From NCBI GenBank assembly GCA_027459645.1, contig DAIDHQ010000032.1, positions 62,001 to 126,000 on the forward strand: a stretch of DNA of 64,000 nucleotides, written 5' to 3'. Of the stretch, positions 1 to 64,000 are shown one piece after another. The notes below the pieces were generated by a model, which saw only the letters and a list, made by a program, of their open reading frames with translations, was not told where the DNA came from and did not search any database. The stretch comes from Vulcanimicrobiota bacterium (GTDB taxonomy: Bacteria; Vulcanimicrobiota; Vulcanimicrobiia; Vulcanimicrobiales; Vulcanimicrobiaceae). A program made the position numbers and the translations under genes. Positions within the stretch are counted from its first letter, which is position 1; every line of letters starts with the position of its first letter.

Positions 1-1119
1 GACGGGTACGCTCGCTGCCGAAACGACGATCGAGCGGCTCGCGCCTTTGCGAACGACCGCATCGAAATATAGCGCGACGACGAGCGCGAGCGCGGGCAAT
101 TCGAGCGCGATGTAATTCGGGAGCTTCGTCTTCGCAAAACTGAAGAAGAGCAGCGGCACGACGATCCACACGAACGCCAGACGCCACAGCCGTGCGAGGT
201 CCGGCGCCGTGCGGTTGGATACGAACGCTCGTACGCCGTAGACGATCGACATCGGCAAGAACGCGACCCACGGGAAAAAGCCGAGGATCACGACGGGGAG
301 ATAGTACCAAACCGGCCCCGACTGGTTCTCGATGACGCCGGTATACCGGCCGATCGTGTAATGCCCGATCAACTGCACGAGCGCTTTCGGGCCCGCAGCA
401 ACGGCAATGCCGATCAGCCAGGGGGCAATAATGGCGGCGAAGGCTGCTAGACCGGCGATCCACGCCCGAATCGGCGGGAACGTAGTCGGTTCTTCCCGCG
501 CGTTCCAGAGCGCATAGGGAGCGATGACGATGAGCGCGATGACCGGCGCCACCGGCCCCTTGGCGAGAAATCCGAACGCCGCGGCAATCCAGCCGTAGAT
601 AAAGTACCGGTTGCGCCCCGACTCGAGCGCCCGGAACCACCAAAACACGTTGAGGGCGACGGCGACGTCGAGCAGGGCGTCCATGATCGCCAGGCGCCCG
701 ATGACTGCCTGCATCAGCGAACTGGACAGGATGACGCTCGCATAGACCCCGATGCGCGTCCCCGCCTGGCGAGCCACCGCATAGCCCGTCATGGCGCCCA
801 TCCCGATCGTCGCGAGCGCCGCGGGCAGGCGCAGGGCGAGCGCGCTCAGCCCGAAGGCCTTGGCAAAGACCGCCGCGATCCAAAAATAGAGCGGTGGCTG
901 GATGAACCACGGATCGCCGTTGAGGTGCATGACGATCCAGCTATGAAAGAGCAGAATCTCTCGGGCAACTTCGCCATAGGCCGTTTCGCTGTTGTCCCAC
1001 AACGTGCCGACGCCGAGTCCGGGGAGGGTAATGAGCGCGGCAATGATCGCCCCGACAAAAGCCGCACGCGCGGGTCTCTCCATCGCGGACGGTGTTTGGC
1101 GCACGCATGCGGAAGTCAT
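1..1119 (-). CDS. GT39/ArnT-like membrane glycosyltransferase, C-terminus cut by window edge
   Basis: The frame is open from 1119 to the window edge with no stop, giving 373 codons of a polytopic membrane protein. The N-terminal part has a first membrane helix, then WDNSETAYGEVAREIL and a PWFIQPPLYFW segment. These match the acidic first-loop motif and the KPPLYYW-like motif of the PMT/ArnT family (GT39), which transfers sugars from polyprenyl-phosphate carriers on the outer face of the membrane. RLAIMDALLD and FLAKGPVAP are also typical. I chose the ATG at 1119 because TAGGCT lies five bases upstream; the ATG at 1083 is in frame and also possible. It diverges from hemC, with only 10 bases between start codons. 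The sugar and acceptor cannot be inferred. Confidence 0.82.
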   Translation of the reverse strand, partial: MTSACVRQTPSAMERPARAAFVGAIIAALITLPGLGVGTLWDNSETAYGEVAREILLFHSWIVMHLNGDPWFIQPPLYFWIAAVFAKAFGLSALALRLPAALATIGMGAMTGYAVARQAGTRIGVYASVILSSSLMQAVIGRLAIMDALLDVAVALNVFWWFRALESGRNRYFIYGWIAAAFGFLAKGPVAPVIALIVIAPYALWNAREEPTTFPPIRAWIAGLAAFAAIIAPWLIGIAVAAGPKALVQLIGHYTIGRYTGVIENQSGPVWYYLPVVILGFFPWVAFLPMSIVYGVRAFVSNRTAPDLARLWRLAFVWIVVPLLFFSFAKTKLPNYIALELPALALVVALYFDAVVRKGASRSIVVSAASVPV

Positions 1120-1124
1120 CCGAA

Positions 1125-1130
1125 AGCCTA
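1125..1130 (-). promoter_or_regulatory. possible -10 element for the GT39 gene
   Basis: TAGGCT read on the minus strand sits five bases before the ATG at 1119. The same hexamer precedes the gene at 49342. If used, the mRNA would be nearly leaderless, and the promoter would overlap the hemC start codon. No clear -35 was found. Confidence 0.35.
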
Positions 1131-2035
1131 TGGACACGGTGGTTTTAGCCTCGCGCGCGAGTGCGCTCGCAATGGCACAGAGCCGATGGGTCGCTTCCCG
1201 CCTCGCCGAGTACGGAATCCCAAGCACGATCCTCAACCTCACCACGACGGGTGACCGCGTGCAAGATCGCCCCATCGCGGCGATCGGCAGCGTCAACGTC
1301 TGGGTGAAGGAACTCGAGATCGCGCTGCGCGACGGTCGCGCGGATTACGCCGTACACTCGAGTAAGGATCTGCCTTCGGAACTCGAGCCCGACATGACGA
1401 TCGCGGCATTTTCGTCGCGCGAAGATCCGCGCGACATGTTTTGCAGCGAGCGCTATCCGAGCTTCGACGCGCTTCCCGCCGGTTCGGTCGTCGGAACCTC
1501 CAGCTTGCGCCGCCGCGCGCTTTTAGAGGCGCTGCGCGGCGACCTGCGCTACGAAGACGTGCGCGGCAACGTCGATACGCGACTGCGAAAGCTTCGCGAG
1601 GGGCAGTACGATGCGATCGTCCTGGCTGCGGCTGGATTAAAACGCGTCGGTTTGCGGGCCACGTTTATGGAGCCGTTCGACGTCAACGCCGTGGTGCCGG
1701 CGGTCGGACAAGGGGCGCTTGCCGTCGAGACGCTATCGTCGCAAACCGAACTTGCGTCGTGCCTGCACCGCGCGATCAACGACGCGCCGACGGAACTGTG
1801 CGTCCGCGCCGAGCGCGCGGCGCTGCGCGCGCTGCGCGCCGGATGCAACGCGCCGATCGGCATCCACGCGCAGTTGGAAGAGAACGTCATGATGCTCGTG
1901 GGCGCGTACGCGCAACCCGAACGCGGCATCGTCGCGCACGAGCGCATGGAGCGCGTCGTCAACGACGTCGCCCAAGCCGAAGCGGCCGGCGAAGAACTCG
2001 CCGCCGCACTGCTCGGCCGAGTGGAGGTTCGCTGA
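1130..2035 (+). CDS. hemC: hydroxymethylbilane synthase (porphobilinogen deaminase)
   Basis: Polymerises four porphobilinogen units into hydroxymethylbilane in the cytoplasm, using a dipyrromethane cofactor built on a cysteine. The 301-residue product opens with MDTVVLASRASALAMAQS, the family's N-terminal strand. It carries the KDLP segment (VHSSKDLPSEL), GTSSLRRRALL, RGNVDTRLRKL and, near the C-terminus, LRAGCNAPIG, where the Cys is the cofactor attachment site. I chose the ATG at 1130 because the protein aligns from there; the frame stays open upstream to 992 but would overlap the divergent glycosyltransferase. It is the first gene of an eight-gene operon and its stop overlaps the hemB start (TGATG). 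Confidence 0.96.
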   Translation: MDTVVLASRASALAMAQSRWVASRLAEYGIPSTILNLTTTGDRVQDRPIAAIGSVNVWVKELEIALRDGRADYAVHSSKDLPSELEPDMTIAAFSSREDPRDMFCSERYPSFDALPAGSVVGTSSLRRRALLEALRGDLRYEDVRGNVDTRLRKLREGQYDAIVLAAAGLKRVGLRATFMEPFDVNAVVPAVGQGALAVETLSSQTELASCLHRAINDAPTELCVRAERAALRALRAGCNAPIGIHAQLEENVMMLVGAYAQPERGIVAHERMERVVNDVAQAEAAGEELAAALLGRVEVR

Positions 2036-3006
2036 TGCATCGTCCGCGCCGCCTGCGCCGCACGCCGGTGATCCGCTCGCTGGTGCGCGAACACCACGTG
2101 CGCGTCGACCAGTTGGTGCAACCGCTCTTCGTCGTCCAAAACCCGCGCGATGCCGGCGCCATTTCGTCGATGCCAGGCATCGAACGATTCACCGTGGAGC
2201 GCGTCGTGGACGAAGTGCGCGAACTGGCCGACCTGGGCGTGAAGAGCGTCCTGCTCTTCGGCATTCCGGAATTCAAAGACGCAACCGCAACCGGCAACTA
2301 CGATCCGAACGGCGTGGTGCAGCAGGCGATCCGCGCGATCAAACGGACGAATCCGAGCGTTTGCGTGATCGCCGATCTTTGCAATTGCGAGTACACCGAT
2401 CACGGCCATTGCGGCATCGTAACGGAAAGCGGCGACGTCGATAACGACGCAACCGTGCAACTGCTCGTACGCACCGCGATCACCTACGCCGAGGCCGGCG
2501 TCGACGTCATCGCGCCGTCGGATATGATGGACGGACGCGTCGACGCGATTCGTTCGGCGCTTGACGCGCGCGACTTCACCGACGTAGCGATCATGGCGTA
2601 CAGCGCGAAATACGCGTCGGCCTTCTACGGTCCGTTCCGCGAAGCCGCGGGCTCGACGCCGCAGTTCGGCGATCGCCGGACCTATCAGATGGACCCGCCG
2701 AACGCGCGCGAAGCGCTGCGTGAAATCGAATTGGATATCGAAGAAGGCGCCGACATCGTGATGGTCAAGCCCGGTCTGCCGTATCTCGACATCGTGCGCG
2801 CCGCGCGCGATGCGTTCGAAGTGCCGATCGCCGTGTACAACGTCAGCGGCGAATACTCGATGATTCAGGCGGCGATCGCCAACGGATGGCTGGAAGCAGA
2901 GCGCACCGTAGATGAATTACTCGTTTCGTTCGTGCGTGCCGGCGCGGACATCATCATCACGTATTTCGCGAAGGAGTTCGCCGCGCGTCATGGCGCTCGC
3001 GGATAA
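2035..3006 (+). CDS. hemB: delta-aminolevulinic acid dehydratase (porphobilinogen synthase)
   Basis: Condenses two 5-aminolevulinate molecules into porphobilinogen. The 323-residue protein has the zinc-type metal site, with C116, C118 and C126 in DLCNCEYTDHGHCG. The two Schiff-base lysines are K192 (AYSAKYASAFYGPFR) and K245 (VMVKPGLPYLD). Start ATG overlaps the hemC stop. The last 17 bases overlap the next gene. The full cysteine set predicts a Zn-dependent rather than Mg-only enzyme. Confidence 0.97.
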   Translation: MHRPRRLRRTPVIRSLVREHHVRVDQLVQPLFVVQNPRDAGAISSMPGIERFTVERVVDEVRELADLGVKSVLLFGIPEFKDATATGNYDPNGVVQQAIRAIKRTNPSVCVIADLCNCEYTDHGHCGIVTESGDVDNDATVQLLVRTAITYAEAGVDVIAPSDMMDGRVDAIRSALDARDFTDVAIMAYSAKYASAFYGPFREAAGSTPQFGDRRTYQMDPPNAREALREIELDIEEGADIVMVKPGLPYLDIVRAARDAFEVPIAVYNVSGEYSMIQAAIANGWLEAERTVDELLVSFVRAGADIIITYFAKEFAARHGARG

Positions 3007-3553
3007 TCTCGCCATCGTCATTCTGGCCGGCGGCCGTGCCACGCGTCTGCCCGGCAAGCTGGAGCGTGCCGTGGACGGCGAACCGCTGCTCGCGCGCGTC
3101 TATCGCCACATGCGTGGAATCGCTCCGGTGGTAATCGCCGGTGCCGGCTCCTTCGGACCGGAACTGGACGCGCTGCTCGACTGCCCGATGGTCGTCGACC
3201 GGCGTCCCCATCTGGGGCCGCTCGGCGGATTGCTCTCGGCGGCAGCCGCCACGACGACGGAGTGGATCTTCGCCGTTGCGGGCGATGCTCCGAACGTCGA
3301 CGAGACCGTGGTGCGCGAGTTGCTTGCCAGCGCTCGGGCCGGGGACGAGGCATGCGTTCCGGAGCACGACGGCTGCCTCGAACCGCTGGCCGCGTTGTAC
3401 CGGAGGGACGCGCTGGAGCGCGAAGGCTATGAGGTTTTGAGCGGCGACCGCTCGATGCACGCGCTGCTCGCCCGGCTGAAGGTGCGCCGGATCGCGATGC
3501 GGGCCGAACGTTTTAGGAACATCAACACGTTTGCAGACTTAGGAAGTGTTTAG
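2990..3553 (+). CDS. mobA: MobA-like molybdenum cofactor guanylyltransferase
   Basis: A 187-residue nucleotidyltransferase of the MobA type, which links GMP to molybdopterin to make MGD. The N-terminus has LAGGRATRLPGKL, a variant of the LAGGxSxRMGxDK loop. HLGPLGGLLSA and AVAGDAPNVD (the metal-binding GDxP region) follow. The usual RMGxDK is replaced by RLPGKL, so another NTP substrate is possible. The ATG at 2990 lies inside the end of hemB, indicating translational coupling. Its presence in a heme operon is unusual, but it may serve the bis-MGD formate dehydrogenase at 24.4 kb; that link is inference. Confidence 0.75.
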   Translation: MALADNLAIVILAGGRATRLPGKLERAVDGEPLLARVYRHMRGIAPVVIAGAGSFGPELDALLDCPMVVDRRPHLGPLGGLLSAAAATTTEWIFAVAGDAPNVDETVVRELLASARAGDEACVPEHDGCLEPLAALYRRDALEREGYEVLSGDRSMHALLARLKVRRIAMRAERFRNINTFADLGSV

Positions 3554-3559
3554 CACCCT

Positions 3560-4864
3560 GTGAAATTCGAACGATCTATCTCAGCGTTCGCACGTGCGAA
3601 GAACGTGATACCCGGCGGCGTTAATTCGTCGGTACGCGCGTTTAAATCGGTCGGCGGAACGCCGGTCTTTATGAAGAGCGGCAGCGGCGCACGCATCTGC
3701 GACGTCGACGGTCACGAGTTCATCGACTACGTACTTTCGTGGGGACCGCTGATTCTCGGCCACGCGCATCCGGCCGTCGTTAAAGCGATCTCGAATGCGG
3801 CGGCGCGCGGCAGTTCGTTCGGAACGCCCACCGAAGCCGAAAGCGAACTGGCCGAGCTGATCGTCGCGATGGTCCCGAGCATCGAACGCGTGCGCTTTAC
3901 TTCCAGCGGCACGGAAGCGACGATGAACGCGGTGCGGTTGGCACGCGGCTACACGCGCCGCGAAAAGATCGTGAAATTCGCCGGATGCTATCACGGCGCG
4001 GCCGATCCGTTCCTCATCGCCGCGGGATCGAGCGCGCTGACGCTGGGCGTACCGAATTCGCCCGGCGTGCCGAAGAGCGTCGCGGCCGACACGATCGTGG
4101 TGAACTACAACGACGTCGCCGCGCTCGAACTGGCCTTCGCGCAACACGGCGACGATATCGCGGGCGTGATCGTCGAGCCGTTCGTCGGAAACATGGGTCT
4201 CGTGCTGCCCGACGATGGTTTCTTGCAGCGTCTGCGCGCGCTCTGCACCGACGTCAAAGCGCTGCTGGTCTTCGATGAAGTCATGACCGGGTTTCGCGTC
4301 GCGCGCGGCGGCGCGCAAGAGCGCACCGGCGTCATGCCCGACCTCACGACGCTCGGCAAAGTGATCGGCGGCGGCCTGCCCGTCGGCGCCTTCGGCGGCC
4401 GCAGCGAGATCATGTCGTATCTCACGCCGGAAGGGCCCGTCTTTCACGCGGGCACCCTCTCCGGAAATCCGCTCGCGATGGCGGCCGGAATCGCTACCTT
4501 GAAAATGGTTCGCGACGATGCCACGCTCTACGACCGGCTCGAGGTGCTGGCCCGCGTTTTGACCGAAGGCCTTCACGAGATCTTCTCAAAGCATGGCGTC
4601 GGCCATACGACGGCGTACGCGGGATCGATGTTCGGGTTCTTCTTTACGCCGGGTCCGGTACGCAATCTCGAGACCGCGATGACCGCCGATACCGCGCTCT
4701 ACGCGAAGTTCTTCCATGCGATGCTGGACCGCGGCATCTACCTCGCACCCTCGCAGTTCGAAGCCGGTTTTCTTTCGACGGCGCACACGACGCGCGACAT
4801 CGAACACACGCTCGCCGCGGCCGACGAAAGTCTGAGCTCTATACTCACGCGAGACCTCGCCTGA
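3560..4864 (+). CDS. hemL: glutamate-1-semialdehyde 2,1-aminomutase
   Basis: PLP enzyme converting glutamate-1-semialdehyde to 5-aminolevulinate, the second step of the C5 pathway. The product is 434 residues, the normal length. Visible motifs are NVIPGGVNSSVRAF at the N-terminus, SSGTEATMNAVRLARG (phosphate binding), CYHGAADP, VFDEVMTGFRVA and the PLP lysine K267 in TTLGKVIGGGLPVGA. It starts with GTG, six bases after the previous stop. Its stop overlaps the rex start (TGATG). Together with hemA it shows that ALA is made from glutamyl-tRNA, not from glycine. Confidence 0.97.
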   Translation: MKFERSISAFARAKNVIPGGVNSSVRAFKSVGGTPVFMKSGSGARICDVDGHEFIDYVLSWGPLILGHAHPAVVKAISNAAARGSSFGTPTEAESELAELIVAMVPSIERVRFTSSGTEATMNAVRLARGYTRREKIVKFAGCYHGAADPFLIAAGSSALTLGVPNSPGVPKSVAADTIVVNYNDVAALELAFAQHGDDIAGVIVEPFVGNMGLVLPDDGFLQRLRALCTDVKALLVFDEVMTGFRVARGGAQERTGVMPDLTTLGKVIGGGLPVGAFGGRSEIMSYLTPEGPVFHAGTLSGNPLAMAAGIATLKMVRDDATLYDRLEVLARVLTEGLHEIFSKHGVGHTTAYAGSMFGFFFTPGPVRNLETAMTADTALYAKFFHAMLDRGIYLAPSQFEAGFLSTAHTTRDIEHTLAAADESLSSILTRDLA

Positions 4865-5505
4865 TGATCGATCCGGCGATTCCGCGGCTCTACGCCTATC
4901 ATCGTGCGTTGCGCGAGGCGAAGGTGTCCGGCAAATCGACGATCACCTCACACGGCTTGGCGGCCATGCTCGGCCATTCAATTTCGAGTACCCAGATACG
5001 CAAAGATCTGAGCGCCCTCGGGACCCTCGGGCGCCGCGGCTTCGGTTATGCGATCGATCCGCTAGTCGAGCAGCTGGCCTTCGTTCTAGGATTAGAGCAG
5101 GACTGGCGGGTTGCGATCGTCGGATTCGGCTACCTAGGGCATGCTCTCGCAACCTTCATAACTTCTAGAGAATCTCGGTTTAAGATCGCATCGATATTCG
5201 ACGTCGCACCCGAGCTTATCGGAACGGCGTGGCAGGGTATCGTGGTAGCAGATACATCGAACATGGAAACTATCGTGCAGGACGCCGGCTGCAACATCGG
5301 CGTGATCGCCGTCCCCGCCCCGGCCGCGCAAGCGACCGCGAGCCGTTTGGCGTCGGGCGGCGTTCGAGCGATCTTGAACTTCGCGCCGGCCACGCTGCAT
5401 TTGCGCGCTCCGGTGATCGTGCGGAACATCGATCTCGCCGGTGAAATGTCGATCCTCACGCATTGGCTGACCGCAGCCGACGCATCGCGTGAGGCGGAAG
5501 CCTGA
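4864..5505 (+). CDS. rex: redox-sensing transcriptional repressor Rex
   Basis: Rex senses the NADH/NAD+ ratio and represses respiratory and fermentative genes when NADH is low. The 213-residue protein has an N-terminal winged helix (IPRLYAYHRAL, ISSTQIRKDLSALGTLGRRG). A Rossmann domain with VAIVGFGYLGHALA at about residue 85 follows, and a C-terminal swap helix is plausible. It lies inside the heme operon directly before hemA, overlapping by one base on each side. A rex-hemA-hemC-hemD arrangement is known from Streptomyces, so Rex probably ties heme supply to redox state. I found no clear Rex operator (TTGTGAnnnnnnTCACAA type) in front of hemC. Confidence 0.93.
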   Translation: MIDPAIPRLYAYHRALREAKVSGKSTITSHGLAAMLGHSISSTQIRKDLSALGTLGRRGFGYAIDPLVEQLAFVLGLEQDWRVAIVGFGYLGHALATFITSRESRFKIASIFDVAPELIGTAWQGIVVADTSNMETIVQDAGCNIGVIAVPAPAAQATASRLASGGVRAILNFAPATLHLRAPVIVRNIDLAGEMSILTHWLTAADASREAEA

Positions 5506-6800
5506 TGCCGGTCGTCTGCATCGGTCTCTCGCATCAGACCGCTCCGGTGGAAGTGCGCGAACGCCACGCGTTTCCCGCGGCGCGCGTCGTCGAAGCGCTC
5601 ACCGCGCTTCACGACTACCCCGCCGTCAACGAAGCGGTGATGCTGCAGACCTGCGGCCGGTTGGAGATCTACGCCGAAGTCGACGATTTCGAACGCGGCG
5701 TCGCACAACTGCGCGGTTTCCTTGGAAATTTCGGACATGGCGCGGCGCGCGAACGTTACGACTTGGATTCGTATCTCTATACGCATCTCGGCCGCCAAGC
5801 CGTCGTGCATCTGTTCCGCGTTGCAACCGGGCTCGATTCGATGCTGATCGGCGAAGCCGAGATCCTCGGACAAGTCAAAGACGCCTACGTTCAGGCGCAG
5901 CAGGCGAGCACGGTCGGCACGACGCTGCATCGCCTCTTCCGCGAAGCGCTCAACGCGGGCAAACACGCGCGCTCGGAAACCTCGATCAGCGGCGAGTCGG
6001 CGTCGATTGCGACGGCGGCTATCGAAGCGGCAATCGAACGGCTCGGGGCGCTCGACGGAAAATCGGTGCTCGTGATCGGTGCCGGCAAGATGGGCCGTAC
6101 GGCGGTGCGTCGCCTTCGCGACGAAGGTGCACGGCATCTGATCGTCACGAATCGCAGCATCTCCCGCGCGCAAGAATTGATCGCCGAAGTCGGTTTCGGT
6201 GAAGCGGTCGAGATGCCGGGAATCGCCGAAGCCCTCGCAGCATCCGACGTGGTGGTCACTTCGACGGGAGCGTCGCACTTCGTCGTCACGCACGAGATGG
6301 TCGAAGCGGCGATGCGCGAACGTCCGGAACGTCCGCTCTTTTTCATCGACATCGCGGTGCCGCGCGACGTCGATCCGGATGTCGCCGAGATCGCGAACGT
6401 CGCCCTCGTCGACGTCGACGGCCTCAAGAGCGTCGTCGACCGCAAACTCGAGGTTCGGCGCGAAGCGATTCCGGCGGTCGAAGAAATCATCGAGGAGTTC
6501 ATCGATCGCTTCTCGTCGTGGCATCGCTCGCGCCTGGCCGTACCCGTCATTGCCTCGCTCACCCAAAAGGCGGAAGCGATTCGCATGGCGGAGCTCGAGC
6601 GCTTGTTTTCGCGGCTTCCCGATCTTACCGAACGCGAAAAATTGCTGATCACCGGCATGTCGATGAAGGCCGTTTCCAAGCTACTGCATTCGGTCGTCAC
6701 GAAGATCCGCGAAAAGGCGACGAGCGACCGAGACGAAGCGCTGCTGCACGCGCGCATGCTGAGCGAGCTCTTCGAACTCAACCTCACCGAACATGAGTGA
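5505..6800 (+). CDS. hemA: glutamyl-tRNA reductase
   Basis: NADPH-dependent reduction of glutamyl-tRNA(Glu) to glutamate-1-semialdehyde, the committed step of C5 heme synthesis. The 431-residue product begins VCIGLSHQTAPVEVRER and has the catalytic cysteine C50 in LQTCGRLEIYA. It continues with GEAEILGQVKDAY, an NADPH-binding VLVIGAGKMGRTAV segment and a C-terminal dimerisation helix region. Start and stop overlap its neighbours (TGATG with rex; eight bases with hemD). Confidence 0.97.
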   Translation: MPVVCIGLSHQTAPVEVRERHAFPAARVVEALTALHDYPAVNEAVMLQTCGRLEIYAEVDDFERGVAQLRGFLGNFGHGAARERYDLDSYLYTHLGRQAVVHLFRVATGLDSMLIGEAEILGQVKDAYVQAQQASTVGTTLHRLFREALNAGKHARSETSISGESASIATAAIEAAIERLGALDGKSVLVIGAGKMGRTAVRRLRDEGARHLIVTNRSISRAQELIAEVGFGEAVEMPGIAEALAASDVVVTSTGASHFVVTHEMVEAAMRERPERPLFFIDIAVPRDVDPDVAEIANVALVDVDGLKSVVDRKLEVRREAIPAVEEIIEEFIDRFSSWHRSRLAVPVIASLTQKAEAIRMAELERLFSRLPDLTEREKLLITGMSMKAVSKLLHSVVTKIREKATSDRDEALLHARMLSELFELNLTEHE

Positions 6801-7575
6801 ACGCTCGCCCTTACACGGCAAGCGCCTTTTGATAACGCGGCCCGCGAGCCGCGCCGACGATTTCGTGCGGGCGCTCGAAGAACGCGGCGTCGAACCCGTT
6901 CTCGCCTCCACGATTGCGATCGTCCCGCCCGACGACGTCACGCCAGCACATCGCGCCATCGACGAACTCGGCGCATTCGCATGGCTCGTCTTCACGTCGC
7001 AACACGGCGTCGACGCGTTCTTCGAGCGGCTCTATTCACTCGACGCCGACGCCCGCTACATCGGCAAAACGAAGGTAGCGGCGATCGGTGCGAAAACGGC
7101 CGAACGCCTGCACGAGCGCGGCATACGCCCCGACGTCGTCCCGGCGGGATTTATGGGTGAAGAACTGGCGCGCGCGCTGATCGAAGCCTCGCACGACGGC
7201 GATCGCATTCTGATCTTCCGGGCACAAGAGGGTCGCGACGTGCTGCCTCAGATGCTGGAAGAGGCCGGGCGCAACGTAACGATCGTTTCGGCGTATAAGA
7301 CGGTGTTCGAAGTGGATCCCGAATTCGCGGTCAAGGTCTCGCGCGCGGATATTCTCACGTTTACCAGCGGCAGCACGGTTCGCGGTTTCGTCGAGCTGCT
7401 CGGCGGCGCAAAAGCTGCGGCCGCAGCGGCGCGCGGAAAGATCGTCGCATGCATCGGGCCGATTACGGCGGACGTCGCCGATGCAAACGGCTTACACGTC
7501 GACGTGGTCGCGGACGTTACCACGACGAAGGGCCTGCTCGACGCACTGGAAACGCATCTCTCGCTCTACGCGTGA
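6793..7575 (+). CDS. hemD: uroporphyrinogen-III synthase
   Basis: Closes and inverts ring D of hydroxymethylbilane to give uroporphyrinogen III. The 260-residue protein is divergent, as this family usually is. It has the two-lobed pattern: KRLLITRPASRADDF at the start, LVFTSQHGVDAFF, KVAAIGAKTAERL, then ILIFRAQEGRDVLP, VSAYKTVF, TFTSGSTVRGFVELL and a C-terminal IACIGPITADVA-like segment. Position after hemA supports the call. Later heme genes (hemE, hemN/G/H) are not in the window. Confidence 0.92.
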   Translation: MSERSPLHGKRLLITRPASRADDFVRALEERGVEPVLASTIAIVPPDDVTPAHRAIDELGAFAWLVFTSQHGVDAFFERLYSLDADARYIGKTKVAAIGAKTAERLHERGIRPDVVPAGFMGEELARALIEASHDGDRILIFRAQEGRDVLPQMLEEAGRNVTIVSAYKTVFEVDPEFAVKVSRADILTFTSGSTVRGFVELLGGAKAAAAAARGKIVACIGPITADVADANGLHVDVVADVTTTKGLLDALETHLSLYA

Positions 7576-8345
7576 GCGCACAACTCCTCATCGGCATCGT
7601 TCTGGCTGCGGCCGTCGCATTCGGCGCCTTTCGCGCGCGCGCACTCGCAGCTTCCGGTTCCGTCGCCGCGTTTGTCGTCGGAGCGATCACGTTCGGCGCG
7701 GGCGGTTGGCAAGCGGCGCTCGTGCTCTTCGCGTTCTTTCTTCCCGCCACGCTGCTCTCGCGCATCGGCAAAGCGCGTAAGTGCGCGCTCGTCGACGTCG
7801 GCAAACACGGCGCGCGCGATGCGTGGCAGGTGATGGCGAACGGCGGCGTTGCGGCGATCGCGCTCTTGTTCGCTCCGCGTTATGGCGCCGCTGCATTTGC
7901 GGCGTTTGCGGGTGCGTTTGCCGCAGCCGCGGCCGACACGTGGGGAACGGAGATTGGAACGCTGGCTCGCGGTACGCCGCGGTCGATCTTCACGCTGCGA
8001 CCCGTTGCGACGGGACTATCGGGCGGCATTTCTTGGCAGGGCACGCTCGCAGAAGCCGCCGGCGCTTGCGTCGTTGCCGCACCCGCAGCGGTGCTGCATC
8101 TTGCGCCGTTTCTTCCGGTGGCGATCGCCGGCATCGTTGGAGCGTTCGTCGATTCGGTGCTCGGCGCAACCGCGCAAGCCCTACGCTACTGTCCTTCGTG
8201 CGAGCGCCCGTGCGAGACCGACCCGCATGCGTGCGGCACCCCGACGGTGTTGCGTCGCGGATTCGCATGGTTTGAAAACGATGCGGTAAATCTTGCCGCG
8301 ACCGTGTGTGGCGCTCTCGTGGCTACGGTTTTCGCGCTTCGATAA
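7572..8345 (+). CDS. DUF92/VTE6-like membrane protein
   Basis: A 257-residue polytopic membrane protein of the DUF92 (TIGR00297) family. The diagnostic AAADTWGTEIGTLARG segment sits in the middle, preceded by a GKARKCALVDVGKHGARDAWQVMANGG loop and followed by a glycine-rich membrane region (GLSGGISWQG). A CPSCERPCETDPHACG-like cysteine-rich loop lies near the C-terminus. Plant VTE6 phosphorylates phytyl phosphate; bacterial members have no settled function, though a polyprenyl-phosphate kinase role is suspected. It starts at GTG inside the hemD stop (GTGA), so it is translationally coupled to heme synthesis. Its 3' end overlaps the convergent methyltransferase by 23 bases. Confidence 0.82.
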   Translation: MSAQLLIGIVLAAAVAFGAFRARALAASGSVAAFVVGAITFGAGGWQAALVLFAFFLPATLLSRIGKARKCALVDVGKHGARDAWQVMANGGVAAIALLFAPRYGAAAFAAFAGAFAAAAADTWGTEIGTLARGTPRSIFTLRPVATGLSGGISWQGTLAEAAGACVVAAPAAVLHLAPFLPVAIAGIVGAFVDSVLGATAQALRYCPSCERPCETDPHACGTPTVLRRGFAWFENDAVNLAATVCGALVATVFALR

Positions 8346-8919
8346 GAAGAAACCACGGACGCGTCGCAAGCGTGCGTTCCGCTTCGCTTTGATTCGGCGC
8401 ACGCTGCAGACGCGGTTCGACCACGCGCTCGAGCCGAAGCGGGCTGCGCATAAATGCATCGAGAATCGCCTGCATGGGGCGATGATAGAACGACACTCGC
8501 GTTTCGGCGCCGGCAACCTTCCACGTCTCGGTCACGAGCTGCGTTTCGAAGTAGTCTTCGACCGATGACGCCGACATGGCGGGATGGTGCGTCGAGACGA
8601 CCGCGCGGCCGCCCCGAACGAGCACGCGAGCGAACTCGTTTAACACGGCATCCCACGCGCGCACGTAATGCAGCGTGAGCGAACTAAAGACCAGGTCGAT
8701 TGACCGATCGCCGATCCAATCCAGCGGCTCGGCCAGATCGTGTACGCGAGCACGGACGTTCGGCAGGCGCTTGCGCTCGACGAGTTCCACCATCTCGGGG
8801 CTCGCATCGAGCGCGATCAGCGACGCCGCATCTTTGGCAAGTTCCGCGGCATAAAAGCCGGGCCCGCAACCGGCGTCGAGCACGCGAAGCCCGCGAACCG
8901 ATCCGATGAGATCGAGCAT
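8323..8919 (-). CDS. class I SAM-dependent methyltransferase
   Basis: A 198-residue Rossmann methyltransferase with motif I VLDAGCGPGFYAAEL at the start, LIALDASPEMVELV (motif II), and DLVFSSLTLHYV before a C-terminal region of the UbiE/Methyltransf_11 type. Substrate unknown. The ATG at 8919 is the only normal start codon. The frame stays open upstream and reads residues that look like the usual N-terminal helix (YANDAEAYERHAQASLYNAR), without any ATG, GTG or TTG before the glutaredoxin stop. The true start may therefore be non-canonical, or the gene may have lost its original start. Confidence 0.85.
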   Translation of the reverse strand: MLDLIGSVRGLRVLDAGCGPGFYAAELAKDAASLIALDASPEMVELVERKRLPNVRARVHDLAEPLDWIGDRSIDLVFSSLTLHYVRAWDAVLNEFARVLVRGGRAVVSTHHPAMSASSVEDYFETQLVTETWKVAGAETRVSFYHRPMQAILDAFMRSPLRLERVVEPRLQRAPNQSEAERTLATRPWFLLIEARKP

Positions 8920-8998
8920 CGCGGGCCGTTCGTAACGCGCGTTGTACAGGCTCGCCTGCGCGTGCCGTTCGTACGCTTCGGCGTCGTTCGCGTAGAGG

Positions 8999-9250
8999 CT
9001 ATTTTGCTCCGTAGGTTTTCTCCAGGTAGGCGATGATGGCGTCGTCGTCGTCGGCGATCTTTACGTCGCCGTCGATCATCGACGGAATGCCCGTGGTACC
9101 GAAGAGCTCGCGTACGTTCGTGCGTTGGGCGTGGTCGTGCGGCACGTTGACGACCTTGTAGTCCAAGAGCATCTCGGTCATGACGTCGCGCACGTGCTTG
9201 CAGTACGGGCACCATTCGGCTTGATAAAGAACGATATTCGTGTCGATCAT
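8999..9250 (-). CDS. glutaredoxin-like protein
   Basis: An 83-residue thioredoxin-fold protein with the redox motif CPYC (AEWCPYCKHVRD) near the N-terminus and the cis-proline loop TTGIPSMIDG, followed by a C-terminal helix. That is the full length of a single-domain glutaredoxin, which reduces protein or glutathione disulfides in the cytoplasm. It lies just upstream of the methyltransferase on the same strand and diverges from the TonB-like gene, with 82 bases between starts. Confidence 0.9.
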   Translation of the reverse strand: MIDTNIVLYQAEWCPYCKHVRDVMTEMLLDYKVVNVPHDHAQRTNVRELFGTTGIPSMIDGDVKIADDDDAIIAYLEKTYGAK

Positions 9251-9332
9251 ACGTCCACCGCGACCCCTGCGCGGTCACGCAGGGTTGCGCCCGGGCGTTC
9301 CCCAAGGACTGAAGGAGCTGCGGGAGGTTGCG

Positions 9333-10034
9333 ATGGGCGCGCTTCTGATCCGGGACCGCGTGCGGGCGGCGCTGCTGGCGTCGCTTCTGCTCCACGTGCT
9401 GATGGCCGCGCTGATGCCCGCGCTCGCGATCGTCCCCGGTACCGGGCCGGCGATTGAAACCTTGAGCTTCGTTCGCACGCTGCCGATCCGCATCGAAACC
9501 CCGCATCCCGTCGCGCCCAAACCGCCCGCCATAGCAAAGCACCGTGCCCCCGTAGCCGTCATCGAGCCTCACCGTGCGGCGCCGGCCGGTACGCGCTTCG
9601 TCAAGCGCCCGGCGGGGCATGTAGACCGGTCCGCCAACGCAGCGCCCATCGTCGCCGAGCGCGTGCAGGTGGGCGTCCCGACTGTCGAGCAACCCGTTCG
9701 CGCAACGGCGATGCCTTCGGCCGCGCCGACGCCGCCAACCGTCGCAAGCGTCGAAACAAAACGCGACACGGGCGGCTTTATGCCGCTCGGGGTCGACGTT
9801 CCGGTCCCCGTGCTGGATCCGAACGTCACGAAGTCGTTGCACGGTCTCGGCGTGCACGTCACGCTGACGGTCGTCGTCGACGCCGACGGACATACGAAGA
9901 GCATCGACTTTGCGCCGCCCCTCGATGCATCGATCGAAGCACAGATACGCTCGATGCTGGCGTCGGCATCCTGGGATCCCGCCATCTGCGGCGGCGGCAT
10001 CGCCTGCCAAGGCCAAGCAACGATCAGACTCTAG
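9333..10034 (+). CDS. TonB-like energy transducer
   Basis: A 233-residue protein with one N-terminal membrane helix (about residues 11-32), a long proline/alanine-rich periplasmic linker and a C-terminal TonB-like domain (VTLTVVVDADGHTKSIDF, then SMLASASWDPAICGG). TonB proteins carry energy from ExbB/ExbD to outer-membrane receptors; neither partner is nearby. I set the start at the ATG at 9333 because GGGAGG lies four bases upstream and the membrane helix begins there. A longer reading from 9240 adds a sequence without character. A TonB-like protein suggests an outer membrane. Confidence 0.78.
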   Translation: MGALLIRDRVRAALLASLLLHVLMAALMPALAIVPGTGPAIETLSFVRTLPIRIETPHPVAPKPPAIAKHRAPVAVIEPHRAAPAGTRFVKRPAGHVDRSANAAPIVAERVQVGVPTVEQPVRATAMPSAAPTPPTVASVETKRDTGGFMPLGVDVPVPVLDPNVTKSLHGLGVHVTLTVVVDADGHTKSIDFAPPLDASIEAQIRSMLASASWDPAICGGGIACQGQATIRL

Positions 10035-10063
10035 CTAAAAGGCGAAGCGACCGCGCTGCAGTA

Positions 10064-10867
10064 ATGGGCCCCCACGTGCGAAAATACCGCGTATTGATGA
10101 TATTCGGCGCCGCTTTCGCTATTGCCGAAGCATACAAGTTCACTCACGGCGACAGCTCTTGGGGCGCGATCGACCTGGTGTTGGCGATACTCCTTTCGGT
10201 CGTCTGTTTTATCGCCGGCCGGGTCACCGCGCCGAGCGACGAGGACGCGCCGCGCGGAAGATTACTGCCTCTCCAACTCGCAGCGTGTACGATGCTCGTG
10301 CTCGCAACGTTGCTCGGGTTGGGCTGGGTTCCCGGATGGAACGATGGGCTGCTTCTCGGAGTGAATAACTTCGCTCTGTATTGCATCCCCATTACCGTTC
10401 TGCTGCTTCTGCTGGGTGTTCCCTTACGTTCGATGGGGCTCGGGCGCTTTCGCAAGGGCTCGGGGTGGGTAGCGTTTGCGTTGCTGGTAGTTCCGCTCGG
10501 GATCTTCGCGTGGTTCACGGCGATCGGAAAACTGTCGCTCGGTCTCGTGGTTCAAACGTGGCTTATCAACGCGCTGCAGAACGGCTTTAGCGAAGAATAC
10601 ATGTGGCGTGGCGCCATTCTTGGCCGGTTGCGTACTCTCATGAGTACCGACCTCGCAATTTTGGTTCAAGCGCTCGCGTTCGGTGCGTGGCACTACCGTT
10701 CGGATATGGCGGGCTATCATGGGAACGTCGTCGCGGCCATTGGAGATATGATCGCATCGCAAGCAATGTTCGGTCTCGCGATGGGATACTTACGAATGCG
10801 AACCGGGAACGTCGCCCTTCCTTCGGCATTCCATCTGCTGTTCGACTCGATGCAATTACTTCAGTAG
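10064..10867 (+). CDS. CPBP-family intramembrane metalloprotease
   Basis: A 267-residue polytopic protein with the three CPBP (Abi/CAAX-protease-like) motifs: FSEEYMWRG (EExxxR), FGAWHYR (FxxxH) and LPSAFHLLFD. The glutamates and histidines form the metal site inside the membrane. Members act in prenyl-protein processing or bacteriocin self-immunity; the role here is unknown. Codon use looks less G+C-biased than in the neighbours, which may indicate transfer. It converges with the EEP-like gene. Confidence 0.87.
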   Translation: MGPHVRKYRVLMIFGAAFAIAEAYKFTHGDSSWGAIDLVLAILLSVVCFIAGRVTAPSDEDAPRGRLLPLQLAACTMLVLATLLGLGWVPGWNDGLLLGVNNFALYCIPITVLLLLLGVPLRSMGLGRFRKGSGWVAFALLVVPLGIFAWFTAIGKLSLGLVVQTWLINALQNGFSEEYMWRGAILGRLRTLMSTDLAILVQALAFGAWHYRSDMAGYHGNVVAAIGDMIASQAMFGLAMGYLRMRTGNVALPSAFHLLFDSMQLLQ

Positions 10868-10883
10868 CGTTTTTCCGGCGCGC

Positions 10884-11435
10884 TTATTCGGATCCGCGAA
10901 CGAACGTCGCTCGATCGTCGTACCGTTGCAACGTTACGAAACCGAGATCCGCGACGCCGATGCGATCGAAACGCTCCGGCAGATGCGCGAGAAAGAGCAC
11001 GGTCTCGCCGCAGAGCGAGCGCAGCGCATGCCGTACGAACCGAAGTTCGCGAGCCCATATACGATCGGTCGAGAATTGGGCTGCGACGAGCGCCAGCGGC
11101 TTGCCGTTTCGCTCGCCGCGCACTTCGAGTAATCCGCGGCGGTCGAACGGACGCAAGAGCGGCGACGGAAGATAGCGATCGTGGACTTCGTGCGCGTGGA
11201 AGAAGCTCTTCCACAGGAGCGCTTGCTGCCCGCGATAGGCCCAGCCGCAGTCGAGTCGCGTCGCCAGCGCGAGCGCGTCGCCCGCGTCGACGCCATGCAG
11301 GGCGGCGCAATCAAACGGCTGCGTTGCAAGGCGTTCGGCGATGCGAAAGAGCGAAGCGCCGGTCGCGCCGTCGACGGCAAACGAGCGAACGCGGATCTCG
11401 TCTCTTACAGAATCGATTTCCCCAGACCCGAGCAA
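10884..11435 (-). CDS. endonuclease/exonuclease/phosphatase-like protein
   Basis: A 183-residue protein recalling the EEP (DNase I-like) fold: CAALHGVDAGDALALAT where family members have an ALQE motif, LALVAAQFSTDR in the middle, and a C-terminal LRSLCGETVLFLAHLPERFDRIG segment. The catalytic Glu, Asp and His residues are not clearly present, so it is short and possibly inactive. The start used is TTG at 11435, which overlaps the arginase end by 31 bases; no ATG or GTG fits better. Last gene of the AI-2E/arginase unit. Function unknown. Confidence 0.55.
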   Translation of the reverse strand: MLGSGEIDSVRDEIRVRSFAVDGATGASLFRIAERLATQPFDCAALHGVDAGDALALATRLDCGWAYRGQQALLWKSFFHAHEVHDRYLPSPLLRPFDRRGLLEVRGERNGKPLALVAAQFSTDRIWARELRFVRHALRSLCGETVLFLAHLPERFDRIGVADLGFVTLQRYDDRATFVRGSE

Positions 11436-12292
11436 ATCAGTCCTACCGCGAGCGCCGCCGTCTGATTTCGCGTGTCGAGAATCGGATTGATCTCGACCGT
11501 TTCGATGGAGCCGAGCGAACCCGTTTCGTAGAGCATCTCCATCACCAGATGCGCTTCACGATAGCTCAAGCCGCCTTTGACCGGCGTGCCCGTACCAGGC
11601 GCTTCACTCGGGTCGATGCCGTCCATATCGAACGAGACGTGCATCTTGCGGCCGCCCGCTCCCGCGATTGCAATGGCTTCTTCCATTACGCGCGTCATGC
11701 CGAGCTTGTCCACGTCGGTCATAGAAAACGCGCGCACGCCCGATTCGCGCAGCAGCGTCTTTTCGACTTCGTCGACGTCCCGCAGCCCAATCTGTACCGT
11801 CGTTTCGCGATGCGCAAAGCCGTTCTTGAGCGCAAACCATAGAGGCATTCCGTGCACGTTGCCGCTCGGCGAGCTTTCCGGGTTGTTGATATCGGAATGC
11901 GCGTCGATCCACACGAGCCCGGGCGCCGAACCGCGCGCGCGCGTCAATCCCGCGAGCGTTCCCATTGCGATAGAATGATCGCCGCCGAGCACGATCGGAA
12001 CGCCGCCTTCGCGCACGCTGTTTTCGACGACGTTCGAAAGCTCGTCGCAGATGCGCTGGATGACGTCGAGATATTTCGCCGACGGATCGACCGTCTCGAG
12101 CGATTCACGAATGGGCACCTGCAGGTTGCCGTGATCGATGATCTCGGGGATCTGCAGTGCGCGCAGCTTGTCGTGCAGCCTGGCGTAACGAATCGCCGAT
12201 GGCCCCATGTCCACGCCTCGGCGGCTGGCGCCCAGATCCATCGGCACGCCGATGACGTCGATCCGCGTCGTTCGATTGACCGTCGTATTCAC
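11405..12292 (-). CDS. rocF: arginase (ureohydrolase)
   Basis: Hydrolyses arginine to ornithine and urea with two Mn ions. The 295-residue protein shows the ureohydrolase signatures GGDHSIAMGT, WIDAHSDINNP and SFDMDGIDPSEAPGTGTPV, which hold the metal-binding histidine and aspartates, and the N-terminal GVPMDLGASRRGVDMGPSAIR of true arginases. The start is GTG at 12292, preceded by AGGAG five bases upstream inside the end of the AI-2E permease gene. No urease or ornithine-using gene is close by. Confidence 0.95.
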   Translation of the reverse strand: MNTTVNRTTRIDVIGVPMDLGASRRGVDMGPSAIRYARLHDKLRALQIPEIIDHGNLQVPIRESLETVDPSAKYLDVIQRICDELSNVVENSVREGGVPIVLGGDHSIAMGTLAGLTRARGSAPGLVWIDAHSDINNPESSPSGNVHGMPLWFALKNGFAHRETTVQIGLRDVDEVEKTLLRESGVRAFSMTDVDKLGMTRVMEEAIAIAGAGGRKMHVSFDMDGIDPSEAPGTGTPVKGGLSYREAHLVMEMLYETGSLGSIETVEINPILDTRNQTAALAVGLICSGLGKSIL

Positions 12293-12294
12293 GG

Positions 12295-13365
12295 TTACTC
12301 CTGGTTCGTAAGGTGAAGCAGAATCACCCGCAGCACCGCCGCTATGGGTACCGCGACGAGCATGCCGAAGATGCCGCCCAGCTCGGCTCCGACGAGCACG
12401 GCCAAGAGGACGACCAGCGGGCTGAGCTTCACCTGCCGGCTCACGATCACTGGCGAGATGACGTGCCCCTCGAGTTGATAGAGGCCGATGAAGATCGCGG
12501 CGACCACGAGCGCGTTGATCCAGCCGTTGTACATCGCGGCAATCCCCACGGCGGGAATAAACGTCAGCACGGCTCCGACGTACGGCACGAGATCTCCGAC
12601 CGCGGCGAGCGCGCCGAGCAGAAACGCGTACGGCACGTGCAGCACGAGCAACGCGATCGTCAACGCGACGCCGATCGTGCCTGCGACGATCAATTGACCG
12701 CGGACGAAGCCTCCGACGACCGCATCCATCTCGCCCACCACCCGCAGCGTACCGCTCCAACGATCCTGCGGCATCAACCGCAGAAGCCATGCGCGCAAGC
12801 GATCCAGGTCTGCCAGCAGATAGATCGAGAGCAGCGGGATGATGACGAACGTCGCGATCGCCGTGAAGGCACCGCGCAGAATCGAAAACGCGTGCGACGC
12901 GGCTTCGAAACCGTGCGTCGCGATCCAGGCGCTTAGGAACGACGGAAGCTTGACGAGCTCGTCGCGCACGGCGCTCGGAAGATGCGAGAGCAACGGGTTG
13001 TCCGGCTGACGTACGAAGGCGTCGTATTCGGCCGCAAACTGCGGGCCGTTCTTCACGATCGCGGTCACGTCTCGCGTGAGGCCGGGAACCACGAGATAGA
13101 GCGCGAGAGCGACGATCAGCACCACGATGAGATAGACGCACGCGATCGCGAGGCCGAGGGGGATGTAGCGCTTGAGCACGTTGACCGCGGGATAGACGAG
13201 ATAGGCCAGAAAGATCGCGCCGACGACGATGTACAAAAGCCCGAAGATATGGCCCAAGAAGGCGAGTGCGAACGAACTCAGATAGAGCGCGAGCGCGACG
13301 ACCAGCAAAAGCTTCAACACGTAGGTCAATCGCGCTTCGGTGACCCAGCCCCATGGGTTCTGCAT
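12295..13365 (-). CDS. AI-2E family transporter
   Basis: A 356-residue membrane protein of the AI-2E/YdiK/PerM family: N-terminal helices (LLLVVALALYLSSFALAFLG), a central hydrophilic part, and the conserved C-terminal block with ALLVLHVPYAFLLGALAAV, DLVPYVGAVL, QLEGHVISPVIV and KLSPLVVLLAVLVG. Members export autoinducer-2 or act as ion antiporters; which applies here cannot be read from sequence. ATG at 13365 precedes the first helix. It heads the unit with arginase and the EEP-like gene, and diverges from the BMP gene by 54 bases. Confidence 0.9.
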   Translation of the reverse strand: MQNPWGWVTEARLTYVLKLLLVVALALYLSSFALAFLGHIFGLLYIVVGAIFLAYLVYPAVNVLKRYIPLGLAIACVYLIVVLIVALALYLVVPGLTRDVTAIVKNGPQFAAEYDAFVRQPDNPLLSHLPSAVRDELVKLPSFLSAWIATHGFEAASHAFSILRGAFTAIATFVIIPLLSIYLLADLDRLRAWLLRLMPQDRWSGTLRVVGEMDAVVGGFVRGQLIVAGTIGVALTIALLVLHVPYAFLLGALAAVGDLVPYVGAVLTFIPAVGIAAMYNGWINALVVAAIFIGLYQLEGHVISPVIVSRQVKLSPLVVLLAVLVGAELGGIFGMLVAVPIAAVLRVILLHLTNQE

Positions 13366-13419
13366 CCAACGCGCTTCGGTACGAAGGCTTGCGCTTCCCC
13401 GAGTCGTACTAGCGCCGTA

Positions 13420-14445
13420 ATGAGGTGGAGGGCACTCGTCGCGTTTGTAGCGGCGGCCGCTAGCGCGTTCGCGTTTTCGGGCTGCGCCCATCATCGCGGG
13501 GCACGGCCCGGTCAACTCAAGCTCGGCATGGTGACTGATGTGGGCGGCTTGGGCGACCGCTCGTTCAACGACTCGGCCTATCGCGGATTGTTGATGTCGA
13601 AAAAGCGCCTGCATGCCTACATCCAAGTGCTGCAATCGCGCTCGGCCGCGGACTACCAGCCCAACTTGAACGCCTTGACGAATCTGCATTTCGACATGAT
13701 TTACGCGGTCGGATTCCTGATGGGGCTCGATTTGGACTCCGTCGCGAAGCAGCATCCCCAACAGCGCTACGCGATCATCGACGCGGTAGTGAACGACCCG
13801 AACGTGGTCTCGATCACCTTTCGAGAACAAGACGGATCCTTTCTGGCCGGCGCCCTTGCGGCGATGGTCAGTAAAACGCACCACATCGCGTTTCTCGGCG
13901 GTCAGGACATTCCGCTCATTGAAAAATTTCAGGCCGGCTATATCGCCGGCGCTCGCGAGATCGATCCTACGATTCGCGTCGACGTGAAATATGCGGGCAG
14001 CTTCGACGACGTTGCGGCCGGGAAAGAGCTCGCGAATCTGATGTTCAACGACGGCGCCGACATCATCTTCACCGCCGCGGGCAAGGTCGGCCTCGGCGCG
14101 ATTGATGCGGTGAAGGATCGCAGCGGCGATTTCATCATCGGCGTCGATTCGGATCAAGACGCGCTTGCGCCGGGTAAAGTCCTCACCTCGATGGTGAAAA
14201 AGGTGAACGTCGCCGTCTTCGACGTCGCGCGCTCGCTGCAAGAGCACAAGCCCATGAGCGGTCACGTCGTGTTCGGATTAAAGGACGGCGCCATCGGATT
14301 GACCGACTTCAAATATACCAGAGAGTACGTCACCGCGCCGCGCCGCGCGGAACTCGCTACGATTACGCGCGCGATCGCCGACGGCCGCATCTCCCCGCCC
14401 GACACGCTGCAAGCTCTCGCCGCGTTTACGCCGGTGAAACTATGA
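13420..14445 (+). CDS. BMP-family nucleoside-binding lipoprotein
   Basis: A 341-residue substrate-binding lipoprotein of the BMP/PnrA family. It has a signal peptide ending in a lipobox (AFSGC), then the family start KLGMVTDVGGLGDRSFNDSAYRGL, YAIIDAVVNDPNV, ITFREQDGSFLAGALAA, FLGGQDIPLIEKFQAGYIAG and FIIGVDSDQDALAPGKVLTS. These residues line the purine-nucleoside site in PnrA. It is the first gene of a four-gene ABC importer whose order matches yufNOPQ of Bacillus. Start ATG at 13420; the stop overlaps the ATPase gene by four bases. Confidence 0.93.
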   Translation: MRWRALVAFVAAAASAFAFSGCAHHRGARPGQLKLGMVTDVGGLGDRSFNDSAYRGLLMSKKRLHAYIQVLQSRSAADYQPNLNALTNLHFDMIYAVGFLMGLDLDSVAKQHPQQRYAIIDAVVNDPNVVSITFREQDGSFLAGALAAMVSKTHHIAFLGGQDIPLIEKFQAGYIAGAREIDPTIRVDVKYAGSFDDVAAGKELANLMFNDGADIIFTAAGKVGLGAIDAVKDRSGDFIIGVDSDQDALAPGKVLTSMVKKVNVAVFDVARSLQEHKPMSGHVVFGLKDGAIGLTDFKYTREYVTAPRRAELATITRAIADGRISPPDTLQALAAFTPVKL

Positions 14446-15836
14446 CCGGCAGCGCGGCGCTCGAACTTCGCGGCATACGAAAAGCTTATCCCGGAATCGT
14501 CGCGGTCGACGACGTCGATCTCACCTTGTACGCGGGTGAAATTCACGCGCTCGTCGGCGAAAACGGAGCCGGAAAATCGACGCTCGCAGGGATCGCGGCC
14601 GGCGAACGCGCCGCCGACGCGGGCACCGTCACCGCCGCCGGCACCGTCGGGCTCGTCCACCAGCACTTCGAGCTGGTGCAACGGCTGCGCGTCTGGGAAA
14701 ACGTACTGCTCGGCCGGGAGCCGCGCAAGGGCATGGAGATCGACGCGGCGGCCGCGCGCGCGCACGTGCTCGATCTCGCGCAACGCAACGGGCTTCAAAT
14801 CGAACCGGATGCCGCGGTAGAATCGCTGCCGGTCGGCGTGCAACAGCGCGTCGAACTGCTGCGCGAACTCGACCGCAATCCGGCGGTGCTCTTGCTCGAC
14901 GAACCGACGGCGGCGCTCGCGCCGGCCGAGATCGCCTCGTTCTTCGCGACGATCGTGCAGCTCGCGCAACGCGGCACCGCGGTCTTGATCGTCACGCACA
15001 AACTTCAGGAAGTGATCGATTACGCCACGCGCATCACGGTGATGCGCCACGGACGCGTCGTCGAACGCATGCGCACGGGTGAAACGACCGTCGACGCGAT
15101 CGCCCGCGCCATGGTAGGCGGCGAACTTCCGGTCGTGGCCCAGCGTCGCCCGACGCAACCGCGGCCGTGCTTGCGCGTGCGCATGCCGGAACTCACCCTC
15201 GACGTCAACGGCGGCGAGATCGTCGGCATAGCGGGCGTCGAGGGTAACGGACAGACCGCGCTCGTCGATGTGATCGCGGGGCTTGCAAACGCCGAAGGCA
15301 TCGTCGAAATCGACGCCGGCGATCGCCCGAACCTCGGCATCATTCCGCAGGATCGCCAAACGGAGGCGCTCGTCATGACGTGGCCCGTCGTCGACAACGT
15401 CATTCTCGGACGGCAATCAATACTTCGGCATGGTGCAACCATCGATCGCGCCCGCGCAATCGCCGACGCGCAACAGATCGAGAAACAGTACGACGTGCGC
15501 GCGGCGTCGCTGAAAACGCCGATTCGCGCGCTCTCCGGCGGCAATCAGCAGAAGGTCGTCGTCGGACGCGCGCTGATCGACGATCCGGCACTGATCGTCG
15601 CCTACAATCCGACGCGCGGCATCGACGTCGGCGCCGCAGCGCTCGTTCAGTCGCGCTTGATCGAAGCGCGCAACCGCGGAGCCGCAGTGCTGCTCGTGTC
15701 GTTCGAGCTCGACGAGATCTTCGCGCTCGCCGATCGCATTCTCGTGATGTACCGCGGCGGGATCGTCGGGGAGATCGACGCGCGCGACGACGGAGCGCGC
15801 GCAGAGGTCGGGCGCTTAATGGCGGGGGCGCGATGA
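14442..15836 (+). CDS. nucleoside ABC transporter, double ATPase subunit
   Basis: A 464-residue protein with two ABC domains in tandem, as in RbsA/YufO. The first has Walker A GENGAGKST, Q-loop VHQHFELV, a degenerate signature (LPVGVQQRVEL) and Walker B VLLLDEPTAAL. The second has a degenerate Walker A (GVEGNGQTAL), an intact signature LSGGNQQKVVVGRAL and AYNPTRGIDVG in place of the Walker B-DE. This asymmetry is normal for the carbohydrate/nucleoside group. Overlaps both neighbours by four bases. Confidence 0.95.
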   Translation: MTGSAALELRGIRKAYPGIVAVDDVDLTLYAGEIHALVGENGAGKSTLAGIAAGERAADAGTVTAAGTVGLVHQHFELVQRLRVWENVLLGREPRKGMEIDAAAARAHVLDLAQRNGLQIEPDAAVESLPVGVQQRVELLRELDRNPAVLLLDEPTAALAPAEIASFFATIVQLAQRGTAVLIVTHKLQEVIDYATRITVMRHGRVVERMRTGETTVDAIARAMVGGELPVVAQRRPTQPRPCLRVRMPELTLDVNGGEIVGIAGVEGNGQTALVDVIAGLANAEGIVEIDAGDRPNLGIIPQDRQTEALVMTWPVVDNVILGRQSILRHGATIDRARAIADAQQIEKQYDVRAASLKTPIRALSGGNQQKVVVGRALIDDPALIVAYNPTRGIDVGAAALVQSRLIEARNRGAAVLLVSFELDEIFALADRILVMYRGGIVGEIDARDDGARAEVGRLMAGAR

Positions 15837-16846
15837 GACGCTGGCTGACCGGACCCGTGGGCGCGATGGTGCTCGTGCTCGCGCTGATGTCGCTCGCAAT
15901 GATCGTCGCGGGAACGAGCCCGGTCGACGGGTTCCGCGCGTTGATCGTCGGGGCGCTCGGCGGAAGAAACGAAATCGGCGAAACGCTCGTCGCGACGAGC
16001 GCGTTGCTGTTCCCCTCGCTCGGCGTCGCGCTTGCGTTCCGCGCGGGCCTCTTCAACATCGGAGCCGAGGGGCAACTTCTGATCGGCGCGCTGCTTGCCG
16101 GCGCCGCGGGCGCGCAGATGCATAACGCTCCGTGGATTGCGATCGTCACGATGCTGGTGCTCGGAGCGATCGGCGGCGGCGTCTGGGGAGCGATCGCGGG
16201 ATTCATGCGCGCGCGCTTTGGCGCAAGCGAAATCATCTCGACGCTCATGTTGAATTTCGTCGCCGCCGACTTCGCGCTCGCCCTCGTCAACGGACCGCTC
16301 AAAGGGCCGCTCGCAACCGGCGCCGAGACGGCGTGGCTCGTACCGCAGTACTGGATGCCGACGCTGCTTCCGCAAACGCGTTTGTCGATCGGCATTCTCA
16401 TCGCGATCGCCATTGCGATCGTCTTGCAATGGGTGCTCTCGCGCACGGTCTTCGGATTCGAACTGCGCGCGTGCGGCGATGCGCCCGAGGCCGCGCGGCG
16501 CAGCGGCATCAACATCGGGCGCCTCACGTGGATCGCTCTCTCCCTCTCCGGCGCGATCGCCGGCGTTGGAGGCGCGACGATCGTCGCCGGCGAGCTCCAT
16601 CGCTTCAACACGCAGCTCTCGCCGGGTTACGGCTTTACCGCGATCGCGGTCGCACTCGTGGGCGACTTGCAGCCGCTATGGATCTGCGTCGCCGCGTTCG
16701 GGTTCGGCATCCTGGAATCGGGCGGTCTAGCGATGCAGGCCGCGGCACAAGTACCTAAAGATGCCATCCACGTGATCGAAGGACTCATCATCCTCGTACT
16801 GGCGGCGCGCCGGTACGTTGCAACGCGCGCGGAGGGAACGGTGTGA
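15833..16846 (+). CDS. nucleoside ABC transporter permease 1
   Basis: A 337-residue permease of the BPD_transp_2 group (YufP-like). The typical stretch FPSLGVALAFRAGLFNIGAEGQ follows the first helices; FGASEIISTLMLNFVA and RACGDAPEAARRSGIN come later. About eight to ten membrane helices. ATG at 15833 lies inside the ATPase stop. Confidence 0.94.
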   Translation: MRRWLTGPVGAMVLVLALMSLAMIVAGTSPVDGFRALIVGALGGRNEIGETLVATSALLFPSLGVALAFRAGLFNIGAEGQLLIGALLAGAAGAQMHNAPWIAIVTMLVLGAIGGGVWGAIAGFMRARFGASEIISTLMLNFVAADFALALVNGPLKGPLATGAETAWLVPQYWMPTLLPQTRLSIGILIAIAIAIVLQWVLSRTVFGFELRACGDAPEAARRSGINIGRLTWIALSLSGAIAGVGGATIVAGELHRFNTQLSPGYGFTAIAVALVGDLQPLWICVAAFGFGILESGGLAMQAAAQVPKDAIHVIEGLIILVLAARRYVATRAEGTV

Positions 16847-17703
16847 GCGGAATCTTCGGCGCACTGATCGTGCTGACGCTGATTAAAGCAACGCCGCTGA
16901 TCTATGCCGCGCTCGGCGGCGTCATCTCCGAACGCAGCGGCGTGGTCAATATCGCGCTCGAGGGAATGATGGCGACCGGCGCGTTCACCGCGGTAATCGT
17001 CAGCTATGCAAGCCACTCAGCGCTTGCCGGCTTGCTTGCAGCGGTTCTTGCCGGTGCGCTCGTCGGACTGGTGCTTGCAATTGCGGCAACGCGATTCAAG
17101 GTCGACCAAATCGTCGCCGGAATGGGCATCAATCTCATCTGCTCCGGAGCCGCCGCGTACGGGCTCGTCTTGATCTTCAACCAACCGGGCGCAAGCGCAC
17201 AGGTGCCTGCACTGGGCCGGCAATATTGGCTGCTCGTGCTCTTGGCATTCGCGCTCGCCGTCGCGTTGCAATGGGTGCTCCAGCGCACGCCGTGGGGACT
17301 GCGCGTACGGGCGTGCGGTGAAAATCCGCGCGCGGCCGCCGCGGCCGGCATCGATCCGCTCGCGTTGCGAATGTGGGCCGTCACCTACAGCGGCATGCTC
17401 GCCGCGCTAGGTGGCGCATTTCTCTCGATCGGCGAGTTGAATCTCTACTCCGACGGCATGACGGCCGGACGAGGCTTTATCGCACTCGCAGCCGTGATCT
17501 TCGGCCGCTGGAACCCGCTTGGTGCGGCGGGCGCGGCACTCGTCTTCGGATTCTTCGAAGCGCTGCAATACGTGTTGCAAGGGCGCATCGCATGGCTTCC
17601 CGCCGATGCCATGCAAGCGTTGCCGTATCTCGCGGCACTCTTCGCGCTCGCCGGAATCACCGGACGCGTGCGCGCGCCGGCGTCCGACGGCGTGCCGTAT
17701 TAA
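16843..17703 (+). CDS. nucleoside ABC transporter permease 2
   Basis: A 286-residue permease of the YufQ type: ATPLIYAALGGVISERSGVVNIALEGMM at the N-terminus, VDQIVAGMGINLICSG, RACGENPRAAAAAGID and GRGFIALAAVIFGRWNPLGA. Starts at GTG inside the stop of permease 1. Completes the importer: binding lipoprotein, double ATPase, two permeases. The likely cargo is purine nucleosides or nucleobases, from family knowledge. Confidence 0.94.
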   Translation: MSGIFGALIVLTLIKATPLIYAALGGVISERSGVVNIALEGMMATGAFTAVIVSYASHSALAGLLAAVLAGALVGLVLAIAATRFKVDQIVAGMGINLICSGAAAYGLVLIFNQPGASAQVPALGRQYWLLVLLAFALAVALQWVLQRTPWGLRVRACGENPRAAAAAGIDPLALRMWAVTYSGMLAALGGAFLSIGELNLYSDGMTAGRGFIALAAVIFGRWNPLGAAGAALVFGFFEALQYVLQGRIAWLPADAMQALPYLAALFALAGITGRVRAPASDGVPY

Positions 17704-17724
17704 TGTTTATTCCGCGCGTCATGA

Positions 17725-17730
17725 TATAAT
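17725..17730 (+). promoter_or_regulatory. consensus -10 box (TATAAT) for the beta-lactamase-like gene
   Basis: A perfect TATAAT in the 55-base gap after the ABC operon. It ends ten bases before a GTG at 17741 and 28 bases before the ATG at 17759. The upstream -35 region is not recognisable. It indicates that the beta-lactamase-like gene has its own promoter. Confidence 0.5.
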
Positions 17731-17758
17731 TTCGCGCAACGTGACCGATACACAACGT

Positions 17759-18754
17759 ATGCGCCGCATTGTTGCGATTGTCGCCACCACGCTTGCGCTT
17801 GTATGTGCGCCGGTGGTTCCCGCGCGTGCGGCCGAACCCGCGCCGCTGCAACGGCTTCAGGCCGAACTCCATCGTCTTGCGGCACGCTTGCCTGCTTCCG
17901 CGGCAGCCGAGGTCCTCGATCTCTCGACCGGATACACCGTCGGCTATAACGCCGGCGAAACGATGCCTGCAGCATCGACGATCAAGGTGCCCGTGATGGT
18001 CGAAGTCTTTCGGCAACTCGCCGAAGGACGCTTCGATCTGAACACGCGCGTGACGCTTCGCGCGAGCGATAAGGATTACGGCTCCGGCGATCTCTGCGAT
18101 GCCGCAGACGGCACGAGCTATCCGGTCTCGACGCTGCTCGAACGCATGATCGAGGTCAGCGACAACACCGCTTCCAATATGTTGATCCGCCTCGTCGGCC
18201 GTTCGAACATCAACGTGGAGATGGAACGGCTCGGCTTGGAGCACACCCATCTGGCCACCGACGTGCGCACGAATCACTGGTCGGTGCGCACGGCGCTGCG
18301 ATCGTCGCCGGGCGACATGGTGCGCTTGCTCGAACTCATGGCGAAACGCAAGCTCATCGACGAGTGGTCGTCGAACGAAATGATCTCGATCCTAGAAGAC
18401 GATCAGATCAACACGTTGCTGCCCGAGCCGCTGCCGGAAGACGTGGCTATCGCGCACAAGACCGGAAGCTTCTTCGACACGCTCGACGACGTCGGCATCG
18501 TCTTCGAAGACGGTGCGCCGTACGTCATTGCGGTTATGACGACGCACCTGCCGTCGCTGCCGATCGGGCGCACGTTCATCCGCACTCTTTCGAAGCTCGC
18601 ATACCAGAAGGAAGCGCAGCTCGCGCAGTGGCGTGAAGACGCCGGCTTGCCGCCCTTCATCATCGCACCCGGCGGCACGTCTTCTCTATCGGCTCCCGAC
18701 GTTCGCTACTGGTCTCGCGCGGTCACGGCAACGGGAAGCGGCGGCCGGGAGTAG
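17759..18754 (+). CDS. class A beta-lactamase-like serine hydrolase
   Basis: A secreted serine hydrolase of 331 residues with a cleavable signal peptide ending near PARA (about residue 24). All three class A motifs are present with normal spacing: S73-T-I-K76, S134-D-N136 and K234-T-G236 (HKTGSF). The deacylating Glu of the omega loop cannot be assigned with confidence, so a penicillin-binding hydrolase is an alternative. GTG at 17741 is in frame and would suit a leaderless mRNA given the TATAAT at 17725. The gene converges with ilvE. Confidence 0.88.
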   Translation: MRRIVAIVATTLALVCAPVVPARAAEPAPLQRLQAELHRLAARLPASAAAEVLDLSTGYTVGYNAGETMPAASTIKVPVMVEVFRQLAEGRFDLNTRVTLRASDKDYGSGDLCDAADGTSYPVSTLLERMIEVSDNTASNMLIRLVGRSNINVEMERLGLEHTHLATDVRTNHWSVRTALRSSPGDMVRLLELMAKRKLIDEWSSNEMISILEDDQINTLLPEPLPEDVAIAHKTGSFFDTLDDVGIVFEDGAPYVIAVMTTHLPSLPIGRTFIRTLSKLAYQKEAQLAQWREDAGLPPFIIAPGGTSSLSAPDVRYWSRAVTATGSGGRE

Positions 18755-18775
18755 CGTAGCTCGAACGAAACGCGC

Positions 18776-19726
18776 TTACACCGCTGCCGGTTTTTTGGCG
18801 GCGGAATAGACGCTCGTGAGCCAGTCGGCGTACGCCGGAACCTTATTGCGCACGACGCCTTGATAGATTTCGCTGAGCTGTTTTGAAATCGGACCGATCT
18901 TGCCGTCGCCGACGACGCGGTGGTCGACCGATACGATGTGCGCGATGCCGGCCGCAGTGCCCGTAAAGAACAGCTCCTCGGCGGCATAGAGTTCTCCGCG
19001 ATCGATGGAACGCTCGATGACCTGGATCTTCAACTGTTCCTGCGCGATCTGCATGATCGCGCGCCGCGTGCAACCTTCGAGCACGTTTTGAGACGGATCG
19101 GGGGTATAGAGCGCGCCGTTGCGCACGAGGAACAGATTTTCCGCCGAGCCTTCGCTCACGTGGCCGTCGTGCGAGAGCAGAATCGCTTCATCGTAGCCGT
19201 TGTTGACCGCTTCGCTCTTCGCCAGCGCCGAGTTGACGTAGAGGCCGGTGATCTTCGCTCGGGGCGGCGCCATAGTGTCGTCGGCACGCCGCCACGAACT
19301 GACGCAAACGCTCAATCCCTTCGACGCATCGAGATAGCTCGTGAAGGGCACGGGGATGATCGCAAACGTGTCGGGCACGTTGTGCAAGCGCACGCCGATA
19401 TCTTCGGCCGATTTAAAGATGCACGGACGCAGGTAGATGTCGGTTCTGAAGTTGTTGCGGCGCACCAAGTCGACGGTGATGTCGATCAGCTCGTCGGTCG
19501 TGTGCGGAATCTTCATGGTAAGGATCTTTGCGGACGTCGAGAGACGGTCGTAGTGCTCGCGCAGCAACACGAGGTACATCTCGCTTTCGGCGACGTCCCA
19601 ATAGCCGCGAATCCCTTCGAAACACCCGGTCCCGTACTGCAGGCCGTGCGTTAGCAATCCGACTTTCGCCTCGTCATAACGACAGAAGCGCCCGTTGATA
19701 TAGACCGTAATATCCGAAAGATCCAC
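18776..19726 (-). CDS. ilvE: branched-chain amino acid aminotransferase
   Basis: PLP class IV aminotransferase of 316 residues that transfers the amino group between glutamate and branched-chain 2-oxo acids. Signs are ITVYINGRF at the start, GLLTHGLQYGTGCFEGIRGYW (substrate loop), YLRPCIFKSAEDIG, GLYVNSALAKSEA with the PLP lysine, EAILLSHDGHVSEGSAENLFLV and FFTGTAAGIAHIVSVD. The start is GTG at 19726, with TAAGGAG eight bases upstream. A single unlinked gene. D-amino-acid transaminases share the fold but not this substrate loop. Confidence 0.94.
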   Translation of the reverse strand: MDLSDITVYINGRFCRYDEAKVGLLTHGLQYGTGCFEGIRGYWDVAESEMYLVLLREHYDRLSTSAKILTMKIPHTTDELIDITVDLVRRNNFRTDIYLRPCIFKSAEDIGVRLHNVPDTFAIIPVPFTSYLDASKGLSVCVSSWRRADDTMAPPRAKITGLYVNSALAKSEAVNNGYDEAILLSHDGHVSEGSAENLFLVRNGALYTPDPSQNVLEGCTRRAIMQIAQEQLKIQVIERSIDRGELYAAEELFFTGTAAGIAHIVSVDHRVVGDGKIGPISKQLSEIYQGVVRNKVPAYADWLTSVYSAAKKPAAV

Positions 19727-19816
19727 GTCGAAACTCCTTACGCTGCCCGGCTTGTAAGAAACGGGCAAACCCGCCGAAGGTTGCTGCCGAAAGTGCGGCG
19801 CACCTTTAGAAGCGCG

Positions 19817-22033
19817 ATGCCTCGCCTTCCGCTCGCTGCCGCCCTAGCCCTCGGCGCCGTAACGGCAACCGGGAGCATTCTTCTACCCACGAATTGGCAC
19901 ATCTCGCCGCCGCTCGGACCGGTTGCAACGACCGGAACGATGCCGCAAGGCGTCGCGCTCTCCCCCGACGGAAAGGAACTCGCCGTCGTGGAGGCCGGGG
20001 TGGCTCGGCCGGCGCTACGGATCTTCAGCGTACCGTCGCTGCAAACGTTGGAAGACATTCCGCTCGACGACGCGTTCGGAAAACCGGTATGGCGTGACGC
20101 CACGACGATGGTGGTCGCGGGTGGACAATCGGGCCGCGTTCTCGCCGTCGACCTTCGCACGCAAAAGGTTCGCGCCGAGCCTTCAGGATCGTTTATCGAC
20201 GCGGTGACGATTACGCCGAACGCCGTGGTCGCCGTCGACGACATCCAGGCCGCCGTCGACGTCGCCCATCGCGGGCCGAATTCGAAGTTCGAGAAGCTCG
20301 CGCACGTCGGCGCACACCCTGCGGATGCGCTCGCGCTGCCCGACGGTACCATTGCTGTCGCAAACAAAGGCGAATCGACGATTTCGATCCTGCGCAGCGG
20401 TTCGTCCGAAGCGTTTCCCGTCGATTTGCATCCTGCGGCGCTCGCGCTTTCTCCGGACGGGACGAAGCTCTACGTTGCCTGCGCCGACGCCGATGCAATC
20501 GACGTCGTCGATACGAAGAGCGATCGCGTCGTCCAACGTATAAACGTGGGTTTGCCGCAAGGCGTGGGCGCGTCGCCCAATGCTCTCGCCGTTGCGCACG
20601 ACGGCACGCTCTACGTGACGCTCGGCGCCGAGAACGCCGTCGCGGAGATCCGCAACGGCAAGGTCGTCGCTCGCGTTCCTACCGGGTGGTATCCGACCGG
20701 TGTTGCGGTCGACGAACGCAACGTGTACGTCTCCGACGGCAAGGGCGAATCCGCTCACGCAAATCCGCAATTCGATCCGTTTCGCGCGCACAGCTCGGGC
20801 TTCGTCGCGCGTTTGCTCGTTGGTTCGGTCCGCACGATTCAGCGTTCCGCGTTCGGAACCGAAAGCACCGCGAGCGTCCTTGCGAATATTCCGACGCCGA
20901 TGCCCACGCCGCCGCAAACGATCGTGCATCCGAACGGACCGATCCGTCACGTCATCTATATCATTCGCGAAAATCGTACGTACGACCAGATTCTCGGCGA
21001 TCTTGCCGGAGCGAACGGCGATCCGCAGCTGGTCGAGTTCGGCGAGAAGAACACGCCGAACAACCACGCGATCGCGAAACGATTCGGCATCTTCGACAAC
21101 ACCTACGCCGACGCGCAAGTGAGCGCCGACGGCCACAACTGGTCGACCGCAGCGTTCGCCAACGACTACCTCGAGCGCCTGTGGCCGCCGGACTACGGCG
21201 GCCGCCGCAAACTCTACGACTTCGAGGATGGCGCGGTCGCAAGCACCCCGCGCAACGGATATCTCTGGGACGACGCGGACCGCCATCACGTATCCGTGCG
21301 CGATTACGGCGAGTTCGTTTCCTATGCGAAGGGCCGCACCGGTTTGGTTACGACGTCGATGCCGGGCTTGAAAGGCCGCATCGATCCGCATTATCCGCCC
21401 TTCGACCTTCGCGTTTCCGACGCCGTGCGTCTGAAAGAATGGAAACGGGAGTTCGACGCTTTCGCACAAAACGGCGGCTTGCCGGCGCTCGAAATCATCC
21501 GTTTGCCTAACGACCACACCTCGGGCACGAAACCCGGCGCTTGGACGCCACAGGCCTACGTTGCCGAGAACGATCTCGCGTTCGGCGAAATCGTCGCTGC
21601 CGTGTCGCACTCGCGCTACTGGAAGAGCACCGCAATCTTCGCGATCGAGGACGACGCGCAAAACGGACCCGATCACGTCAGCGATCAGCGCACGACGTTC
21701 TATCTCGCCTCACCCTATGCATCGCGCGGCGTCCATCACGCACACTATACGACGGCGGCCGTCTTGCGGACGATCGAGTTGCTGCTCGGATTGCCGCCGA
21801 TGTCGATTTACGACGCGGTGGCGTCGCCGCTCTACGACGCTTTTTCGCTGCGCCCCGAAAATGCGTCCGCATACGATGCACTTCCGGAAAGCATCGATCT
21901 CAACGCTCGTAACTCGAAGACTGCCTATGGCGCGCGGCGCAGTTCCCGCATGGATTGGACGCATGCGGATCGCGTAGACGACCGCGTTTTAAACGATATA
22001 CTCGCGCACGTAACGGGTAAGCATCCGAAGTGA
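19817..22033 (+). CDS. secreted beta-propeller phosphoesterase
   Basis: A 738-residue protein with an N-terminal signal or anchor segment (about residues 3-22). A YVTN/YncE-type beta-propeller follows to about residue 370: repeated GVALSPDGKELAVVE, ALALSPDGTKLYVA and GVAVDERNVYVSD. The second half is a phosphoesterase domain of the alkaline-phosphatase-like/phospholipase C group, marked by IYIIRENRTYDQILGDL, NDHTSGTKPGAW and FAIEDDAQNGPDHV. It probably acts on an extracytoplasmic phosphoester. The ATG at 19817 directly precedes the signal; a TTG at 19781 is in frame. Its stop overlaps the next gene. Confidence 0.86.
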   Translation: MPRLPLAAALALGAVTATGSILLPTNWHISPPLGPVATTGTMPQGVALSPDGKELAVVEAGVARPALRIFSVPSLQTLEDIPLDDAFGKPVWRDATTMVVAGGQSGRVLAVDLRTQKVRAEPSGSFIDAVTITPNAVVAVDDIQAAVDVAHRGPNSKFEKLAHVGAHPADALALPDGTIAVANKGESTISILRSGSSEAFPVDLHPAALALSPDGTKLYVACADADAIDVVDTKSDRVVQRINVGLPQGVGASPNALAVAHDGTLYVTLGAENAVAEIRNGKVVARVPTGWYPTGVAVDERNVYVSDGKGESAHANPQFDPFRAHSSGFVARLLVGSVRTIQRSAFGTESTASVLANIPTPMPTPPQTIVHPNGPIRHVIYIIRENRTYDQILGDLAGANGDPQLVEFGEKNTPNNHAIAKRFGIFDNTYADAQVSADGHNWSTAAFANDYLERLWPPDYGGRRKLYDFEDGAVASTPRNGYLWDDADRHHVSVRDYGEFVSYAKGRTGLVTTSMPGLKGRIDPHYPPFDLRVSDAVRLKEWKREFDAFAQNGGLPALEIIRLPNDHTSGTKPGAWTPQAYVAENDLAFGEIVAAVSHSRYWKSTAIFAIEDDAQNGPDHVSDQRTTFYLASPYASRGVHHAHYTTAAVLRTIELLLGLPPMSIYDAVASPLYDAFSLRPENASAYDALPESIDLNARNSKTAYGARRSSRMDWTHADRVDDRVLNDILAHVTGKHPK

Positions 22034-22749
22034 CACCCTGGGTTTTAGCAGGCACGACGTTTCTTGCATCGGCCGTCGAGTTCGTCGAAGCGGCAACCAT
22101 CGTTCTCGCCGTTTCCGTCACGCAAGGCTGGCGGGTAGCGATCGGCGGAACGCTCGCGGCGACGGCCGCCCTCTTCGTCCTCGTCGGCGTCGGTGCGCCG
22201 ATTTTGACGAACGCGCTCTCCCTCGAACGTCTAGAACTGATCGTCGGGCCCTTTCTCATTCTCTTCGGCATCGCGTGGTTGCGCAAGGCCGTGTGGCGTT
22301 TTGCCGGTCGCAAAGCGATGCACGACGAAGCCGCGATCTACGCACGCGAGGTCGAAGATCTGCGAAAGCGCGAACGGGGCCACGGGTTTGCGGTCGCATT
22401 TCAAGGCGTCTTCGTCGAAGGTCTCGAGGTTGCCGTCATCGTGGTAACGTTTGCAGCTTCGACGCCTGCGCTCGTCGCCTGGTCGACCGGCGGCGCGCTC
22501 GGTGCGCTACTGATCGTCACCGTTGCCGCAATCGTCCTGCGTGCCCCGTTCTCGCGCGTTCCCGAAAATGTGCTCAAGGCTATCGTCGGGGTCATGCTGC
22601 TCTCGCTCGGAACCTTTTGGACCGGCGAGGGCGCTCACATTGTCTGGTGGCTCGGCGAGGAGACCCTTTTCGCGCTCATCGCGGGCTATGTCGCGATCGC
22701 GGCTTTGCTCGTAGCACTTCAACGGCGGATCTACCGTGCGCGCGCTTAG
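22030..22749 (+). CDS. FTR1/COG4280-like membrane protein
   Basis: A 239-residue polytopic membrane protein built from two similar halves. Each half has a glutamate motif in a helix: ASAVEFVEAATIVLAVS near the N-terminus and GVFVEGLEVAVIVVTFAAS at about residue 135. These recall the REGxE motifs of the Ftr1 iron permeases, and COG4280 proteins share them. Metal-ion transport is therefore plausible but not shown. It starts at GTG inside the phosphoesterase stop (GTGA) and overlaps a small membrane protein downstream by 14 bases. Confidence 0.68.
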   Translation: MTPWVLAGTTFLASAVEFVEAATIVLAVSVTQGWRVAIGGTLAATAALFVLVGVGAPILTNALSLERLELIVGPFLILFGIAWLRKAVWRFAGRKAMHDEAAIYAREVEDLRKRERGHGFAVAFQGVFVEGLEVAVIVVTFAASTPALVAWSTGGALGALLIVTVAAIVLRAPFSRVPENVLKAIVGVMLLSLGTFWTGEGAHIVWWLGEETLFALIAGYVAIAALLVALQRRIYRARA

Positions 22750-22909
22750 CGAAATCTACGACTTCATTACTGGAGGATCGATCGTCACGCCGTTCGGGCT
22801 CGCGATTGCGATCCTGGCCGCGTTCTGGTTGCCTCACCTGCGGGCCGAAGCATTCGTAGGAATCGCCGCGTTAACGTTCGTCGCCGCCTCATTCGAGCGG
22901 CCAAACTAA
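22736..22909 (+). CDS. small membrane protein coupled to the FTR1/COG4280-like gene
   Basis: A 57-residue product starting at GTG 22736, inside the end of the preceding gene, and stopping at TAA 22907-22909. It has a polar start (VRALSEIYDFITGG), one or two hydrophobic segments (FGLAIAILAAFWLPHL and FVGIAALTFVAASF) and a charged tail. The overlap and the membrane-like composition argue that it is real and made together with the upstream protein, perhaps as a subunit. No family recognised. Confidence 0.55.
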   Translation: MRALSEIYDFITGGSIVTPFGLAIAILAAFWLPHLRAEAFVGIAALTFVAASFERPN

Positions 22910-23008
22910 AGCTTCGTTTCCCAAGCGCATCCAGGTCACTGCTTGCGTACATATGAAGTGGTAGTACAGCCAACAGGGCACTGCTTCGCTGTTTGAGGGG
23001 AACTACGG

Positions 23009-24355
23009 ATGAATTCTACTCCTGCTTCCTCGGGCAATCGCTGGGGAATCGCACTTGCCGGCGTGATCGTGATGATCTGTCTCGGCTCGGTTTACTCCTG
23101 GAGTATCTTTACCAATTCGCTGATCGCCGGCTTTAATTGGTCGACGCAAACGGCGACAATCCCGTTCGAGCTCGCCGTCTTTTTCATCGGTATCGGCGCC
23201 GTCTTCGGTGGCCGTTGGCAAGACCGCGTGGGTCCGCGCACGGTGACGATCGTCGGCGCCGTTATTTGGGGCGTCGGCGTCTTGCTGGCCGGTCTCGGAA
23301 CGCAATCGTTGGGTTCCTGGTGGCTCGACATCACCTACGGCATCATCGGCGGCTTCGGCAACGGCATGGCGTACGTTACGCCGGTTGCCATGGTGACGAA
23401 ATGGTTCCCCGAGCGGCGCGGCCTCGGAAGCGGTATGGTCGTGATGGGCTTCGGCTTGGGAGCGTTCATCTATAACCAGATCGTCACGCGTCTTGCAATT
23501 TACGGCGCCGCGGCGAAGCCCGCGTTGAAATTCGTCACGTCGCGCGCCGATGCGATTAAGACCGGCGGCACGTTTGATCCCTCGTCGTATCTCTTGTCCG
23601 CCGACGCGGTGCACGGGGTCATGACGATATTCATCGTGTCGGGAATCGTCTTTCTCATCATCGGCGGCTTGTGCGCGATGCTTTTAAAGAATCCGCCCGA
23701 GGGCTACAGCGTTGGCGGCGCTACGGCGGCGGCGACGGCTCACACCTCGAGTTACACGCCGGGCGAAGCGCTACGCACGCCCCAGCTCTACGGCCTGTGG
23801 CTGCTGCTATTCCTCAATGTCACCGCCGGCATCTTCGTCATTTCGAACGCCGTGCCGATGATCAGCCAATTCAGCGGCGCCGGCGCAGCCACCGCAGCCT
23901 TGTGGTATGGCTTCATCGCCATCTTCAATGGACTAGGACGCTTTTTCTGGGGATCGATTTCCGACCGCATCGGCCGCGCGATGGCGTACACGGCAATGTA
24001 CGTGGTGCAGATCGTGATCTTCCTCATCGTCGGGCACCTTGCAGGCCTGGCGGGCGTGCTCATCTGCTTCGCAATCATCCTGCTCTGCTACGGCGGCGGT
24101 TTCGGTGTGATGCCGTCGTTTAACGCCGATATGTTCGGGACGAAATACATGGGGCAGATTTACGGGTACATACTCACCGCGTGGGGCGTCGGAGGCGTGG
24201 TGGGACCGTTCGTCGCGGGATTCGTGCAGGATCGCACCGGTTCGTATGCGGGCGGGCTCGTTTGGATCGCGGGAATGCTGGTGATTGCGGCGGTCATCCC
24301 GTTCTTCATCAAGAAACCGGCCGCGCAACCAACCGCAGTTTCGGCGACTCCTTAG
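23009..24355 (+). CDS. OFA-family MFS transporter (oxalate/formate antiporter-like)
   Basis: A 448-residue MFS protein with twelve predicted helices and the OFA-family start: ALAGVIVMICLGSVYSWSIF, then WSTQTATIPFELAVFF, GGRWQDRVGPRTV (loop 2-3 signature) and GGFGNGMAYVTPVAMVTKWFPERRGLGSG. The second half has ISDRIGRAMAYT and GGGFGVMPSFNADMFGTKYMGQIYG. OxlT exchanges oxalate for formate across the inner membrane. A GAGGGG lies nine bases before the ATG. Standing before a formate dehydrogenase operon, formate or oxalate uptake is the natural guess. Confidence 0.9.
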   Translation: MNSTPASSGNRWGIALAGVIVMICLGSVYSWSIFTNSLIAGFNWSTQTATIPFELAVFFIGIGAVFGGRWQDRVGPRTVTIVGAVIWGVGVLLAGLGTQSLGSWWLDITYGIIGGFGNGMAYVTPVAMVTKWFPERRGLGSGMVVMGFGLGAFIYNQIVTRLAIYGAAAKPALKFVTSRADAIKTGGTFDPSSYLLSADAVHGVMTIFIVSGIVFLIIGGLCAMLLKNPPEGYSVGGATAAATAHTSSYTPGEALRTPQLYGLWLLLFLNVTAGIFVISNAVPMISQFSGAGAATAALWYGFIAIFNGLGRFFWGSISDRIGRAMAYTAMYVVQIVIFLIVGHLAGLAGVLICFAIILLCYGGGFGVMPSFNADMFGTKYMGQIYGYILTAWGVGGVVGPFVAGFVQDRTGSYAGGLVWIAGMLVIAAVIPFFIKKPAAQPTAVSATP

Positions 24356-24373
24356 CTCGCAACGGGCACTCCA

Positions 24374-24397
24374 GCGGGGGCCGTACGCGGCCCCCGC
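24374..24397 (+). terminator. strong hairpin between the OFA carrier and fdhA
   Basis: A perfect ten-base-pair stem (GCGGGGGCCG pairing with CGGCCCCCGC) closes a TACG tetraloop. No T-run follows (ACGCTTTCGG), so it is not a standard intrinsic terminator. It may attenuate transcription or set mRNA ends between the carrier and the dehydrogenase genes. Confidence 0.5.
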
Positions 24398-24421
24398 ACG
24401 CTTTCGGTAATACGGGAATTC

Positions 24422-27400
24422 ATGAAGACGACGATCGATCTGACCGCGGGATTATCTGCCGACCTCGATATCGGCGAACGCATTGGCATGCTACCGAACG
24501 TCGCGTCGCAACGTACGAAAAATTTGAAGGGGCGCATCGCGGGCGCGAAGGCCGTCACGAGTTTGTGCTGCTACTGCGCCGTTGGATGCAGCACGCTCGC
24601 ATACGTTAGCGACGAAGGGCGTCTGCTGGACGTCGAAGGCAATCCGGACAGCCCGATCAACGAAGGGCATCTATGCCCTAAAGGCTCGGCGCTCTTCGGC
24701 CTGACCGTCAACGATCAGCGATGGACGACCGTGAAGTATCGCGCGCCGTTTTCCGACCGGTACGAAGAGCGCCCGCTCGCATGGGCGCTCGAGCGCATCG
24801 CACAACTCGTGAAAAAGACGCGCGAAGCAACGTTCGTGCGCGAGTGGACGGATCCGTCGAGCGGCGAACGCAAACGCGTAAACCACACGCTCGGTATCGC
24901 ATCCCTCGGCGGCGCGACCTTCGGCATCGAAGAGAATTACATGCTGGGCAAGCTGATGCGTTCGCTCGGCGTCGTTTCGATCGAAAATCAAGCTCGAATA
25001 TGACACTCCTCGACGGTGCCCGGTCTGGGCACCTCGTTCGGCCGCGGCGGCGCCACGGTGTGGGTTCCCGATCTGGTCAACGCGGACTGCATTTTGATCG
25101 AAGGTTCGAATTTCGCTGAAGCGCATCCGGTAGCGTATCGCTTCGTCATGAAGGCGAAGGAACGCGGCGCCACGATCATTCACGTCGACCCACGGTTCAC
25201 GCGGACGTCGGCCACGGCCGACATTTACGCACCGATACGCAGCGGCACCGATATCGCGTTTCTCGGCGGCGTCATCAACTACGTTCTGACGAACGATCGC
25301 TACTTCAAAGAGTACGTATCTGCATATACGAACGCATCGAACATCGTCGGCGAGCAGTTCAAAGATACCGAAGACCTCGATGGGCTCTTTTCGGGCTACG
25401 ATCCCGAAGGACGCAGCTACGATACCGACACGTGGGCCTACGAAAAGGACGAACGCGGACATGTAAAGCGCGATCCGACGTTTCAGCACGAGCGCTGCGT
25501 GCTCAATGTCTTGCGCCGCCATTACGCCCGTTACACGCCCGAGATGGTCGAACGCGTCTGCGGAACGCCGCAAGCACTCTTCCTGAAAATTGCGAAGCTC
25601 CTGGCGGACAACAGCGGACGCGAGAAGACCACCGCCTTCGCCTACGCCGTCGGTTGGACGCAGCACACCGCCGGCGTCCAATTCATTCGCACGGCTGCAA
25701 TTCTTCAACTATTGCTCGGCAATATCGGACGGCCGGGCGGCGGCATCATGGCGCTTCGCGGGCACGCCGACATTCAAGGCGCCACCGACATTCCGACGCT
25801 CTACGATCTGCTTCCGGGCTATCTGCCGATGCCGTCGGCGTTGCGCAAAGAAGCGACGCTGGAATCGTATCTCTCGGTCAACTCGAAGCCGACCGGCTGG
25901 TGGGCGAATACGCCTAAATACGTGGTGTCCTTGCTCAAAGCATACTACGGCGAGCATGCAACCGCGGCGAACGATTACTGCTTCGACTATCTGCCGCAAT
26001 TGATCGGCGATCACTCGATGTTACCGACCACCTTCGCGATGAAGGACGGCACGGTCAAAGGCTATTTCGTCATCGGGCAAAATCCGGGCGCATCGGGACA
26101 AAACGCAGAGCTCGTGAAAGCGGCGATGGAACGCTTGGACTGGGTCGTGAACATCGATAGTTACGACAACGAGACCGTTTCGTTCTGGCGACGCGAGGGA
26201 GCCGACCCCGGCAAGATCGCGACGGAAGTCTTCTTTCTTCCGGCCGCGACGGTGCTGGAAAAGGAAGGCACCATGACGCAGACGAGCCGCCTTCTGCAGT
26301 GGCACGACAAGGCCGTCGAACCGGCCGGTGATTCCAAGAGCGATGCCTGGTACTTCAACTGGTTCGCGCGGCGATTAAAAGCGTTGTACGCGGATTCGAC
26401 CGACCCGAAGGATCGTCCGATCCAACACATGACGTGGGATTACGATCACGACGATCCGCACGAGCGTGCGAAAGACGAGCCGTCGGTCCTCAAAGTCTTG
26501 CAAGAGATCAACGGCTTCCGCACGGCCGACGGCGAGCAAGTCGCGTCGTTCGCCGAATTGAAGGACGACGGATCCACCGCCTGCGGCGGCTGGATATACT
26601 CCGGCGTGTGCCCCGACAAACATACGAACCGTGCGCGCAACCGTGATGCGAGCGGCCCGTACACGGCCTTGAACTGGGGCTTTGCGTGGCCCGCGAACCG
26701 CCGCACGCTCTACAACCGCGCGTCGGCAGATCCTCAAGGCAAACCGTGGAGCGAGCGCAAGCGCTACGTTTGGTGGGATGACGAGAAGCGTGAGTGGACG
26801 GGCGTCGACGTGCCGGATTTCGTCAAGACGAAAGCACCCGACACGCCCGCCGACCCGGACGGCAAAGGCATGGACGCGCATTCCGGTGCGGATCCGTTCA
26901 TTATGATGCTCGACGGGCGCGGAGCGCTCTTTGTCGCGAGCGGCTTAAAAGACGCGCCGATGCCGGCGCACTACGAACCGTTGCAGTCGGTCGTTGAGAA
27001 CCAGCTCTACGCGCAGCAGTCGAATCCCGCGCTCGGCGAATATCGCCGCCGCGACAATCCGTACAACGCGCCGATCGACGAACGCTACCCTTACGTCTTA
27101 ACGACGTACCGGATCACGGAGCAATCCGGCATCATGACGCGCTACGTGCCGTGGCTCGCCGAGCTGCAGCCCGCGGCGTTCTGTGAAATCGATCCCGAGC
27201 TCGCCGTCGAAAAGCGCATCAAAAGCGGCGATTGGGTGACGATCTCGACCGCGGTCGGCGAAATGGAAGCGCGCGCACTCGTGAGCGGCCGCATGACACC
27301 GCTTCGGATCGGATCGAAGGGCGGCCGCCGGCGCGTGCACCAGATCGGCATCCCGTATAACTTCGGCGATATGGTGGGCCTCGCACGCGGCGATTCCGTC

Positions 27401-27637
27401 GGCAATCTCATCGCGATCTCGCTCGATCCCAACGTTTCGATTCACGAGTCCAAAACGCTGACGTGCGACATCCGGCTGGGGCGCCGCAAAACGCACCATC
27501 GCGACGACATCGATATGGCGGTGCCTTCCGAAGAGCGCGATCCGATGGGTCAACCCGAAGGGAACTGGGCCGGCGCGCATCACGGCCACGGATACCAGCA
27601 CATGCAAGGCGACGACGCAGGAGCATCGACACCATAG
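24422..27637 (+). CDS. fdhA: selenocysteine-containing formate dehydrogenase alpha subunit
   Basis: Oxidises formate to CO2 at a Mo/W bis-MGD centre. The gene must be read through the in-frame TGA at 25001-25003 as selenocysteine 194, giving 1071 residues. Flanking residues ENQARI-U-H match the ARVUHGP active site of FdnG/FdoG, and GTSFGRGGATVWVPD follows as expected. The N-terminal [4Fe-4S] site is C49, C52, C56 and C85. The active-site residues around NCILIEG-like and RRPGGGIMALRGHADIQGATD segments are typical. The N-terminus lacks a twin-arginine signal, unlike FDH-N/FDH-O, so the enzyme probably faces the cytoplasm. Without Sec decoding it would appear as two separate ORFs (24422-25003 and 25016-27637). 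Confidence 0.95.
25001..25036 (+). promoter_or_regulatory. Sec UGA codon and bacterial SECIS element
   Basis: The TGA at 25001-25003 is followed, after 11 bases, by a hairpin: GGTGCCC (25015-25021), loop GGTCT (25022-25026), GGGCACC (25027-25033). Below it CGA and TCG pair around a bulged C at 25014. E. coli fdhF has the same 11-base gap and a loop containing GGUCU, the SelB-binding feature. The element lies in the coding sequence, as bacterial SECIS elements do. Confidence 0.92.
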
Positions 27638-27645
27638 TGCCTACA

Positions 27646-27690
27646 GCCCTTCGACTTCGCGCCTTCGGCGCTGCGCTCAGGATGACAAAG
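27646..27690. repeat. interspersed intergenic repeat with central hairpin
   Basis: The 84-base gap between fdhA and fdhB holds a sequence running from GCCCTTCGACTTCGC through the hairpin GCGCC-TTC-GGCGC to GCTCAGGATGACAAAG. I recognise this CCTTCGAC...GCTCAGGATGAC pattern as a dispersed intergenic repeat in many G+C-rich genomes. Only one copy is in this window. It interrupts an otherwise tightly packed operon. Confidence 0.55.
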
Positions 27691-27721
27691 AGGAACCGCG
27701 CATGAGGTTGGTTTTCCGCTA

Positions 27722-28567
27722 ATGGCTACAGGGTTTTTTACGGACACCACGTTGTGCATCGGATGCAAGGCGTGCGAGGTCGCGTGTAAGCAATGGAACG
27801 AGTTGCCCTCGGACGGATTTTCGTTCACGGGAAACTCGTACGACAACACCTCAGAGCTTTCGGGAACGACGTGGCGCCACGTTGCCTTCATCGAGCAGAC
27901 GACGGCGACGGAAGACGGGGTCGAGAACCGGTGGCTGATGAGCAGCGACGTCTGCAAGCACTGCACGAACGCCGGATGCCTGGAAGCCTGCCCGACCGGC
28001 GCGATCATTCGCAACGAATTCGATTCGGTCTTTATCCAGCCGGACATTTGTAACGGTTGCGGATACTGCGTCGTATCCTGTCCGTTCGGCGTCGTCGATT
28101 TGATCGCAAAGTTCGATCCCGACGGTTCGCACTACAACGTCGCGTCGCTGATGGAAGAGCGTCGCGAAGAACGTCAGACTGCGCTGCAAAACAACGGCGG
28201 CGTAGCCGGTAAGTGCACGCTCTGTTACGACCGCCAGACCCTCGGCTTCACCCCGGCCTGCGCGAAGGCGTGCCCGACCGAATCGATTCAATTCGGCGAT
28301 GTGGAAGAGTTGCGCGAGCGGGCGCGCAAGCGCGCTGTAACCCTTGCCGGACGCGGCGTGGACGCGCAGCTCTACGGCGTCGACGATGTCGGCGGCGGCG
28401 TCGGACCGCTCAATGCGTTCTTCCTCCTGACGGATCGGCCCGAAGCCTACAACCTTCCTGCCGCGCCGGTGCTGCCGTCGACGCGTCAACCGGCCGGATA
28501 TACGGCCGCCGCACTTACCGCGCTCGGCCTCGCCGTCGCAGGATGGATGATCTTCCGCAATGCTTAG
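27722..28567 (+). CDS. fdhB: formate dehydrogenase iron-sulfur (beta) subunit
   Basis: A 281-residue electron-transfer subunit with four [4Fe-4S] sites: C12-x2-C15-x2-C18-x3-C22 (CIGCKACEVACKQW), CKHCTNAGCLEACP, CNGCGYCVVSCPFG and CTLCYDR...CAKACP. A C-terminal hydrophobic helix (about 258-278, AAALTALGLAVAGWMIF) could anchor it. It carries electrons from FdhA to the membrane subunit. There is no clear ribosome site directly before the ATG. The stop overlaps the next gene by eight bases. Confidence 0.94.
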   Translation: MATGFFTDTTLCIGCKACEVACKQWNELPSDGFSFTGNSYDNTSELSGTTWRHVAFIEQTTATEDGVENRWLMSSDVCKHCTNAGCLEACPTGAIIRNEFDSVFIQPDICNGCGYCVVSCPFGVVDLIAKFDPDGSHYNVASLMEERREERQTALQNNGGVAGKCTLCYDRQTLGFTPACAKACPTESIQFGDVEELRERARKRAVTLAGRGVDAQLYGVDDVGGGVGPLNAFFLLTDRPEAYNLPAAPVLPSTRQPAGYTAAALTALGLAVAGWMIFRNA

Positions 28568-29522
28568 CGAGTTCACGCCCGACCAAACCGTCGACGATCG
28601 CCGGCGGCCGACGTATTACGACCTGCCGCTCCTCAAAGCACCGCACTGGGAATGGAACGTCGTCACGTACCTGTTCCTCGGCGGCATCATGGGCGGCCTC
28701 GGTTTGATCCAGCTTCTCGCCGACGGCCGCAAAGAATCGGAACGCACCTTAAAGCGCGACGCGCGCATCACCGCCTTTGCCCTCGCGGCAGCGAATCCCG
28801 CGATCCTCATCACGCACTTGGGGCGCCCCGAACGCTTCTTGAACATGATGCGCATCGTGAAATTCAAATCGCCGATGTCGCTTGGCGTCTGGGGTTTAGT
28901 TTTATATTCCGGCGCGGCGGGTGCAAACATGGTGCGCGAACTCGCGCTCGAAGGCGTTCTCCCGCGCTGGCTGCGCTTTATCGCGCCGGGATTTTTGACG
29001 CCCATGCAAGCGTTGCTCGGCGCGTTCACCGCGGGCTACACGGGCGTGCTGCTCTCCGCGACGGCAAATCCTTTCTGGGGTTCGGGAAAGCGCCATATTC
29101 CCACAGCCTCCGTCGCATCGGGCTTGGCGTCCGCGTGCGCGCTCTCGAGCTTACTCTGCGCGATCGAAGGCAACACCGAACCGCTGCACAAGCTCGAGCG
29201 GCTGGAGATGGCGGCCGGCGCGACGGAATTGCTCGCGCTCGTCGACTTCCGGCGTGCAAGCGGAGAATACGGCAAGCCCTTCTTCGAAGGCGCGCGCGGC
29301 AAGAAGCTGCGCGACACGACGATGATCGCGGGAACGCTCGTGCCGATGGCGCTGAACCTGCTGGGCAGCATCATTAAACTTCCAAAACCCGTCGACGCCG
29401 TTCGCGTGGCGGTCGCATCGATCCTGACCCTGACGGGCGGATATGTCTTGCGTGAATCGCTGATCGAAGCCGGCAAAGACTCCGCGCGCGATCCGCGCGC
29501 CGCCTTCCGTCAACCGACGTGA
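28560..29522 (+). CDS. NrfD/PsrC-type membrane subunit of formate dehydrogenase
   Basis: A 320-residue polytopic protein of the NrfD family, about eight helices: TYYDLPLLKAPHWEWNVVTYLFLGGIMGG at the N-terminus, ILITHLGRPERFLNMMR (the conserved DLGRP-like loop) and SPMSLGVWGL. NrfD subunits lack heme and pass electrons to or from quinones. It replaces the cytochrome b subunit (FdnI) of FDH-N. With no Tat signal on FdhA, the complex probably faces inward and reduces menaquinone. That orientation is inference. Confidence 0.9.
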   Translation: MLSEFTPDQTVDDRRRPTYYDLPLLKAPHWEWNVVTYLFLGGIMGGLGLIQLLADGRKESERTLKRDARITAFALAAANPAILITHLGRPERFLNMMRIVKFKSPMSLGVWGLVLYSGAAGANMVRELALEGVLPRWLRFIAPGFLTPMQALLGAFTAGYTGVLLSATANPFWGSGKRHIPTASVASGLASACALSSLLCAIEGNTEPLHKLERLEMAAGATELLALVDFRRASGEYGKPFFEGARGKKLRDTTMIAGTLVPMALNLLGSIIKLPKPVDAVRVAVASILTLTGGYVLRESLIEAGKDSARDPRAAFRQPT

Positions 29523-30370
29523 GCGAAACGGATTCTCGGCCCGGACGCACGGTCGAATGTGCGATCGATCGCTTCGAAGGGCCGTCGACGCAGCACGTGT
29601 ACGACGAGGTCGTCACCGAAGAGCCGCTCGAGATTCGCGTGATCGCCGGCGGGGCAACCCAGTCGCTCGCCGTCACGATGCGCACGCCCGGAAACGATTT
29701 CGAACTTGCGGCCGGCTTTTTGTTGAGCGAAGGCATCGTGCGTAAGCGCGGCGACATCGCCGGCATCAGTTATTGCATCGATCCTCGGATCGATGCGGAG
29801 CAGCGTTATAACATCGTAAACGTCGAGCTCACCTCGAGCGAACTTCCCGACGCCGCACGGTTCGAACGGCACTTTACGATGAACAGCTCTTGCGGGATAT
29901 GCGGACGCGCGAACCTCGAGGCCTTGCGCGACGCCGGCATCTCTCCGCTCGAAGACGGCGTGCGGCTCCCGCGGCGCATGCTCTTCGACATTCCCGATAA
30001 AATGCGAGCGGCGCAGCGGGTTTTTGCCGCAACGGGAGGGCTCCACGCGGCCGCACTCTTTACGGCCGACGGCGCGATGTCCAGCGTTCGCGAAGACATC
30101 GGACGCCACAACGCGCTCGACAAACTGTGCGGCGCGGCGTTGCTGGAAGGCCGCTTTCCGCTACACCAGCACGGCCTATTCGTCAGCGGCCGCGCCAGTT
30201 TCGAGATCTTGCAGAAGGCGGCCGTCGCTCGCATTCCGATCGTCTGCGCGGTCTCGGCGCCCAGCAGCTTAGCCGTCGATCTCGCCCGTCATTTCAATAT
30301 CACGCTGGTCGGCTTTGTACGCGGCGAACGCGCCAACGTCTATAGCTGCGGCGAACGCATCACGGCTTGA
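29519..30370 (+). CDS. fdhD: formate dehydrogenase accessory sulfurtransferase FdhD
   Basis: FdhD passes sulfur from IscS to the molybdenum cofactor of formate dehydrogenase. The 283-residue protein has the redox pair C125-x2-C128 (NSSCGICGRA), matching the E. coli CxxC. MRTPGNDFELAAGFLLSEGI, FAATGGLHAAALF, VREDIGRHNALDKL and VSGRASFEILQKA are all family signatures. GTG start inside the previous stop. Its 3' end overlaps the convergent histidine kinase gene by 11 bases. Confidence 0.96.
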   Translation: MSETDSRPGRTVECAIDRFEGPSTQHVYDEVVTEEPLEIRVIAGGATQSLAVTMRTPGNDFELAAGFLLSEGIVRKRGDIAGISYCIDPRIDAEQRYNIVNVELTSSELPDAARFERHFTMNSSCGICGRANLEALRDAGISPLEDGVRLPRRMLFDIPDKMRAAQRVFAATGGLHAAALFTADGAMSSVREDIGRHNALDKLCGAALLEGRFPLHQHGLFVSGRASFEILQKAAVARIPIVCAVSAPSSLAVDLARHFNITLVGFVRGERANVYSCGERITA

Positions 30371-33062
30371 CGGGATCGAGCAAACGGTCGAGTGCGGCGA
30401 CGACGTCGCCGATCAAGACCGGATATTGCAGCGTCGCCGCCGGTGACAAGCGCGGAATCGTCGCGTTGGAAATGGCGACGATCGGAATCGAACGCTCCTT
30501 GCTGAGGGTGCGGAACTTTACCGCCTCGGCACTCGGGATGCTCTCACCGACGTTGAGGATCAACACGTCGACGGGCTGCGTGTCGGCGATGGAGAGCGTC
30601 TCCTCGAGCGATGCGGCCCCCATGACGCGATAACCGGCCTCCTGCAAACCGTATTCCAAGAACGAACTTTCGCGCGCCGGATCGAGCACGACGACCGTGC
30701 GAGGCGCCGCGCGACGATGCACTTGGCGCGGCAGCGCCACGACGAACGTGCTTCCGGCGCCTTCTTCGCTTTCGACGGCAATCGTGCCGCCGTGCAATTG
30801 CACCAGCTGCTTGGAGAGAAAGAGGCCAAAACCGGTTCCCGAAATGTGCATCTTTCGCGCATTCGAAGCGCGCGAGAAGCGATCGAACACGCGAGATAGT
30901 TCGCCGGCCGGAATGCCGATGCCGCGATCGACGACCCGAACGACCACCTCATCGCCGCGACCCTCGGCGAAAACCTTCGGCTCGCCGCCGCCCGGCGAGT
31001 ACTTGATCGCATTGTCGATGAGATTCGCAAAGACTTGGCGCAGCCGGTCGAGATCGGCTGTCACGTGCAGGTCGCCGCTGAGCGTGAGCGCGACGGCGCG
31101 GCGATCGGCGTATTGCTGCGCGATCGATTCCAGCAGTTCGCCCACGTCGACTGAGCCCAATTGAAGCGTCAGTTCGTTGCGTTCCAGGCGCGATAGCGTC
31201 AGCGTGTCGGTAGCGAGCTCGGAGAGCTGCATCGCCGAACGCTTGATCGTATCGAGGAATTCGAGCTGCTCTTCGTTCGCGTCGCCCACCTCGCCGACCA
31301 GGTCGGCAAAGCCGACGATCGACGTGAGAGGGCCGCGGAAATCGTGGGCGAGCATGGCGATGAGATCGCTCTTGGTTTGGTTGAGTTCCAAGACGGCCGA
31401 TCGCCGTTCTTCGAGTTCTTGATAGAGCGCAACGTTACGAGCCGCGGCGGCAAAGTATTCGGAAACCAAATCGAAGACGAAGAGATCGGTGTTGCGCAGC
31501 GCGTGCGCCGGATGAACCCGAATCTCCAGCGCGTACGCGTTCTCTCCGAACTGTCCGCCGTAGGCAACCGCGCGAGACTGCCCTTCGTCGACGATGCGCG
31601 CGCGCAGTTTCACCGATTGCGCGGCGATCTCGTCTTTGTGGGCTTTTTCCCAGTCGGCGCTCCCGATTTCGGAAACCGCAACCGCGCGCCCGTCTTCGTG
31701 AACCGCCAGCACCCGGCCCGTTGCGCCGAGCAGCGAATGAACGACGTCGTTCACCGTCGCCACGATGGAACGCACGTCGAGGGCCGCAAAGATGCGCCGA
31801 GCCGCGCGCGTGAGCGCGAGCAAGCGATCGTGTTCTTCGGCGAGCGCCGAGGTGCGCGCGACGACGTCGCTAATGTCGCGCTCGATCGCGATCCAGTGCG
31901 AGATCGTCCCCGACTTGTCGCTTATGGGATGCAGCGTTACCTGATTCCAATAGGTCGTGCCGTCTTTGCGATAGCTGACGATCTCAGCTTCGGTTGCGGT
32001 ACCCGCCGCGATTGCGGCCCGCACCGCTCGCATGCCTTCGTCGTCCGGCATCGACTGCCGAAACGACTCCAAGCTCTTGCCGAGCGCCTCGGCGGGCGTG
32101 TATCCGGTCTGCGCGAAGTACGCATCGTTCATGTACGAAAGATGGAGTTGCCCGTCGGGTGCAGCATCGTAGACCAGAATGACGTCGCCCGCGACGTTGA
32201 TGGCGCCGAGCAGCAAATCGATCTCTCGCTGCTGCTCCTTACGTTGCGTTAGATCGGTCGCGATCGCGAGTATGCGCTCTTCGCCTGCATCCATCGTCAT
32301 GTCGATGCGCAGTTCGACCGGATACGACGAACCGTCGCTGCGCACCAGTTCGGTCTCACGCACGATCTGCTGCTGGCGACGCGCGCGCGCGACGATATCG
32401 GCGACTTCGCCCGCTTGTATAGACGGGATGACGTCGTAGACCGGCATGCCGATCAATTGTTTGCGCTCGTACCCCAATCGCTTACATGCCCCGCGTGAGG
32501 CGAAGAGAATCGAGCCGTCGGCCGGGTCGATGGTGAAGAGATCGATGTTCGCCGCGTCAAAGAGCGAGAGAAAGCGGCGACGCCCTTCCATCACCCCGAC
32601 TAGAACGTCCGCGAGCTGGGCGAGCACGTGCAATTGGTGATCGTCGAGTTTTTTCGGCTTCGAGTCGAGCACGCACAACGTGCCGAGATTGTAACCGTCC
32701 GGCGTCGTTAGCGGAACGCCCGCGTAAAAGCGGATGCGCGGTTCGCCAGTAACGAGCGGATTGTCCTCGAAACGCTTATCCCGCGTGGCGTCTTCTACGA
32801 TAAGGGAACGGCCTTCAGCGACGACGTGATTGCAGAACGCTTGCTCGCGCGGCGTCTCCCGAAGGAACAAACCCAAGTGCGATTTGAACCACTGCCGGCG
32901 CTCGTCGACGAACGAGATCAGCGAGACGTCGGTACCGGCGATCTCGCGCGCCAGCGCCGTAAAGGCGTCGTATGCCGATTCCTCCGGCGTATCGAGGATG
33001 TCGTACTCGTCGAGGGCGCGCAAGCGTTCCCGCTCGTTCGCCGGCAGACCGGGAGCGATCAT
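30360..33062 (-). CDS. GAF-PAS-PAS-GAF hybrid-like sensor histidine kinase
   Basis: A soluble 900-residue sensor kinase: GAF (about 10-160), PAS (165-275), PAS-PAC (285-400), a second GAF-like domain (410-550), HisKA with H573 (MLAHDFRGPLTS), HATPase (NLIDNAIKYS near 690, VDRGIGIP, GTGFGLFLSK), and a C-terminal receiver-like domain (about 787-900). In the receiver the phospho-acceptor Asp is Asn (N837 in VLILNVGES) and the conserved Lys is missing, so it is a pseudo-receiver. The PAS domains lack the LOV cysteine. It is the third gene of the polX-hydrolase-kinase unit. Signal and partner regulator unknown. Confidence 0.9.
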   Translation of the reverse strand: MIAPGLPANERERLRALDEYDILDTPEESAYDAFTALAREIAGTDVSLISFVDERRQWFKSHLGLFLRETPREQAFCNHVVAEGRSLIVEDATRDKRFEDNPLVTGEPRIRFYAGVPLTTPDGYNLGTLCVLDSKPKKLDDHQLHVLAQLADVLVGVMEGRRRFLSLFDAANIDLFTIDPADGSILFASRGACKRLGYERKQLIGMPVYDVIPSIQAGEVADIVARARRQQQIVRETELVRSDGSSYPVELRIDMTMDAGEERILAIATDLTQRKEQQREIDLLLGAINVAGDVILVYDAAPDGQLHLSYMNDAYFAQTGYTPAEALGKSLESFRQSMPDDEGMRAVRAAIAAGTATEAEIVSYRKDGTTYWNQVTLHPISDKSGTISHWIAIERDISDVVARTSALAEEHDRLLALTRAARRIFAALDVRSIVATVNDVVHSLLGATGRVLAVHEDGRAVAVSEIGSADWEKAHKDEIAAQSVKLRARIVDEGQSRAVAYGGQFGENAYALEIRVHPAHALRNTDLFVFDLVSEYFAAAARNVALYQELEERRSAVLELNQTKSDLIAMLAHDFRGPLTSIVGFADLVGEVGDANEEQLEFLDTIKRSAMQLSELATDTLTLSRLERNELTLQLGSVDVGELLESIAQQYADRRAVALTLSGDLHVTADLDRLRQVFANLIDNAIKYSPGGGEPKVFAEGRGDEVVVRVVDRGIGIPAGELSRVFDRFSRASNARKMHISGTGFGLFLSKQLVQLHGGTIAVESEEGAGSTFVVALPRQVHRRAAPRTVVVLDPARESSFLEYGLQEAGYRVMGAASLEETLSIADTQPVDVLILNVGESIPSAEAVKFRTLSKERSIPIVAISNATIPRLSPAATLQYPVLIGDVVAALDRLLDPVKP

Positions 33063-33862
33063 CGGGCGGCCGGACGTATCGCGCGGTCGAGAAATTCGCG
33101 AAGCATTGCATTAAATGTATCGGGTGCATCGGCGTTGGCAACATGCCCGGCGCCCGGAATTTCGGCCAGAATCGTCCCGGGAATCCCCTCGGCGATCTCG
33201 CGGGAGAGCGCAAGCGGCGCCACCGCGTCTCGCTCCCCGCAACAGACGAGCGCCGGCACGCCGATCGTCGCGAGTACGGCCCGGTAGTCGCCCGTCCACG
33301 TCGCCTGCGTCGCCGCCAGGTACGACGGGACCGACTTGCAGGCCATCTGTTCGATCGTTTCGTGCATCCGCTCCGGCGGCAGTCCCAGCTTGGCGGCACG
33401 GGCGTGCGCAAAGGCAGGCATGAACCCGGCCTCCCTCACCGCATCGGTAATGCCGCTCGCGTAGGCTTGCGCGTCGGGATATCGTGCGAAGCTGCCGACG
33501 ATAACCATGCTTTCGATGCGCTGCGGCGCGCGCGTCCAGAGCTCGAATGCGACCACGCCGCCGAGACTGCAGCCGATCAGCGTGAAACGGTCGATTTGGA
33601 GCGCATCGGCGATCGTCAGAACGTCGGTCGCGTAACCGGCGCGCGTGATGGCTTCGGGCGCCGGATCGGGCGGCACGCCGTTGCCGCGTAGTTCGATCGC
33701 GACCGCGCGATAGTCATCGCCGAACGCGTCGAGCTGCCTATCCCAAATCGCGGCCGTCGAACCGACGCCATGCACGAAGAGCAACGCCGGTCCCGACGTA
33801 CCACGATACCGCGCGGCGGTCACCGCTCCATCGGGGCAGGTGCGCGAAAGCGTCTCGATCAT
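33059..33862 (-). CDS. alpha/beta hydrolase
   Basis: A 267-residue alpha/beta hydrolase with an HGVGST oxyanion loop (LLFVHGVGSTAAIWD), nucleophile serine in IGCSLGGVVAFEL, acid in CCGERDAVAP and histidine in PGAGHVANADAP. This is the layout of the 3-oxoadipate enol-lactonase/haloperoxidase-like group, but the substrate cannot be named. It overlaps PolX and the kinase by four bases each. Confidence 0.9.
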   Translation of the reverse strand: MIETLSRTCPDGAVTAARYRGTSGPALLFVHGVGSTAAIWDRQLDAFGDDYRAVAIELRGNGVPPDPAPEAITRAGYATDVLTIADALQIDRFTLIGCSLGGVVAFELWTRAPQRIESMVIVGSFARYPDAQAYASGITDAVREAGFMPAFAHARAAKLGLPPERMHETIEQMACKSVPSYLAATQATWTGDYRAVLATIGVPALVCCGERDAVAPLALSREIAEGIPGTILAEIPGAGHVANADAPDTFNAMLREFLDRAIRPAAR

Positions 33863-35592
33863 ACGGCGGCGCCGCTCCTTTTACGTTGAACGAAAGCACG
33901 CACGTCGTCGAACGCGCGCGCATTTAAGACGTCGTCTTTGGTCAAACCGGCGCGACGCGCCTGGCCGATCGCGAGATCGACGTTCGCGAGATCCGCCGCT
34001 CCGTGCGCGTCGGAATCGGTCGTGAAGGTCACGCCGAAGCTTTTCGCCCGGCGCACGAGCGGTGCGGGTAGGTCCAGGCGCAACGCTTGACCGTCGATTT
34101 CGAGCGCGGTTCCCGTGCGCGCTGCGGCTGCAAACACCGCATCGTAGTCAAAGTCGTATCCGCCGAATCCTTCGAGCATCCGCCCGGTCGGGTGACCGAT
34201 GATGGACACGTACGGATTCTCGCACGCTCGTATGAGACGCTGCGTCATCGCATCGCGGCCGATGTTCATCGCGGAATGCACGCTTGCGATGACGATGTCG
34301 AGTTGCGCCAGAACCTCGTCGCCGTAATCCATCGATCCGTCCGGATGAATGTCGACCTCGCTCGCGCAAAGCGTGCGGATGTCGTGCCTTTCGCCGAGTT
34401 CGCGAATGCGTTCGCGTTGTTCGCGCAGTTCGTCGGGACTCAACCCGTACTTCGAGCCTCGGCCCCACGAATGATCGCTGATCGCGAGATATTCGTAGCC
34501 GCGATCCTTACACGCGGCGATCATCGCGTCGAGCGAATCGCGTCCGTCGCTCCACGTGCAATGCATGTGGAAATCCCCGCGGACGTCGACGCGATCGACG
34601 AGTTCCGGCAACGCGCCCGCGAGCGCGAGTTCCACCTCGTCTAATCCGCTGCGCAGTTCGGGCGGAACGTACTGCATGCCGAGCGCCTCGTACACGCCCA
34701 ATTCTTCCGAACACGTGATGACGTCGCCGCTTTCGAGATTCAGAATGCCGTTCTCGCTGACGCGCAGCCCTTTTCGCACCGCATATTCGCGCAGCTTGAT
34801 GTTGTGCTCGCGCGACCCGGTGAAGTGCTGCAGGAGATTTCCGTATAGATGATCCGGAAGGACGCGCAGATCGATCTGCAGGCCGTTCTCGAGCCATACG
34901 CTCGTTTTCGTCGGGCCTTCCGCGAGCACTGCTTGCGCGCGCTCCCACGTAGCGAAGTACGATGTGATCGCCGCGGCGTCGCAAGCCGTGCAGACGAGAT
35001 CGACGTCGCCGACCGTCGCTTCTTGCCGGCGCATGCTTCCCGCATAGAGCAGCCGGTCGTGCGGCGGACCCGCGCGCAGAAACTCGATCGCGTCGCCGGC
35101 AATCTTTAACGCCCACGCGAGCGGCGTGCGCTTTTGCCGCCCTTTATAGGCGAGAATCCCGCGGCGCCAGTTGTCGATGGTCTTGGGGCCTAGGCGGGGC
35201 ACGCCTTCGAGCGCGTCGTTCGCAAGCGCGGCTTCGAGATCGGCAAGCGAACCAATGCGATAATCGCTCCACAACATGGCGGCCGTTTTGGCGCCGATGC
35301 CGCTGACCGAGAGCACCTCGACGATCGTCGGCGGAAAGGTTTGGTAGAGTACCTCCAGCGCGTCCGCGCTGCCCCGTTCGACCAGCTGCTCGATGACGGC
35401 CGCGATCGATTTTCCGATGCCCGGCAGCTTGGTCAATTCACCTGCGGCAATGAGGTCACGCAAGGGAGCCGCGTTTTCCACCGTCGCCGCGGCCTTCTCG
35501 AACGCCATGTACTTGTAAAAGCTCTCGCCCGCCATCTCCATCAGGGTGCGGATCTCGAGCAGCTTTCTCGCAACGTCGGTATTGGACAACAT
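33859..35592 (-). CDS. polX: DNA polymerase/3'-5' exonuclease PolX
   Basis: Family X DNA repair polymerase of 577 residues, the usual bacterial PolX length. The N-terminal part has helix-hairpin-helix repeats (KLPGIGKSIAAVI, SVSGIGAKTAAML, GVPRLGPKTID). The palm has AGSMRRQEATVGDVDLV with the metal aspartates, and an IDLRVL strand. The C-terminal PHP domain (roughly 335-570) has DFHMHCTWSDGRDSL, ISDHSWG, SEVDIHPDG and TTDSDAHG, metal ligands of the exonuclease. ATG at 35592. It diverges from the NAPRTase gene and heads a three-gene unit. Confidence 0.95.
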   Translation of the reverse strand: MLSNTDVARKLLEIRTLMEMAGESFYKYMAFEKAAATVENAAPLRDLIAAGELTKLPGIGKSIAAVIEQLVERGSADALEVLYQTFPPTIVEVLSVSGIGAKTAAMLWSDYRIGSLADLEAALANDALEGVPRLGPKTIDNWRRGILAYKGRQKRTPLAWALKIAGDAIEFLRAGPPHDRLLYAGSMRRQEATVGDVDLVCTACDAAAITSYFATWERAQAVLAEGPTKTSVWLENGLQIDLRVLPDHLYGNLLQHFTGSREHNIKLREYAVRKGLRVSENGILNLESGDVITCSEELGVYEALGMQYVPPELRSGLDEVELALAGALPELVDRVDVRGDFHMHCTWSDGRDSLDAMIAACKDRGYEYLAISDHSWGRGSKYGLSPDELREQRERIRELGERHDIRTLCASEVDIHPDGSMDYGDEVLAQLDIVIASVHSAMNIGRDAMTQRLIRACENPYVSIIGHPTGRMLEGFGGYDFDYDAVFAAAARTGTALEIDGQALRLDLPAPLVRRAKSFGVTFTTDSDAHGAADLANVDLAIGQARRAGLTKDDVLNARAFDDVRAFVQRKRSGAAV

Positions 35593-35634
35593 CGAGCCAT
35601 GAAGGTTCGACAAAAGCGGCGAAAAGGCCCCGTG

Positions 35635-36708
35635 ATGGCGAGAAAGCGGCTGGATCCCTCCATCTTCAATCTGCCCGTGGAAAAGATGCGCGCCGGGTAC
35701 TATTCGGACACATATTTCAACCGGGCACGCGACATCTTGGATAGCGACGGCTATCACCCAGTCGTCCGCATGCAAGTCTTTCAACGAAATGCCGCAGTGG
35801 TCGGCGGCATCGACGAAGCCATCGCCATCCTCAAACTGTGCAGCTCGGATTGGAGCCGCCTGCGCGTGCGCGCGCTCTACGACGGAGATCCCGTCGAACC
35901 GTACGAAACCGTGCTGACGATCGAAGGACCGTACGAGGTCTTCGCGCACCTCGAAACGCCGTATCTCGGGGTGCTCTCGCGCCGCACGCGCATTGCCACC
36001 AACGCGCGCGCGATCGTGCAAGCCGCAAACGGTAAGACCGTGCTCTTCTTTCCCGCACGCTTCGATCACCATCTCGTGCAGACCGGCGACGGTTACGCCG
36101 CATATATGTCGGGAGCACTCGGCGTATCGACCGACGCAAATGCGGAGTGGTGGGGAGCGCGCGGCATGGGGACCGTGCCGCACGCCTTGATCGCCGCATA
36201 CGGCGGCGACACCGTTCTTGCAACGAAGAAATTCGCGGAATACAGTCCGCCGGACGTGCACGTCATCGCGCTCGTCGATTTCGAAAACGATTGCGTGCGT
36301 ACGAGCGTCGAGGTTGCGCGCGAGCTCGGAACGCGCCTATGGGGCGTGCGACTCGATACCTCGGGAACGCTCGTCGATCGCTCGATTTGGCATCAAATGG
36401 GTACGTTCAAACCGACCGGCGTCAATCCGCATCTCGTGTGGAACGTGCGCCGGGCGCTCGACGCGGAAGGTTTCGATTTCGTGCGCATCATCGTCAGCGG
36501 CGGCTTCGATCCGGAACGCATCGCCGTATTTGAACGCGAAGGCGTGCCGGTCGACGCGTACGCCGTCGGAAGTGCGTTCTTCGCCGGATCCGGGCGCTAC
36601 GATTTCACCGCCGACATCGTCGCGCTCGAACGCGACGGCGTGTGGACCGAGTGTCACAAAGTCGGGCGCCCAGAACGCCCCAACGCTCGATTGGAACTCG
36701 TGACGTGA
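35635..36708 (+). CDS. pncB: nicotinate phosphoribosyltransferase
   Basis: Couples nicotinate and PRPP to nicotinate mononucleotide in NAD salvage. The 357-residue protein belongs to the short NAPRTase type: KMRAGYYSDTYFNRAR near the start, GVLSRRTRIATNARAIV, ARFDHHLVQTGDGYAAYMSG, ARGMGTVPHALIAAYGGD, then WGVRLDTSGTL and FDFVRIIVSGGFDPERI in the phosphate-binding half. I used the ATG at 35635, with AAAAGG seven bases before it. An ATG at 35599 would add a basic 12-residue tail. Its stop overlaps the next gene. Confidence 0.92.
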   Translation: MARKRLDPSIFNLPVEKMRAGYYSDTYFNRARDILDSDGYHPVVRMQVFQRNAAVVGGIDEAIAILKLCSSDWSRLRVRALYDGDPVEPYETVLTIEGPYEVFAHLETPYLGVLSRRTRIATNARAIVQAANGKTVLFFPARFDHHLVQTGDGYAAYMSGALGVSTDANAEWWGARGMGTVPHALIAAYGGDTVLATKKFAEYSPPDVHVIALVDFENDCVRTSVEVARELGTRLWGVRLDTSGTLVDRSIWHQMGTFKPTGVNPHLVWNVRRALDAEGFDFVRIIVSGGFDPERIAVFEREGVPVDAYAVGSAFFAGSGRYDFTADIVALERDGVWTECHKVGRPERPNARLELVT

Positions 36709-37274
36709 TGCACGTGCTGCGCATGCTCGACGCGGCCTATTACCGAAACGGTTCGACGTTCGTGCGGCCCTTCACGTTGGAAATGCAGCGCAGCCAAAGG
36801 CTTGCCATTCGAACGCGCGACGCGCGGGAAGCGCGGGTGCTCGCGACCATGGCGGCGGCACTCGTCAAAGCCACCAGCGGAATCGTCTTGATCGGCGAAT
36901 ACGATCCTCGGGTACAGCCCGCGCATTGCAAGGCGCTTGCGGCGTACGTACCGCACGATCCGCTTCCGCTCGCGGAATCCAGCTTCGATCGTTTTATCGC
37001 CTATCGCGCCGCGCTATGGAATCTCGATCTCGTCGCCGCACGCGAACGCGCGGCGACGCTGCTCGCACGCTTGAACGGCATTCACGAAGCTTTCGCGTAT
37101 CCCATCGTCGCCGCACTGTTGTCGGAACCGGCCCTGCTCGTGCTGGATCGTCCGCACGCGGCATTTGCCGCCCAACTCATCGAAGCTGCCGGCGGCTGCG
37201 CGATCTTTTCGACGCATGTCGACGAAGCGACGGCGGCGCATTTCGATCCGGTGCGCGAGGCGGTACAGCGATGA
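36708..37274 (+). CDS. degenerate ABC-ATPase-like protein (no Walker A)
   Basis: A 188-residue protein that follows the layout of a short ABC ATPase but has lost its catalytic parts. Where Walker A should be it reads RTRDAREARVL (36-46). The Q-loop region reads YVPHDP with His83 for Gln, the LSGGQ signature is absent (IHEAFAYP), and Walker B is LLVLDRP with Arg148 in place of the catalytic Glu. The switch histidine H170 (FSTHVDEA) is kept. It cannot be expected to bind or hydrolyse ATP normally. It overlaps both neighbours (TGATG, ATGA) and is followed by a membrane protein, as in an ABC exporter. Function unknown. Confidence 0.7.
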   Translation: MHVLRMLDAAYYRNGSTFVRPFTLEMQRSQRLAIRTRDAREARVLATMAAALVKATSGIVLIGEYDPRVQPAHCKALAAYVPHDPLPLAESSFDRFIAYRAALWNLDLVAARERAATLLARLNGIHEAFAYPIVAALLSEPALLVLDRPHAAFAAQLIEAAGGCAIFSTHVDEATAAHFDPVREAVQR

Positions 37275-37933
37275 CGCGCCGCGCGTTTGCGTCGGTCTTT
37301 ACGACACGGCTCTACGTCGATCGCCGCAGCACGGCACTCGCGTGCGCGCTCGCAGCGATCGTTGCGTTCGTTCAACCGCACAGCATCGCCGGCATCACCG
37401 ATCCGCTTACCGCGAGCCTGGCGATTCGCAGCGTGTGGCTCGCAGGCCCGATGTTCTTCTGCTCGACGATCGGCATCGCGATCGCGCTCGTGCAAGGCCC
37501 CGGACGTCATCGCTACCTGGATGCGGCGGAACTGGGGGCGCCGCTCTTCGGACGCGAGCTCGCGCGTGCCAAAGCGGTCGCTCCGGCGATTGCGGCCTCG
37601 CTCGCCGCACTCTGCTACTGGGCCGCGCAATTCCTGAGCGGCTTTGCGGCACCGCCGACATTCTTTACGCTGGCGCTCGCGAGCGTGCTCGCATCGACGA
37701 TGGTAGCGCTCAACGCCACGATCCGCAGCGGCGGCACGCGCGCGCTCTACGTCGCGCTCGCGTTTGCAACGACGGCCATCTCGTACGCGCTCGCGGTCTA
37801 TGCCGACGTCGCAACGAAGCGAAACGACGACGCCGCAGCGGTGGCGAGCGAACTCGTCTTCTGCGGCGTCGTGGGATTTATCGCCCTGCGTCAGTACGGT
37901 GAAGCGCTCGCGCGCTATGACGCGTTAGATTAG
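37271..37933 (+). CDS. polytopic membrane protein paired with the degenerate ABC protein
   Basis: A 220-residue membrane protein with about six hydrophobic segments and a basic start (MTRRAFASVFTTRLYVDRRS). A short cytoplasmic loop (GRHRYLDAAELGAPLFGRELARAK) resembles the coupling region of ABC-2-type permeases. No family could be named. ATG overlaps the previous stop, so the two are made together; an exporter-like complex with a non-ATPase subunit is the simplest reading. It ends one base from the convergent DJ-1-like gene. Confidence 0.62.
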   Translation: MTRRAFASVFTTRLYVDRRSTALACALAAIVAFVQPHSIAGITDPLTASLAIRSVWLAGPMFFCSTIGIAIALVQGPGRHRYLDAAELGAPLFGRELARAKAVAPAIAASLAALCYWAAQFLSGFAAPPTFFTLALASVLASTMVALNATIRSGGTRALYVALAFATTAISYALAVYADVATKRNDDAAAVASELVFCGVVGFIALRQYGEALARYDALD

Positions 37934-37934
37934 A

Positions 37935-38492
37935 CTAGGCGACGGCTCCCGAGGCTGCCAGTTTTTCGAGCATCGCGCGGTTGAATTGGGGCATATCCTC
38001 GCCGCCGCGCGTCGTAACCCAGTTAGAGTCGGTCACCGTCGGCTGATCCCGATAGAGACCGCCTGCATTGCGGATGTCGTCCGCGATCGACGCAGCGCCG
38101 GTTACTTGGCGGCTGCGCACTAATTGCGCCGAGATGAGTACCTGCGCACCGTGGCCCACCGCGAAGATCGGTTTCTTCGCCGCGTCGAGTTCGCGCAAAA
38201 AGCGCTGCACTTCGCGATCGGTGCGAATCCGGTCGGGCGAGGTCCCGCCGGGAATCAAGAGCGCGTCGAAATCTTCGCCCGTGCAATCGCTGACGAGCTC
38301 CTCGGCCTTCATCGCTTGGCCTTCATCCAGACCCCGCTTGCCACGGATTTTCTGGCGCCCCTTCTCGTCGATGCCGACGATCGTAACGACCGCTCCGGCT
38401 TCTTCGAGGGCGCGCCGCGGCTCCGTCAAGTCCGCTTCTTCGAATCCATCGCCGATCAGCGCGGCGATTCGCTTGCCATCAACTCCTTGCAT
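37935..38492 (-). CDS. DJ-1/PfpI-family protein lacking the nucleophile cysteine
   Basis: A 185-residue class I glutamine-amidotransferase-like protein of the DJ-1/PfpI/YhbO type: RIAALIGDGFEEADL (conserved Glu18), DALLIPGGTSPDRIR and FAVGHGAQVLISAQLV. The nucleophile elbow normally reads AxCHG; here Gly113 replaces the Cys, with His114 kept. Protease, deglycase or glyoxalase activity would need that Cys, so this member is likely non-catalytic or uses another mechanism. It lies 53 bases after the five-gene redox operon on the same strand. Confidence 0.85.
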   Translation of the reverse strand: MQGVDGKRIAALIGDGFEEADLTEPRRALEEAGAVVTIVGIDEKGRQKIRGKRGLDEGQAMKAEELVSDCTGEDFDALLIPGGTSPDRIRTDREVQRFLRELDAAKKPIFAVGHGAQVLISAQLVRSRQVTGAASIADDIRNAGGLYRDQPTVTDSNWVTTRGGEDMPQFNRAMLEKLAASGAVA

Positions 38493-38545
38493 CGTGGGCC
38501 GATGATTCGCCCCGGGGACCTGTCCACCTGGCCACGGCCGAAGAG

Positions 38546-39049
38546 CTAGCCCAGCAAGCCTCCCGTTTGCTGCACGGCCACCCGCAGCAGGTAGGCCAGT
38601 TCCAGCTCCAGCTTCCCGAGGGGGTCGAGAAGTTCGTCGCCTGCGATCGCGCTCAGCGTGGGGTTGCGTTTGGTCATGTCCGACTCGGGCACCGCATGGC
38701 GCGGGTTGATCTCACGCATGTAGATGCGCGCGTCGTAGCGGAGCGGCCCCTCGGGCAGAAAGTAGAGAGGGTCCAGGCCGAACGCGTAGGCCTCGAGGCC
38801 CAGGATGCCGGTCCGCTGCAGAAACTCGATCGGCCGCAGGCGGAGTGCCTGGGCGAAGGCCGCAAGCGCGGCAATGCCCACGCGCTGCGTTCCCGAGAAG
38901 AGCGCTTCCAGCTCGGCAGGTGCCAGGCCCGCGGCATCGCCCAGGCGCGCGGGCGCGACTTCGCGCTCGCCGCAAAGTACGCGCAGAGCGTCCCCGAAGG
39001 CCGGGCCGCCTGCGGTCCCGGAGCGGCCGTTCCACCGTGCATCGTTCAT
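38546..39049 (-). CDS. HTH (XRE-like) protein coupled to a Rieske ferredoxin
   Basis: A 167-residue protein whose first half looks like a helix-turn-helix domain (FGDALRVLCGEREVAPARLGDAAGLAPAELEALFSGTQRVGIAALAAFAQAL). Its second half is an unassigned alpha-helical part with an acidic tract before a hydrophobic end. It probably binds DNA, but the HTH is divergent. The ATG overlaps the Rieske stop (ATGA), so it is translated with it. Its target may be its own operon. Confidence 0.55.
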   Translation of the reverse strand: MNDARWNGRSGTAGGPAFGDALRVLCGEREVAPARLGDAAGLAPAELEALFSGTQRVGIAALAAFAQALRLRPIEFLQRTGILGLEAYAFGLDPLYFLPEGPLRYDARIYMREINPRHAVPESDMTKRNPTLSAIAGDELLDPLGKLELELAYLLRVAVQQTGGLLG

Positions 39050-39366
39050 TCGGGCAGCGGTTCCGTGCTGACGTAGATCTGGCCCCCTTGCACGCGCACC
39101 TCGAAACGGGGGATCGTGGCAAAGTCGCCGAGCGTCATTTTGCCCGAGCGCAGATCGAAGCACCACGCGTGCCACGGGCACGTGACCGTGCGATCTTCGA
39201 CCCATCCGTCTGCAATTGGACCGCCCTGATGGGGACACGAGTTTTCGAGCGCGTACAGCTCGCCGTCCACGTTGAAGAGGGCGACGTCGAACCGGCCGAC
39301 CCGGTACGCGCGCGCGCTGCCGGGCGGCAACGCCGCGAGTTCGGTGACGCGGACGAAATCGGCCAT
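39046..39366 (-). CDS. Rieske-type [2Fe-2S] ferredoxin
   Basis: A 106-residue single-domain Rieske protein of the dioxygenase-ferredoxin/NirD type. Cluster ligands are in CPHQGGPIADG and CPWHAWCFDLRSG. It starts with FVRVTELAALPPGSARAYRV and has no signal or membrane helix, so it is a soluble electron carrier. No oxygenase subunit is close by. It sits five bases after the SDR gene within a five-gene operon. Confidence 0.92.
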   Translation of the reverse strand: MADFVRVTELAALPPGSARAYRVGRFDVALFNVDGELYALENSCPHQGGPIADGWVEDRTVTCPWHAWCFDLRSGKMTLGDFATIPRFEVRVQGGQIYVSTEPLPE

Positions 39367-39371
39367 CGCCG

Positions 39372-40142
39372 CTAAAATAGCGACTTGATCAAACCGCCGT
39401 CAATCGCAATCGTCTGACCGGTGACGTAGCGCGCCGGTTCGCCGCACAAAAAGGCGACGAGCGGCGCGAATTCCTCGGGCATCGCGTTGCGACCGATCGG
39501 AATGTCGGCTCGAGCCGCTTCTTGCATCTTTCGTTCGTCGCCGTCGTAGAGTTTGCGCAAACGATCGGTTTCGATACGCCCGGTCGCAATGGCGTTGACG
39601 GTAACGCCGTCGGCAGCAATCTCCATCGAAAGCGTTTTGAGCGCCGATACGAGCGCGGTCCGAAATGCATTGGAAAGCACGAGCGTGGGAATCGGCTGCT
39701 TGACGGAGGACGACGTAAGCGCGACGATGCGCCCCCACTTTTGCGCGCGCATCGACGGAACGACGCCTTCAATCAATTGCACCATGCTGCGCAGCACGCC
39801 GCCGTAACCGGCGTCCCAATCGTGCAGATCCATCTGCGTGAACGTTCCGGGCTTGGGACCGCCGCTATTCGCGACGAGAATATCGATCGACCCGTACGCG
39901 TCGCGAACGCCCGCGAGCAGCGCGTCGATCGCAGCCGGAGCGCTCAGGTCGGCGACGAACGGGCGGGCGTCGTGCGCGCCGAGTTCCTTCGCGCGCGTCG
40001 CAACGTCGCGCAATTCGGATTCGCGCCTCGCAGCGATCGCGAGCTTTACGCCTTCGGTCGCAAGCGCGAGCGCGACCGCTTTGCCCAATCCTGCGCTCGC
40101 TCCCGTCACGAGCGCCACGCGCGAACGAATGCCTAAATCCAC
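39372..40142 (-). CDS. SDR-family protein with altered active site
   Basis: A 256-residue short-chain dehydrogenase/reductase fold: VALVTGASAGLGKAVA (cofactor glycines), ILVANSGGP in place of the usual NAG, GRIVALTSSSVKQPIP, and VTVNAIATGRIETDR. The segment that should hold the catalytic YxxxK reads TLVLSNAFRTAL and has neither residue. I recognise this as a subgroup annotated as 3-oxoacyl-ACP reductases; true reductase activity is doubtful. GTG start at 40142, overlapping the cupin gene by ten bases. Confidence 0.85.
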   Translation of the reverse strand: MDLGIRSRVALVTGASAGLGKAVALALATEGVKLAIAARRESELRDVATRAKELGAHDARPFVADLSAPAAIDALLAGVRDAYGSIDILVANSGGPKPGTFTQMDLHDWDAGYGGVLRSMVQLIEGVVPSMRAQKWGRIVALTSSSVKQPIPTLVLSNAFRTALVSALKTLSMEIAADGVTVNAIATGRIETDRLRKLYDGDERKMQEAARADIPIGRNAMPEEFAPLVAFLCGEPARYVTGQTIAIDGGLIKSLF

Positions 40143-40507
40143 CGTGCCTCCACCGTGCGCTCGCCTCCCGCCGTGCCGGTATTTATGGTCGACGCGGGCT
40201 CGAGCAACAGCATCTTCGTACCCGGTACCGCGACCGGTTTGTGTTCGACGCCGTGCGGGACGATGAGAAACTCTCCCGCACCGAAGCGTTCGCACCGTTC
40301 GGTTCCTGCGTCGTCGCGATAATGCATCGCGATCTCGCCTTCGATCACGAAAAAGAGTTCGTCCTCGACGTCGTGGTGATGCCACACGAACTCTCCGCCG
40401 ATCTTTACGAGCTTTACGTGGAAGCCGTTGAGTTCGCCGACGATCTTCGGACTCCACTCGTCGTCGAACGCGGCGAATTTCTCGGCGAGGTTTGATTTGC
40501 GCAGCAT
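40133..40507 (-). CDS. small cupin-domain protein
   Basis: A 124-residue single cupin with the metal motif WHHHDVEDELFFVIEGEI (two His, one Glu after the strand) and the second motif GEFLIVPHGVEHKPVA. Often found as a dioxygenase or isomerase of unknown substrate. The ATG at 40507 overlaps the FMN reductase stop. Confidence 0.9.
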   Translation of the reverse strand: MLRKSNLAEKFAAFDDEWSPKIVGELNGFHVKLVKIGGEFVWHHHDVEDELFFVIEGEIAMHYRDDAGTERCERFGAGEFLIVPHGVEHKPVAVPGTKMLLLEPASTINTGTAGGERTVEARWI

Positions 40508-41088
40508 CAATAGGGAACCCCGTTCTTGCGCGCTTCCCTCAACGCACTCGCATACCAACAGAATTCATCGAAGAAGTTGCGGGAGTAGCCTTCGGTCTTG
40601 GGATCCGACGGCGTTCCGGCTTCGTCGAACGCGGCCGCTACGTTGGCGACTTGAAACATCGATGGAATCGTGACCATACCCATTTCGCTCAGCATGGAAC
40701 GCAACGCGTATCCCGCCCGCGCTCCCGCGAAGCGCCCGTCGGAATAGGTTACGATACCCGCGGCGCGCCAGTAATATTCTTCGAGAAAGTAATCGAGCAG
40801 ATTCGCAAGCGCCGGCGGGACGCCATGATTGTACTCACCGGAGACGACCATAAAACCGTCGGCGCTGCGGTAGAGCTGCGCAAGCTCCTCGAGTTCGCGC
40901 GGCGCTTCGCCCTTTGGATACTCTTTGTACATCAGATCGATCATCGGCAGCGCGTGCTCGAGCGGATCGACGAGCACGGGACGATGACCGCGCGCCTTCA
41001 GCTGTGCCATGACATAGTGAGCGGCGCGGATGCCGACGCGCTCGCGCCGGACGGAACCGTAAATGACGGGAACGAGCAGCGAATCCAT
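40507..41088 (-). CDS. NADPH-dependent FMN reductase-like flavoprotein
   Basis: A 193-residue flavodoxin-fold protein: VPVIYGSVRRERVGIRAA binds the FMN phosphate, SGEYNHGVPPALANLLDYF is the flavin-binding loop of the SsuE/ArsH/chromate reductase group. It probably reduces FMN, quinones or azo compounds. I used the ATG at 41088; a GTG at 41109 adds seven residues. First gene of the operon FMN reductase-cupin-SDR-Rieske-HTH. Confidence 0.9.
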   Translation of the reverse strand: MDSLLVPVIYGSVRRERVGIRAAHYVMAQLKARGHRPVLVDPLEHALPMIDLMYKEYPKGEAPRELEELAQLYRSADGFMVVSGEYNHGVPPALANLLDYFLEEYYWRAAGIVTYSDGRFAGARAGYALRSMLSEMGMVTIPSMFQVANVAAAFDEAGTPSDPKTEGYSRNFFDEFCWYASALREARKNGVPY

Positions 41089-41144
41089 GAGGTGCCGTTG
41101 CGCGCGCACGCGCTAAAGTCATGCCGGGAAAGGCCCGCTTCGGC

Positions 41145-41150
41145 TATGCT
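41145..41150 (+). promoter_or_regulatory. -10-like element six bases before the thioesterase start
   Basis: TATGCT, then six bases, then ATG at 41157. The same spacing occurs at 49342, 53829 and 58084. Transcription would start at or next to the start codon, giving a leaderless mRNA. No -35 match. Confidence 0.45.
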
Positions 41151-41156
41151 GGCTGC

Positions 41157-41546
41157 ATGAACACGCCGCCCGAGTACGTCGAAGAACGCCGCACCGAGAT
41201 CGTCTTTCCGGAAGATACCAACGCCTACGGCACCCTCTTCGGCGGCAAGGCGCTCGCGATGATGGACGTCGTCGGAGGGATCGCCTCGATCCGCGCCTGC
41301 CGGAAGCAAACGGTGACGGTCTCGATCGACCGCATCGATTTCAAACAACCGATCCGTGCCGGCGAGTTCGTCGAAACGATCGCCCGCGTGGTCAAGATCG
41401 GTACGACGTCGATCACCGTCGAGGTCGAACTGTGGGCCGAACATCCAATGACGGGAGAACGCCGCCTCTCGACGGTCGGCAAGTTCATCTACGTCGCGGT
41501 GACGCCCGAGGGCAAGCCTACGCCGGTGCGCGACCCCGAACGTTGA
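41157..41546 (+). CDS. acyl-CoA thioesterase (hotdog fold, YciA-like)
   Basis: A 129-residue hotdog protein with the YciA/BFIT signature NAYGTLFGGKALAMMDVVGGIA and the strand VTVSIDRIDFKQPIRAGEFVE, which holds the active-site acid and CoA contacts. It hydrolyses acyl-CoA esters. An upstream in-frame ATG at 41121 would add 12 residues. I chose 41157 because of the TATGCT six bases before it and because the family aligns from here. Diverges from the FMN reductase gene. Confidence 0.9.
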   Translation: MNTPPEYVEERRTEIVFPEDTNAYGTLFGGKALAMMDVVGGIASIRACRKQTVTVSIDRIDFKQPIRAGEFVETIARVVKIGTTSITVEVELWAEHPMTGERRLSTVGKFIYVAVTPEGKPTPVRDPER

Positions 41547-41660
41547 CCCACACGTTGATCGCGAAGACGATCACGCCCAGAATGGCCAGGCTCGCGCCGA
41601 TGCTTGTGGGCAGAATGCCCCCGTCGTGGTTGCCTGACTTGCTTGCTTTAGGCTCCCGGG
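41518..41660 (-). pseudogene. possible remnant of a membrane-protein C-terminus
   Basis: The minus strand keeps an open frame ending at a TAG (41520-41518) that reads SIGASLAILGVIVFAINVW, then VNVRGRAPA. This is one membrane helix with a basic tail, like the last helix of heme-copper oxidase subunit I. It has no ATG, GTG or TTG upstream and overlaps the thioesterase 3' end. It may be decay or chance. Confidence 0.2.
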
Positions 41661-41678
41661 TTCGGGCGAGCTTCGGGG

Positions 41679-41707
41679 TTGCCCTACGGCGGCCGGTCTG
41701 GTACTCT
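41679..41707 (+). promoter_or_regulatory. rpsO promoter candidate
   Basis: TTGCCC (41679-41684), a 17-base spacer and TACTCT (41702-41707) preceded by TGG, an extended -10. The transcript would begin near 41714, leaving a leader of about 90 bases before rpsO. Confidence 0.45.
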
Positions 41708-41709
41708 AC

Positions 41710-41732
41710 CGGGGTCGCCGAAGCGGACCCCG
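41710..41732 (+). promoter_or_regulatory. hairpin in the rpsO leader
   Basis: CGGGGTC and GACCCCG form a perfect seven-pair stem around a nine-base loop, near the predicted 5' end of the rpsO mRNA. S15 represses its own translation through leader structures in several phyla, with different folds; this could be such an element. No match to a named class is claimed. Confidence 0.35.
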
Positions 41733-41802
41733 CGATCCCCGAGCCACTGGGAAGCGCGGGCCTGCATTCGAAGCGAGACCATCCTGCTTAAGGAGCCATC
41801 GA

Positions 41803-42072
41803 GTGCCTCTCACCAAAGAGCAAAAGGCGGAAATTGCCGCCAAGTACGGTCGCGGATCGAACGATACCGGTTCGGCCGAAGTGCAGATCGCGATTCTCAC
41901 CGCGTCGATCAACATGCTGACCGAGCACCTCAAAATGCACAAGAAAGATCATCACAGCCGCCGGGGCCTGTTGCTCCAGGTCGGCCAGCGCCGCCGTCTG
42001 CTGAACTATCTGCAGGCAAAAGACATCGAGCGCTATCGCACGCTCATCGGCGAACTCGGCCTACGCCGCTAA
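41803..42072 (+). CDS. rpsO: 30S ribosomal protein S15
   Basis: An 89-residue S15 that binds 16S rRNA in the platform of the 30S subunit. [19 protein letters not shown], the [16 protein letters not shown] helix and RRRLLNYLQ are diagnostic. It starts at GTG, with AAGGAG eight bases upstream. In many bacteria rpsO is next to pnp; here pnp is about 7.7 kb away on the same strand with unrelated genes in between. Confidence 0.98.
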
Positions 42073-42152
42073 CCCCTTTCGGCGAGGACCCTGACATTCG
42101 TTGTCCGAGACGCGAGGAATGAGTGAGCGGGGTAATCCGTAGCCCCGATATA

Positions 42153-44417
42153 TTACAGCAACACCGCCCGTGCGTGAGAACCGCGCGGGCGGCGTCGCAT
42201 CACGCTGAATTCGAGCGTGCTCTGCGCGACGATGTAGAGCCCGCGCCCCGATTCGCTCATCACGTCTTGCGGCAGCATCGGCGCATGCGCGAACCCGGGA
42301 CCTTCGTCGATGACGTGCAGCACCGGATGCGGATTGCTGAAATCGAGAAGCACTTCGATCGGTCCGGGCGCGTAACGCGCCGCGTTCGCGGCCAGCTCGC
42401 CGAGCACCAGCTCCGCATATTGGATGCGTTCCATATCCGCGCCGCGCGCTTCGAGCGTACTGCGTAGTTCGCGGCGCAGCCGGTGAAGCAACGCGGCGTT
42501 CGAGTTTGCCGAGCTCCAGCGGTGCAAGTCGCGGGCGCGGACGGCGTCGCTCCCCATCGTCACGCACATGATCGCCACATCGTCGCCGGCGCCTTTGGGA
42601 AGCATGTGCTGCTGCACGTGCTCCGCCGGGTTGGGAGATCGCGCGAACGCCGGATCCGCAACCACGGCGGCGAGCGCTCGTAGGCCCGTTTCGATGTTGT
42701 GTTCGGATTCGACCAGACCGTCGGTGTAAAACAAGACGAGATCGCCTTGGCGCAGCATCGTTTCGGCGGTTTCCGAAAGATGACGTTCGCGCAATCCAAG
42801 CGGCGGATCGGAAAAGATGAGTTCTTCGATCGTTCCGTCGACGCGGCGCAGGAGCGGCGGAACGTGACCGGCGCCGGCGTAAGTCAGGATGCCCGTCACG
42901 GGACTGAGCACCGCGACAAATGCGGTGACGAACCGATCGGGGTCCTCCAAACGCAGCGCGCGATCGGCCGCATTGAGCATCAGCACCGGATCGGCATGAA
43001 CCTGTGCGGTACCGCGAATGATCTGGCGCATATTGCTCATGGTGACCGCTGCATCCAAACCGCTGCCCGCGACGTCGCCGATAGAAAACACCAGGCGTCC
43101 GTCGGGCAAGCGAAACGCATCGTACCAGTCGCCGCCGATCTGCGCTTCGGCGCTTCCCGGAAGATAGACCGCGTCCATTGCGAGCCACGGTACGTCGGGA
43201 AGCTCCTTCGGAAGCGAAGCCGCCTGCAGCGCAACGGAGACGCGATGCTCGCGTTCGTACAGACGCGCATTCTCGAGCGCGAGGGCGCGGTAACGCCGCT
43301 CGCTCTCGCGCAATCGCGTCGTGCTGCGAACTTGATCGTCGATGTCCGTCGCCGTTCCGAACCAGCGCGTCACTTGTCCCGACGCGTCGCGAATCGCCGA
43401 TGCGCGAGCGAGAAACCAGCGATACACGCCGTCGCCGCGACGTAGGCGAAACTTCTGTTCGAACGTTTGGCCGGTCCGTAGCGAACGTCGCCACGTTTCG
43501 AGCATCGAGCGTCTGTCGTCATCGTGAACGAAATCGCTCCACTTCTCGCCGTAGACACCTTCGGAAGGACCGCCGATATAGCGGGCGAGCGCGCTATTCG
43601 CGTAATCGATCACGCCGTCGTCGTTCGACGACCACACGATGTCGGGAACCGCTTCCGCGATCACGCGCATCTGCCGCTCGCGTTCGACCTGGGCGGCGTG
43701 GCGTTCCTGAATGTCGATGGCGGTTCCGACGCGATAAAAGCTGGCTTCTTCACCGAATCCCATGCGCTCCCAGCGCAATAGATGCCATCGGAACATGCCG
43801 TCGCGGCGCCGCTTCAGGCGAAATTCGACTTCGTCGGCCCCGCTGCGCAACGCGTGCATCAAGCGCCCCAAGTCGTCGGGATGAACGAGCGCGTTGCGCT
43901 CGGCGATCAGCGAGCCCGCCGGCAAGCCGGTATATTCGTGCCATGCGCGATTGACAAACGTCAGGCGGTCTTCTTTATCGGTCGTCCAGACCAGCATCGG
44001 CAGCGCGTTCGCCAAGCGCCGGAAGCGGTCGTCGGCGCGCTCGGCGGCGTCGCTTTCGGAACAGATGCCGATCCAGGTTTGAATCGCGCCGTGCTCGTCG
44101 CGCAGCGGGAAGAGCAGACCGCTGAAGAGCCGGTATTCATCGTCTGCGGAACGGAAGCGATAGGTGACGGCGTAAGGTGTTCCGCGCTCACCCTCCGTAG
44201 CCGTGCGCGCCATCACCGCGTCGAGGTCGGCGGGATGAAGCGCCAATTGCCAGCCGAAGCCGAGCGATTGTTCGCGGCTGAGCCCCGTGAATTGCGTCCA
44301 GGCGTAATTGACGTAGTCCCGGCTGCCGTCGCCGCGTTCGATCCACACAAGCTGGCGAAGCCCATCCGCAAAATCGCGAATAGGCCCCGAGTTCATATTG
44401 CCAAGGTCATGGAGCAC
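42153..44417 (-). CDS. PAS-PAS-PAS-SpoIIE phosphatase with C-terminal anti-sigma-like HATPase domain
   Basis: A soluble 754-residue signalling protein: three PAS/PAC domains (about 10-125, 130-245, 250-375), a short coiled linker, a PP2C SpoIIE/RsbU domain (about 400-615) with GGDWYDAFRLPDGRLVFSIGDVAGSGLDAA and DDVAIMCV, then an RsbW-like HATPase domain (LGELAANAARYAPG, DEGPGFA, GRGLYIVAQ). Such proteins both dephosphorylate anti-anti-sigma factors and contain the anti-sigma kinase type fold, linking a signal to sigma-factor partner switching. Start GTG 44417 or ATG 44396. Sensed signal unknown. Confidence 0.92.
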   Translation of the reverse strand: MLHDLGNMNSGPIRDFADGLRQLVWIERGDGSRDYVNYAWTQFTGLSREQSLGFGWQLALHPADLDAVMARTATEGERGTPYAVTYRFRSADDEYRLFSGLLFPLRDEHGAIQTWIGICSESDAAERADDRFRRLANALPMLVWTTDKEDRLTFVNRAWHEYTGLPAGSLIAERNALVHPDDLGRLMHALRSGADEVEFRLKRRRDGMFRWHLLRWERMGFGEEASFYRVGTAIDIQERHAAQVERERQMRVIAEAVPDIVWSSNDDGVIDYANSALARYIGGPSEGVYGEKWSDFVHDDDRRSMLETWRRSLRTGQTFEQKFRLRRGDGVYRWFLARASAIRDASGQVTRWFGTATDIDDQVRSTTRLRESERRYRALALENARLYEREHRVSVALQAASLPKELPDVPWLAMDAVYLPGSAEAQIGGDWYDAFRLPDGRLVFSIGDVAGSGLDAAVTMSNMRQIIRGTAQVHADPVLMLNAADRALRLEDPDRFVTAFVAVLSPVTGILTYAGAGHVPPLLRRVDGTIEELIFSDPPLGLRERHLSETAETMLRQGDLVLFYTDGLVESEHNIETGLRALAAVVADPAFARSPNPAEHVQQHMLPKGAGDDVAIMCVTMGSDAVRARDLHRWSSANSNAALLHRLRRELRSTLEARGADMERIQYAELVLGELAANAARYAPGPIEVLLDFSNPHPVLHVIDEGPGFAHAPMLPQDVMSESGRGLYIVAQSTLEFSVMRRRPRGSHARAVLL

Positions 44418-44426
44418 CGTGCCCCC

Positions 44427-44432
44427 ATTGTA
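44427..44432 (-). promoter_or_regulatory. -10 box for the PAS-SpoIIE gene
   Basis: TACAAT on the minus strand, nine bases before the GTG at 44417. A run of G between them could also serve as a weak ribosome site. Confidence 0.4.
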
Positions 44433-44456
44433 CCTCAGCCAGTCACGCGAGGGACT

Positions 44457-45476
44457 CTAGGCGCCCGCTTTTCTGCGGTGGACCTTGCGAACGGCCTCTT
44501 TGATTGCCGAAACGCCCATGCCGTAGTATTCGATCAACTCACTTGGGTCGCCGGATTGCCCAAACCGGTCGTGCACGCCGACGAACTGCATCGGCACCGG
44601 GTGCGTCTCCGCGAGAATCTCCGCCACGCGCGACCCCATGCCCGCATGCACCTGATGTTCTTCGACCGTTACCACCGCGCCGCAATCGCGAGCCGCGGCC
44701 ACGATTGCCGGCTCGTCCATCGGCTTGATCGTGTGATTGTTGACGACGCGGCACTCGATGCCGTCTTCGCGCGCCAATTCGTCGGCCGCGACGAGCGCGT
44801 TATAGACGAGGATGCCGCAAGCGACGATCGCAACGTCGCCGCCGTCGCGGAAGATCTGCGCCTTGCCGAATTCGAACGGCGTTTCGTCGGTCGTGATGAC
44901 CGCCGACTTCTCGCGCGCGAATCGCAGGTACGTCGGGCCGAACTTTTCGGAAAGCGCGATCGTAGCCTTTTTCGTCTGAATGCTGTCGCACGGCACGCAC
45001 ACCAGCATGTGCGGAATCACGCGCATGATCGCGATGTCTTCGATCGCCTGATGGGTTGCACCGTCTGGACCGACCGACACGCCCGCATGTGCGCCCGCGA
45101 TTTTGACGTTGGTTTCGTTCAGAGCCATGATCGTGCGGACTTGCTCCCACGACCGGCCGGGATTGAACATCGCGTACGAAGCGATCCACGGAATCTTGCC
45201 CGTGGACGCCAGACCGCCCGCCATTGCCACCAGCATCTGTTCGGCAACGCCGATCTCGATGTACTGATCCGGATGCGCGTTCTTGAAGCCTTCCATGCGC
45301 GTGGATTCCGCCAAGTCGGCGCAGATCGCAAGCACGTTCTTGTTCCGGTTTCCGGCTTCGATCAGTCCCTCGCCGAAGCCGTTACGCGTCGGAACCTGCT
45401 TGAGGGCGGCGGCATCGAGATACTCGGCGAGATGCATCGCCGTTGCAGCGGCGTTTTTCGTATCGGTGCTAGGCAT
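44457..45476 (-). CDS. transketolase, C-terminal subunit
   Basis: The 339-residue pyrimidine-binding and C-terminal half of a split transketolase: TRNGFGEGLIEAG, LAICADLAESTRMEGF, YIEIGVAEQMLVAMAGGLA with the catalytic Glu, and GPDGATHQAIEDIAIMRVIP. Works with the upstream subunit in the non-oxidative pentose phosphate pathway or a related two-carbon transfer. The start overlaps the N-terminal subunit gene by eight bases. Confidence 0.94.
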   Translation of the reverse strand: MPSTDTKNAAATAMHLAEYLDAAALKQVPTRNGFGEGLIEAGNRNKNVLAICADLAESTRMEGFKNAHPDQYIEIGVAEQMLVAMAGGLASTGKIPWIASYAMFNPGRSWEQVRTIMALNETNVKIAGAHAGVSVGPDGATHQAIEDIAIMRVIPHMLVCVPCDSIQTKKATIALSEKFGPTYLRFAREKSAVITTDETPFEFGKAQIFRDGGDVAIVACGILVYNALVAADELAREDGIECRVVNNHTIKPMDEPAIVAAARDCGAVVTVEEHQVHAGMGSRVAEILAETHPVPMQFVGVHDRFGQSGDPSELIEYYGMGVSAIKEAVRKVHRRKAGA

Positions 45477-46326
45477 TGGCGAGAATCCTTTGACGGTTGG
45501 CTTCGAGTTCTGCGAGGGCTTTCTCGCCTTGGTCTTTCGTAGGAGGCTTACCGTGCCACGTGTAGTCGCCTTCCATGTAGCTCACGCCTTTGCCAGGAAC
45601 GGTGTGCGCGATGATGACTTGCGGTTTGCCTTTGAACGCCTTGGCGCGTTCCGCGGTCTCGATGAACTCACGCATGTCGTTGCCGTCGCATTCGAACACT
45701 TCCCAATTGAAGGCGCGATACTTATCGGCGAGCGGTTCGAGCGGCATGACGTCTTCGGTGCTGCCGTCGATCTGAATGAAGTTCCGGTCGATGATGCACA
45801 TCAGGTTGTCGAGCTTGAATTTTCCGGCGGTCATGGCCGCTTCCCAATGCAAACCGCACTCGTGTTCGGCATCCGACGTGACGACGTACACGCGCCAATC
45901 CTTGTTGTCCATCTTGGCCGAGAGCGCCATGCCCGTTCCCTGCGCGAGCCCTTCGCCGAGCGGCCCCGACGTCGTTTCCACCGCCGGAAGCGAAACGCGC
46001 TCCGGGTGGCCCTGCAGGCGGGTTCCGAATTTGCGCAACGTCAGCAGTTCTTCGACCGGGAAGTAGCCGAAGTTCGCCATCACGGAATAACGCACGGGCG
46101 CGATGTGTCCGCAGGAAAGCAAGATGCGGTCGCGATCCGGCCATTCGGGATTCTTGGCGTCGTTACGAGCGAGGAATCCATAGAGCGCGGTAAAGACGTC
46201 GGCCATATCGAGAGAACCAGCAGAGTGGCCGGAACCCGCCGCGACGAGCGAGCGAATAATGCCTTCGCGAACGTCGTTCGCCTTGAGTTCGAGCTCTTTT
46301 AAGCGCTCGGGAGAGAGGGTCTGCAT
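45469..46326 (-). CDS. transketolase, N-terminal subunit
   Basis: The 285-residue TPP pyrophosphate-binding half: SLVAAGSGHSAGSLDMADVFTALYG, CGHIAPVRYSV, TTSGPLGEGLAQGTGMALSAK and the Mg/TPP motif, here SDAEHECGLHWEA followed by DNLMCIIDRN. The usual GDGE is SDAE, with the metal Asp and Glu kept. Split transketolases are common in bacteria and archaea. Confidence 0.94.
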   Translation of the reverse strand: MQTLSPERLKELELKANDVREGIIRSLVAAGSGHSAGSLDMADVFTALYGFLARNDAKNPEWPDRDRILLSCGHIAPVRYSVMANFGYFPVEELLTLRKFGTRLQGHPERVSLPAVETTSGPLGEGLAQGTGMALSAKMDNKDWRVYVVTSDAEHECGLHWEAAMTAGKFKLDNLMCIIDRNFIQIDGSTEDVMPLEPLADKYRAFNWEVFECDGNDMREFIETAERAKAFKGKPQVIIAHTVPGKGVSYMEGDYTWHGKPPTKDQGEKALAELEANRQRILANA

Positions 46327-46360
46327 AGCCCCGGTAATACCAGAGCATGCGCCTATTGAC

Positions 46361-46852
46361 CTAGTGGATATGTAGGGTTACGCCGCCGCGACGCGCGACG
46401 AGACGGAACTGCGCGAACCCGGCCGACCGCGGCAGCCACTGCGTGACATACGGAAACGTCGCATCGGCAGGCCCGGCAACTTCGCGGTAGCCGGCCGGGA
46501 GCGCAGCCTGGATCTGCGTCGCCGCCGCCGCCGCGGTCGATTTCCAATCGCCGCGTTCACGTACCCGGCACGCGATGGAGCCCCGCTGCTTCGGTGCGGC
46601 GCGGTACACGAGGCAAAAGCGAAAGAGTTCGGGCATGGGGGTGGTGGAGCGAAAGAAGTACGGACGGCTGCCATGGACGAGCATCGGGGCGACGGCGCCG
46701 CGTTCGCCCGCGAAGCCGGTCCTTGCGTCGGGTGCAACGCGCGCCAAGAACGCCTGCAAATCCGAAGACGCGTGCGCTCCGCCGCAGCCCGCGCATACGA
46801 CCGCGAGCGCTACCGTTGCGAGCGCGTGACGGACTTGTGGCAATCCAGACAC
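46361..46852 (-). CDS. small lipoprotein of unknown function
   Basis: A 163-residue product with a signal peptide and lipobox (AVVCAGC), then a secreted domain with PYFFRSTTPMPELFRFCLVYR and a C-terminal FAQFRLVARRGGVTLHI strand pair. No family recognised. The start is GTG at 46852, 43 bases inside the HNH gene; a later TTG is possible. It ends a unit running ggt-HNH-lipoprotein. Confidence 0.55.
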   Translation of the reverse strand: MSGLPQVRHALATVALAVVCAGCGGAHASSDLQAFLARVAPDARTGFAGERGAVAPMLVHGSRPYFFRSTTPMPELFRFCLVYRAAPKQRGSIACRVRERGDWKSTAAAAATQIQAALPAGYREVAGPADATFPYVTQWLPRSAGFAQFRLVARRGGVTLHIH

Positions 46853-47199
46853 AGCGTCTCCAGATTCTGCAGATGATGTTTGCAGCTCAAGCGGCGATGA
46901 TCGCCGAGCGCCTGTTGCACGTGATTGACTTCCAGCCGGTCGGTCTTGCGCAACTTCCGGTACGACGGATGAGCGCGTCCGACCGGCTTGTGGCCGCAGC
47001 GCTTGCAGCGGTATTTGTCGCGACGGCGCGCGGCACGGCGCGCGAGCGTCCACCAGTGATTGGTCCAAAACGCCGTCGCGCAACGGTCGCTGCACCACGT
47101 CCGGCGCCGCTTCGGCAATTCGTCACCGCACCACGCGCAGCCGGTGCCGCTGCGATTGGCAAGATCGCATTGCGCGAGCAGCGAGAGGCTCTTGGGCAT
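46810..47199 (-). CDS. HNH endonuclease domain protein
   Basis: A 129-residue protein with two zinc-knuckle pairs (CAWCGDELPKRRRTWCSDRC and YRCKRCG...LCLDC) around an HNH core (LEVNHVQQALGDHRRLSCKHHLQNLETLC). Likely a metal-dependent nuclease. Basic and with no signal peptide. The ATG overlaps the ggt stop (TGATG), an odd partner for a periplasmic enzyme. No restriction-modification or phage genes nearby. Confidence 0.83.
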   Translation of the reverse strand: MPKSLSLLAQCDLANRSGTGCAWCGDELPKRRRTWCSDRCATAFWTNHWWTLARRAARRRDKYRCKRCGHKPVGRAHPSYRKLRKTDRLEVNHVQQALGDHRRLSCKHHLQNLETLCLDCHKSVTRSQR

Positions 47200-48836
47200 C
47201 AGTATCCCATTGCAGCGCCCGCCGGATGGCGGCGGTCGGTTCCGCCGTAGAGCAAGCCCGTCTTCGGGTCGATCACGATCGCCTGCGCCGATCCCCAAAA
47301 CGGAACCTCGTGAAAGGTGTAGCCGTCGGCGCGAAGCGCGCTCATCGCCGCCGGCGTCAATGCCTGCGGCTCGTAATCGATTCGATCCGGCAGCCACTGC
47401 ATGTGAATCCGCGGCGCGTCGACCGCCTGCTGAACGTTCATGCCGAAATCGAAAACGTTGAGAAGCGTCTCGAGCACGATTGTGATAATGCGCGATCCGC
47501 CCGGGCTTCCGGTCACCATCGCCAGTTTGCCGTTACGCAACACCATCGTCGGCGTCATCGACGATAGCGGCCGCTTTCCGGGCACGATATCGTTGCGTTT
47601 GCCTTGAACGAGGCCGAACATGTTCGGAACGCCGGGCTTCGACGTAAAGTCATCCATTTCGTCGTTGAGAAAGAAGCCGGTGCCGGGCGCTACGACGCCC
47701 GAGCCGAACCAATCGTTGATCGTATACGTAACGCCGACCGCGTTGCCGTACTTGTCGACGATCGAGTAGTGCGTCGTGTTGGCGTTTTCGTGCACGGCGA
47801 TATTCAAACCGGGCTTCACGTCCTTCGACGGCGTCGCTTTAGCGGGCGCAATCGATGCGCGCAGTTTCGCCGCGTATGCAGGACTGAGCAACCGCGCAAC
47901 GGGGTTGTGCACGAACGTCGGATCGCCCAAATAGGCGTTACGATCGGCGTAGGCGCGGCGTTCGGCTTCTATGACGTAATGCGTTTCCTTTACCGAATGC
48001 CAACCCCACGCCGCGAGCGGATATGGCGAGAGGATGTTGAGCGTTTCGCAGAGCGTCACGCCGCCCGAACTCGGCGGCGGCGCGGAGACGATCGTCAGAC
48101 CGTGATAGCTGCATTGCACCGGCTGCGACTCATCGACGGTGTACCGCGCGAAATCTTGCATCGAAAGGATGCCGCCGTTGGCGTTCGACGCCTTCACGAT
48201 CGCGCGCGCGATCGGACCGCGGTAAAACGCAGCCGAACCGTCGCGCGCAATCAGCGAGAGGGAATGCGCGAGATCGGGTTGCTTTAAAAGCTCGCCGACG
48301 TGCGGCTTGTTTCCGCCGGCCCATCCACTGTAGCCTTCGCCCGGAGATCCATTGAACGGAATCATATCGCCAGGCGCAACAACGAAGCCGTTTCGCGCCA
48401 GCGCGATCGCGCGCGCCATGACCGTTTGACGGGACATCGTTCCGTACTCGCGCAACGCGCGATCCATTCCCATTACCGTGCCCGGCACGCCGATCGCAAG
48501 CCAGCCTTTACGCGAGCGCATCGGCACGTCGTTGCCGTTACGGTCGAGATACATCGTGCGCGTGGCGCGCATCGGCGCCTTCTCACGAAAATCGATGAAG
48601 CGCTCTCGGCCGTCGTGCATGCGGATCAACATAAAGCCGCCGCCCCCGATGTTCCCGCAACACGGATCGACCACGGCCAGCGCGTAGCCGACCGCGACCG
48701 CCGCATCGACGGCGTTTCCGCCTCGCTCGAGCACGTCGAGTCCGGCCTGGGTCGCCAGACGCTGTTCCGTGACGACCATCGCGTGTTTTGCGACGGCAGG
48801 CGAAAGCGCGGCAGCGAGCAGAAAAGCGTGAATCAT
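47199..48836 (-). CDS. ggt: gamma-glutamyltransferase
   Basis: A 545-residue periplasmic Ntn-hydrolase proenzyme that cleaves gamma-glutamyl bonds such as that of glutathione. It has a signal peptide (MIHAFLLAAALSPAVA), AVDAAVAVGYALAVVDPCCGNIGGGGFM, and the self-cleavage site NANTTHYSIVDKYGNAVGVTYTIN, where the second Thr becomes the N-terminal nucleophile. PLSSMTPTMV and GSPGGSRIITIVLETLLNV follow. ATG at 48836 gives a compact signal peptide; ATG 48848 is in frame. The start codon overlaps that of the divergent gene (CATG). Confidence 0.94.
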   Translation of the reverse strand: MIHAFLLAAALSPAVAKHAMVVTEQRLATQAGLDVLERGGNAVDAAVAVGYALAVVDPCCGNIGGGGFMLIRMHDGRERFIDFREKAPMRATRTMYLDRNGNDVPMRSRKGWLAIGVPGTVMGMDRALREYGTMSRQTVMARAIALARNGFVVAPGDMIPFNGSPGEGYSGWAGGNKPHVGELLKQPDLAHSLSLIARDGSAAFYRGPIARAIVKASNANGGILSMQDFARYTVDESQPVQCSYHGLTIVSAPPPSSGGVTLCETLNILSPYPLAAWGWHSVKETHYVIEAERRAYADRNAYLGDPTFVHNPVARLLSPAYAAKLRASIAPAKATPSKDVKPGLNIAVHENANTTHYSIVDKYGNAVGVTYTINDWFGSGVVAPGTGFFLNDEMDDFTSKPGVPNMFGLVQGKRNDIVPGKRPLSSMTPTMVLRNGKLAMVTGSPGGSRIITIVLETLLNVFDFGMNVQQAVDAPRIHMQWLPDRIDYEPQALTPAAMSALRADGYTFHEVPFWGSAQAIVIDPKTGLLYGGTDRRHPAGAAMGY

Positions 48837-49284
48837 GAAGGTGAACATTCGCTTGAAGTCGCTGCTCCCCGCCCTTGCATCCGTCGCGCTCATCGCTGCT
48901 GCGCCGGCCAAGCCCGCAGATCACCATCCCGCGCCGGTCGTCATCGACGCGTGCACCGCAAAACTTCCGAAGTCCCCCGCGATCACGACCAAGCTGGATA
49001 GCAACCACCACGTGTCGCAGTTTCACAGTCAGTCGATTTCGATCGGCAACGGCCTGACGATTGCGTTTACGAACACGGCAAAGGTTGCGGCCCGCGAGAT
49101 CAATTTCAGCTTCGGGACCGAACGCCGGACGATACTCACCAAGCGCGACGCCGGAACGTTCGCGCCGCACGTGAAGATCACGCACCGCTTTCCGTTTCCC
49201 CACGACGTCTCGGTCATCGGAATCGGTAGCGCGACGTGCCGGGTGACCAAGGTCGTCTTTGCCGACGGCTCGACCTGGCCCTAA
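48835..49284 (+). CDS. secreted protein of unknown function
   Basis: A 149-residue protein with a clear signal peptide (LLPALASVALIAAAPAKPA), a mature part with two cysteines (VVIDACTAKL and IGSATCRVTKVVF) that could form a disulfide, and beta-rich segments (LTIAFTNTAKVAAREINFSF). No family recognised. ATG at 48835 shares bases with the ggt start on the other strand, so the two cannot both have conventional leaders without overlapping control regions. Confidence 0.72.
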   Translation: MKVNIRLKSLLPALASVALIAAAPAKPADHHPAPVVIDACTAKLPKSPAITTKLDSNHHVSQFHSQSISIGNGLTIAFTNTAKVAAREINFSFGTERRTILTKRDAGTFAPHVKITHRFPFPHDVSVIGIGSATCRVTKVVFADGSTWP

Positions 49285-49329
49285 GCAAATCTTTACGGCT
49301 CCGGGGGAGCGGGCAAGCGCGCCGGATGC

Positions 49330-49335
49330 TAGGCT
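49330..49335 (+). promoter_or_regulatory. -10-like element six bases before the 97-residue gene
   Basis: TAGGCT, six bases, then ATG at 49342. Same geometry as at 41157, 53829 and 58084. Suggests a leaderless transcript. Confidence 0.45.
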
Positions 49336-49341
49336 AGAGCC

Positions 49342-49635
49342 ATGACCATCGGCAGCGTCCCGGGTTTCGCCGTGCTCTTCCCGTCGGGAAGCTATCCCGG
49401 CACGTCCCGTGCTGCCGCCACGCCCGACCGTTACACGCAGAGTTACGATCAGCTCACGACTTGGTCGAGCGGCTACCTGTTGCAGTCCATCGAGTCGGGC
49501 GCCCCGGCGATTCCCCAATACACGGGTGGCCAGCCCGTCGACATGTTCGCGCAGCTTAACACGACGCTCGCGGCGCTCAAGACCGGGATCGGCCAAGGCT
49601 TCTTCACCGGAACGGGCTTCGACGCGCTCGCCTAG
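49342..49635 (+). CDS. 97-residue protein of unknown function
   Basis: Rich in Gly, Ser, Thr, Ala and Tyr, with one Lys and two Arg; no signal peptide, no membrane helix and no cysteine. The middle reads DRYTQSYDQLTTWSSGYLLQS and the end QLNTTLAALKTGIGQGFF. The composition recalls surface or curli-like subunits more than an enzyme, but no family is recognised. It has its own promoter-like element and lies 115 bases upstream of pnp. Confidence 0.5.
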   Translation: MTIGSVPGFAVLFPSGSYPGTSRAAATPDRYTQSYDQLTTWSSGYLLQSIESGAPAIPQYTGGQPVDMFAQLNTTLAALKTGIGQGFFTGTGFDALA

Positions 49636-49717
49636 GCGCGAACCCGCCCGCTAGCCCCAGGCCCGGCCGCTTGGAAGGCGCGGGTGCTCCGCTTCCCGAA
49701 CCCGGCACGGTTCATTT

Positions 49718-49723
49718 TATAAG
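49718..49723 (+). promoter_or_regulatory. possible -10 element for pnp
   Basis: TATAAG in an AT-rich patch (TTCATTTTATAAGAG) 27 bases before the GTG start; TAGGAG at 49740-49745 is the ribosome site. No clear -35. Confidence 0.35.
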
Positions 49724-49750
49724 AGTAAGAACAAGAAACTAGGAGTAATC

Positions 49751-52036
49751 GTGCCCGAATCTGTGACCCTTGAGGTCGGCGGGCGCACGATGGTCATCGA
49801 GACCGGCGAACTCGCGAAGCAAGCAAACGGCTCCGCGTTGATCCGCTATGGTGACCAAAATGTCGTGCTCTGCGCCGTCACTGCCTCCGAAAAACCTCGT
49901 GAAGGCATCGACTTTTTCCCCTTAACCTGCGATTTCGAAGAGAAGATGTACGCAGCCGGAAAGATTCCCGGAGGCTACATCAAACGCGAAGGCCGCCCGC
50001 CGGAACATGCGGTGCTGAGCTCGCGTCAAATCGATCGCCCGATTCGTCCCCTCTTCCCCGACGGCTTCCGCAACGACGTGCAAATCGTCGCAACGGTGAT
50101 GTCGATCGATCCGGAACTCGACGCCGACGTCATCGGCGTTTGCGCCGCCGGTGCGGCGCTGGCCGTTTCCGACATTCCGTTCGAAAAGCCGATTGCGTGT
50201 ATCCGCGTAGGACGAGACGAGAACGGCAAGTTCATTGCCAATCCCACGCTTCCTCAATATGAGACGGGCGGCATGGAAATCGTCGTCGCCGGAACCGACG
50301 ACGCAATCATGATGGTCGAAGGCGGCGGTCATGAGTTTTCCGAGGAAGATTTCCTCGGTGCCGTCGAGTTCGCGCACGGCGAGATCAAGAAAATCGTCAA
50401 AGCGATCAACCAGCTCGCAAAGAAAGCCGGCAAGAAGAAGCGCGAATATCCGCTGCTGAAAATCAACCCCGATCTCGACAAGTGGGTTCGCAAGACGTTC
50501 GCAAAAGACGTCGCCAAAGCGATGCGCATCGTCGAGAAAGGCGAGCGCGAAGACGCTTTCGACAAGCTTTCGCGTGAAGAAGCACTGGCGCGCTGCGGCA
50601 AGAAAGATCTCGAGATTCAAGCGCTGCTCGAAGATCCGGTTTTTTCCAAAGATTTCGGCAAGATCATCAAGGCGATGGAAGAGGACGAGTTGCGCACGAT
50701 GGTCGTCGACGAAAAGATTCGTCCCGACGGCCGCAAGCCCAACGAAATCCGCCCCATCTGGTGCAAGGTGCACTACGTGCCCCGCGTCCACGGTTCGGGC
50801 GTTTTCACGCGCGGACAGACGCAAGTCTTTACCGCGGCGACGCTCGGTTCGACGAGCGACGCGCAACGTCTGGATGGCATCGTGGCGCTCGAAGACAAGC
50901 GCTACATGCACTTCTATAACTTTCCGCCGTTCTCGGTCGGCGAGACGCGTCCGATGCGCGGGCCCGGCCGCCGCGAAATCGGACACGGCGCACTTGCAGA
51001 ACGCGCGCTTCTGCCCGTGCTTCCGCCGAAGGAAGAGTTTCCGTATACGTTGCGTCTGATGAGCGAAGTGCTCGAATCGAACGGATCGTCGTCGATGGCG
51101 TCGGTCTGCGGTTCGACCCTCGCGTTGATGGATGCGGGCGTCCCGATCAGTTCGCACGTCGCGGGCGTGGCGATGGGATTGATCCTCAAGGGTAAGGATT
51201 ACGCGATCCTTACCGACATCCAAGGCCTCGAGGACGCGCTCGGCGAGATGGATTTCAAAGTCGCGGGTACCAAGAAGGGCATCACCGCGATCCAGATGGA
51301 CATCAAGGTGCGGGGCATCACGATCGACATCATGCGTGAAGCGATGGCGGAAGCCAAAAAATCGCGCTATTTCATCATCGACAAGCTCGCGGAGACGATC
51401 GCCGAACCGCGCGAAGCGCTCTCGAAGTTCGCGCCGCGCATGATCGTCGTCAAGATCAATCCGGACAAGATCAAGGACGTGATCGGGCCAGGCGGCAAGA
51501 TCATCAACAAGATCATTGCGGACACCGGCGTCGAGAAGATCGACATCGAGGACGACGGAACGGTGTTTATCACCTCGCTCGACGGCGAGAGCGGCGACAA
51601 GGCCAAAACGATCGTCGAGAATATCACCAAAGACATCGTCGTCGGCGAAACGTACGACGGCGTCGTCACGCGCGTGATTCCGATCGGCGCTTTCGTGCAG
51701 ATTCTTCCGGGCAAGGAAGGACTCGTGCACATCAGCCAGATCGCCCCCGAGCGCGTCGCCAAGGTGGAAGACGTACTCAACGTCGGTGATTCGGTGAAGG
51801 TGAAGGTGATGGAAGTCGATTCGCAAGGCCGAGTCAATCTGTCACGCAAGGCGCTGATGCCAGGTGGAGACACCGGTGACGGTGGCGGACATCACCGGCG
51901 CGGAAACGGCGAGTTCCGTCCCCGTCGCGACCACGACGGTGCCGACGGTGGTGGAGACGACGCGGCACCGGCCGGAGGGCCGGGCGCGCCGCCCATGCGT
52001 CGCCGGCGCCGGCCGCCGGGCCGCCGCGACGACTAA
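49751..52036 (+). CDS. pnp: polynucleotide phosphorylase
   Basis: Phosphorolytic 3'-5' exoribonuclease of RNA decay, 761 residues. Two RNase PH cores (SVTLEVGGRTMVIETGELAKQANGS at the start; RGQTQVFTAATLGS, GETRPMRGPGRREIGHGALAERAL and SSSMASVCGSTLALMDAG in the second) flank a helical linker. KH (VIGPGGKIINKIIADTGV) and S1 (GVVTRVIPIGAFVQILPGKEGLVHIS) domains follow, and a Gly/Arg/Pro-rich tail. GTG start with TAGGAG six bases upstream. A terminator follows. Confidence 0.98.
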   Translation: MPESVTLEVGGRTMVIETGELAKQANGSALIRYGDQNVVLCAVTASEKPREGIDFFPLTCDFEEKMYAAGKIPGGYIKREGRPPEHAVLSSRQIDRPIRPLFPDGFRNDVQIVATVMSIDPELDADVIGVCAAGAALAVSDIPFEKPIACIRVGRDENGKFIANPTLPQYETGGMEIVVAGTDDAIMMVEGGGHEFSEEDFLGAVEFAHGEIKKIVKAINQLAKKAGKKKREYPLLKINPDLDKWVRKTFAKDVAKAMRIVEKGEREDAFDKLSREEALARCGKKDLEIQALLEDPVFSKDFGKIIKAMEEDELRTMVVDEKIRPDGRKPNEIRPIWCKVHYVPRVHGSGVFTRGQTQVFTAATLGSTSDAQRLDGIVALEDKRYMHFYNFPPFSVGETRPMRGPGRREIGHGALAERALLPVLPPKEEFPYTLRLMSEVLESNGSSSMASVCGSTLALMDAGVPISSHVAGVAMGLILKGKDYAILTDIQGLEDALGEMDFKVAGTKKGITAIQMDIKVRGITIDIMREAMAEAKKSRYFIIDKLAETIAEPREALSKFAPRMIVVKINPDKIKDVIGPGGKIINKIIADTGVEKIDIEDDGTVFITSLDGESGDKAKTIVENITKDIVVGETYDGVVTRVIPIGAFVQILPGKEGLVHISQIAPERVAKVEDVLNVGDSVKVKVMEVDSQGRVNLSRKALMPGGDTGDGGGHHRRGNGEFRPRRDHDGADGGGDDAAPAGGPGAPPMRRRRRPPGRRDD

Positions 52037-52058
52037 ACGATTGCGATAGGCAACCAGC

Positions 52059-52093
52059 AAGGGGCTCGCATCGATTCGATGCGGGCCCTTTGT
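52059..52093 (+). terminator. intrinsic terminator after pnp
   Basis: An imperfect long stem: AAGGGGCTCGCATCGA pairing with TCGATGCGGGCCCTT, whose inner eight pairs are perfect, followed by TTTG. It lies 23 bases after the pnp stop. Confidence 0.75.
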
Positions 52094-52098
52094 ATACC

Positions 52099-52113
52099 TG
52101 ACAGCACATGTCA
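52099..52113. promoter_or_regulatory. inverted repeat upstream of the VOC gene
   Basis: TGACA-GCACA-TGTCA, five-base perfect arms, 58 bases before the ATG at 52172. Could be an operator. TTGACG at 52131 resembles a -35, without a convincing -10. Confidence 0.3.
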
Positions 52114-52171
52114 TATTCACTCCGGTAGGCTTGACGGGTAGAGCAAAGCCTCACTGCAAAGGAGTCTGAAA

Positions 52172-52936
52172 ATGACCGCATCCTCGACCGCAAGCGCGAC
52201 GGCGATCACCGGCATCGATCTCATCGGCGCCGTCGTGCCCGACATTAAACGCTCGATCGCGTATTACCGCGATACGCTCGGACTCGTTCCGACTTCGCCG
52301 ACCGACGGCGCCGGTGCGGAGTTCACGATGAACGACGGCGTCACGTACGGATTGTGGCAGCCCGACGAACCGACGCCGCCTCACTACTCCGTCATGTTCC
52401 GCGTTGCCGACGCCCGCAAAGCCGTCGAAGAGATGCGCGCACGCGGCGGTGATTTTCTCGACGTGATGGAGTCGCCCGTCTGCTACATGGGGATCGGTCA
52501 CGATCCCGACGGCAATACGGTCATCATCCACCAGCGCAAGCCGCACGGCGACGAACCGGTGCCGCATCACGCGCGCAGCACGACCAGCATCAACGGCGCG
52601 GATATGTACGGATTCTTCGTGAGCAACGTTGCGCGCTCGCTGAAGTACTATCGCGACGTGCTGGGCCTGCAACCGACGGAGCTCGACGAACAAGCACGCG
52701 GCGCAGAATTCACCCTCGGCGATGGCAGCTCGTTCGGATTCTGGTGTCCGCCGGACGGCAGCAAAACGAGCGGCGGCTTCACGATGTTCGCGGTTTCGGA
52801 TGCGAAAGCAAAGGTCGCGGAACTGCGTGCAAAAGGCGTCGCAATCGACGATCCGCTGGAGACGCCGGGTTGCTTCATGGCCTTCACCCCCGATCCCGAC
52901 GGGAACACGGTGATCGTCCACCAGCGTAAAGCGTAA
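52172..52936 (+). CDS. two-domain VOC (glyoxalase-like) protein
   Basis: A 254-residue tandem of two VOC domains: GIDLIGAVVPDIKRSIAYYRDTLGL to HDPDGNTVIIHQR, then ADMYGFFVSNVARSLKYYRDVLGL to PDPDGNTVIVHQRK. The domain ends hold a Glu/His-poor variant of the metal site, so it could bind a small molecule rather than catalyse. Such proteins include fosfomycin or bleomycin resistance and glyoxalase types. AAAGGAG lies eight bases before the ATG. Confidence 0.88.
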   Translation: MTASSTASATAITGIDLIGAVVPDIKRSIAYYRDTLGLVPTSPTDGAGAEFTMNDGVTYGLWQPDEPTPPHYSVMFRVADARKAVEEMRARGGDFLDVMESPVCYMGIGHDPDGNTVIIHQRKPHGDEPVPHHARSTTSINGADMYGFFVSNVARSLKYYRDVLGLQPTELDEQARGAEFTLGDGSSFGFWCPPDGSKTSGGFTMFAVSDAKAKVAELRAKGVAIDDPLETPGCFMAFTPDPDGNTVIVHQRKA

Positions 52937-52948
52937 GACGCTCGACTG

Positions 52949-53290
52949 TTGCGTCACGTCATTCGCTTGGTACTCGCGCTCGCCGTCGGCGGCTACATGC
53001 TGCTCGACGGCGTGTACGCGCATCTGAACGACCGCTACATCGGCGGACCACCGGGCCTGTGGGCCGTGCTTGTAAAGTTCGCCGGCATCGATCCACGTTC
53101 GTATACCATGAACGACATCTTCGTTTTCTTCGGCATTTGCTGGCTGGGCGCGATCCTGTTCTATCTCTTTCAGCGGCGCACCGCGATACTTGGTATGGCG
53201 ATCGCATCGCTGTGGTACGTACCGCTCGGCGCGATCCTGTCGCTCGTGATCATCGGAAGCTACGTACGGGCGGCCCCGCGAAAAGCATGA
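52949..53290 (+). CDS. small membrane protein of unknown function
   Basis: A 113-residue protein with three hydrophobic segments: LVLALAVGGYMLLDGVY, IFVFFGICWLGAILFYLF and ILGMAIASLWYVPLGAILSLVIIGSYV. Starts at TTG, 12 bases after the VOC stop. It overlaps the trmO start by four bases. No family recognised. Confidence 0.7.
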   Translation: MRHVIRLVLALAVGGYMLLDGVYAHLNDRYIGGPPGLWAVLVKFAGIDPRSYTMNDIFVFFGICWLGAILFYLFQRRTAILGMAIASLWYVPLGAILSLVIIGSYVRAAPRKA

Positions 53291-53742
53291 TCGAGCTACA
53301 ACCGGTAGCGATCGTTCGCTCGCCGCGCACCGACCGGCGCGACGACGACTGGGGTGCCGTCGAATCCACGATCGAACTCGACGAGCGCTTCGCCCCGCAA
53401 GCGCTCGACGGCATCGAAGCATTCTCGCATCTCGAAATCGTTTTTCTCTTACACGCAATCAACGAAAGCGAAGTTGAAACGACCGCGCGTCACCCGCGCA
53501 ATAATCCCGAGTGGCCGAAGGTCGGCATCTTTGCGCAGCGTGGCGCGCGCAGACCAAATCGCATCGGCGTCTCGCGTTGCGAACTGGTGCGGCGGGAGGG
53601 CCGGACGCTCGTCGTGCGCGGTCTCGATGCAAATGACGGCTCTCCGGTGCTGGATATTAAGCCGTACATGCGGGAGTTCGGCCCGCGCGGCGACGTGCGC
53701 CAACCCCCATGGGCAGATGAGGTCATGAGCCGCTACTACTGA
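53287..53742 (+). CDS. trmO: tRNA (N6-threonylcarbamoyladenosine-37) methyltransferase TrmO-like
   Basis: A 151-residue UPF0066/TsaA/YaeB protein that methylates t6A37 in tRNAs with SAM. It begins LQPVAIVRSPRTD; HLEIVFLLH, GIFAQRGARRPNRIGVSRCELV (the conserved FATRSPxRPNxIG variant) and LDIKPYMREFG are diagnostic. It is the short form without the C-terminal extension. The ATG overlaps the previous stop. Confidence 0.92.
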   Translation: MIELQPVAIVRSPRTDRRDDDWGAVESTIELDERFAPQALDGIEAFSHLEIVFLLHAINESEVETTARHPRNNPEWPKVGIFAQRGARRPNRIGVSRCELVRREGRTLVVRGLDANDGSPVLDIKPYMREFGPRGDVRQPPWADEVMSRYY

Positions 53743-53816
53743 TCGCCGTTTAACCGCGCCGACGTTGGTCGAGCACCGTCGGTCAAAGCTGACTCCTCAA
53801 GGACACCACCATCCGC

Positions 53817-53822
53817 TAGTGT
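53817..53822 (+). promoter_or_regulatory. -10-like element six bases before the EAL gene
   Basis: TAGTGT, six bases, then ATG at 53829, again the leaderless geometry seen at 41157, 49342 and 58084. Confidence 0.45.
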
Positions 53823-53828
53823 CTCCTC

Positions 53829-54668
53829 ATGATAGAAACTCCAACGCCGGTGCCGTTCGACGCCGGACCGCCGGACTTTGATCTGGAAGCGGTCATCGCC
53901 CAAGATCAACTCGTGCTACGCTATCAACCGATCGTCGATTTGCACGATGACAGCCTGTTTGCCGTCGAGGCACTGTTGCGCTGGATGCACCCGACGCACG
54001 GGGAGTTGCTTCCGGCGGCATTTCTCGGGCAGATTCGCAGCGACCGCGATCATCGCGAGCTCGACCTCTGGGTTCTCAACCGAGCGATGCAAGAAGTTGC
54101 CATATTGCCGCCCGCGTTTGGTTCGGTCGCGCTCTCCATCAACGTCGGAGCCGAGCATCTGGGAGCGCCGAATTCAATCGCCGATCTCGTGGCCGCGATA
54201 GCGCGCAGCGACTTCGATCCGCGCCGGCTGATCGTCGAACTGACGGAAAGCTCCGCGCTTCGCGACACGGCTGCGGCCGTTTCGAGAATCGACGAACTCA
54301 AACGCGCCGGTGTGCGGTTCGCGATCGACGATTTCGGCACTGGTTGCGCCACTCTCGATTATCTCGCACGTCTACCCGCCGACTTTTTAAAAATCGATCG
54401 CAGCTTTATTGCCGCGTTCCGCGAGGAGAAACGTGCGGCAATCGTCGAGGCCGTCTTGATGCTCGCGCGCCGGTTCGATATCGCCGTCGTCGTGGAGGGC
54501 ATCGAGCGCGAAGAGCAACTTGATTTTGCCCGATCACGGCGCGCCCGATACGCGCAAGGCTTCTTCCTGGGGCGGCCGTTACCACTGGCAGCCTTATTCG
54601 CGCGCGCGGAGACACCGGCGCGACACCGGCGCGATGTACGCTTAGGGCGTCCTTCCAGACATCGCTAG
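53829..54668 (+). CDS. EAL-domain cyclic-di-GMP phosphodiesterase
   Basis: A 279-residue cytoplasmic protein that is almost only an EAL domain. All key positions are present: VEALLRW (EAL-type), SINVGAEHL (Asn), ELTESS (Glu), IDDFGTGCATLDYL (DDFGTG), LKIDRSFI (Lys, Asp), VVVEGIERE (Glu) and AQGFFLGRP. It should hydrolyse c-di-GMP. No sensor or GGDEF domain is attached and none lies nearby. A basic tail follows the domain. Confidence 0.93.
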   Translation: MIETPTPVPFDAGPPDFDLEAVIAQDQLVLRYQPIVDLHDDSLFAVEALLRWMHPTHGELLPAAFLGQIRSDRDHRELDLWVLNRAMQEVAILPPAFGSVALSINVGAEHLGAPNSIADLVAAIARSDFDPRRLIVELTESSALRDTAAAVSRIDELKRAGVRFAIDDFGTGCATLDYLARLPADFLKIDRSFIAAFREEKRAAIVEAVLMLARRFDIAVVVEGIEREEQLDFARSRRARYAQGFFLGRPLPLAALFARAETPARHRRDVRLGRPSRHR

Positions 54669-54705
54669 GATGGTGCCGAGAGCGAGTGGCGACCTTCCTC
54701 ACTTC

Positions 54706-54741
54706 AAAAGGCGGCCCGCACGGACGTGCGGCCGCCTTTTA
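54706..54741. terminator. bidirectional terminator between convergent genes
   Basis: AAAAGGCGGC, a bulged C, CGCAC, loop GGAC, GTGCG, GCCGCCTTTT: A-tract and T-tract on either side of a G+C stem. It lies after the EAL gene and overlaps the stop codon of the convergent TetR gene. Confidence 0.8.
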
Positions 54742-55356
54742 TCGCTTCGTAATATGCGTCGCAATCGTGAGGGCGAGATCGGCGATTTCGCGATCGTTGG
54801 TTGCAAACGGCGGAACCCCGATGCGCGGGCCCACGAGCGTGGCGTAAAACAGCGAGCCAAACAGCATTCCAATGGCAAAACGCGCGTCGGACTCCTCACC
54901 GGAGAAATCGTGCATGCTCGTTAGATGTTTCGCAAACACTTCATACGTGCGCTTCACTTGCGGACCCACCGTTTGTCGTATATGCAGTTCGCGATGGTCT
55001 TGAAGCCACAACGTGTAGAGCCACTGACGCCGGCGAACCCACTCGACGTACTCGCTCCCTAGCTGCGCAAGGAAAGCATGGCAGGTCCGCGCTTCACGAA
55101 TGGCTCTTCCGAGCTGTTCGACGGCGTTTTCGAATACGTGTGAATCCAGCGCAGCGAGCTCGTCTGCAATCGCTGCCTTTCGCGGGAAGTAATGCCGAAG
55201 CAACGAGAGACTGATTCCGGCTTCGGCGGCGATTTCGCTCAGGGTCGTTCCATCGAAACCGCGTTGCGCGAAGAGCTGCAACGCGCAGCGAACGATTTTC
55301 TCCCTACGCTCGCCGTTCCGCGGACGCCCCCGGCGCGTCCGGCTGATCGTGCTCAG
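54739..55356 (-). CDS. TetR-family regulator with apparent CTG start
   Basis: A TetR regulator of 205 residues if read from CTG at 55356. From there it starts STISRTRRGRPRNGERREKIVRCALQLFAQRGFDGTTLSEIAAEAGISLSLLRHYF (split here only by its natural flow: helix 1, then HTH), the usual basic arm and complete DNA-binding domain. A stop lies three codons upstream and no ATG, GTG or TTG occurs before a TTG at 55281, which would cut off helix 1. The C-terminal ligand domain is divergent. It faces the MalT/SARP-like gene. Confidence 0.85.
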   Translation of the reverse strand: MSTISRTRRGRPRNGERREKIVRCALQLFAQRGFDGTTLSEIAAEAGISLSLLRHYFPRKAAIADELAALDSHVFENAVEQLGRAIREARTCHAFLAQLGSEYVEWVRRRQWLYTLWLQDHRELHIRQTVGPQVKRTYEVFAKHLTSMHDFSGEESDARFAIGMLFGSLFYATLVGPRIGVPPFATNDREIADLALTIATHITKR

Positions 55357-55404
55357 TTGTGATTAACCTACAAAGTCGCGTTAGAAAAATCTGTTCCTAG
55401 GCGC

Positions 55405-55410
55405 TATACT
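55405..55410 (+). promoter_or_regulatory. -10 box for the MalT/SARP-like gene
   Basis: TATACT, 15 bases before the ATG at 55426, with TTAGAA 18 bases further upstream as a possible -35. No ribosome site is visible before the ATG. Confidence 0.5.
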
Positions 55411-55425
55411 GCCGATACTACCACA

Positions 55426-58062
55426 ATGGGTGACGCAGCGCGCAAGCATTTGCTCGAGCGGATTCTCGATCCCGGCATTTCGTACGTCTATATCGTCGCG
55501 CAAAAAGGTGCCGGATGCGAGCGGCTCCTTGCTGACATCGGCAAGCGGAGTAAGCCTGGTGCATTCGCGCTTTTCAACGGATGGGACCGATCGAGCGCGG
55601 AAGAGCGAGCAACCTTCCGCCGTTTCCTCTCCAAACCGCCGAGCGGCCGGCGTATCGTCGTTACCGGCGAAGATCCGCTCATCGAATCACCCTTTTCATC
55701 CTCGTTACCCGAAGAGCAGTGCTTTGTTACCGACGCCGATCTCGCGTTAGATCGCGAAGATGCGGCGCAACTTCTCAAAGGTTCGCAAGCGTCCCGCGAC
55801 TTTATCGATTTTGCATTCAGCTTAACTCAGGGTCATGCGGGCGCCTTGACGTTCGTCTGCCGAACGCTCGCTCGCGACGGAGAACGCGCCGCGCGCGATC
55901 TCGGCTCTTCCGCATACCTGCCCCTTTTCGAGTTCGTGCGCGGCTGGGTTCTCGCGAGTTTGTCCGAGGAAGAACGCCGCGTGCTTCTTTCCGTTGCCGC
56001 GATCGGAAGCGATCCAGGCGCCGACGCCATCGCCGCTTCACTGTCGCCCGACGCTATCGAACGCGCCATCGATTCGCTGCTCAGGCGTCGGGCGGTCGCC
56101 GAAGTGAACGGAAGAATCGAGATCATTCCCTTTATAGAAGCGGCGGTGAAAAATGCGTTTGCACCGGAGATTCACGGAATCGCACAACAAACGATCGACA
56201 ATCTGCGCCGTCGAGGCCAATTCATTGCGTCGGCCAGAGCGGCACTGACGATCGGCGCAACTTCGATGGCATCGAATTTAGTTCGATCGTTGCCGACGCC
56301 CGATCTCTTCGCCTGGGAGCCGCAACTCGAAGCGGTCGTGGATGCGCTTCCAGAAGCTGACGTGGCGCCCGACCCGCGCTTGTGGCTCGCCGCTTTTCGG
56401 CGCCGGCGCATTTTCATCGACTCCAACGTCTTGCAAAGCGAAGGTGAAACGCTTCTGGCCTTATTCGACAATGAAGTCGACCCGTTGATCACAAAGGCAG
56501 CGCGGGCTTATCTCGCCTCCATCTACGAAGAAAACTTCCAACACGCGCAAGCGGATCGGCTATTCAACGAGCTCGCAGGAGAGTGCGCGGCGGTGCCGGA
56601 TGCCGCCGACCGCATTGCATTCGCGATACGATCCAGCGTGCTCGCGCGACGGGGCGACATGTCGGGCGCCACGGCTGCGCTGCAAATGGTACGCATTACC
56701 GGAATATCGACGCCGCTTGCGGCAAAGATGGCAAACATCTTGAGTATCGAACGCGCGGCTCGCAATGGAGACTGGCAAGCAGAACGGATTTTCCACCAAC
56801 GGCAACTCGAACTCGCCCGTAGCCGGGACGACCGCCTATGGCTCATGGAAATGCTGCTCGAGTATGCCTACGCGGCGGCCACGAACAACGACCTGGATAC
56901 ACTAAATGCGTGCCGGGACGAAATGCGCGCGGTGCGGGAGTTCCACTTGCTCGGTCCCTACGCGGCATTTTCCTCAATCGGCGCGAGTCCCATCAACTTT
57001 GTAGCGGATCGCTTCGGCTTACCTCGGATGCGCTCGATGATGCATTTCGTCGAGGCCTATTTCTCGGGCTCGGCAACCGAAGCGTGCGCGCGATATGGAG
57101 CCGCACGGGAAGAACTTCAAGATTCCGCACTCTACGCCATGCGCGCCGTGAACGCGGTGGCGCTCTCGCAGGTCCTTCCGCGTAGGCGCGCGGAGTTTCT
57201 TGACGAAGCGGCGTCGCTCGCGACGCAACTGAATTGGGTTTCGCTCCAGGGGTCGATCTCGCACCTGTTGATCGGCGAACTCCCATCCCAGAGGCAGCCG
57301 CTGCGAGCATTGGTCGTACATCTGCGCGAACTCGCGGACACCGCAGCGCGCCCGAACGTGATGCTGAACCTCTTGGGCGGCACCGTTGCGTGCGGCAACC
57401 GCACGCTCAACGTTTCTCGCAAGGTTTTCGACTTGCTCGTCGCCTTGGCGGTACGCGCGCGGCCGCTGCATCGCGACGATCTATGCGAGATGATCTGGCC
57501 GGATGAGGAGGTGCAAGATGCGGTTAATGCCCTCAAAATGACCGTGCGCCGCGCCCGATTGCAATGCGGGGATCCCAACGTCGTAACCTTCGCAAAAACA
57601 GCCTACGCGCTCGGCTCGCACGTCGCCGTCGACGTGCGGCAGATTCGCGCCGATTGTGAGCTGGCGTTCAAACATAAGGAGCATTTCAAAAGGCTGCGCG
57701 GAAAGCTAAACGAGTACTACCTCAAGCTTGCAGCGGGAACGCCCAAACATCTCCAGGACTACGAATGGTTCGTCGGCACGAACGCATCGCTGCAGAATCT
57801 GCAAATAGAGCTCGGCAGTATGTTGGCACGCGACGCCCTGGCGCGCGAAGACTTCGAATCGGTCCGCGCCCTCACTCCGGTCATGCTCGAATGCGATCCC
57901 TGCGACGAGTTCGCCTGGGAAATCACGATTCGCGCACATATCCAAAGCGGCGACGTCGCCGCAGCGCGGCGCGCAGCTGCCGAATATGCGTCCCTCGCGC
58001 AACGATCGGGATGCCGGGTCTCGCCGGCGCTCGTCGGACTCGCGGGGCGCCACATCGCCTAA
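55426..58062 (+). CDS. MalT/SARP-like regulator with degenerate P-loop
   Basis: An 878-residue regulator: N-terminal STAND/MalT-like region (1-300) whose P-loop reads AQKGAGCER (25-33), lacking the GK[ST] lysine; a helical repeat region (300-640); a winged helix of the OmpR/Trans_reg_C type at about 654-732 (NVSRKVFDLLVALAVRARP, LCEMIWPDEEVQDAVNALKMTVRRAR); and a C-terminal BTAD-like TPR domain (about 733-878). Order wHTH-BTAD is that of SARP activators. It likely activates transcription without ATP control. Targets unknown; the aquaporin gene follows by 21 bases. Confidence 0.83.
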   Translation: MGDAARKHLLERILDPGISYVYIVAQKGAGCERLLADIGKRSKPGAFALFNGWDRSSAEERATFRRFLSKPPSGRRIVVTGEDPLIESPFSSSLPEEQCFVTDADLALDREDAAQLLKGSQASRDFIDFAFSLTQGHAGALTFVCRTLARDGERAARDLGSSAYLPLFEFVRGWVLASLSEEERRVLLSVAAIGSDPGADAIAASLSPDAIERAIDSLLRRRAVAEVNGRIEIIPFIEAAVKNAFAPEIHGIAQQTIDNLRRRGQFIASARAALTIGATSMASNLVRSLPTPDLFAWEPQLEAVVDALPEADVAPDPRLWLAAFRRRRIFIDSNVLQSEGETLLALFDNEVDPLITKAARAYLASIYEENFQHAQADRLFNELAGECAAVPDAADRIAFAIRSSVLARRGDMSGATAALQMVRITGISTPLAAKMANILSIERAARNGDWQAERIFHQRQLELARSRDDRLWLMEMLLEYAYAAATNNDLDTLNACRDEMRAVREFHLLGPYAAFSSIGASPINFVADRFGLPRMRSMMHFVEAYFSGSATEACARYGAAREELQDSALYAMRAVNAVALSQVLPRRRAEFLDEAASLATQLNWVSLQGSISHLLIGELPSQRQPLRALVVHLRELADTAARPNVMLNLLGGTVACGNRTLNVSRKVFDLLVALAVRARPLHRDDLCEMIWPDEEVQDAVNALKMTVRRARLQCGDPNVVTFAKTAYALGSHVAVDVRQIRADCELAFKHKEHFKRLRGKLNEYYLKLAAGTPKHLQDYEWFVGTNASLQNLQIELGSMLARDALAREDFESVRALTPVMLECDPCDEFAWEITIRAHIQSGDVAAARRAAAEYASLAQRSGCRVSPALVGLAGRHIA

Positions 58063-58071
58063 GCGCGCGGG

Positions 58072-58077
58072 TACGAT
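58072..58077 (+). promoter_or_regulatory. -10-like element six bases before the aquaporin gene
   Basis: TACGAT, six bases, then GTG at 58084. It falls in the 21-base gap after the regulator gene, so the aquaporin may have its own leaderless transcript. Confidence 0.4.
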
Positions 58078-58083
58078 GTAAGG

Positions 58084-58821
58084 GTGAGCCGGCAGAGACC
58101 GCCCGATGATATGCCCTCCGAGATACCGCTGGCCAGGCGGCTGCTCGGAGAGTGCGTTGGAACTTTCGTACTGACGTTCGTTGCCGCCGGCGCAGACATT
58201 CTCGATCACACCTATCCCGGTGGCATCGGCCACGCCGCCCGCTACACGGCGCCCGGCGTAGCGGTCATGGCGATGATCTGGAGCCTGAGCGGTCTCTCGG
58301 GAGCACACATCAATCCGGCAATTTCCATCGGATTTGCGCTGCGCCGAAGCTTTCCGTGGAAGCTTGTCACGCCGTACGTGATCGCGCAGTTGATCGGCGC
58401 GATATGTGCCGCGTTTTTGCTGCATGCAATCTTCGGCGACGCGATCGCCGCAGGCGTCACGAAGAATCTTCCGCCTTTTACACGCGCGCAAGGCTTCGTG
58501 ATGGAAGTCGTCTTGACGTTCTTTCTTGCGTTCACGATTTTAGGCACAGCCGATCAGAAAGCCGTCGTGGGTAAGAATGCCGCCCTGGCGGTCGGCGGCG
58601 TCGTCGCACTCTGCGGCTTAGCGTTCAGCCCGGTGAGCGGAGCGTCGATGAATCCCGCGCGCTCGCTTGGGCCGACGGTTGCATCGCTGCATTTCTCGCA
58701 TGCCTTCACATACATCCTCGCACCGGTCGCGGGCGCCGCACTTGCGGCCCTCGTCGCGGAAATCATGTACGGCCGCGCGTCGGAACCGGATCGCGAAGCC
58801 GCCCGGGGAAAGAGCGCCTAA
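58084..58821 (+). CDS. MIP-family channel (aquaporin/glycerol facilitator)
   Basis: A 245-residue channel with six helices and both half-helix motifs, SGAHINPAIS and SGASMNPARSLGP. It has the AEF-like start LLGECVGTFVLTFVAAGADI. The Arg after the second NPA is present. The remaining selectivity residues were not assigned, so water versus small-solute transport is open. GTG start at 58084. Confidence 0.94.
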   Translation: MSRQRPPDDMPSEIPLARRLLGECVGTFVLTFVAAGADILDHTYPGGIGHAARYTAPGVAVMAMIWSLSGLSGAHINPAISIGFALRRSFPWKLVTPYVIAQLIGAICAAFLLHAIFGDAIAAGVTKNLPPFTRAQGFVMEVVLTFFLAFTILGTADQKAVVGKNAALAVGGVVALCGLAFSPVSGASMNPARSLGPTVASLHFSHAFTYILAPVAGAALAALVAEIMYGRASEPDREAARGKSA

Positions 58822-58838
58822 ACGTCGCAGTAGAGCGC

Positions 58839-59672
58839 ATGGAAGCGATCGTCGTCACGGGTGCCTCGAGCGGCATCGGTCACGAGACCGCGCTGCTCTT
58901 TGCGCAGCGCGGGTATCTCGTCTTCGCCGGAGTGCGCAAAGAAGCCGATCGCGAACGGCTTGAAGCCGAGCATCAAAACCTTCGCCCGGTCATCCTCGAC
59001 GTTACGGTGCCTGCCGACGTGACGCGTTGCGTCGAAACGATTCGCGCGAGCGGCGCGTCGCTGCACGCAGTAGTCAGTAATGCGGGCGTCGCGGTTGCCG
59101 GTCCGCTGGAATATTTGCCGATCGAGTCGCTGCGCGCGCAATTCGAAGTGAATGTCTATGGCCCGATCGCCCTGACGCAGGCGATGCTGCCGTTGTTGCG
59201 TTCCACGGGTGGGCGCCTGGTTTTTATCGGATCGATCGCCGGGCGTCTTTCGGCGCCGTTCGTCGGACCATATAGCGCATCGAAAGCTGCGCTCGCAAGC
59301 TTCGTCGACGCATTGCGCCAAGAGTTGCGCGGAAGCGGCGTCGACGTTTCGCTCTTCGAATTCGCCGCGGTAAAGACGCCGATCTGGGAGAAAGGGCGCA
59401 ATGCTAAAGACCGCATCGTCGCACAGATGCCGCCGGAAGCGATGCAGCGCTATGGAAAGTTCATCGATGCGATCGTCGCTCAAACGCGCCGAGAAGAAAC
59501 CGAGGGGATGGACGCGAGCGTGGTCGCGAACGCCGTGTTCGCCGCCCTGACGTCTGCAAAACCACGCGAACGCTACGTGATCGGAAAGCAGGCGCGGATT
59601 CAAGCTATCGCGGCGATGCTTCCGCCAAAGACGCGCGACAAGCTCGTCAGATCCGCAATGAAACTACCGTAA
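58839..59672 (+). CDS. short-chain dehydrogenase/reductase
   Basis: A classical SDR of 277 residues: VVTGASSGIGHETALLF, VSNAGVAVAG, VFIGSIAGRLSAPFVGPYSASKAAL with catalytic Ser, Tyr and Lys, and VDVSLFEFAAVKTPIW. The long C-terminal part resembles the 17-beta-hydroxysteroid/retinol dehydrogenase group. Substrate unknown. Starts 17 bases after the aquaporin stop. Confidence 0.92.
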   Translation: MEAIVVTGASSGIGHETALLFAQRGYLVFAGVRKEADRERLEAEHQNLRPVILDVTVPADVTRCVETIRASGASLHAVVSNAGVAVAGPLEYLPIESLRAQFEVNVYGPIALTQAMLPLLRSTGGRLVFIGSIAGRLSAPFVGPYSASKAALASFVDALRQELRGSGVDVSLFEFAAVKTPIWEKGRNAKDRIVAQMPPEAMQRYGKFIDAIVAQTRREETEGMDASVVANAVFAALTSAKPRERYVIGKQARIQAIAAMLPPKTRDKLVRSAMKLP

Positions 59673-59680
59673 CGCGCCGT

Positions 59681-59968
59681 TTAGCCGCGCGGGCCGAAGC
59701 CACGATACCCTCTCACCGGGATCAGCTGGCATTCGACCATGTCGTGAGCGACGAGCGGAAGGCGCATCAACGCCGACATCGCCTCGTCGCGCGATGGCGA
59801 CTCCACGAGCAAGCATGCGCCGAGCACGTCTTCGCGGCTCCACGCGTTGCGCACGATGCCCTCGCCGTAGAGCGCGCGCACGGCCTCGGCTTCGGCATCG
59901 AGCAGTGCGTCGAACTGCGCTTGCGAATAGCGCTCGGTGAGACGCCGGACGAGCGCGACGAACTGCAT
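59681..59968 (-). CDS. YciI/muconolactone-isomerase-like small protein
   Basis: A 95-residue ferredoxin-like-fold protein: MQFVALVRRLTERYSQ at the start, YGEGIVRNAWSREDVLGACLLVE in the middle, MSALMRLPLVAHDMVECQLIPV at the end. It resembles dimeric alpha-beta barrel proteins (YciI, muconolactone isomerase). Activity unknown. The ATG overlaps the DUF5069 stop. Confidence 0.75.
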   Translation of the reverse strand: MQFVALVRRLTERYSQAQFDALLDAEAEAVRALYGEGIVRNAWSREDVLGACLLVESPSRDEAMSALMRLPLVAHDMVECQLIPVRGYRGFGPRG

Positions 59969-60417
59969 CAGCTGGCAACCTCGGGAAACATGCGGCGATC
60001 GTCCGCATCGAGGATGTCGACCAAGAATTCGAGTTCGGGATGCGCACGCATCGTTTCGCCATGATTGGCGAGGAAGAATTCCTGATCGCGCGCGTGACGC
60101 GGGCGCAGATGGGTGATCGCGCCGTTGATCTCGTCGTACGCCGCGGGATCGCTATGCGCGCGGACCCACGCGGCAACCTCGTGTTCATCGGCCGCTTCCG
60201 CCACGATCCGACGTAAGTCATCTTCTTCGATGCCCAGCCGAATCAGCAGGTAACCGGAAAGCCCGAGCATCGTCGGCGCGTTAATGAGGTAGGGCCCAGG
60301 GTTGCCGCCCGGCAGAAACGCTCGCAACTTGTCGATCGTTCGGGGCAGCAGTACGAGCCCGTCGAGCGTCGCTCGGCACGATCGCGGCGGGCGCGCGGTC
60401 AAATCCAACGGTTCCAT
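59968..60417 (-). CDS. DUF5069 protein
   Basis: A 149-residue DUF5069 member: LDLTARPPRSCRATLDGLVLLPRTIDKLRA is the family N-terminus, and LGIEEDDLRRIV and VAAWVRAHSD follow. No function is known. ATG at 60417. On the other strand an ATG at 60416 could start ubiD, in which case the start codons would interlock (CATG). Confidence 0.85.
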   Translation of the reverse strand: MEPLDLTARPPRSCRATLDGLVLLPRTIDKLRAFLPGGNPGPYLINAPTMLGLSGYLLIRLGIEEDDLRRIVAEAADEHEVAAWVRAHSDPAAYDEINGAITHLRPRHARDQEFFLANHGETMRAHPELEFLVDILDADDRRMFPEVAS

Positions 60418-60454
60418 GCAAGCTACTACGCCGAACGCACCGAAGGAACCCGTC

Positions 60455-61969
60455 ATGGCTTTCGATACCCTCCGGTCGTTCGTCGATGCGCTGCGGCGCG
60501 CCGGCGAGTTGCATACGATCGGCGCCGAAGTCGATCCGCATCTCGAGATCGCCGAAATCACGGATCGCGTCGTCAAGGCAGGCGGCCCCGCGCTATTGTT
60601 CGAGCGCGTCAAGGGCAGCCGTTTTCCGGTGCTGACCAATCAATTCGGATCGCAGCGCCGCATGTCGATGGCACTTGGCGTCGAGCACTTGAACGAAGCC
60701 GCGCAACGCCTGCGCGCGCTGATCGATCTTTCGCCACCCGGCCCGTCGCTTGGCGAGAAGTTCAACGCGTTGCGCCGGTTCGCGCCGCTCGCAAACGCCA
60801 TTCCGAAAACCGTTCGAGAAGGCTCGTCGCAGGACGTCGTCATGCGCGAACCCGATCTCACGAAACTTCCCGTACTTACCACGTGGCCGCTCGACGGCGG
60901 ACCGTTTATCACGTTGCCGCTCGTCATCACCAAAGATCCGCGCACGAACCGGCCGAACGTCGGGATGTACCGCATGCAGGTCTATAACGCGACGGAGACC
61001 GGCATGCATTGGCAACGCCACAAACAAGGCCGCGCTCACGCGCAGTTGTGGGGCGACAAAGTTCCGGTCGCCGTCGCCATCGGCAGCGATCCCACGTTGA
61101 CGTATGCGGCAACGGCGCCGCTGCCTCCGGTCCTCGACGAATTTGCGTTTGCCGGTTTGCTGCGCGGCAAGCCCGTGTCGCTCGTACAAGCGAAGACGAT
61201 CGACGTTAAGGTGCCTGCCGACGCAGAATTCGTGCTGGAAGGCTACGTGGATAACACCGACTTGCGGACGGAAGGACCGTTCGGCGATCACACCGGCGTC
61301 TATAGCCTGGCGGACATCTATCCCACGTTTCACGTGACGTGCATAACGCATCGGCGCGATCCCATTTACGCCGCAACCGTGGTCGGAAAGCCGCCGATGG
61401 AAGATGCGTGGCTGGGTAAAGCGACGGAACGCCTATTCTTGCCGCTCTTGCAGATGGTGCTCCCCGAAGTCGTCGATATGAATCTGCCGGTCGAAGGCGG
61501 TTTTCATAATCTCGCGATCGTATCGATTCGCAAACAGTATCCCGGACACGCGAAGAAGGTGATGAACGCGCTCTGGGGCCTGGGACACATGATGATGCTG
61601 ACGCGAGTACTGGTGATCGTCGACGCAGACGTGGACGTACAAGACACGCGCAGCGTTGCCTGGTTCGTGCTCAACAATCTCGCACCCGAACGCGACGTCG
61701 TCACGATGCCCGGTCCCGTCGACGATCTCGATCATGGTTCGTACAGCGTTGCGTACGGGACGAAGCTGGGCATCGACGCGACGCGCAAGGGCCCGAGCGA
61801 AGGCTACATGCGCGAATGGCCGCCGGACATCGTCATGGCCGATGCCATGCGCGAGCGCGTCACGAAGCGATGGAAAGACTTCGGCCTCGACCGCATTGCA
61901 AAATCGCTCGTCCCCGACGACTGGTCTGGCCAAGGCCCGCGCGCCTTCCAGAGGCTCGTACGTGATTAA
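60455..61969 (+). CDS. UbiD-family decarboxylase
   Basis: A 504-residue UbiD-like decarboxylase that uses prenylated FMN. Hallmarks are FNALRRFAPL, DLTKLPVLTTWPLDGGPFITLP, NVGMYRMQV, the HWQRHKQG segment, EGPFGDHTGVYS with catalytic acids, and VDMNLPVEGGFHNLAIVSI. I used the ATG at 60455, which has GAAGGA seven bases upstream. Paired with UbiA, it fits the late steps of a menaquinone (futalosine-type) route. The flavin prenyltransferase UbiX is not in the window. Confidence 0.92.
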   Translation: MAFDTLRSFVDALRRAGELHTIGAEVDPHLEIAEITDRVVKAGGPALLFERVKGSRFPVLTNQFGSQRRMSMALGVEHLNEAAQRLRALIDLSPPGPSLGEKFNALRRFAPLANAIPKTVREGSSQDVVMREPDLTKLPVLTTWPLDGGPFITLPLVITKDPRTNRPNVGMYRMQVYNATETGMHWQRHKQGRAHAQLWGDKVPVAVAIGSDPTLTYAATAPLPPVLDEFAFAGLLRGKPVSLVQAKTIDVKVPADAEFVLEGYVDNTDLRTEGPFGDHTGVYSLADIYPTFHVTCITHRRDPIYAATVVGKPPMEDAWLGKATERLFLPLLQMVLPEVVDMNLPVEGGFHNLAIVSIRKQYPGHAKKVMNALWGLGHMMMLTRVLVIVDADVDVQDTRSVAWFVLNNLAPERDVVTMPGPVDDLDHGSYSVAYGTKLGIDATRKGPSEGYMREWPPDIVMADAMRERVTKRWKDFGLDRIAKSLVPDDWSGQGPRAFQRLVRD

Positions 61970-62810
61970 GGTTTTCCTGCGCGAGATTCGCATCGAACAC
62001 ACGCTCTTTGCGTTGCCCTTCGCGTACGTGGGAGCCGTGCTCGCCGCGCGCGGCGTTCCGTCGTTGTGGGCGCTCCTTTGGATTACGCTCGCCGTCTTTG
62101 GCGCGCGCACGGCCGCGATGGCCGCAAACCGCTACTTCGACAAGGACATCGACGCGCGCAACCCGCGCACCGCCCGCCGCGCTATCGCGAGCGGCACCCT
62201 TGCGCCGTCGGTCATGCTCTGGGCCATCGTACTCGGTCTGCTCTTGCTGCTGATTTCCGCGTGGATGCTCAACCCGCTGTGCGTGAAGCTGCTGCCGATT
62301 GCGGCGTTCGGCGTGCTCGTCTATCCGCTGTGCAAGCGCTTCACGTGGCTGGTGCATTTCGTTCTCGGCGCCGTCGACGGCCTCGCGCCGCTCGGCGCGT
62401 TCATCGGCGTTGCCGGGACGATCAGCGTCAGTGCCGTGCTCGTCTTTTTGGCGGTCACGGTGTGGGTCGCCGGTTTCGACATCGCTTACGCCCTCATGGA
62501 TCTGCCGACGGACCGCGACCAAGGCATTCATTCGCTGCCCGTACGCTTCGGCGAGCGCACCGGCCGATGGATGCCGATCGCGCTGCACGTCGTTATGACC
62601 GCGCTGCTTGCGCTCGCGGGCATTCTGGCGCACGCCGGCGCGGTCTATTACGCGGGCGTGGCCGCAGCGCTCGCGCTGACCGTTTACGAAGATCGCCTGT
62701 ACGGCCGTTCGGAGAACGTTTTCATCCTCAACGAACGTATATTTGTCGGGAACATGATTTTCTCAATCGTCTTTCTTGCCGCAACGGTCGGCGGGTTCGT
62801 GGTCCGCTGA
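61962..62810 (+). CDS. UbiA-family prenyltransferase
   Basis: A 282-residue membrane prenyltransferase with both aspartate motifs, NRYFDKDIDARNPRTARRAI and DLPTDRDQGIHSLPVRFG, which bind Mg-prenyl-diphosphate. It matches the 4-hydroxybenzoate polyprenyltransferase-like type used for menaquinone by the futalosine route. GTG at 61962 overlaps the UbiD stop. It probably prenylates a quinone ring precursor; the pathway assignment is inference from the UbiD partner. Confidence 0.93.
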   Translation: MIKVFLREIRIEHTLFALPFAYVGAVLAARGVPSLWALLWITLAVFGARTAAMAANRYFDKDIDARNPRTARRAIASGTLAPSVMLWAIVLGLLLLLISAWMLNPLCVKLLPIAAFGVLVYPLCKRFTWLVHFVLGAVDGLAPLGAFIGVAGTISVSAVLVFLAVTVWVAGFDIAYALMDLPTDRDQGIHSLPVRFGERTGRWMPIALHVVMTALLALAGILAHAGAVYYAGVAAALALTVYEDRLYGRSENVFILNERIFVGNMIFSIVFLAATVGGFVVR

Positions 62811-63958
62811 TGCTCCGCAGCGCATTTCTTGCCAAGACCGGCGGCGCGCTCGTCGCCATTACTGCGCCCGGCGGCGTGCCCGGCACGTTCCTCACGCAAT
62901 ATACGATCGGCATCAACGTACCGTTGAGCGGGCCGCTTGCCGGGTACGGAAACGAAATTTTGAAAGGCGCGCGCGCGTGCGTCGACGAGACGAATCGATT
63001 TACCCCGAGCCCGAATCGCTTCTGGGGCATACGCACGTTCGACGATCAGAACAGCACCTCGGTGGGCATGTCGAACGTGTTCGTCGCCGCATCGGATCCA
63101 AGCGTCATCGGCATGATCGGAAACCTCACGGCCGACGTCACGCTCGCGTGCCTTCCTCAATATGCAAACGCGAGCTTCGCGATCGTGGTGCCGACGATTT
63201 CCGACGATGCGATCACGTCGCGCGGATTTCACAACGTCTATCGCCTCCCCACGAAAAACTCGAGCGAAGGGCAGCTCTTCGCGCGTACGGTCCTGGGTAA
63301 GCGCTCGTCGATGAACGTTGTTGCCTTGGTCGCGCGGGGGACCTATGGAACGGAAATCGCGCAAGGGTTCGTCTCTCAGGCGAAGAGCGACAAGCACAAT
63401 GTGAAAACGGTAACGGTCGAAACGAACGCGGATCCTCACAATACGGCCGTGGTCGTGATGAATCACCAGCCGGGATACGTGTTTTTGGCGGGCAAGCCGG
63501 CGGAACTAGGCGACGCCGCCAAAGCGCTTCACGCGCAAGGCTACCGTGGAGCATTCGGCGCGTGCGATGCCTTCTTCTCGAACGACATCGTGGGGCCGTT
63601 CGGCGACGTGATGAACGGCGCCCTAATCGCGACTCCCGCGCCCCCGCTCGAGCGCGTCCCGAGCGACGTGACGCTGCTGCAAGACTTTCATTCGCAAGTC
63701 GGCGAGATCACCGCGTTTTCGGCCTTCGGGTACGCGGCCGCGCAACTCTTGATACAAGCGTCGCTGCGCAGCAATGCGACCTCAAGGTTCATGTTGCTGC
63801 AGCAGCTTCAGCAGGGCGGTTCGTACAATTTGCTGGTCGGGCAGTATCAGTTCAATTTTTCCGGCGACGCGATGCTGCCCAACATATACTTCTACGAGTT
63901 GAGCGCGAAGGGGCTGGCGTACAAGGAGTCGGCAGTCCCCAACGGCTTCGTGGTCTGA
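62810..63958 (+). CDS. LivJ-like substrate-binding protein
   Basis: A 382-residue periplasmic-binding type I protein of the Leu/Ile/Val group: TIGINVPLSGPLAGYGNEILKGAR, then RTFDDQNSTSVG, VIGMIGNLTADVTLACLP and FFSNDIVGPFGDVMNGALI. The N-terminus is hydrophobic (LAKTGGALVAITAPGG) but lacks a clear lipobox. No permease or ATPase is present up to the window edge. The ATG overlaps the UbiA stop. Ligand unknown. Confidence 0.85.
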   Translation: MLRSAFLAKTGGALVAITAPGGVPGTFLTQYTIGINVPLSGPLAGYGNEILKGARACVDETNRFTPSPNRFWGIRTFDDQNSTSVGMSNVFVAASDPSVIGMIGNLTADVTLACLPQYANASFAIVVPTISDDAITSRGFHNVYRLPTKNSSEGQLFARTVLGKRSSMNVVALVARGTYGTEIAQGFVSQAKSDKHNVKTVTVETNADPHNTAVVVMNHQPGYVFLAGKPAELGDAAKALHAQGYRGAFGACDAFFSNDIVGPFGDVMNGALIATPAPPLERVPSDVTLLQDFHSQVGEITAFSAFGYAAAQLLIQASLRSNATSRFMLLQQLQQGGSYNLLVGQYQFNFSGDAMLPNIYFYELSAKGLAYKESAVPNGFVV

Positions 63959-63964
63959 TCGCCG

Positions 63965-64000
63965 TTAATTTGCGCTCGCGCGACGGCGGTCGTACGCTTC
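63965..64000 (-). CDS. possible 3' end of a gene entering from the right edge
   Basis: On the minus strand the last bases read EAYDRRRASAN and stop (TAA at 63967-63965). Too short to identify; it would converge with the binding-protein gene. Confidence 0.25.
   Translation of the reverse strand, partial: EAYDRRRASAN

Follow-up and report, generated by a model that had tools for sequence, protein, structure and literature searches.

A predicted selenocysteine formate dehydrogenase and its SECIS hairpin in Candidatus Eremiobacterota

Introduction

The window analysed in this work is a stretch of 64,000 nucleotides from a Vulcanimicrobiota bacterium (assembly GCA_027459645.1, contig DAIDHQ010000032.1, positions 62,001 to 126,000 of the forward strand). 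The genome is a draft of 47 contigs that is 96.6% complete. Two adjacent open reading frames (ORFs) of the window, 24422-25003 and 25016-27637, raise the question of whether they are the remains of a broken gene or a single gene in which an internal TGA is read as selenocysteine (Sec). An earlier interpretation made from the letters alone (the sequence-only reading) had proposed the latter, namely a Sec-containing formate dehydrogenase (FDH) with a textbook SECIS element.

Results

The alpha subunit gene and its in-frame TGA

Both ORFs share a common frame on the forward strand, and the TGA at 25001-25003 is the sole break. Read through, they form an fdhA/fdnG-like gene (24422-27637) with an ATG start and a TAG stop that is predicted to encode an FDH alpha subunit of 1071 aa with Sec at residue 194, the catalytic Mo/W-ligand position of FDH-N. 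The read-through product scored 1007.5 bits against TIGR01553 (FDH-N alpha; cut-off 814.2) over residues 19-1017. It also scored 1414 bits against NF041513 (NCBIfam formate_DH_Act), narrowly above the cut-off of 1400. The common frame and these model matches bear out the proposal that the two ORFs are one gene split by the TGA.

The alpha subunit is 40% identical over its whole length to E. coli FdnG (formate dehydrogenase N, PDB 1KQF), and a single N-terminal Fe4S4 motif is present in both. NQARV-U-HGPTV of FdnG aligns with NQARI-U-HSSTV, which places the TGA exactly on the FdnG Sec, so the claimed match to the FDH-N Sec site holds. Sec (or Cys) followed by His within NQAR-U-H characterises the active site of FDH-N alpha subunits, and the alpha subunit described here has this arrangement. 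The two proteins differ at the N-terminus, where FdnG (MDVSRRQFFK) has a twin-arginine (Tat) signal and the Eremiobacterial protein (MKTTIDLT) does not. No Tat signal was found in the alpha subunit or its Eremiobacterial relatives, and two deltaproteobacterial-type homologues (L064 and L066) carry one.

The top PDB matches of the alpha subunit are Sec-containing formate dehydrogenases. The closest solved structures are 8cm4 and 9qm0 (E about 1e-245, residues 18-1018), which we take to be Desulfovibrio FdhAB. Desulfovibrio FdhAB is a soluble, periplasmic, two-subunit enzyme. Unlike the enzymes of these structures, the one described here has an NrfD-type membrane subunit and lacks the Tat signal.

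The SECIS hairpin

A predicted bacterial SECIS (bSECIS) hairpin begins 11 nt after the TGA on the same strand (25015-25033, GGTGCCC-GGTCT-GGGCACC) and has a perfect 7-bp stem. Its fold energy of -13.4 kcal/mol was equalled by 0 of 200 shuffles. The 40-nt fold taken alone is moderately unusual (z -1.98), and thermodynamics was therefore not taken as proof. Comparable hairpins, defined by a 7-bp Watson-Crick stem at exactly +11 with G within the first two loop positions, follow two of the 1327 TGAs on both strands of the window, and the Sec194 TGA is one of the two. The bSECIS model has a loop of 3-9 nt, a stem of 4-16 bp, G in the first two loop positions, a UGA-to-loop distance of 16-37 nt and an MFE <= -7.5 (PMC13188914). 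The FDH hairpin falls within this model on every count, with a 5-nt GGUCU loop, 7 bp, 18 nt from UGA to loop and the energy given above. A search of the whole window with Rfam at gathering thresholds found no family, and the SECIS call thus rests on fold, spacing and covariation.

The stem is conserved across the relatives, where 98.8% of the cells are paired compared with 34-54% in slid registers. Double changes in the stem were seen in 14 cells (shuffle mean 2.4). C-G, U-A and G-C are all seen at stem pair 7, and G-C, C-G and U-A at stem pair 4. The compensatory changes are mostly at synonymous codon positions. Pair 7 joins the third positions of a Pro (CCN) and a Leu (CTN) codon, both of them synonymous sites, and its covariation is therefore not driven by the protein sequence.

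The E. coli fdhF SECIS (TGA-CACGGCCCATC-GGTTGCAGGTCTGCACC) also has an 11-nt gap and a GGTCT loop, in agreement with the fdhF spacing that had been noticed at this locus. The word "textbook" is appropriate for position, loop and stem length and not for the bulged U of fdhF, which is missing from the uninterrupted 7-bp stem described here. Nearly all relatives have the same plain stem without the bulged U. This suggests that SelB of the lineage reads mainly the loop and the stem length.

The selenocysteine machinery of the genome

A genome lacking selB or tRNA-Sec had been named as evidence against the Sec reading. However, selA, selB, selC and selD were all found in the same genome above curated cut-offs. 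They lie on contigs other than that of the FDH gene. The tRNA-Sec gene (selC; C40:133930-134019, 69.4 bits) has a UCA anticodon, an 8-bp acceptor stem and a 5-bp T stem. Adjacent selA and selB are located at 143.8-147.0 kb of the same contig (524.7 and 311 bits, respectively), and SelB has GTPase domains and the C-terminal SelB winged helix. selD is located on contig C26 (379-385 bits). ARAGORN found no tRNA in the window, selC being on another contig. A second tRNA-Sec-like match above the Rfam cut-off, on contig C22, was rejected as a tRNA-Ser.

Homologues and their distribution

FDH was counted as present at E <= 1e-100 and was found in 60 of 118 related genomes. Every homologue match that spans residue 194, from the same genus to other phyla, has TGA at this codon. 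The 26 distinct 45-nt sites, which include those of Actinomycetota, Thermomicrobiota, Caulobacter and E. coli, all have TGA. Homologues with Cys or another codon and an unconserved hairpin had been named as the pattern that would speak against Sec; no such codon was found among the matches spanning the site, and the hairpin is kept with covariation. The relatives that carry names, with 73-84% identity, are MAGs of Candidatus Eremiobacterota (Vulcanimicrobiota in NCBI taxonomy) and assign the genome to this phylum. The Actinomycetota and Thermomicrobiota homologues are 52-56% identical.

In the tree, the sampled Eremiobacterial own-family sequences of the NF041513 type form a separate supported group (100/100), and sequences of the next family in the order are placed beside it with weaker support (90/96). 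This arrangement fits mostly vertical inheritance there. A more divergent FDH lineage (53-54% identical) is present in the same family in genomes G049 (L045) and G026. The own-family sequence L045 groups with Actinomycetota, and its placement suggests horizontal transfer or a second lineage. One homologue piece that covers residues 351-1027 (G035:C63:4064-6091) has a further in-frame TGA, which is an assembly error or something else.

selA is above the cut-off in 96 of the 118 genomes, and tRNA-Sec passed strict filters in 85. Among the genomes with FDH, 58 of 60 have selA, compared with 38 of 58 without FDH (Fisher p 9e-6, relatedness uncorrected). Completeness is 70% and 83% for the two FDH genomes without selA, of which G002 carries tRNA-Sec. 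The literature searched, which left most subscription papers outside, yielded nothing relevant on selenocysteine in Eremiobacterota, WPS-2 or Vulcanimicrobiota. A groundwater survey of 44,000 MAGs, as cited in PMC13188914, may cover it. The Sec trait is widespread in the lineage rather than unusual, and it is apparently undescribed in the literature searched.

The operon

The alpha gene (24422) is followed on the same strand by genes for an Fe-S beta subunit (27722), an NrfD-type subunit (28560) and fdhD (29519). The predicted beta subunit (27722-28567) is of the 4Fe-4S ferredoxin type, with Fer4 domains and a C-terminal hydrophobic segment; its best match is TIGR01582 FDH-beta with 159 bits, under the cut-off of 334.7. 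The NrfD-type membrane protein (28560-29522; PF03916, 82 bits) is predicted to be quinone-reactive and would take the gamma role. E. coli FdnI is a cytochrome b. The NrfD-type subunit stands here in place of the FdnI of E. coli FDH-N. The operon also differs from the E. coli FdnG system in that it includes fdhD (29519-30370; NF001943, 304 bits, cut-off 269), which encodes the FDH accessory sulfurtransferase.

An MFS transporter gene of the lactate or oxalate-formate antiporter type is located upstream on the same strand (23009-24355). It scored 364 bits against NF049980 (cut-off 320) and 209.7 bits against TIGR00890, short of the cut-off of 374.85. Its position alone would link it to formate. 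A GC-rich inverted repeat, GCGGGGGCCGTACGCGGCCCCCGC, is located at 24373-24396, between this gene and the FDH start codon. A short palindromic element, CTTCGACTTCGCGCCTTCGGCGCTGCGCTCAGGATGACA, is located between the alpha and beta genes (window 27649-27687) and has five genome copies with <=3 mismatches (reversed control 0), and is a REP-like repeat.

Discussion

A lone in-frame stop in a draft of 47 contigs is often an error, and the TGA could be a codon for Cys (TGC/TGT) or Trp (TGG) that was misread or mutated in a pseudogene. However, TGA is found at the same codon in all spanning homologues from independent assemblies, the hairpin covaries, and the 877 codons 3' of the TGA are open with GC3 similar to that of the neighbouring genes. 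We regard error or decay as very improbable. The frame running on beyond the TGA would also be seen if TGA were reassigned genome-wide to Trp, Gly or Cys. This is a negligible prospect, since TGA terminates many other long ORFs of the window (18 of the 45 listed, that of the FDH included), tRNA-Sec, SelA, SelB and SelD are present in the genome, and a SECIS follows the TGA.

A Sec-recoded molybdoenzyme that acts on another substrate, or as a CO2 reductase in vivo, is unlikely but deserves some weight. Homology does not fix the direction or the physiological partner, the beta and NrfD-type subunits are distant from E. coli FdnH and FdnI, and the Tat signal of FdnG is absent. Against this, the FDH-N equivalog model was passed with a wide margin, the NQAR-U-H site is present and fdhD is adjacent. 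The locus is almost certainly that of an FDH-N-type formate dehydrogenase in which catalytic residue 194 is selenocysteine.

At the level of sequence, the locus and its genome hold the gene, the Sec site, the covarying SECIS hairpin, the full Sec machinery and the operon. The product would be a standard selenoprotein and adds, with good support, a new member to the best-known family of selenoproteins. For Sec insertion, SelA would make Sec-tRNA-Sec(UCA) with selenophosphate from SelD, SelB would carry it, and binding of SelB to the mRNA hairpin would recode the UGA. Formate is the expected substrate and would be oxidised by the alpha subunit at a Mo/W-bis-MGD-Sec centre whose maturation is aided by FdhD. 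Electrons would pass to the 4Fe-4S beta subunit, then to the NrfD-type membrane protein and on to the quinone pool, quinone being the likely acceptor. The enzyme is predicted to be membrane-anchored, probably quinone-linked and, because the Tat signal is lacking, facing the cytoplasm.

These findings document a complete, working-looking Sec system in Eremiobacterota, a little-studied and largely uncultured phylum. Standard gene callers split this central energy-metabolism gene in Eremiobacterota genomes, which affects the reconstruction of formate use from metagenome-assembled genomes. The implied selenium requirement is relevant to cultivation.

selD and an adjacent permease

selD is itself predicted to encode Sec, in SSCAG-U-AAKMD with TGA at L068:8706-8708 (contig C26 of the same genome). 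The TGA is kept in relatives, and a weak hairpin begins 11 nt after it. An ArsP_1-family permease gene adjoins selD (C26:39688-40764, equivalent to L068:9687-10764), as it does in many relatives' genomes, and has one in-frame TGA in GGMM-U-TCCTGP. A SECIS-like hairpin of 7-8 bp is located 12 nt downstream of this TGA and is thermodynamically not unusual when taken alone (z -0.93). Relatives have TGA (Sec) and TGC (Cys) forms at the same codon.

No NCBIfam model matched the permease above its cut-off. Its nearest curated families are SaoE (74.5 bits, cut-off 325) and SO_0444 (52.9 bits, cut-off 300), and both matches are weak. The SO_0444 Cu/Zn efflux transporter is listed as a UxC selenoprotein (PMC13188914). 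We slightly favour the view that the Sec system of the lineage also serves this permease as a selenoprotein outside the inventory compared, and the protein may represent an unlisted Sec-permease subfamily. Its role could lie in the export or handling of a selenium or metal(loid) compound. The permease is a more novel lead than the FDH.
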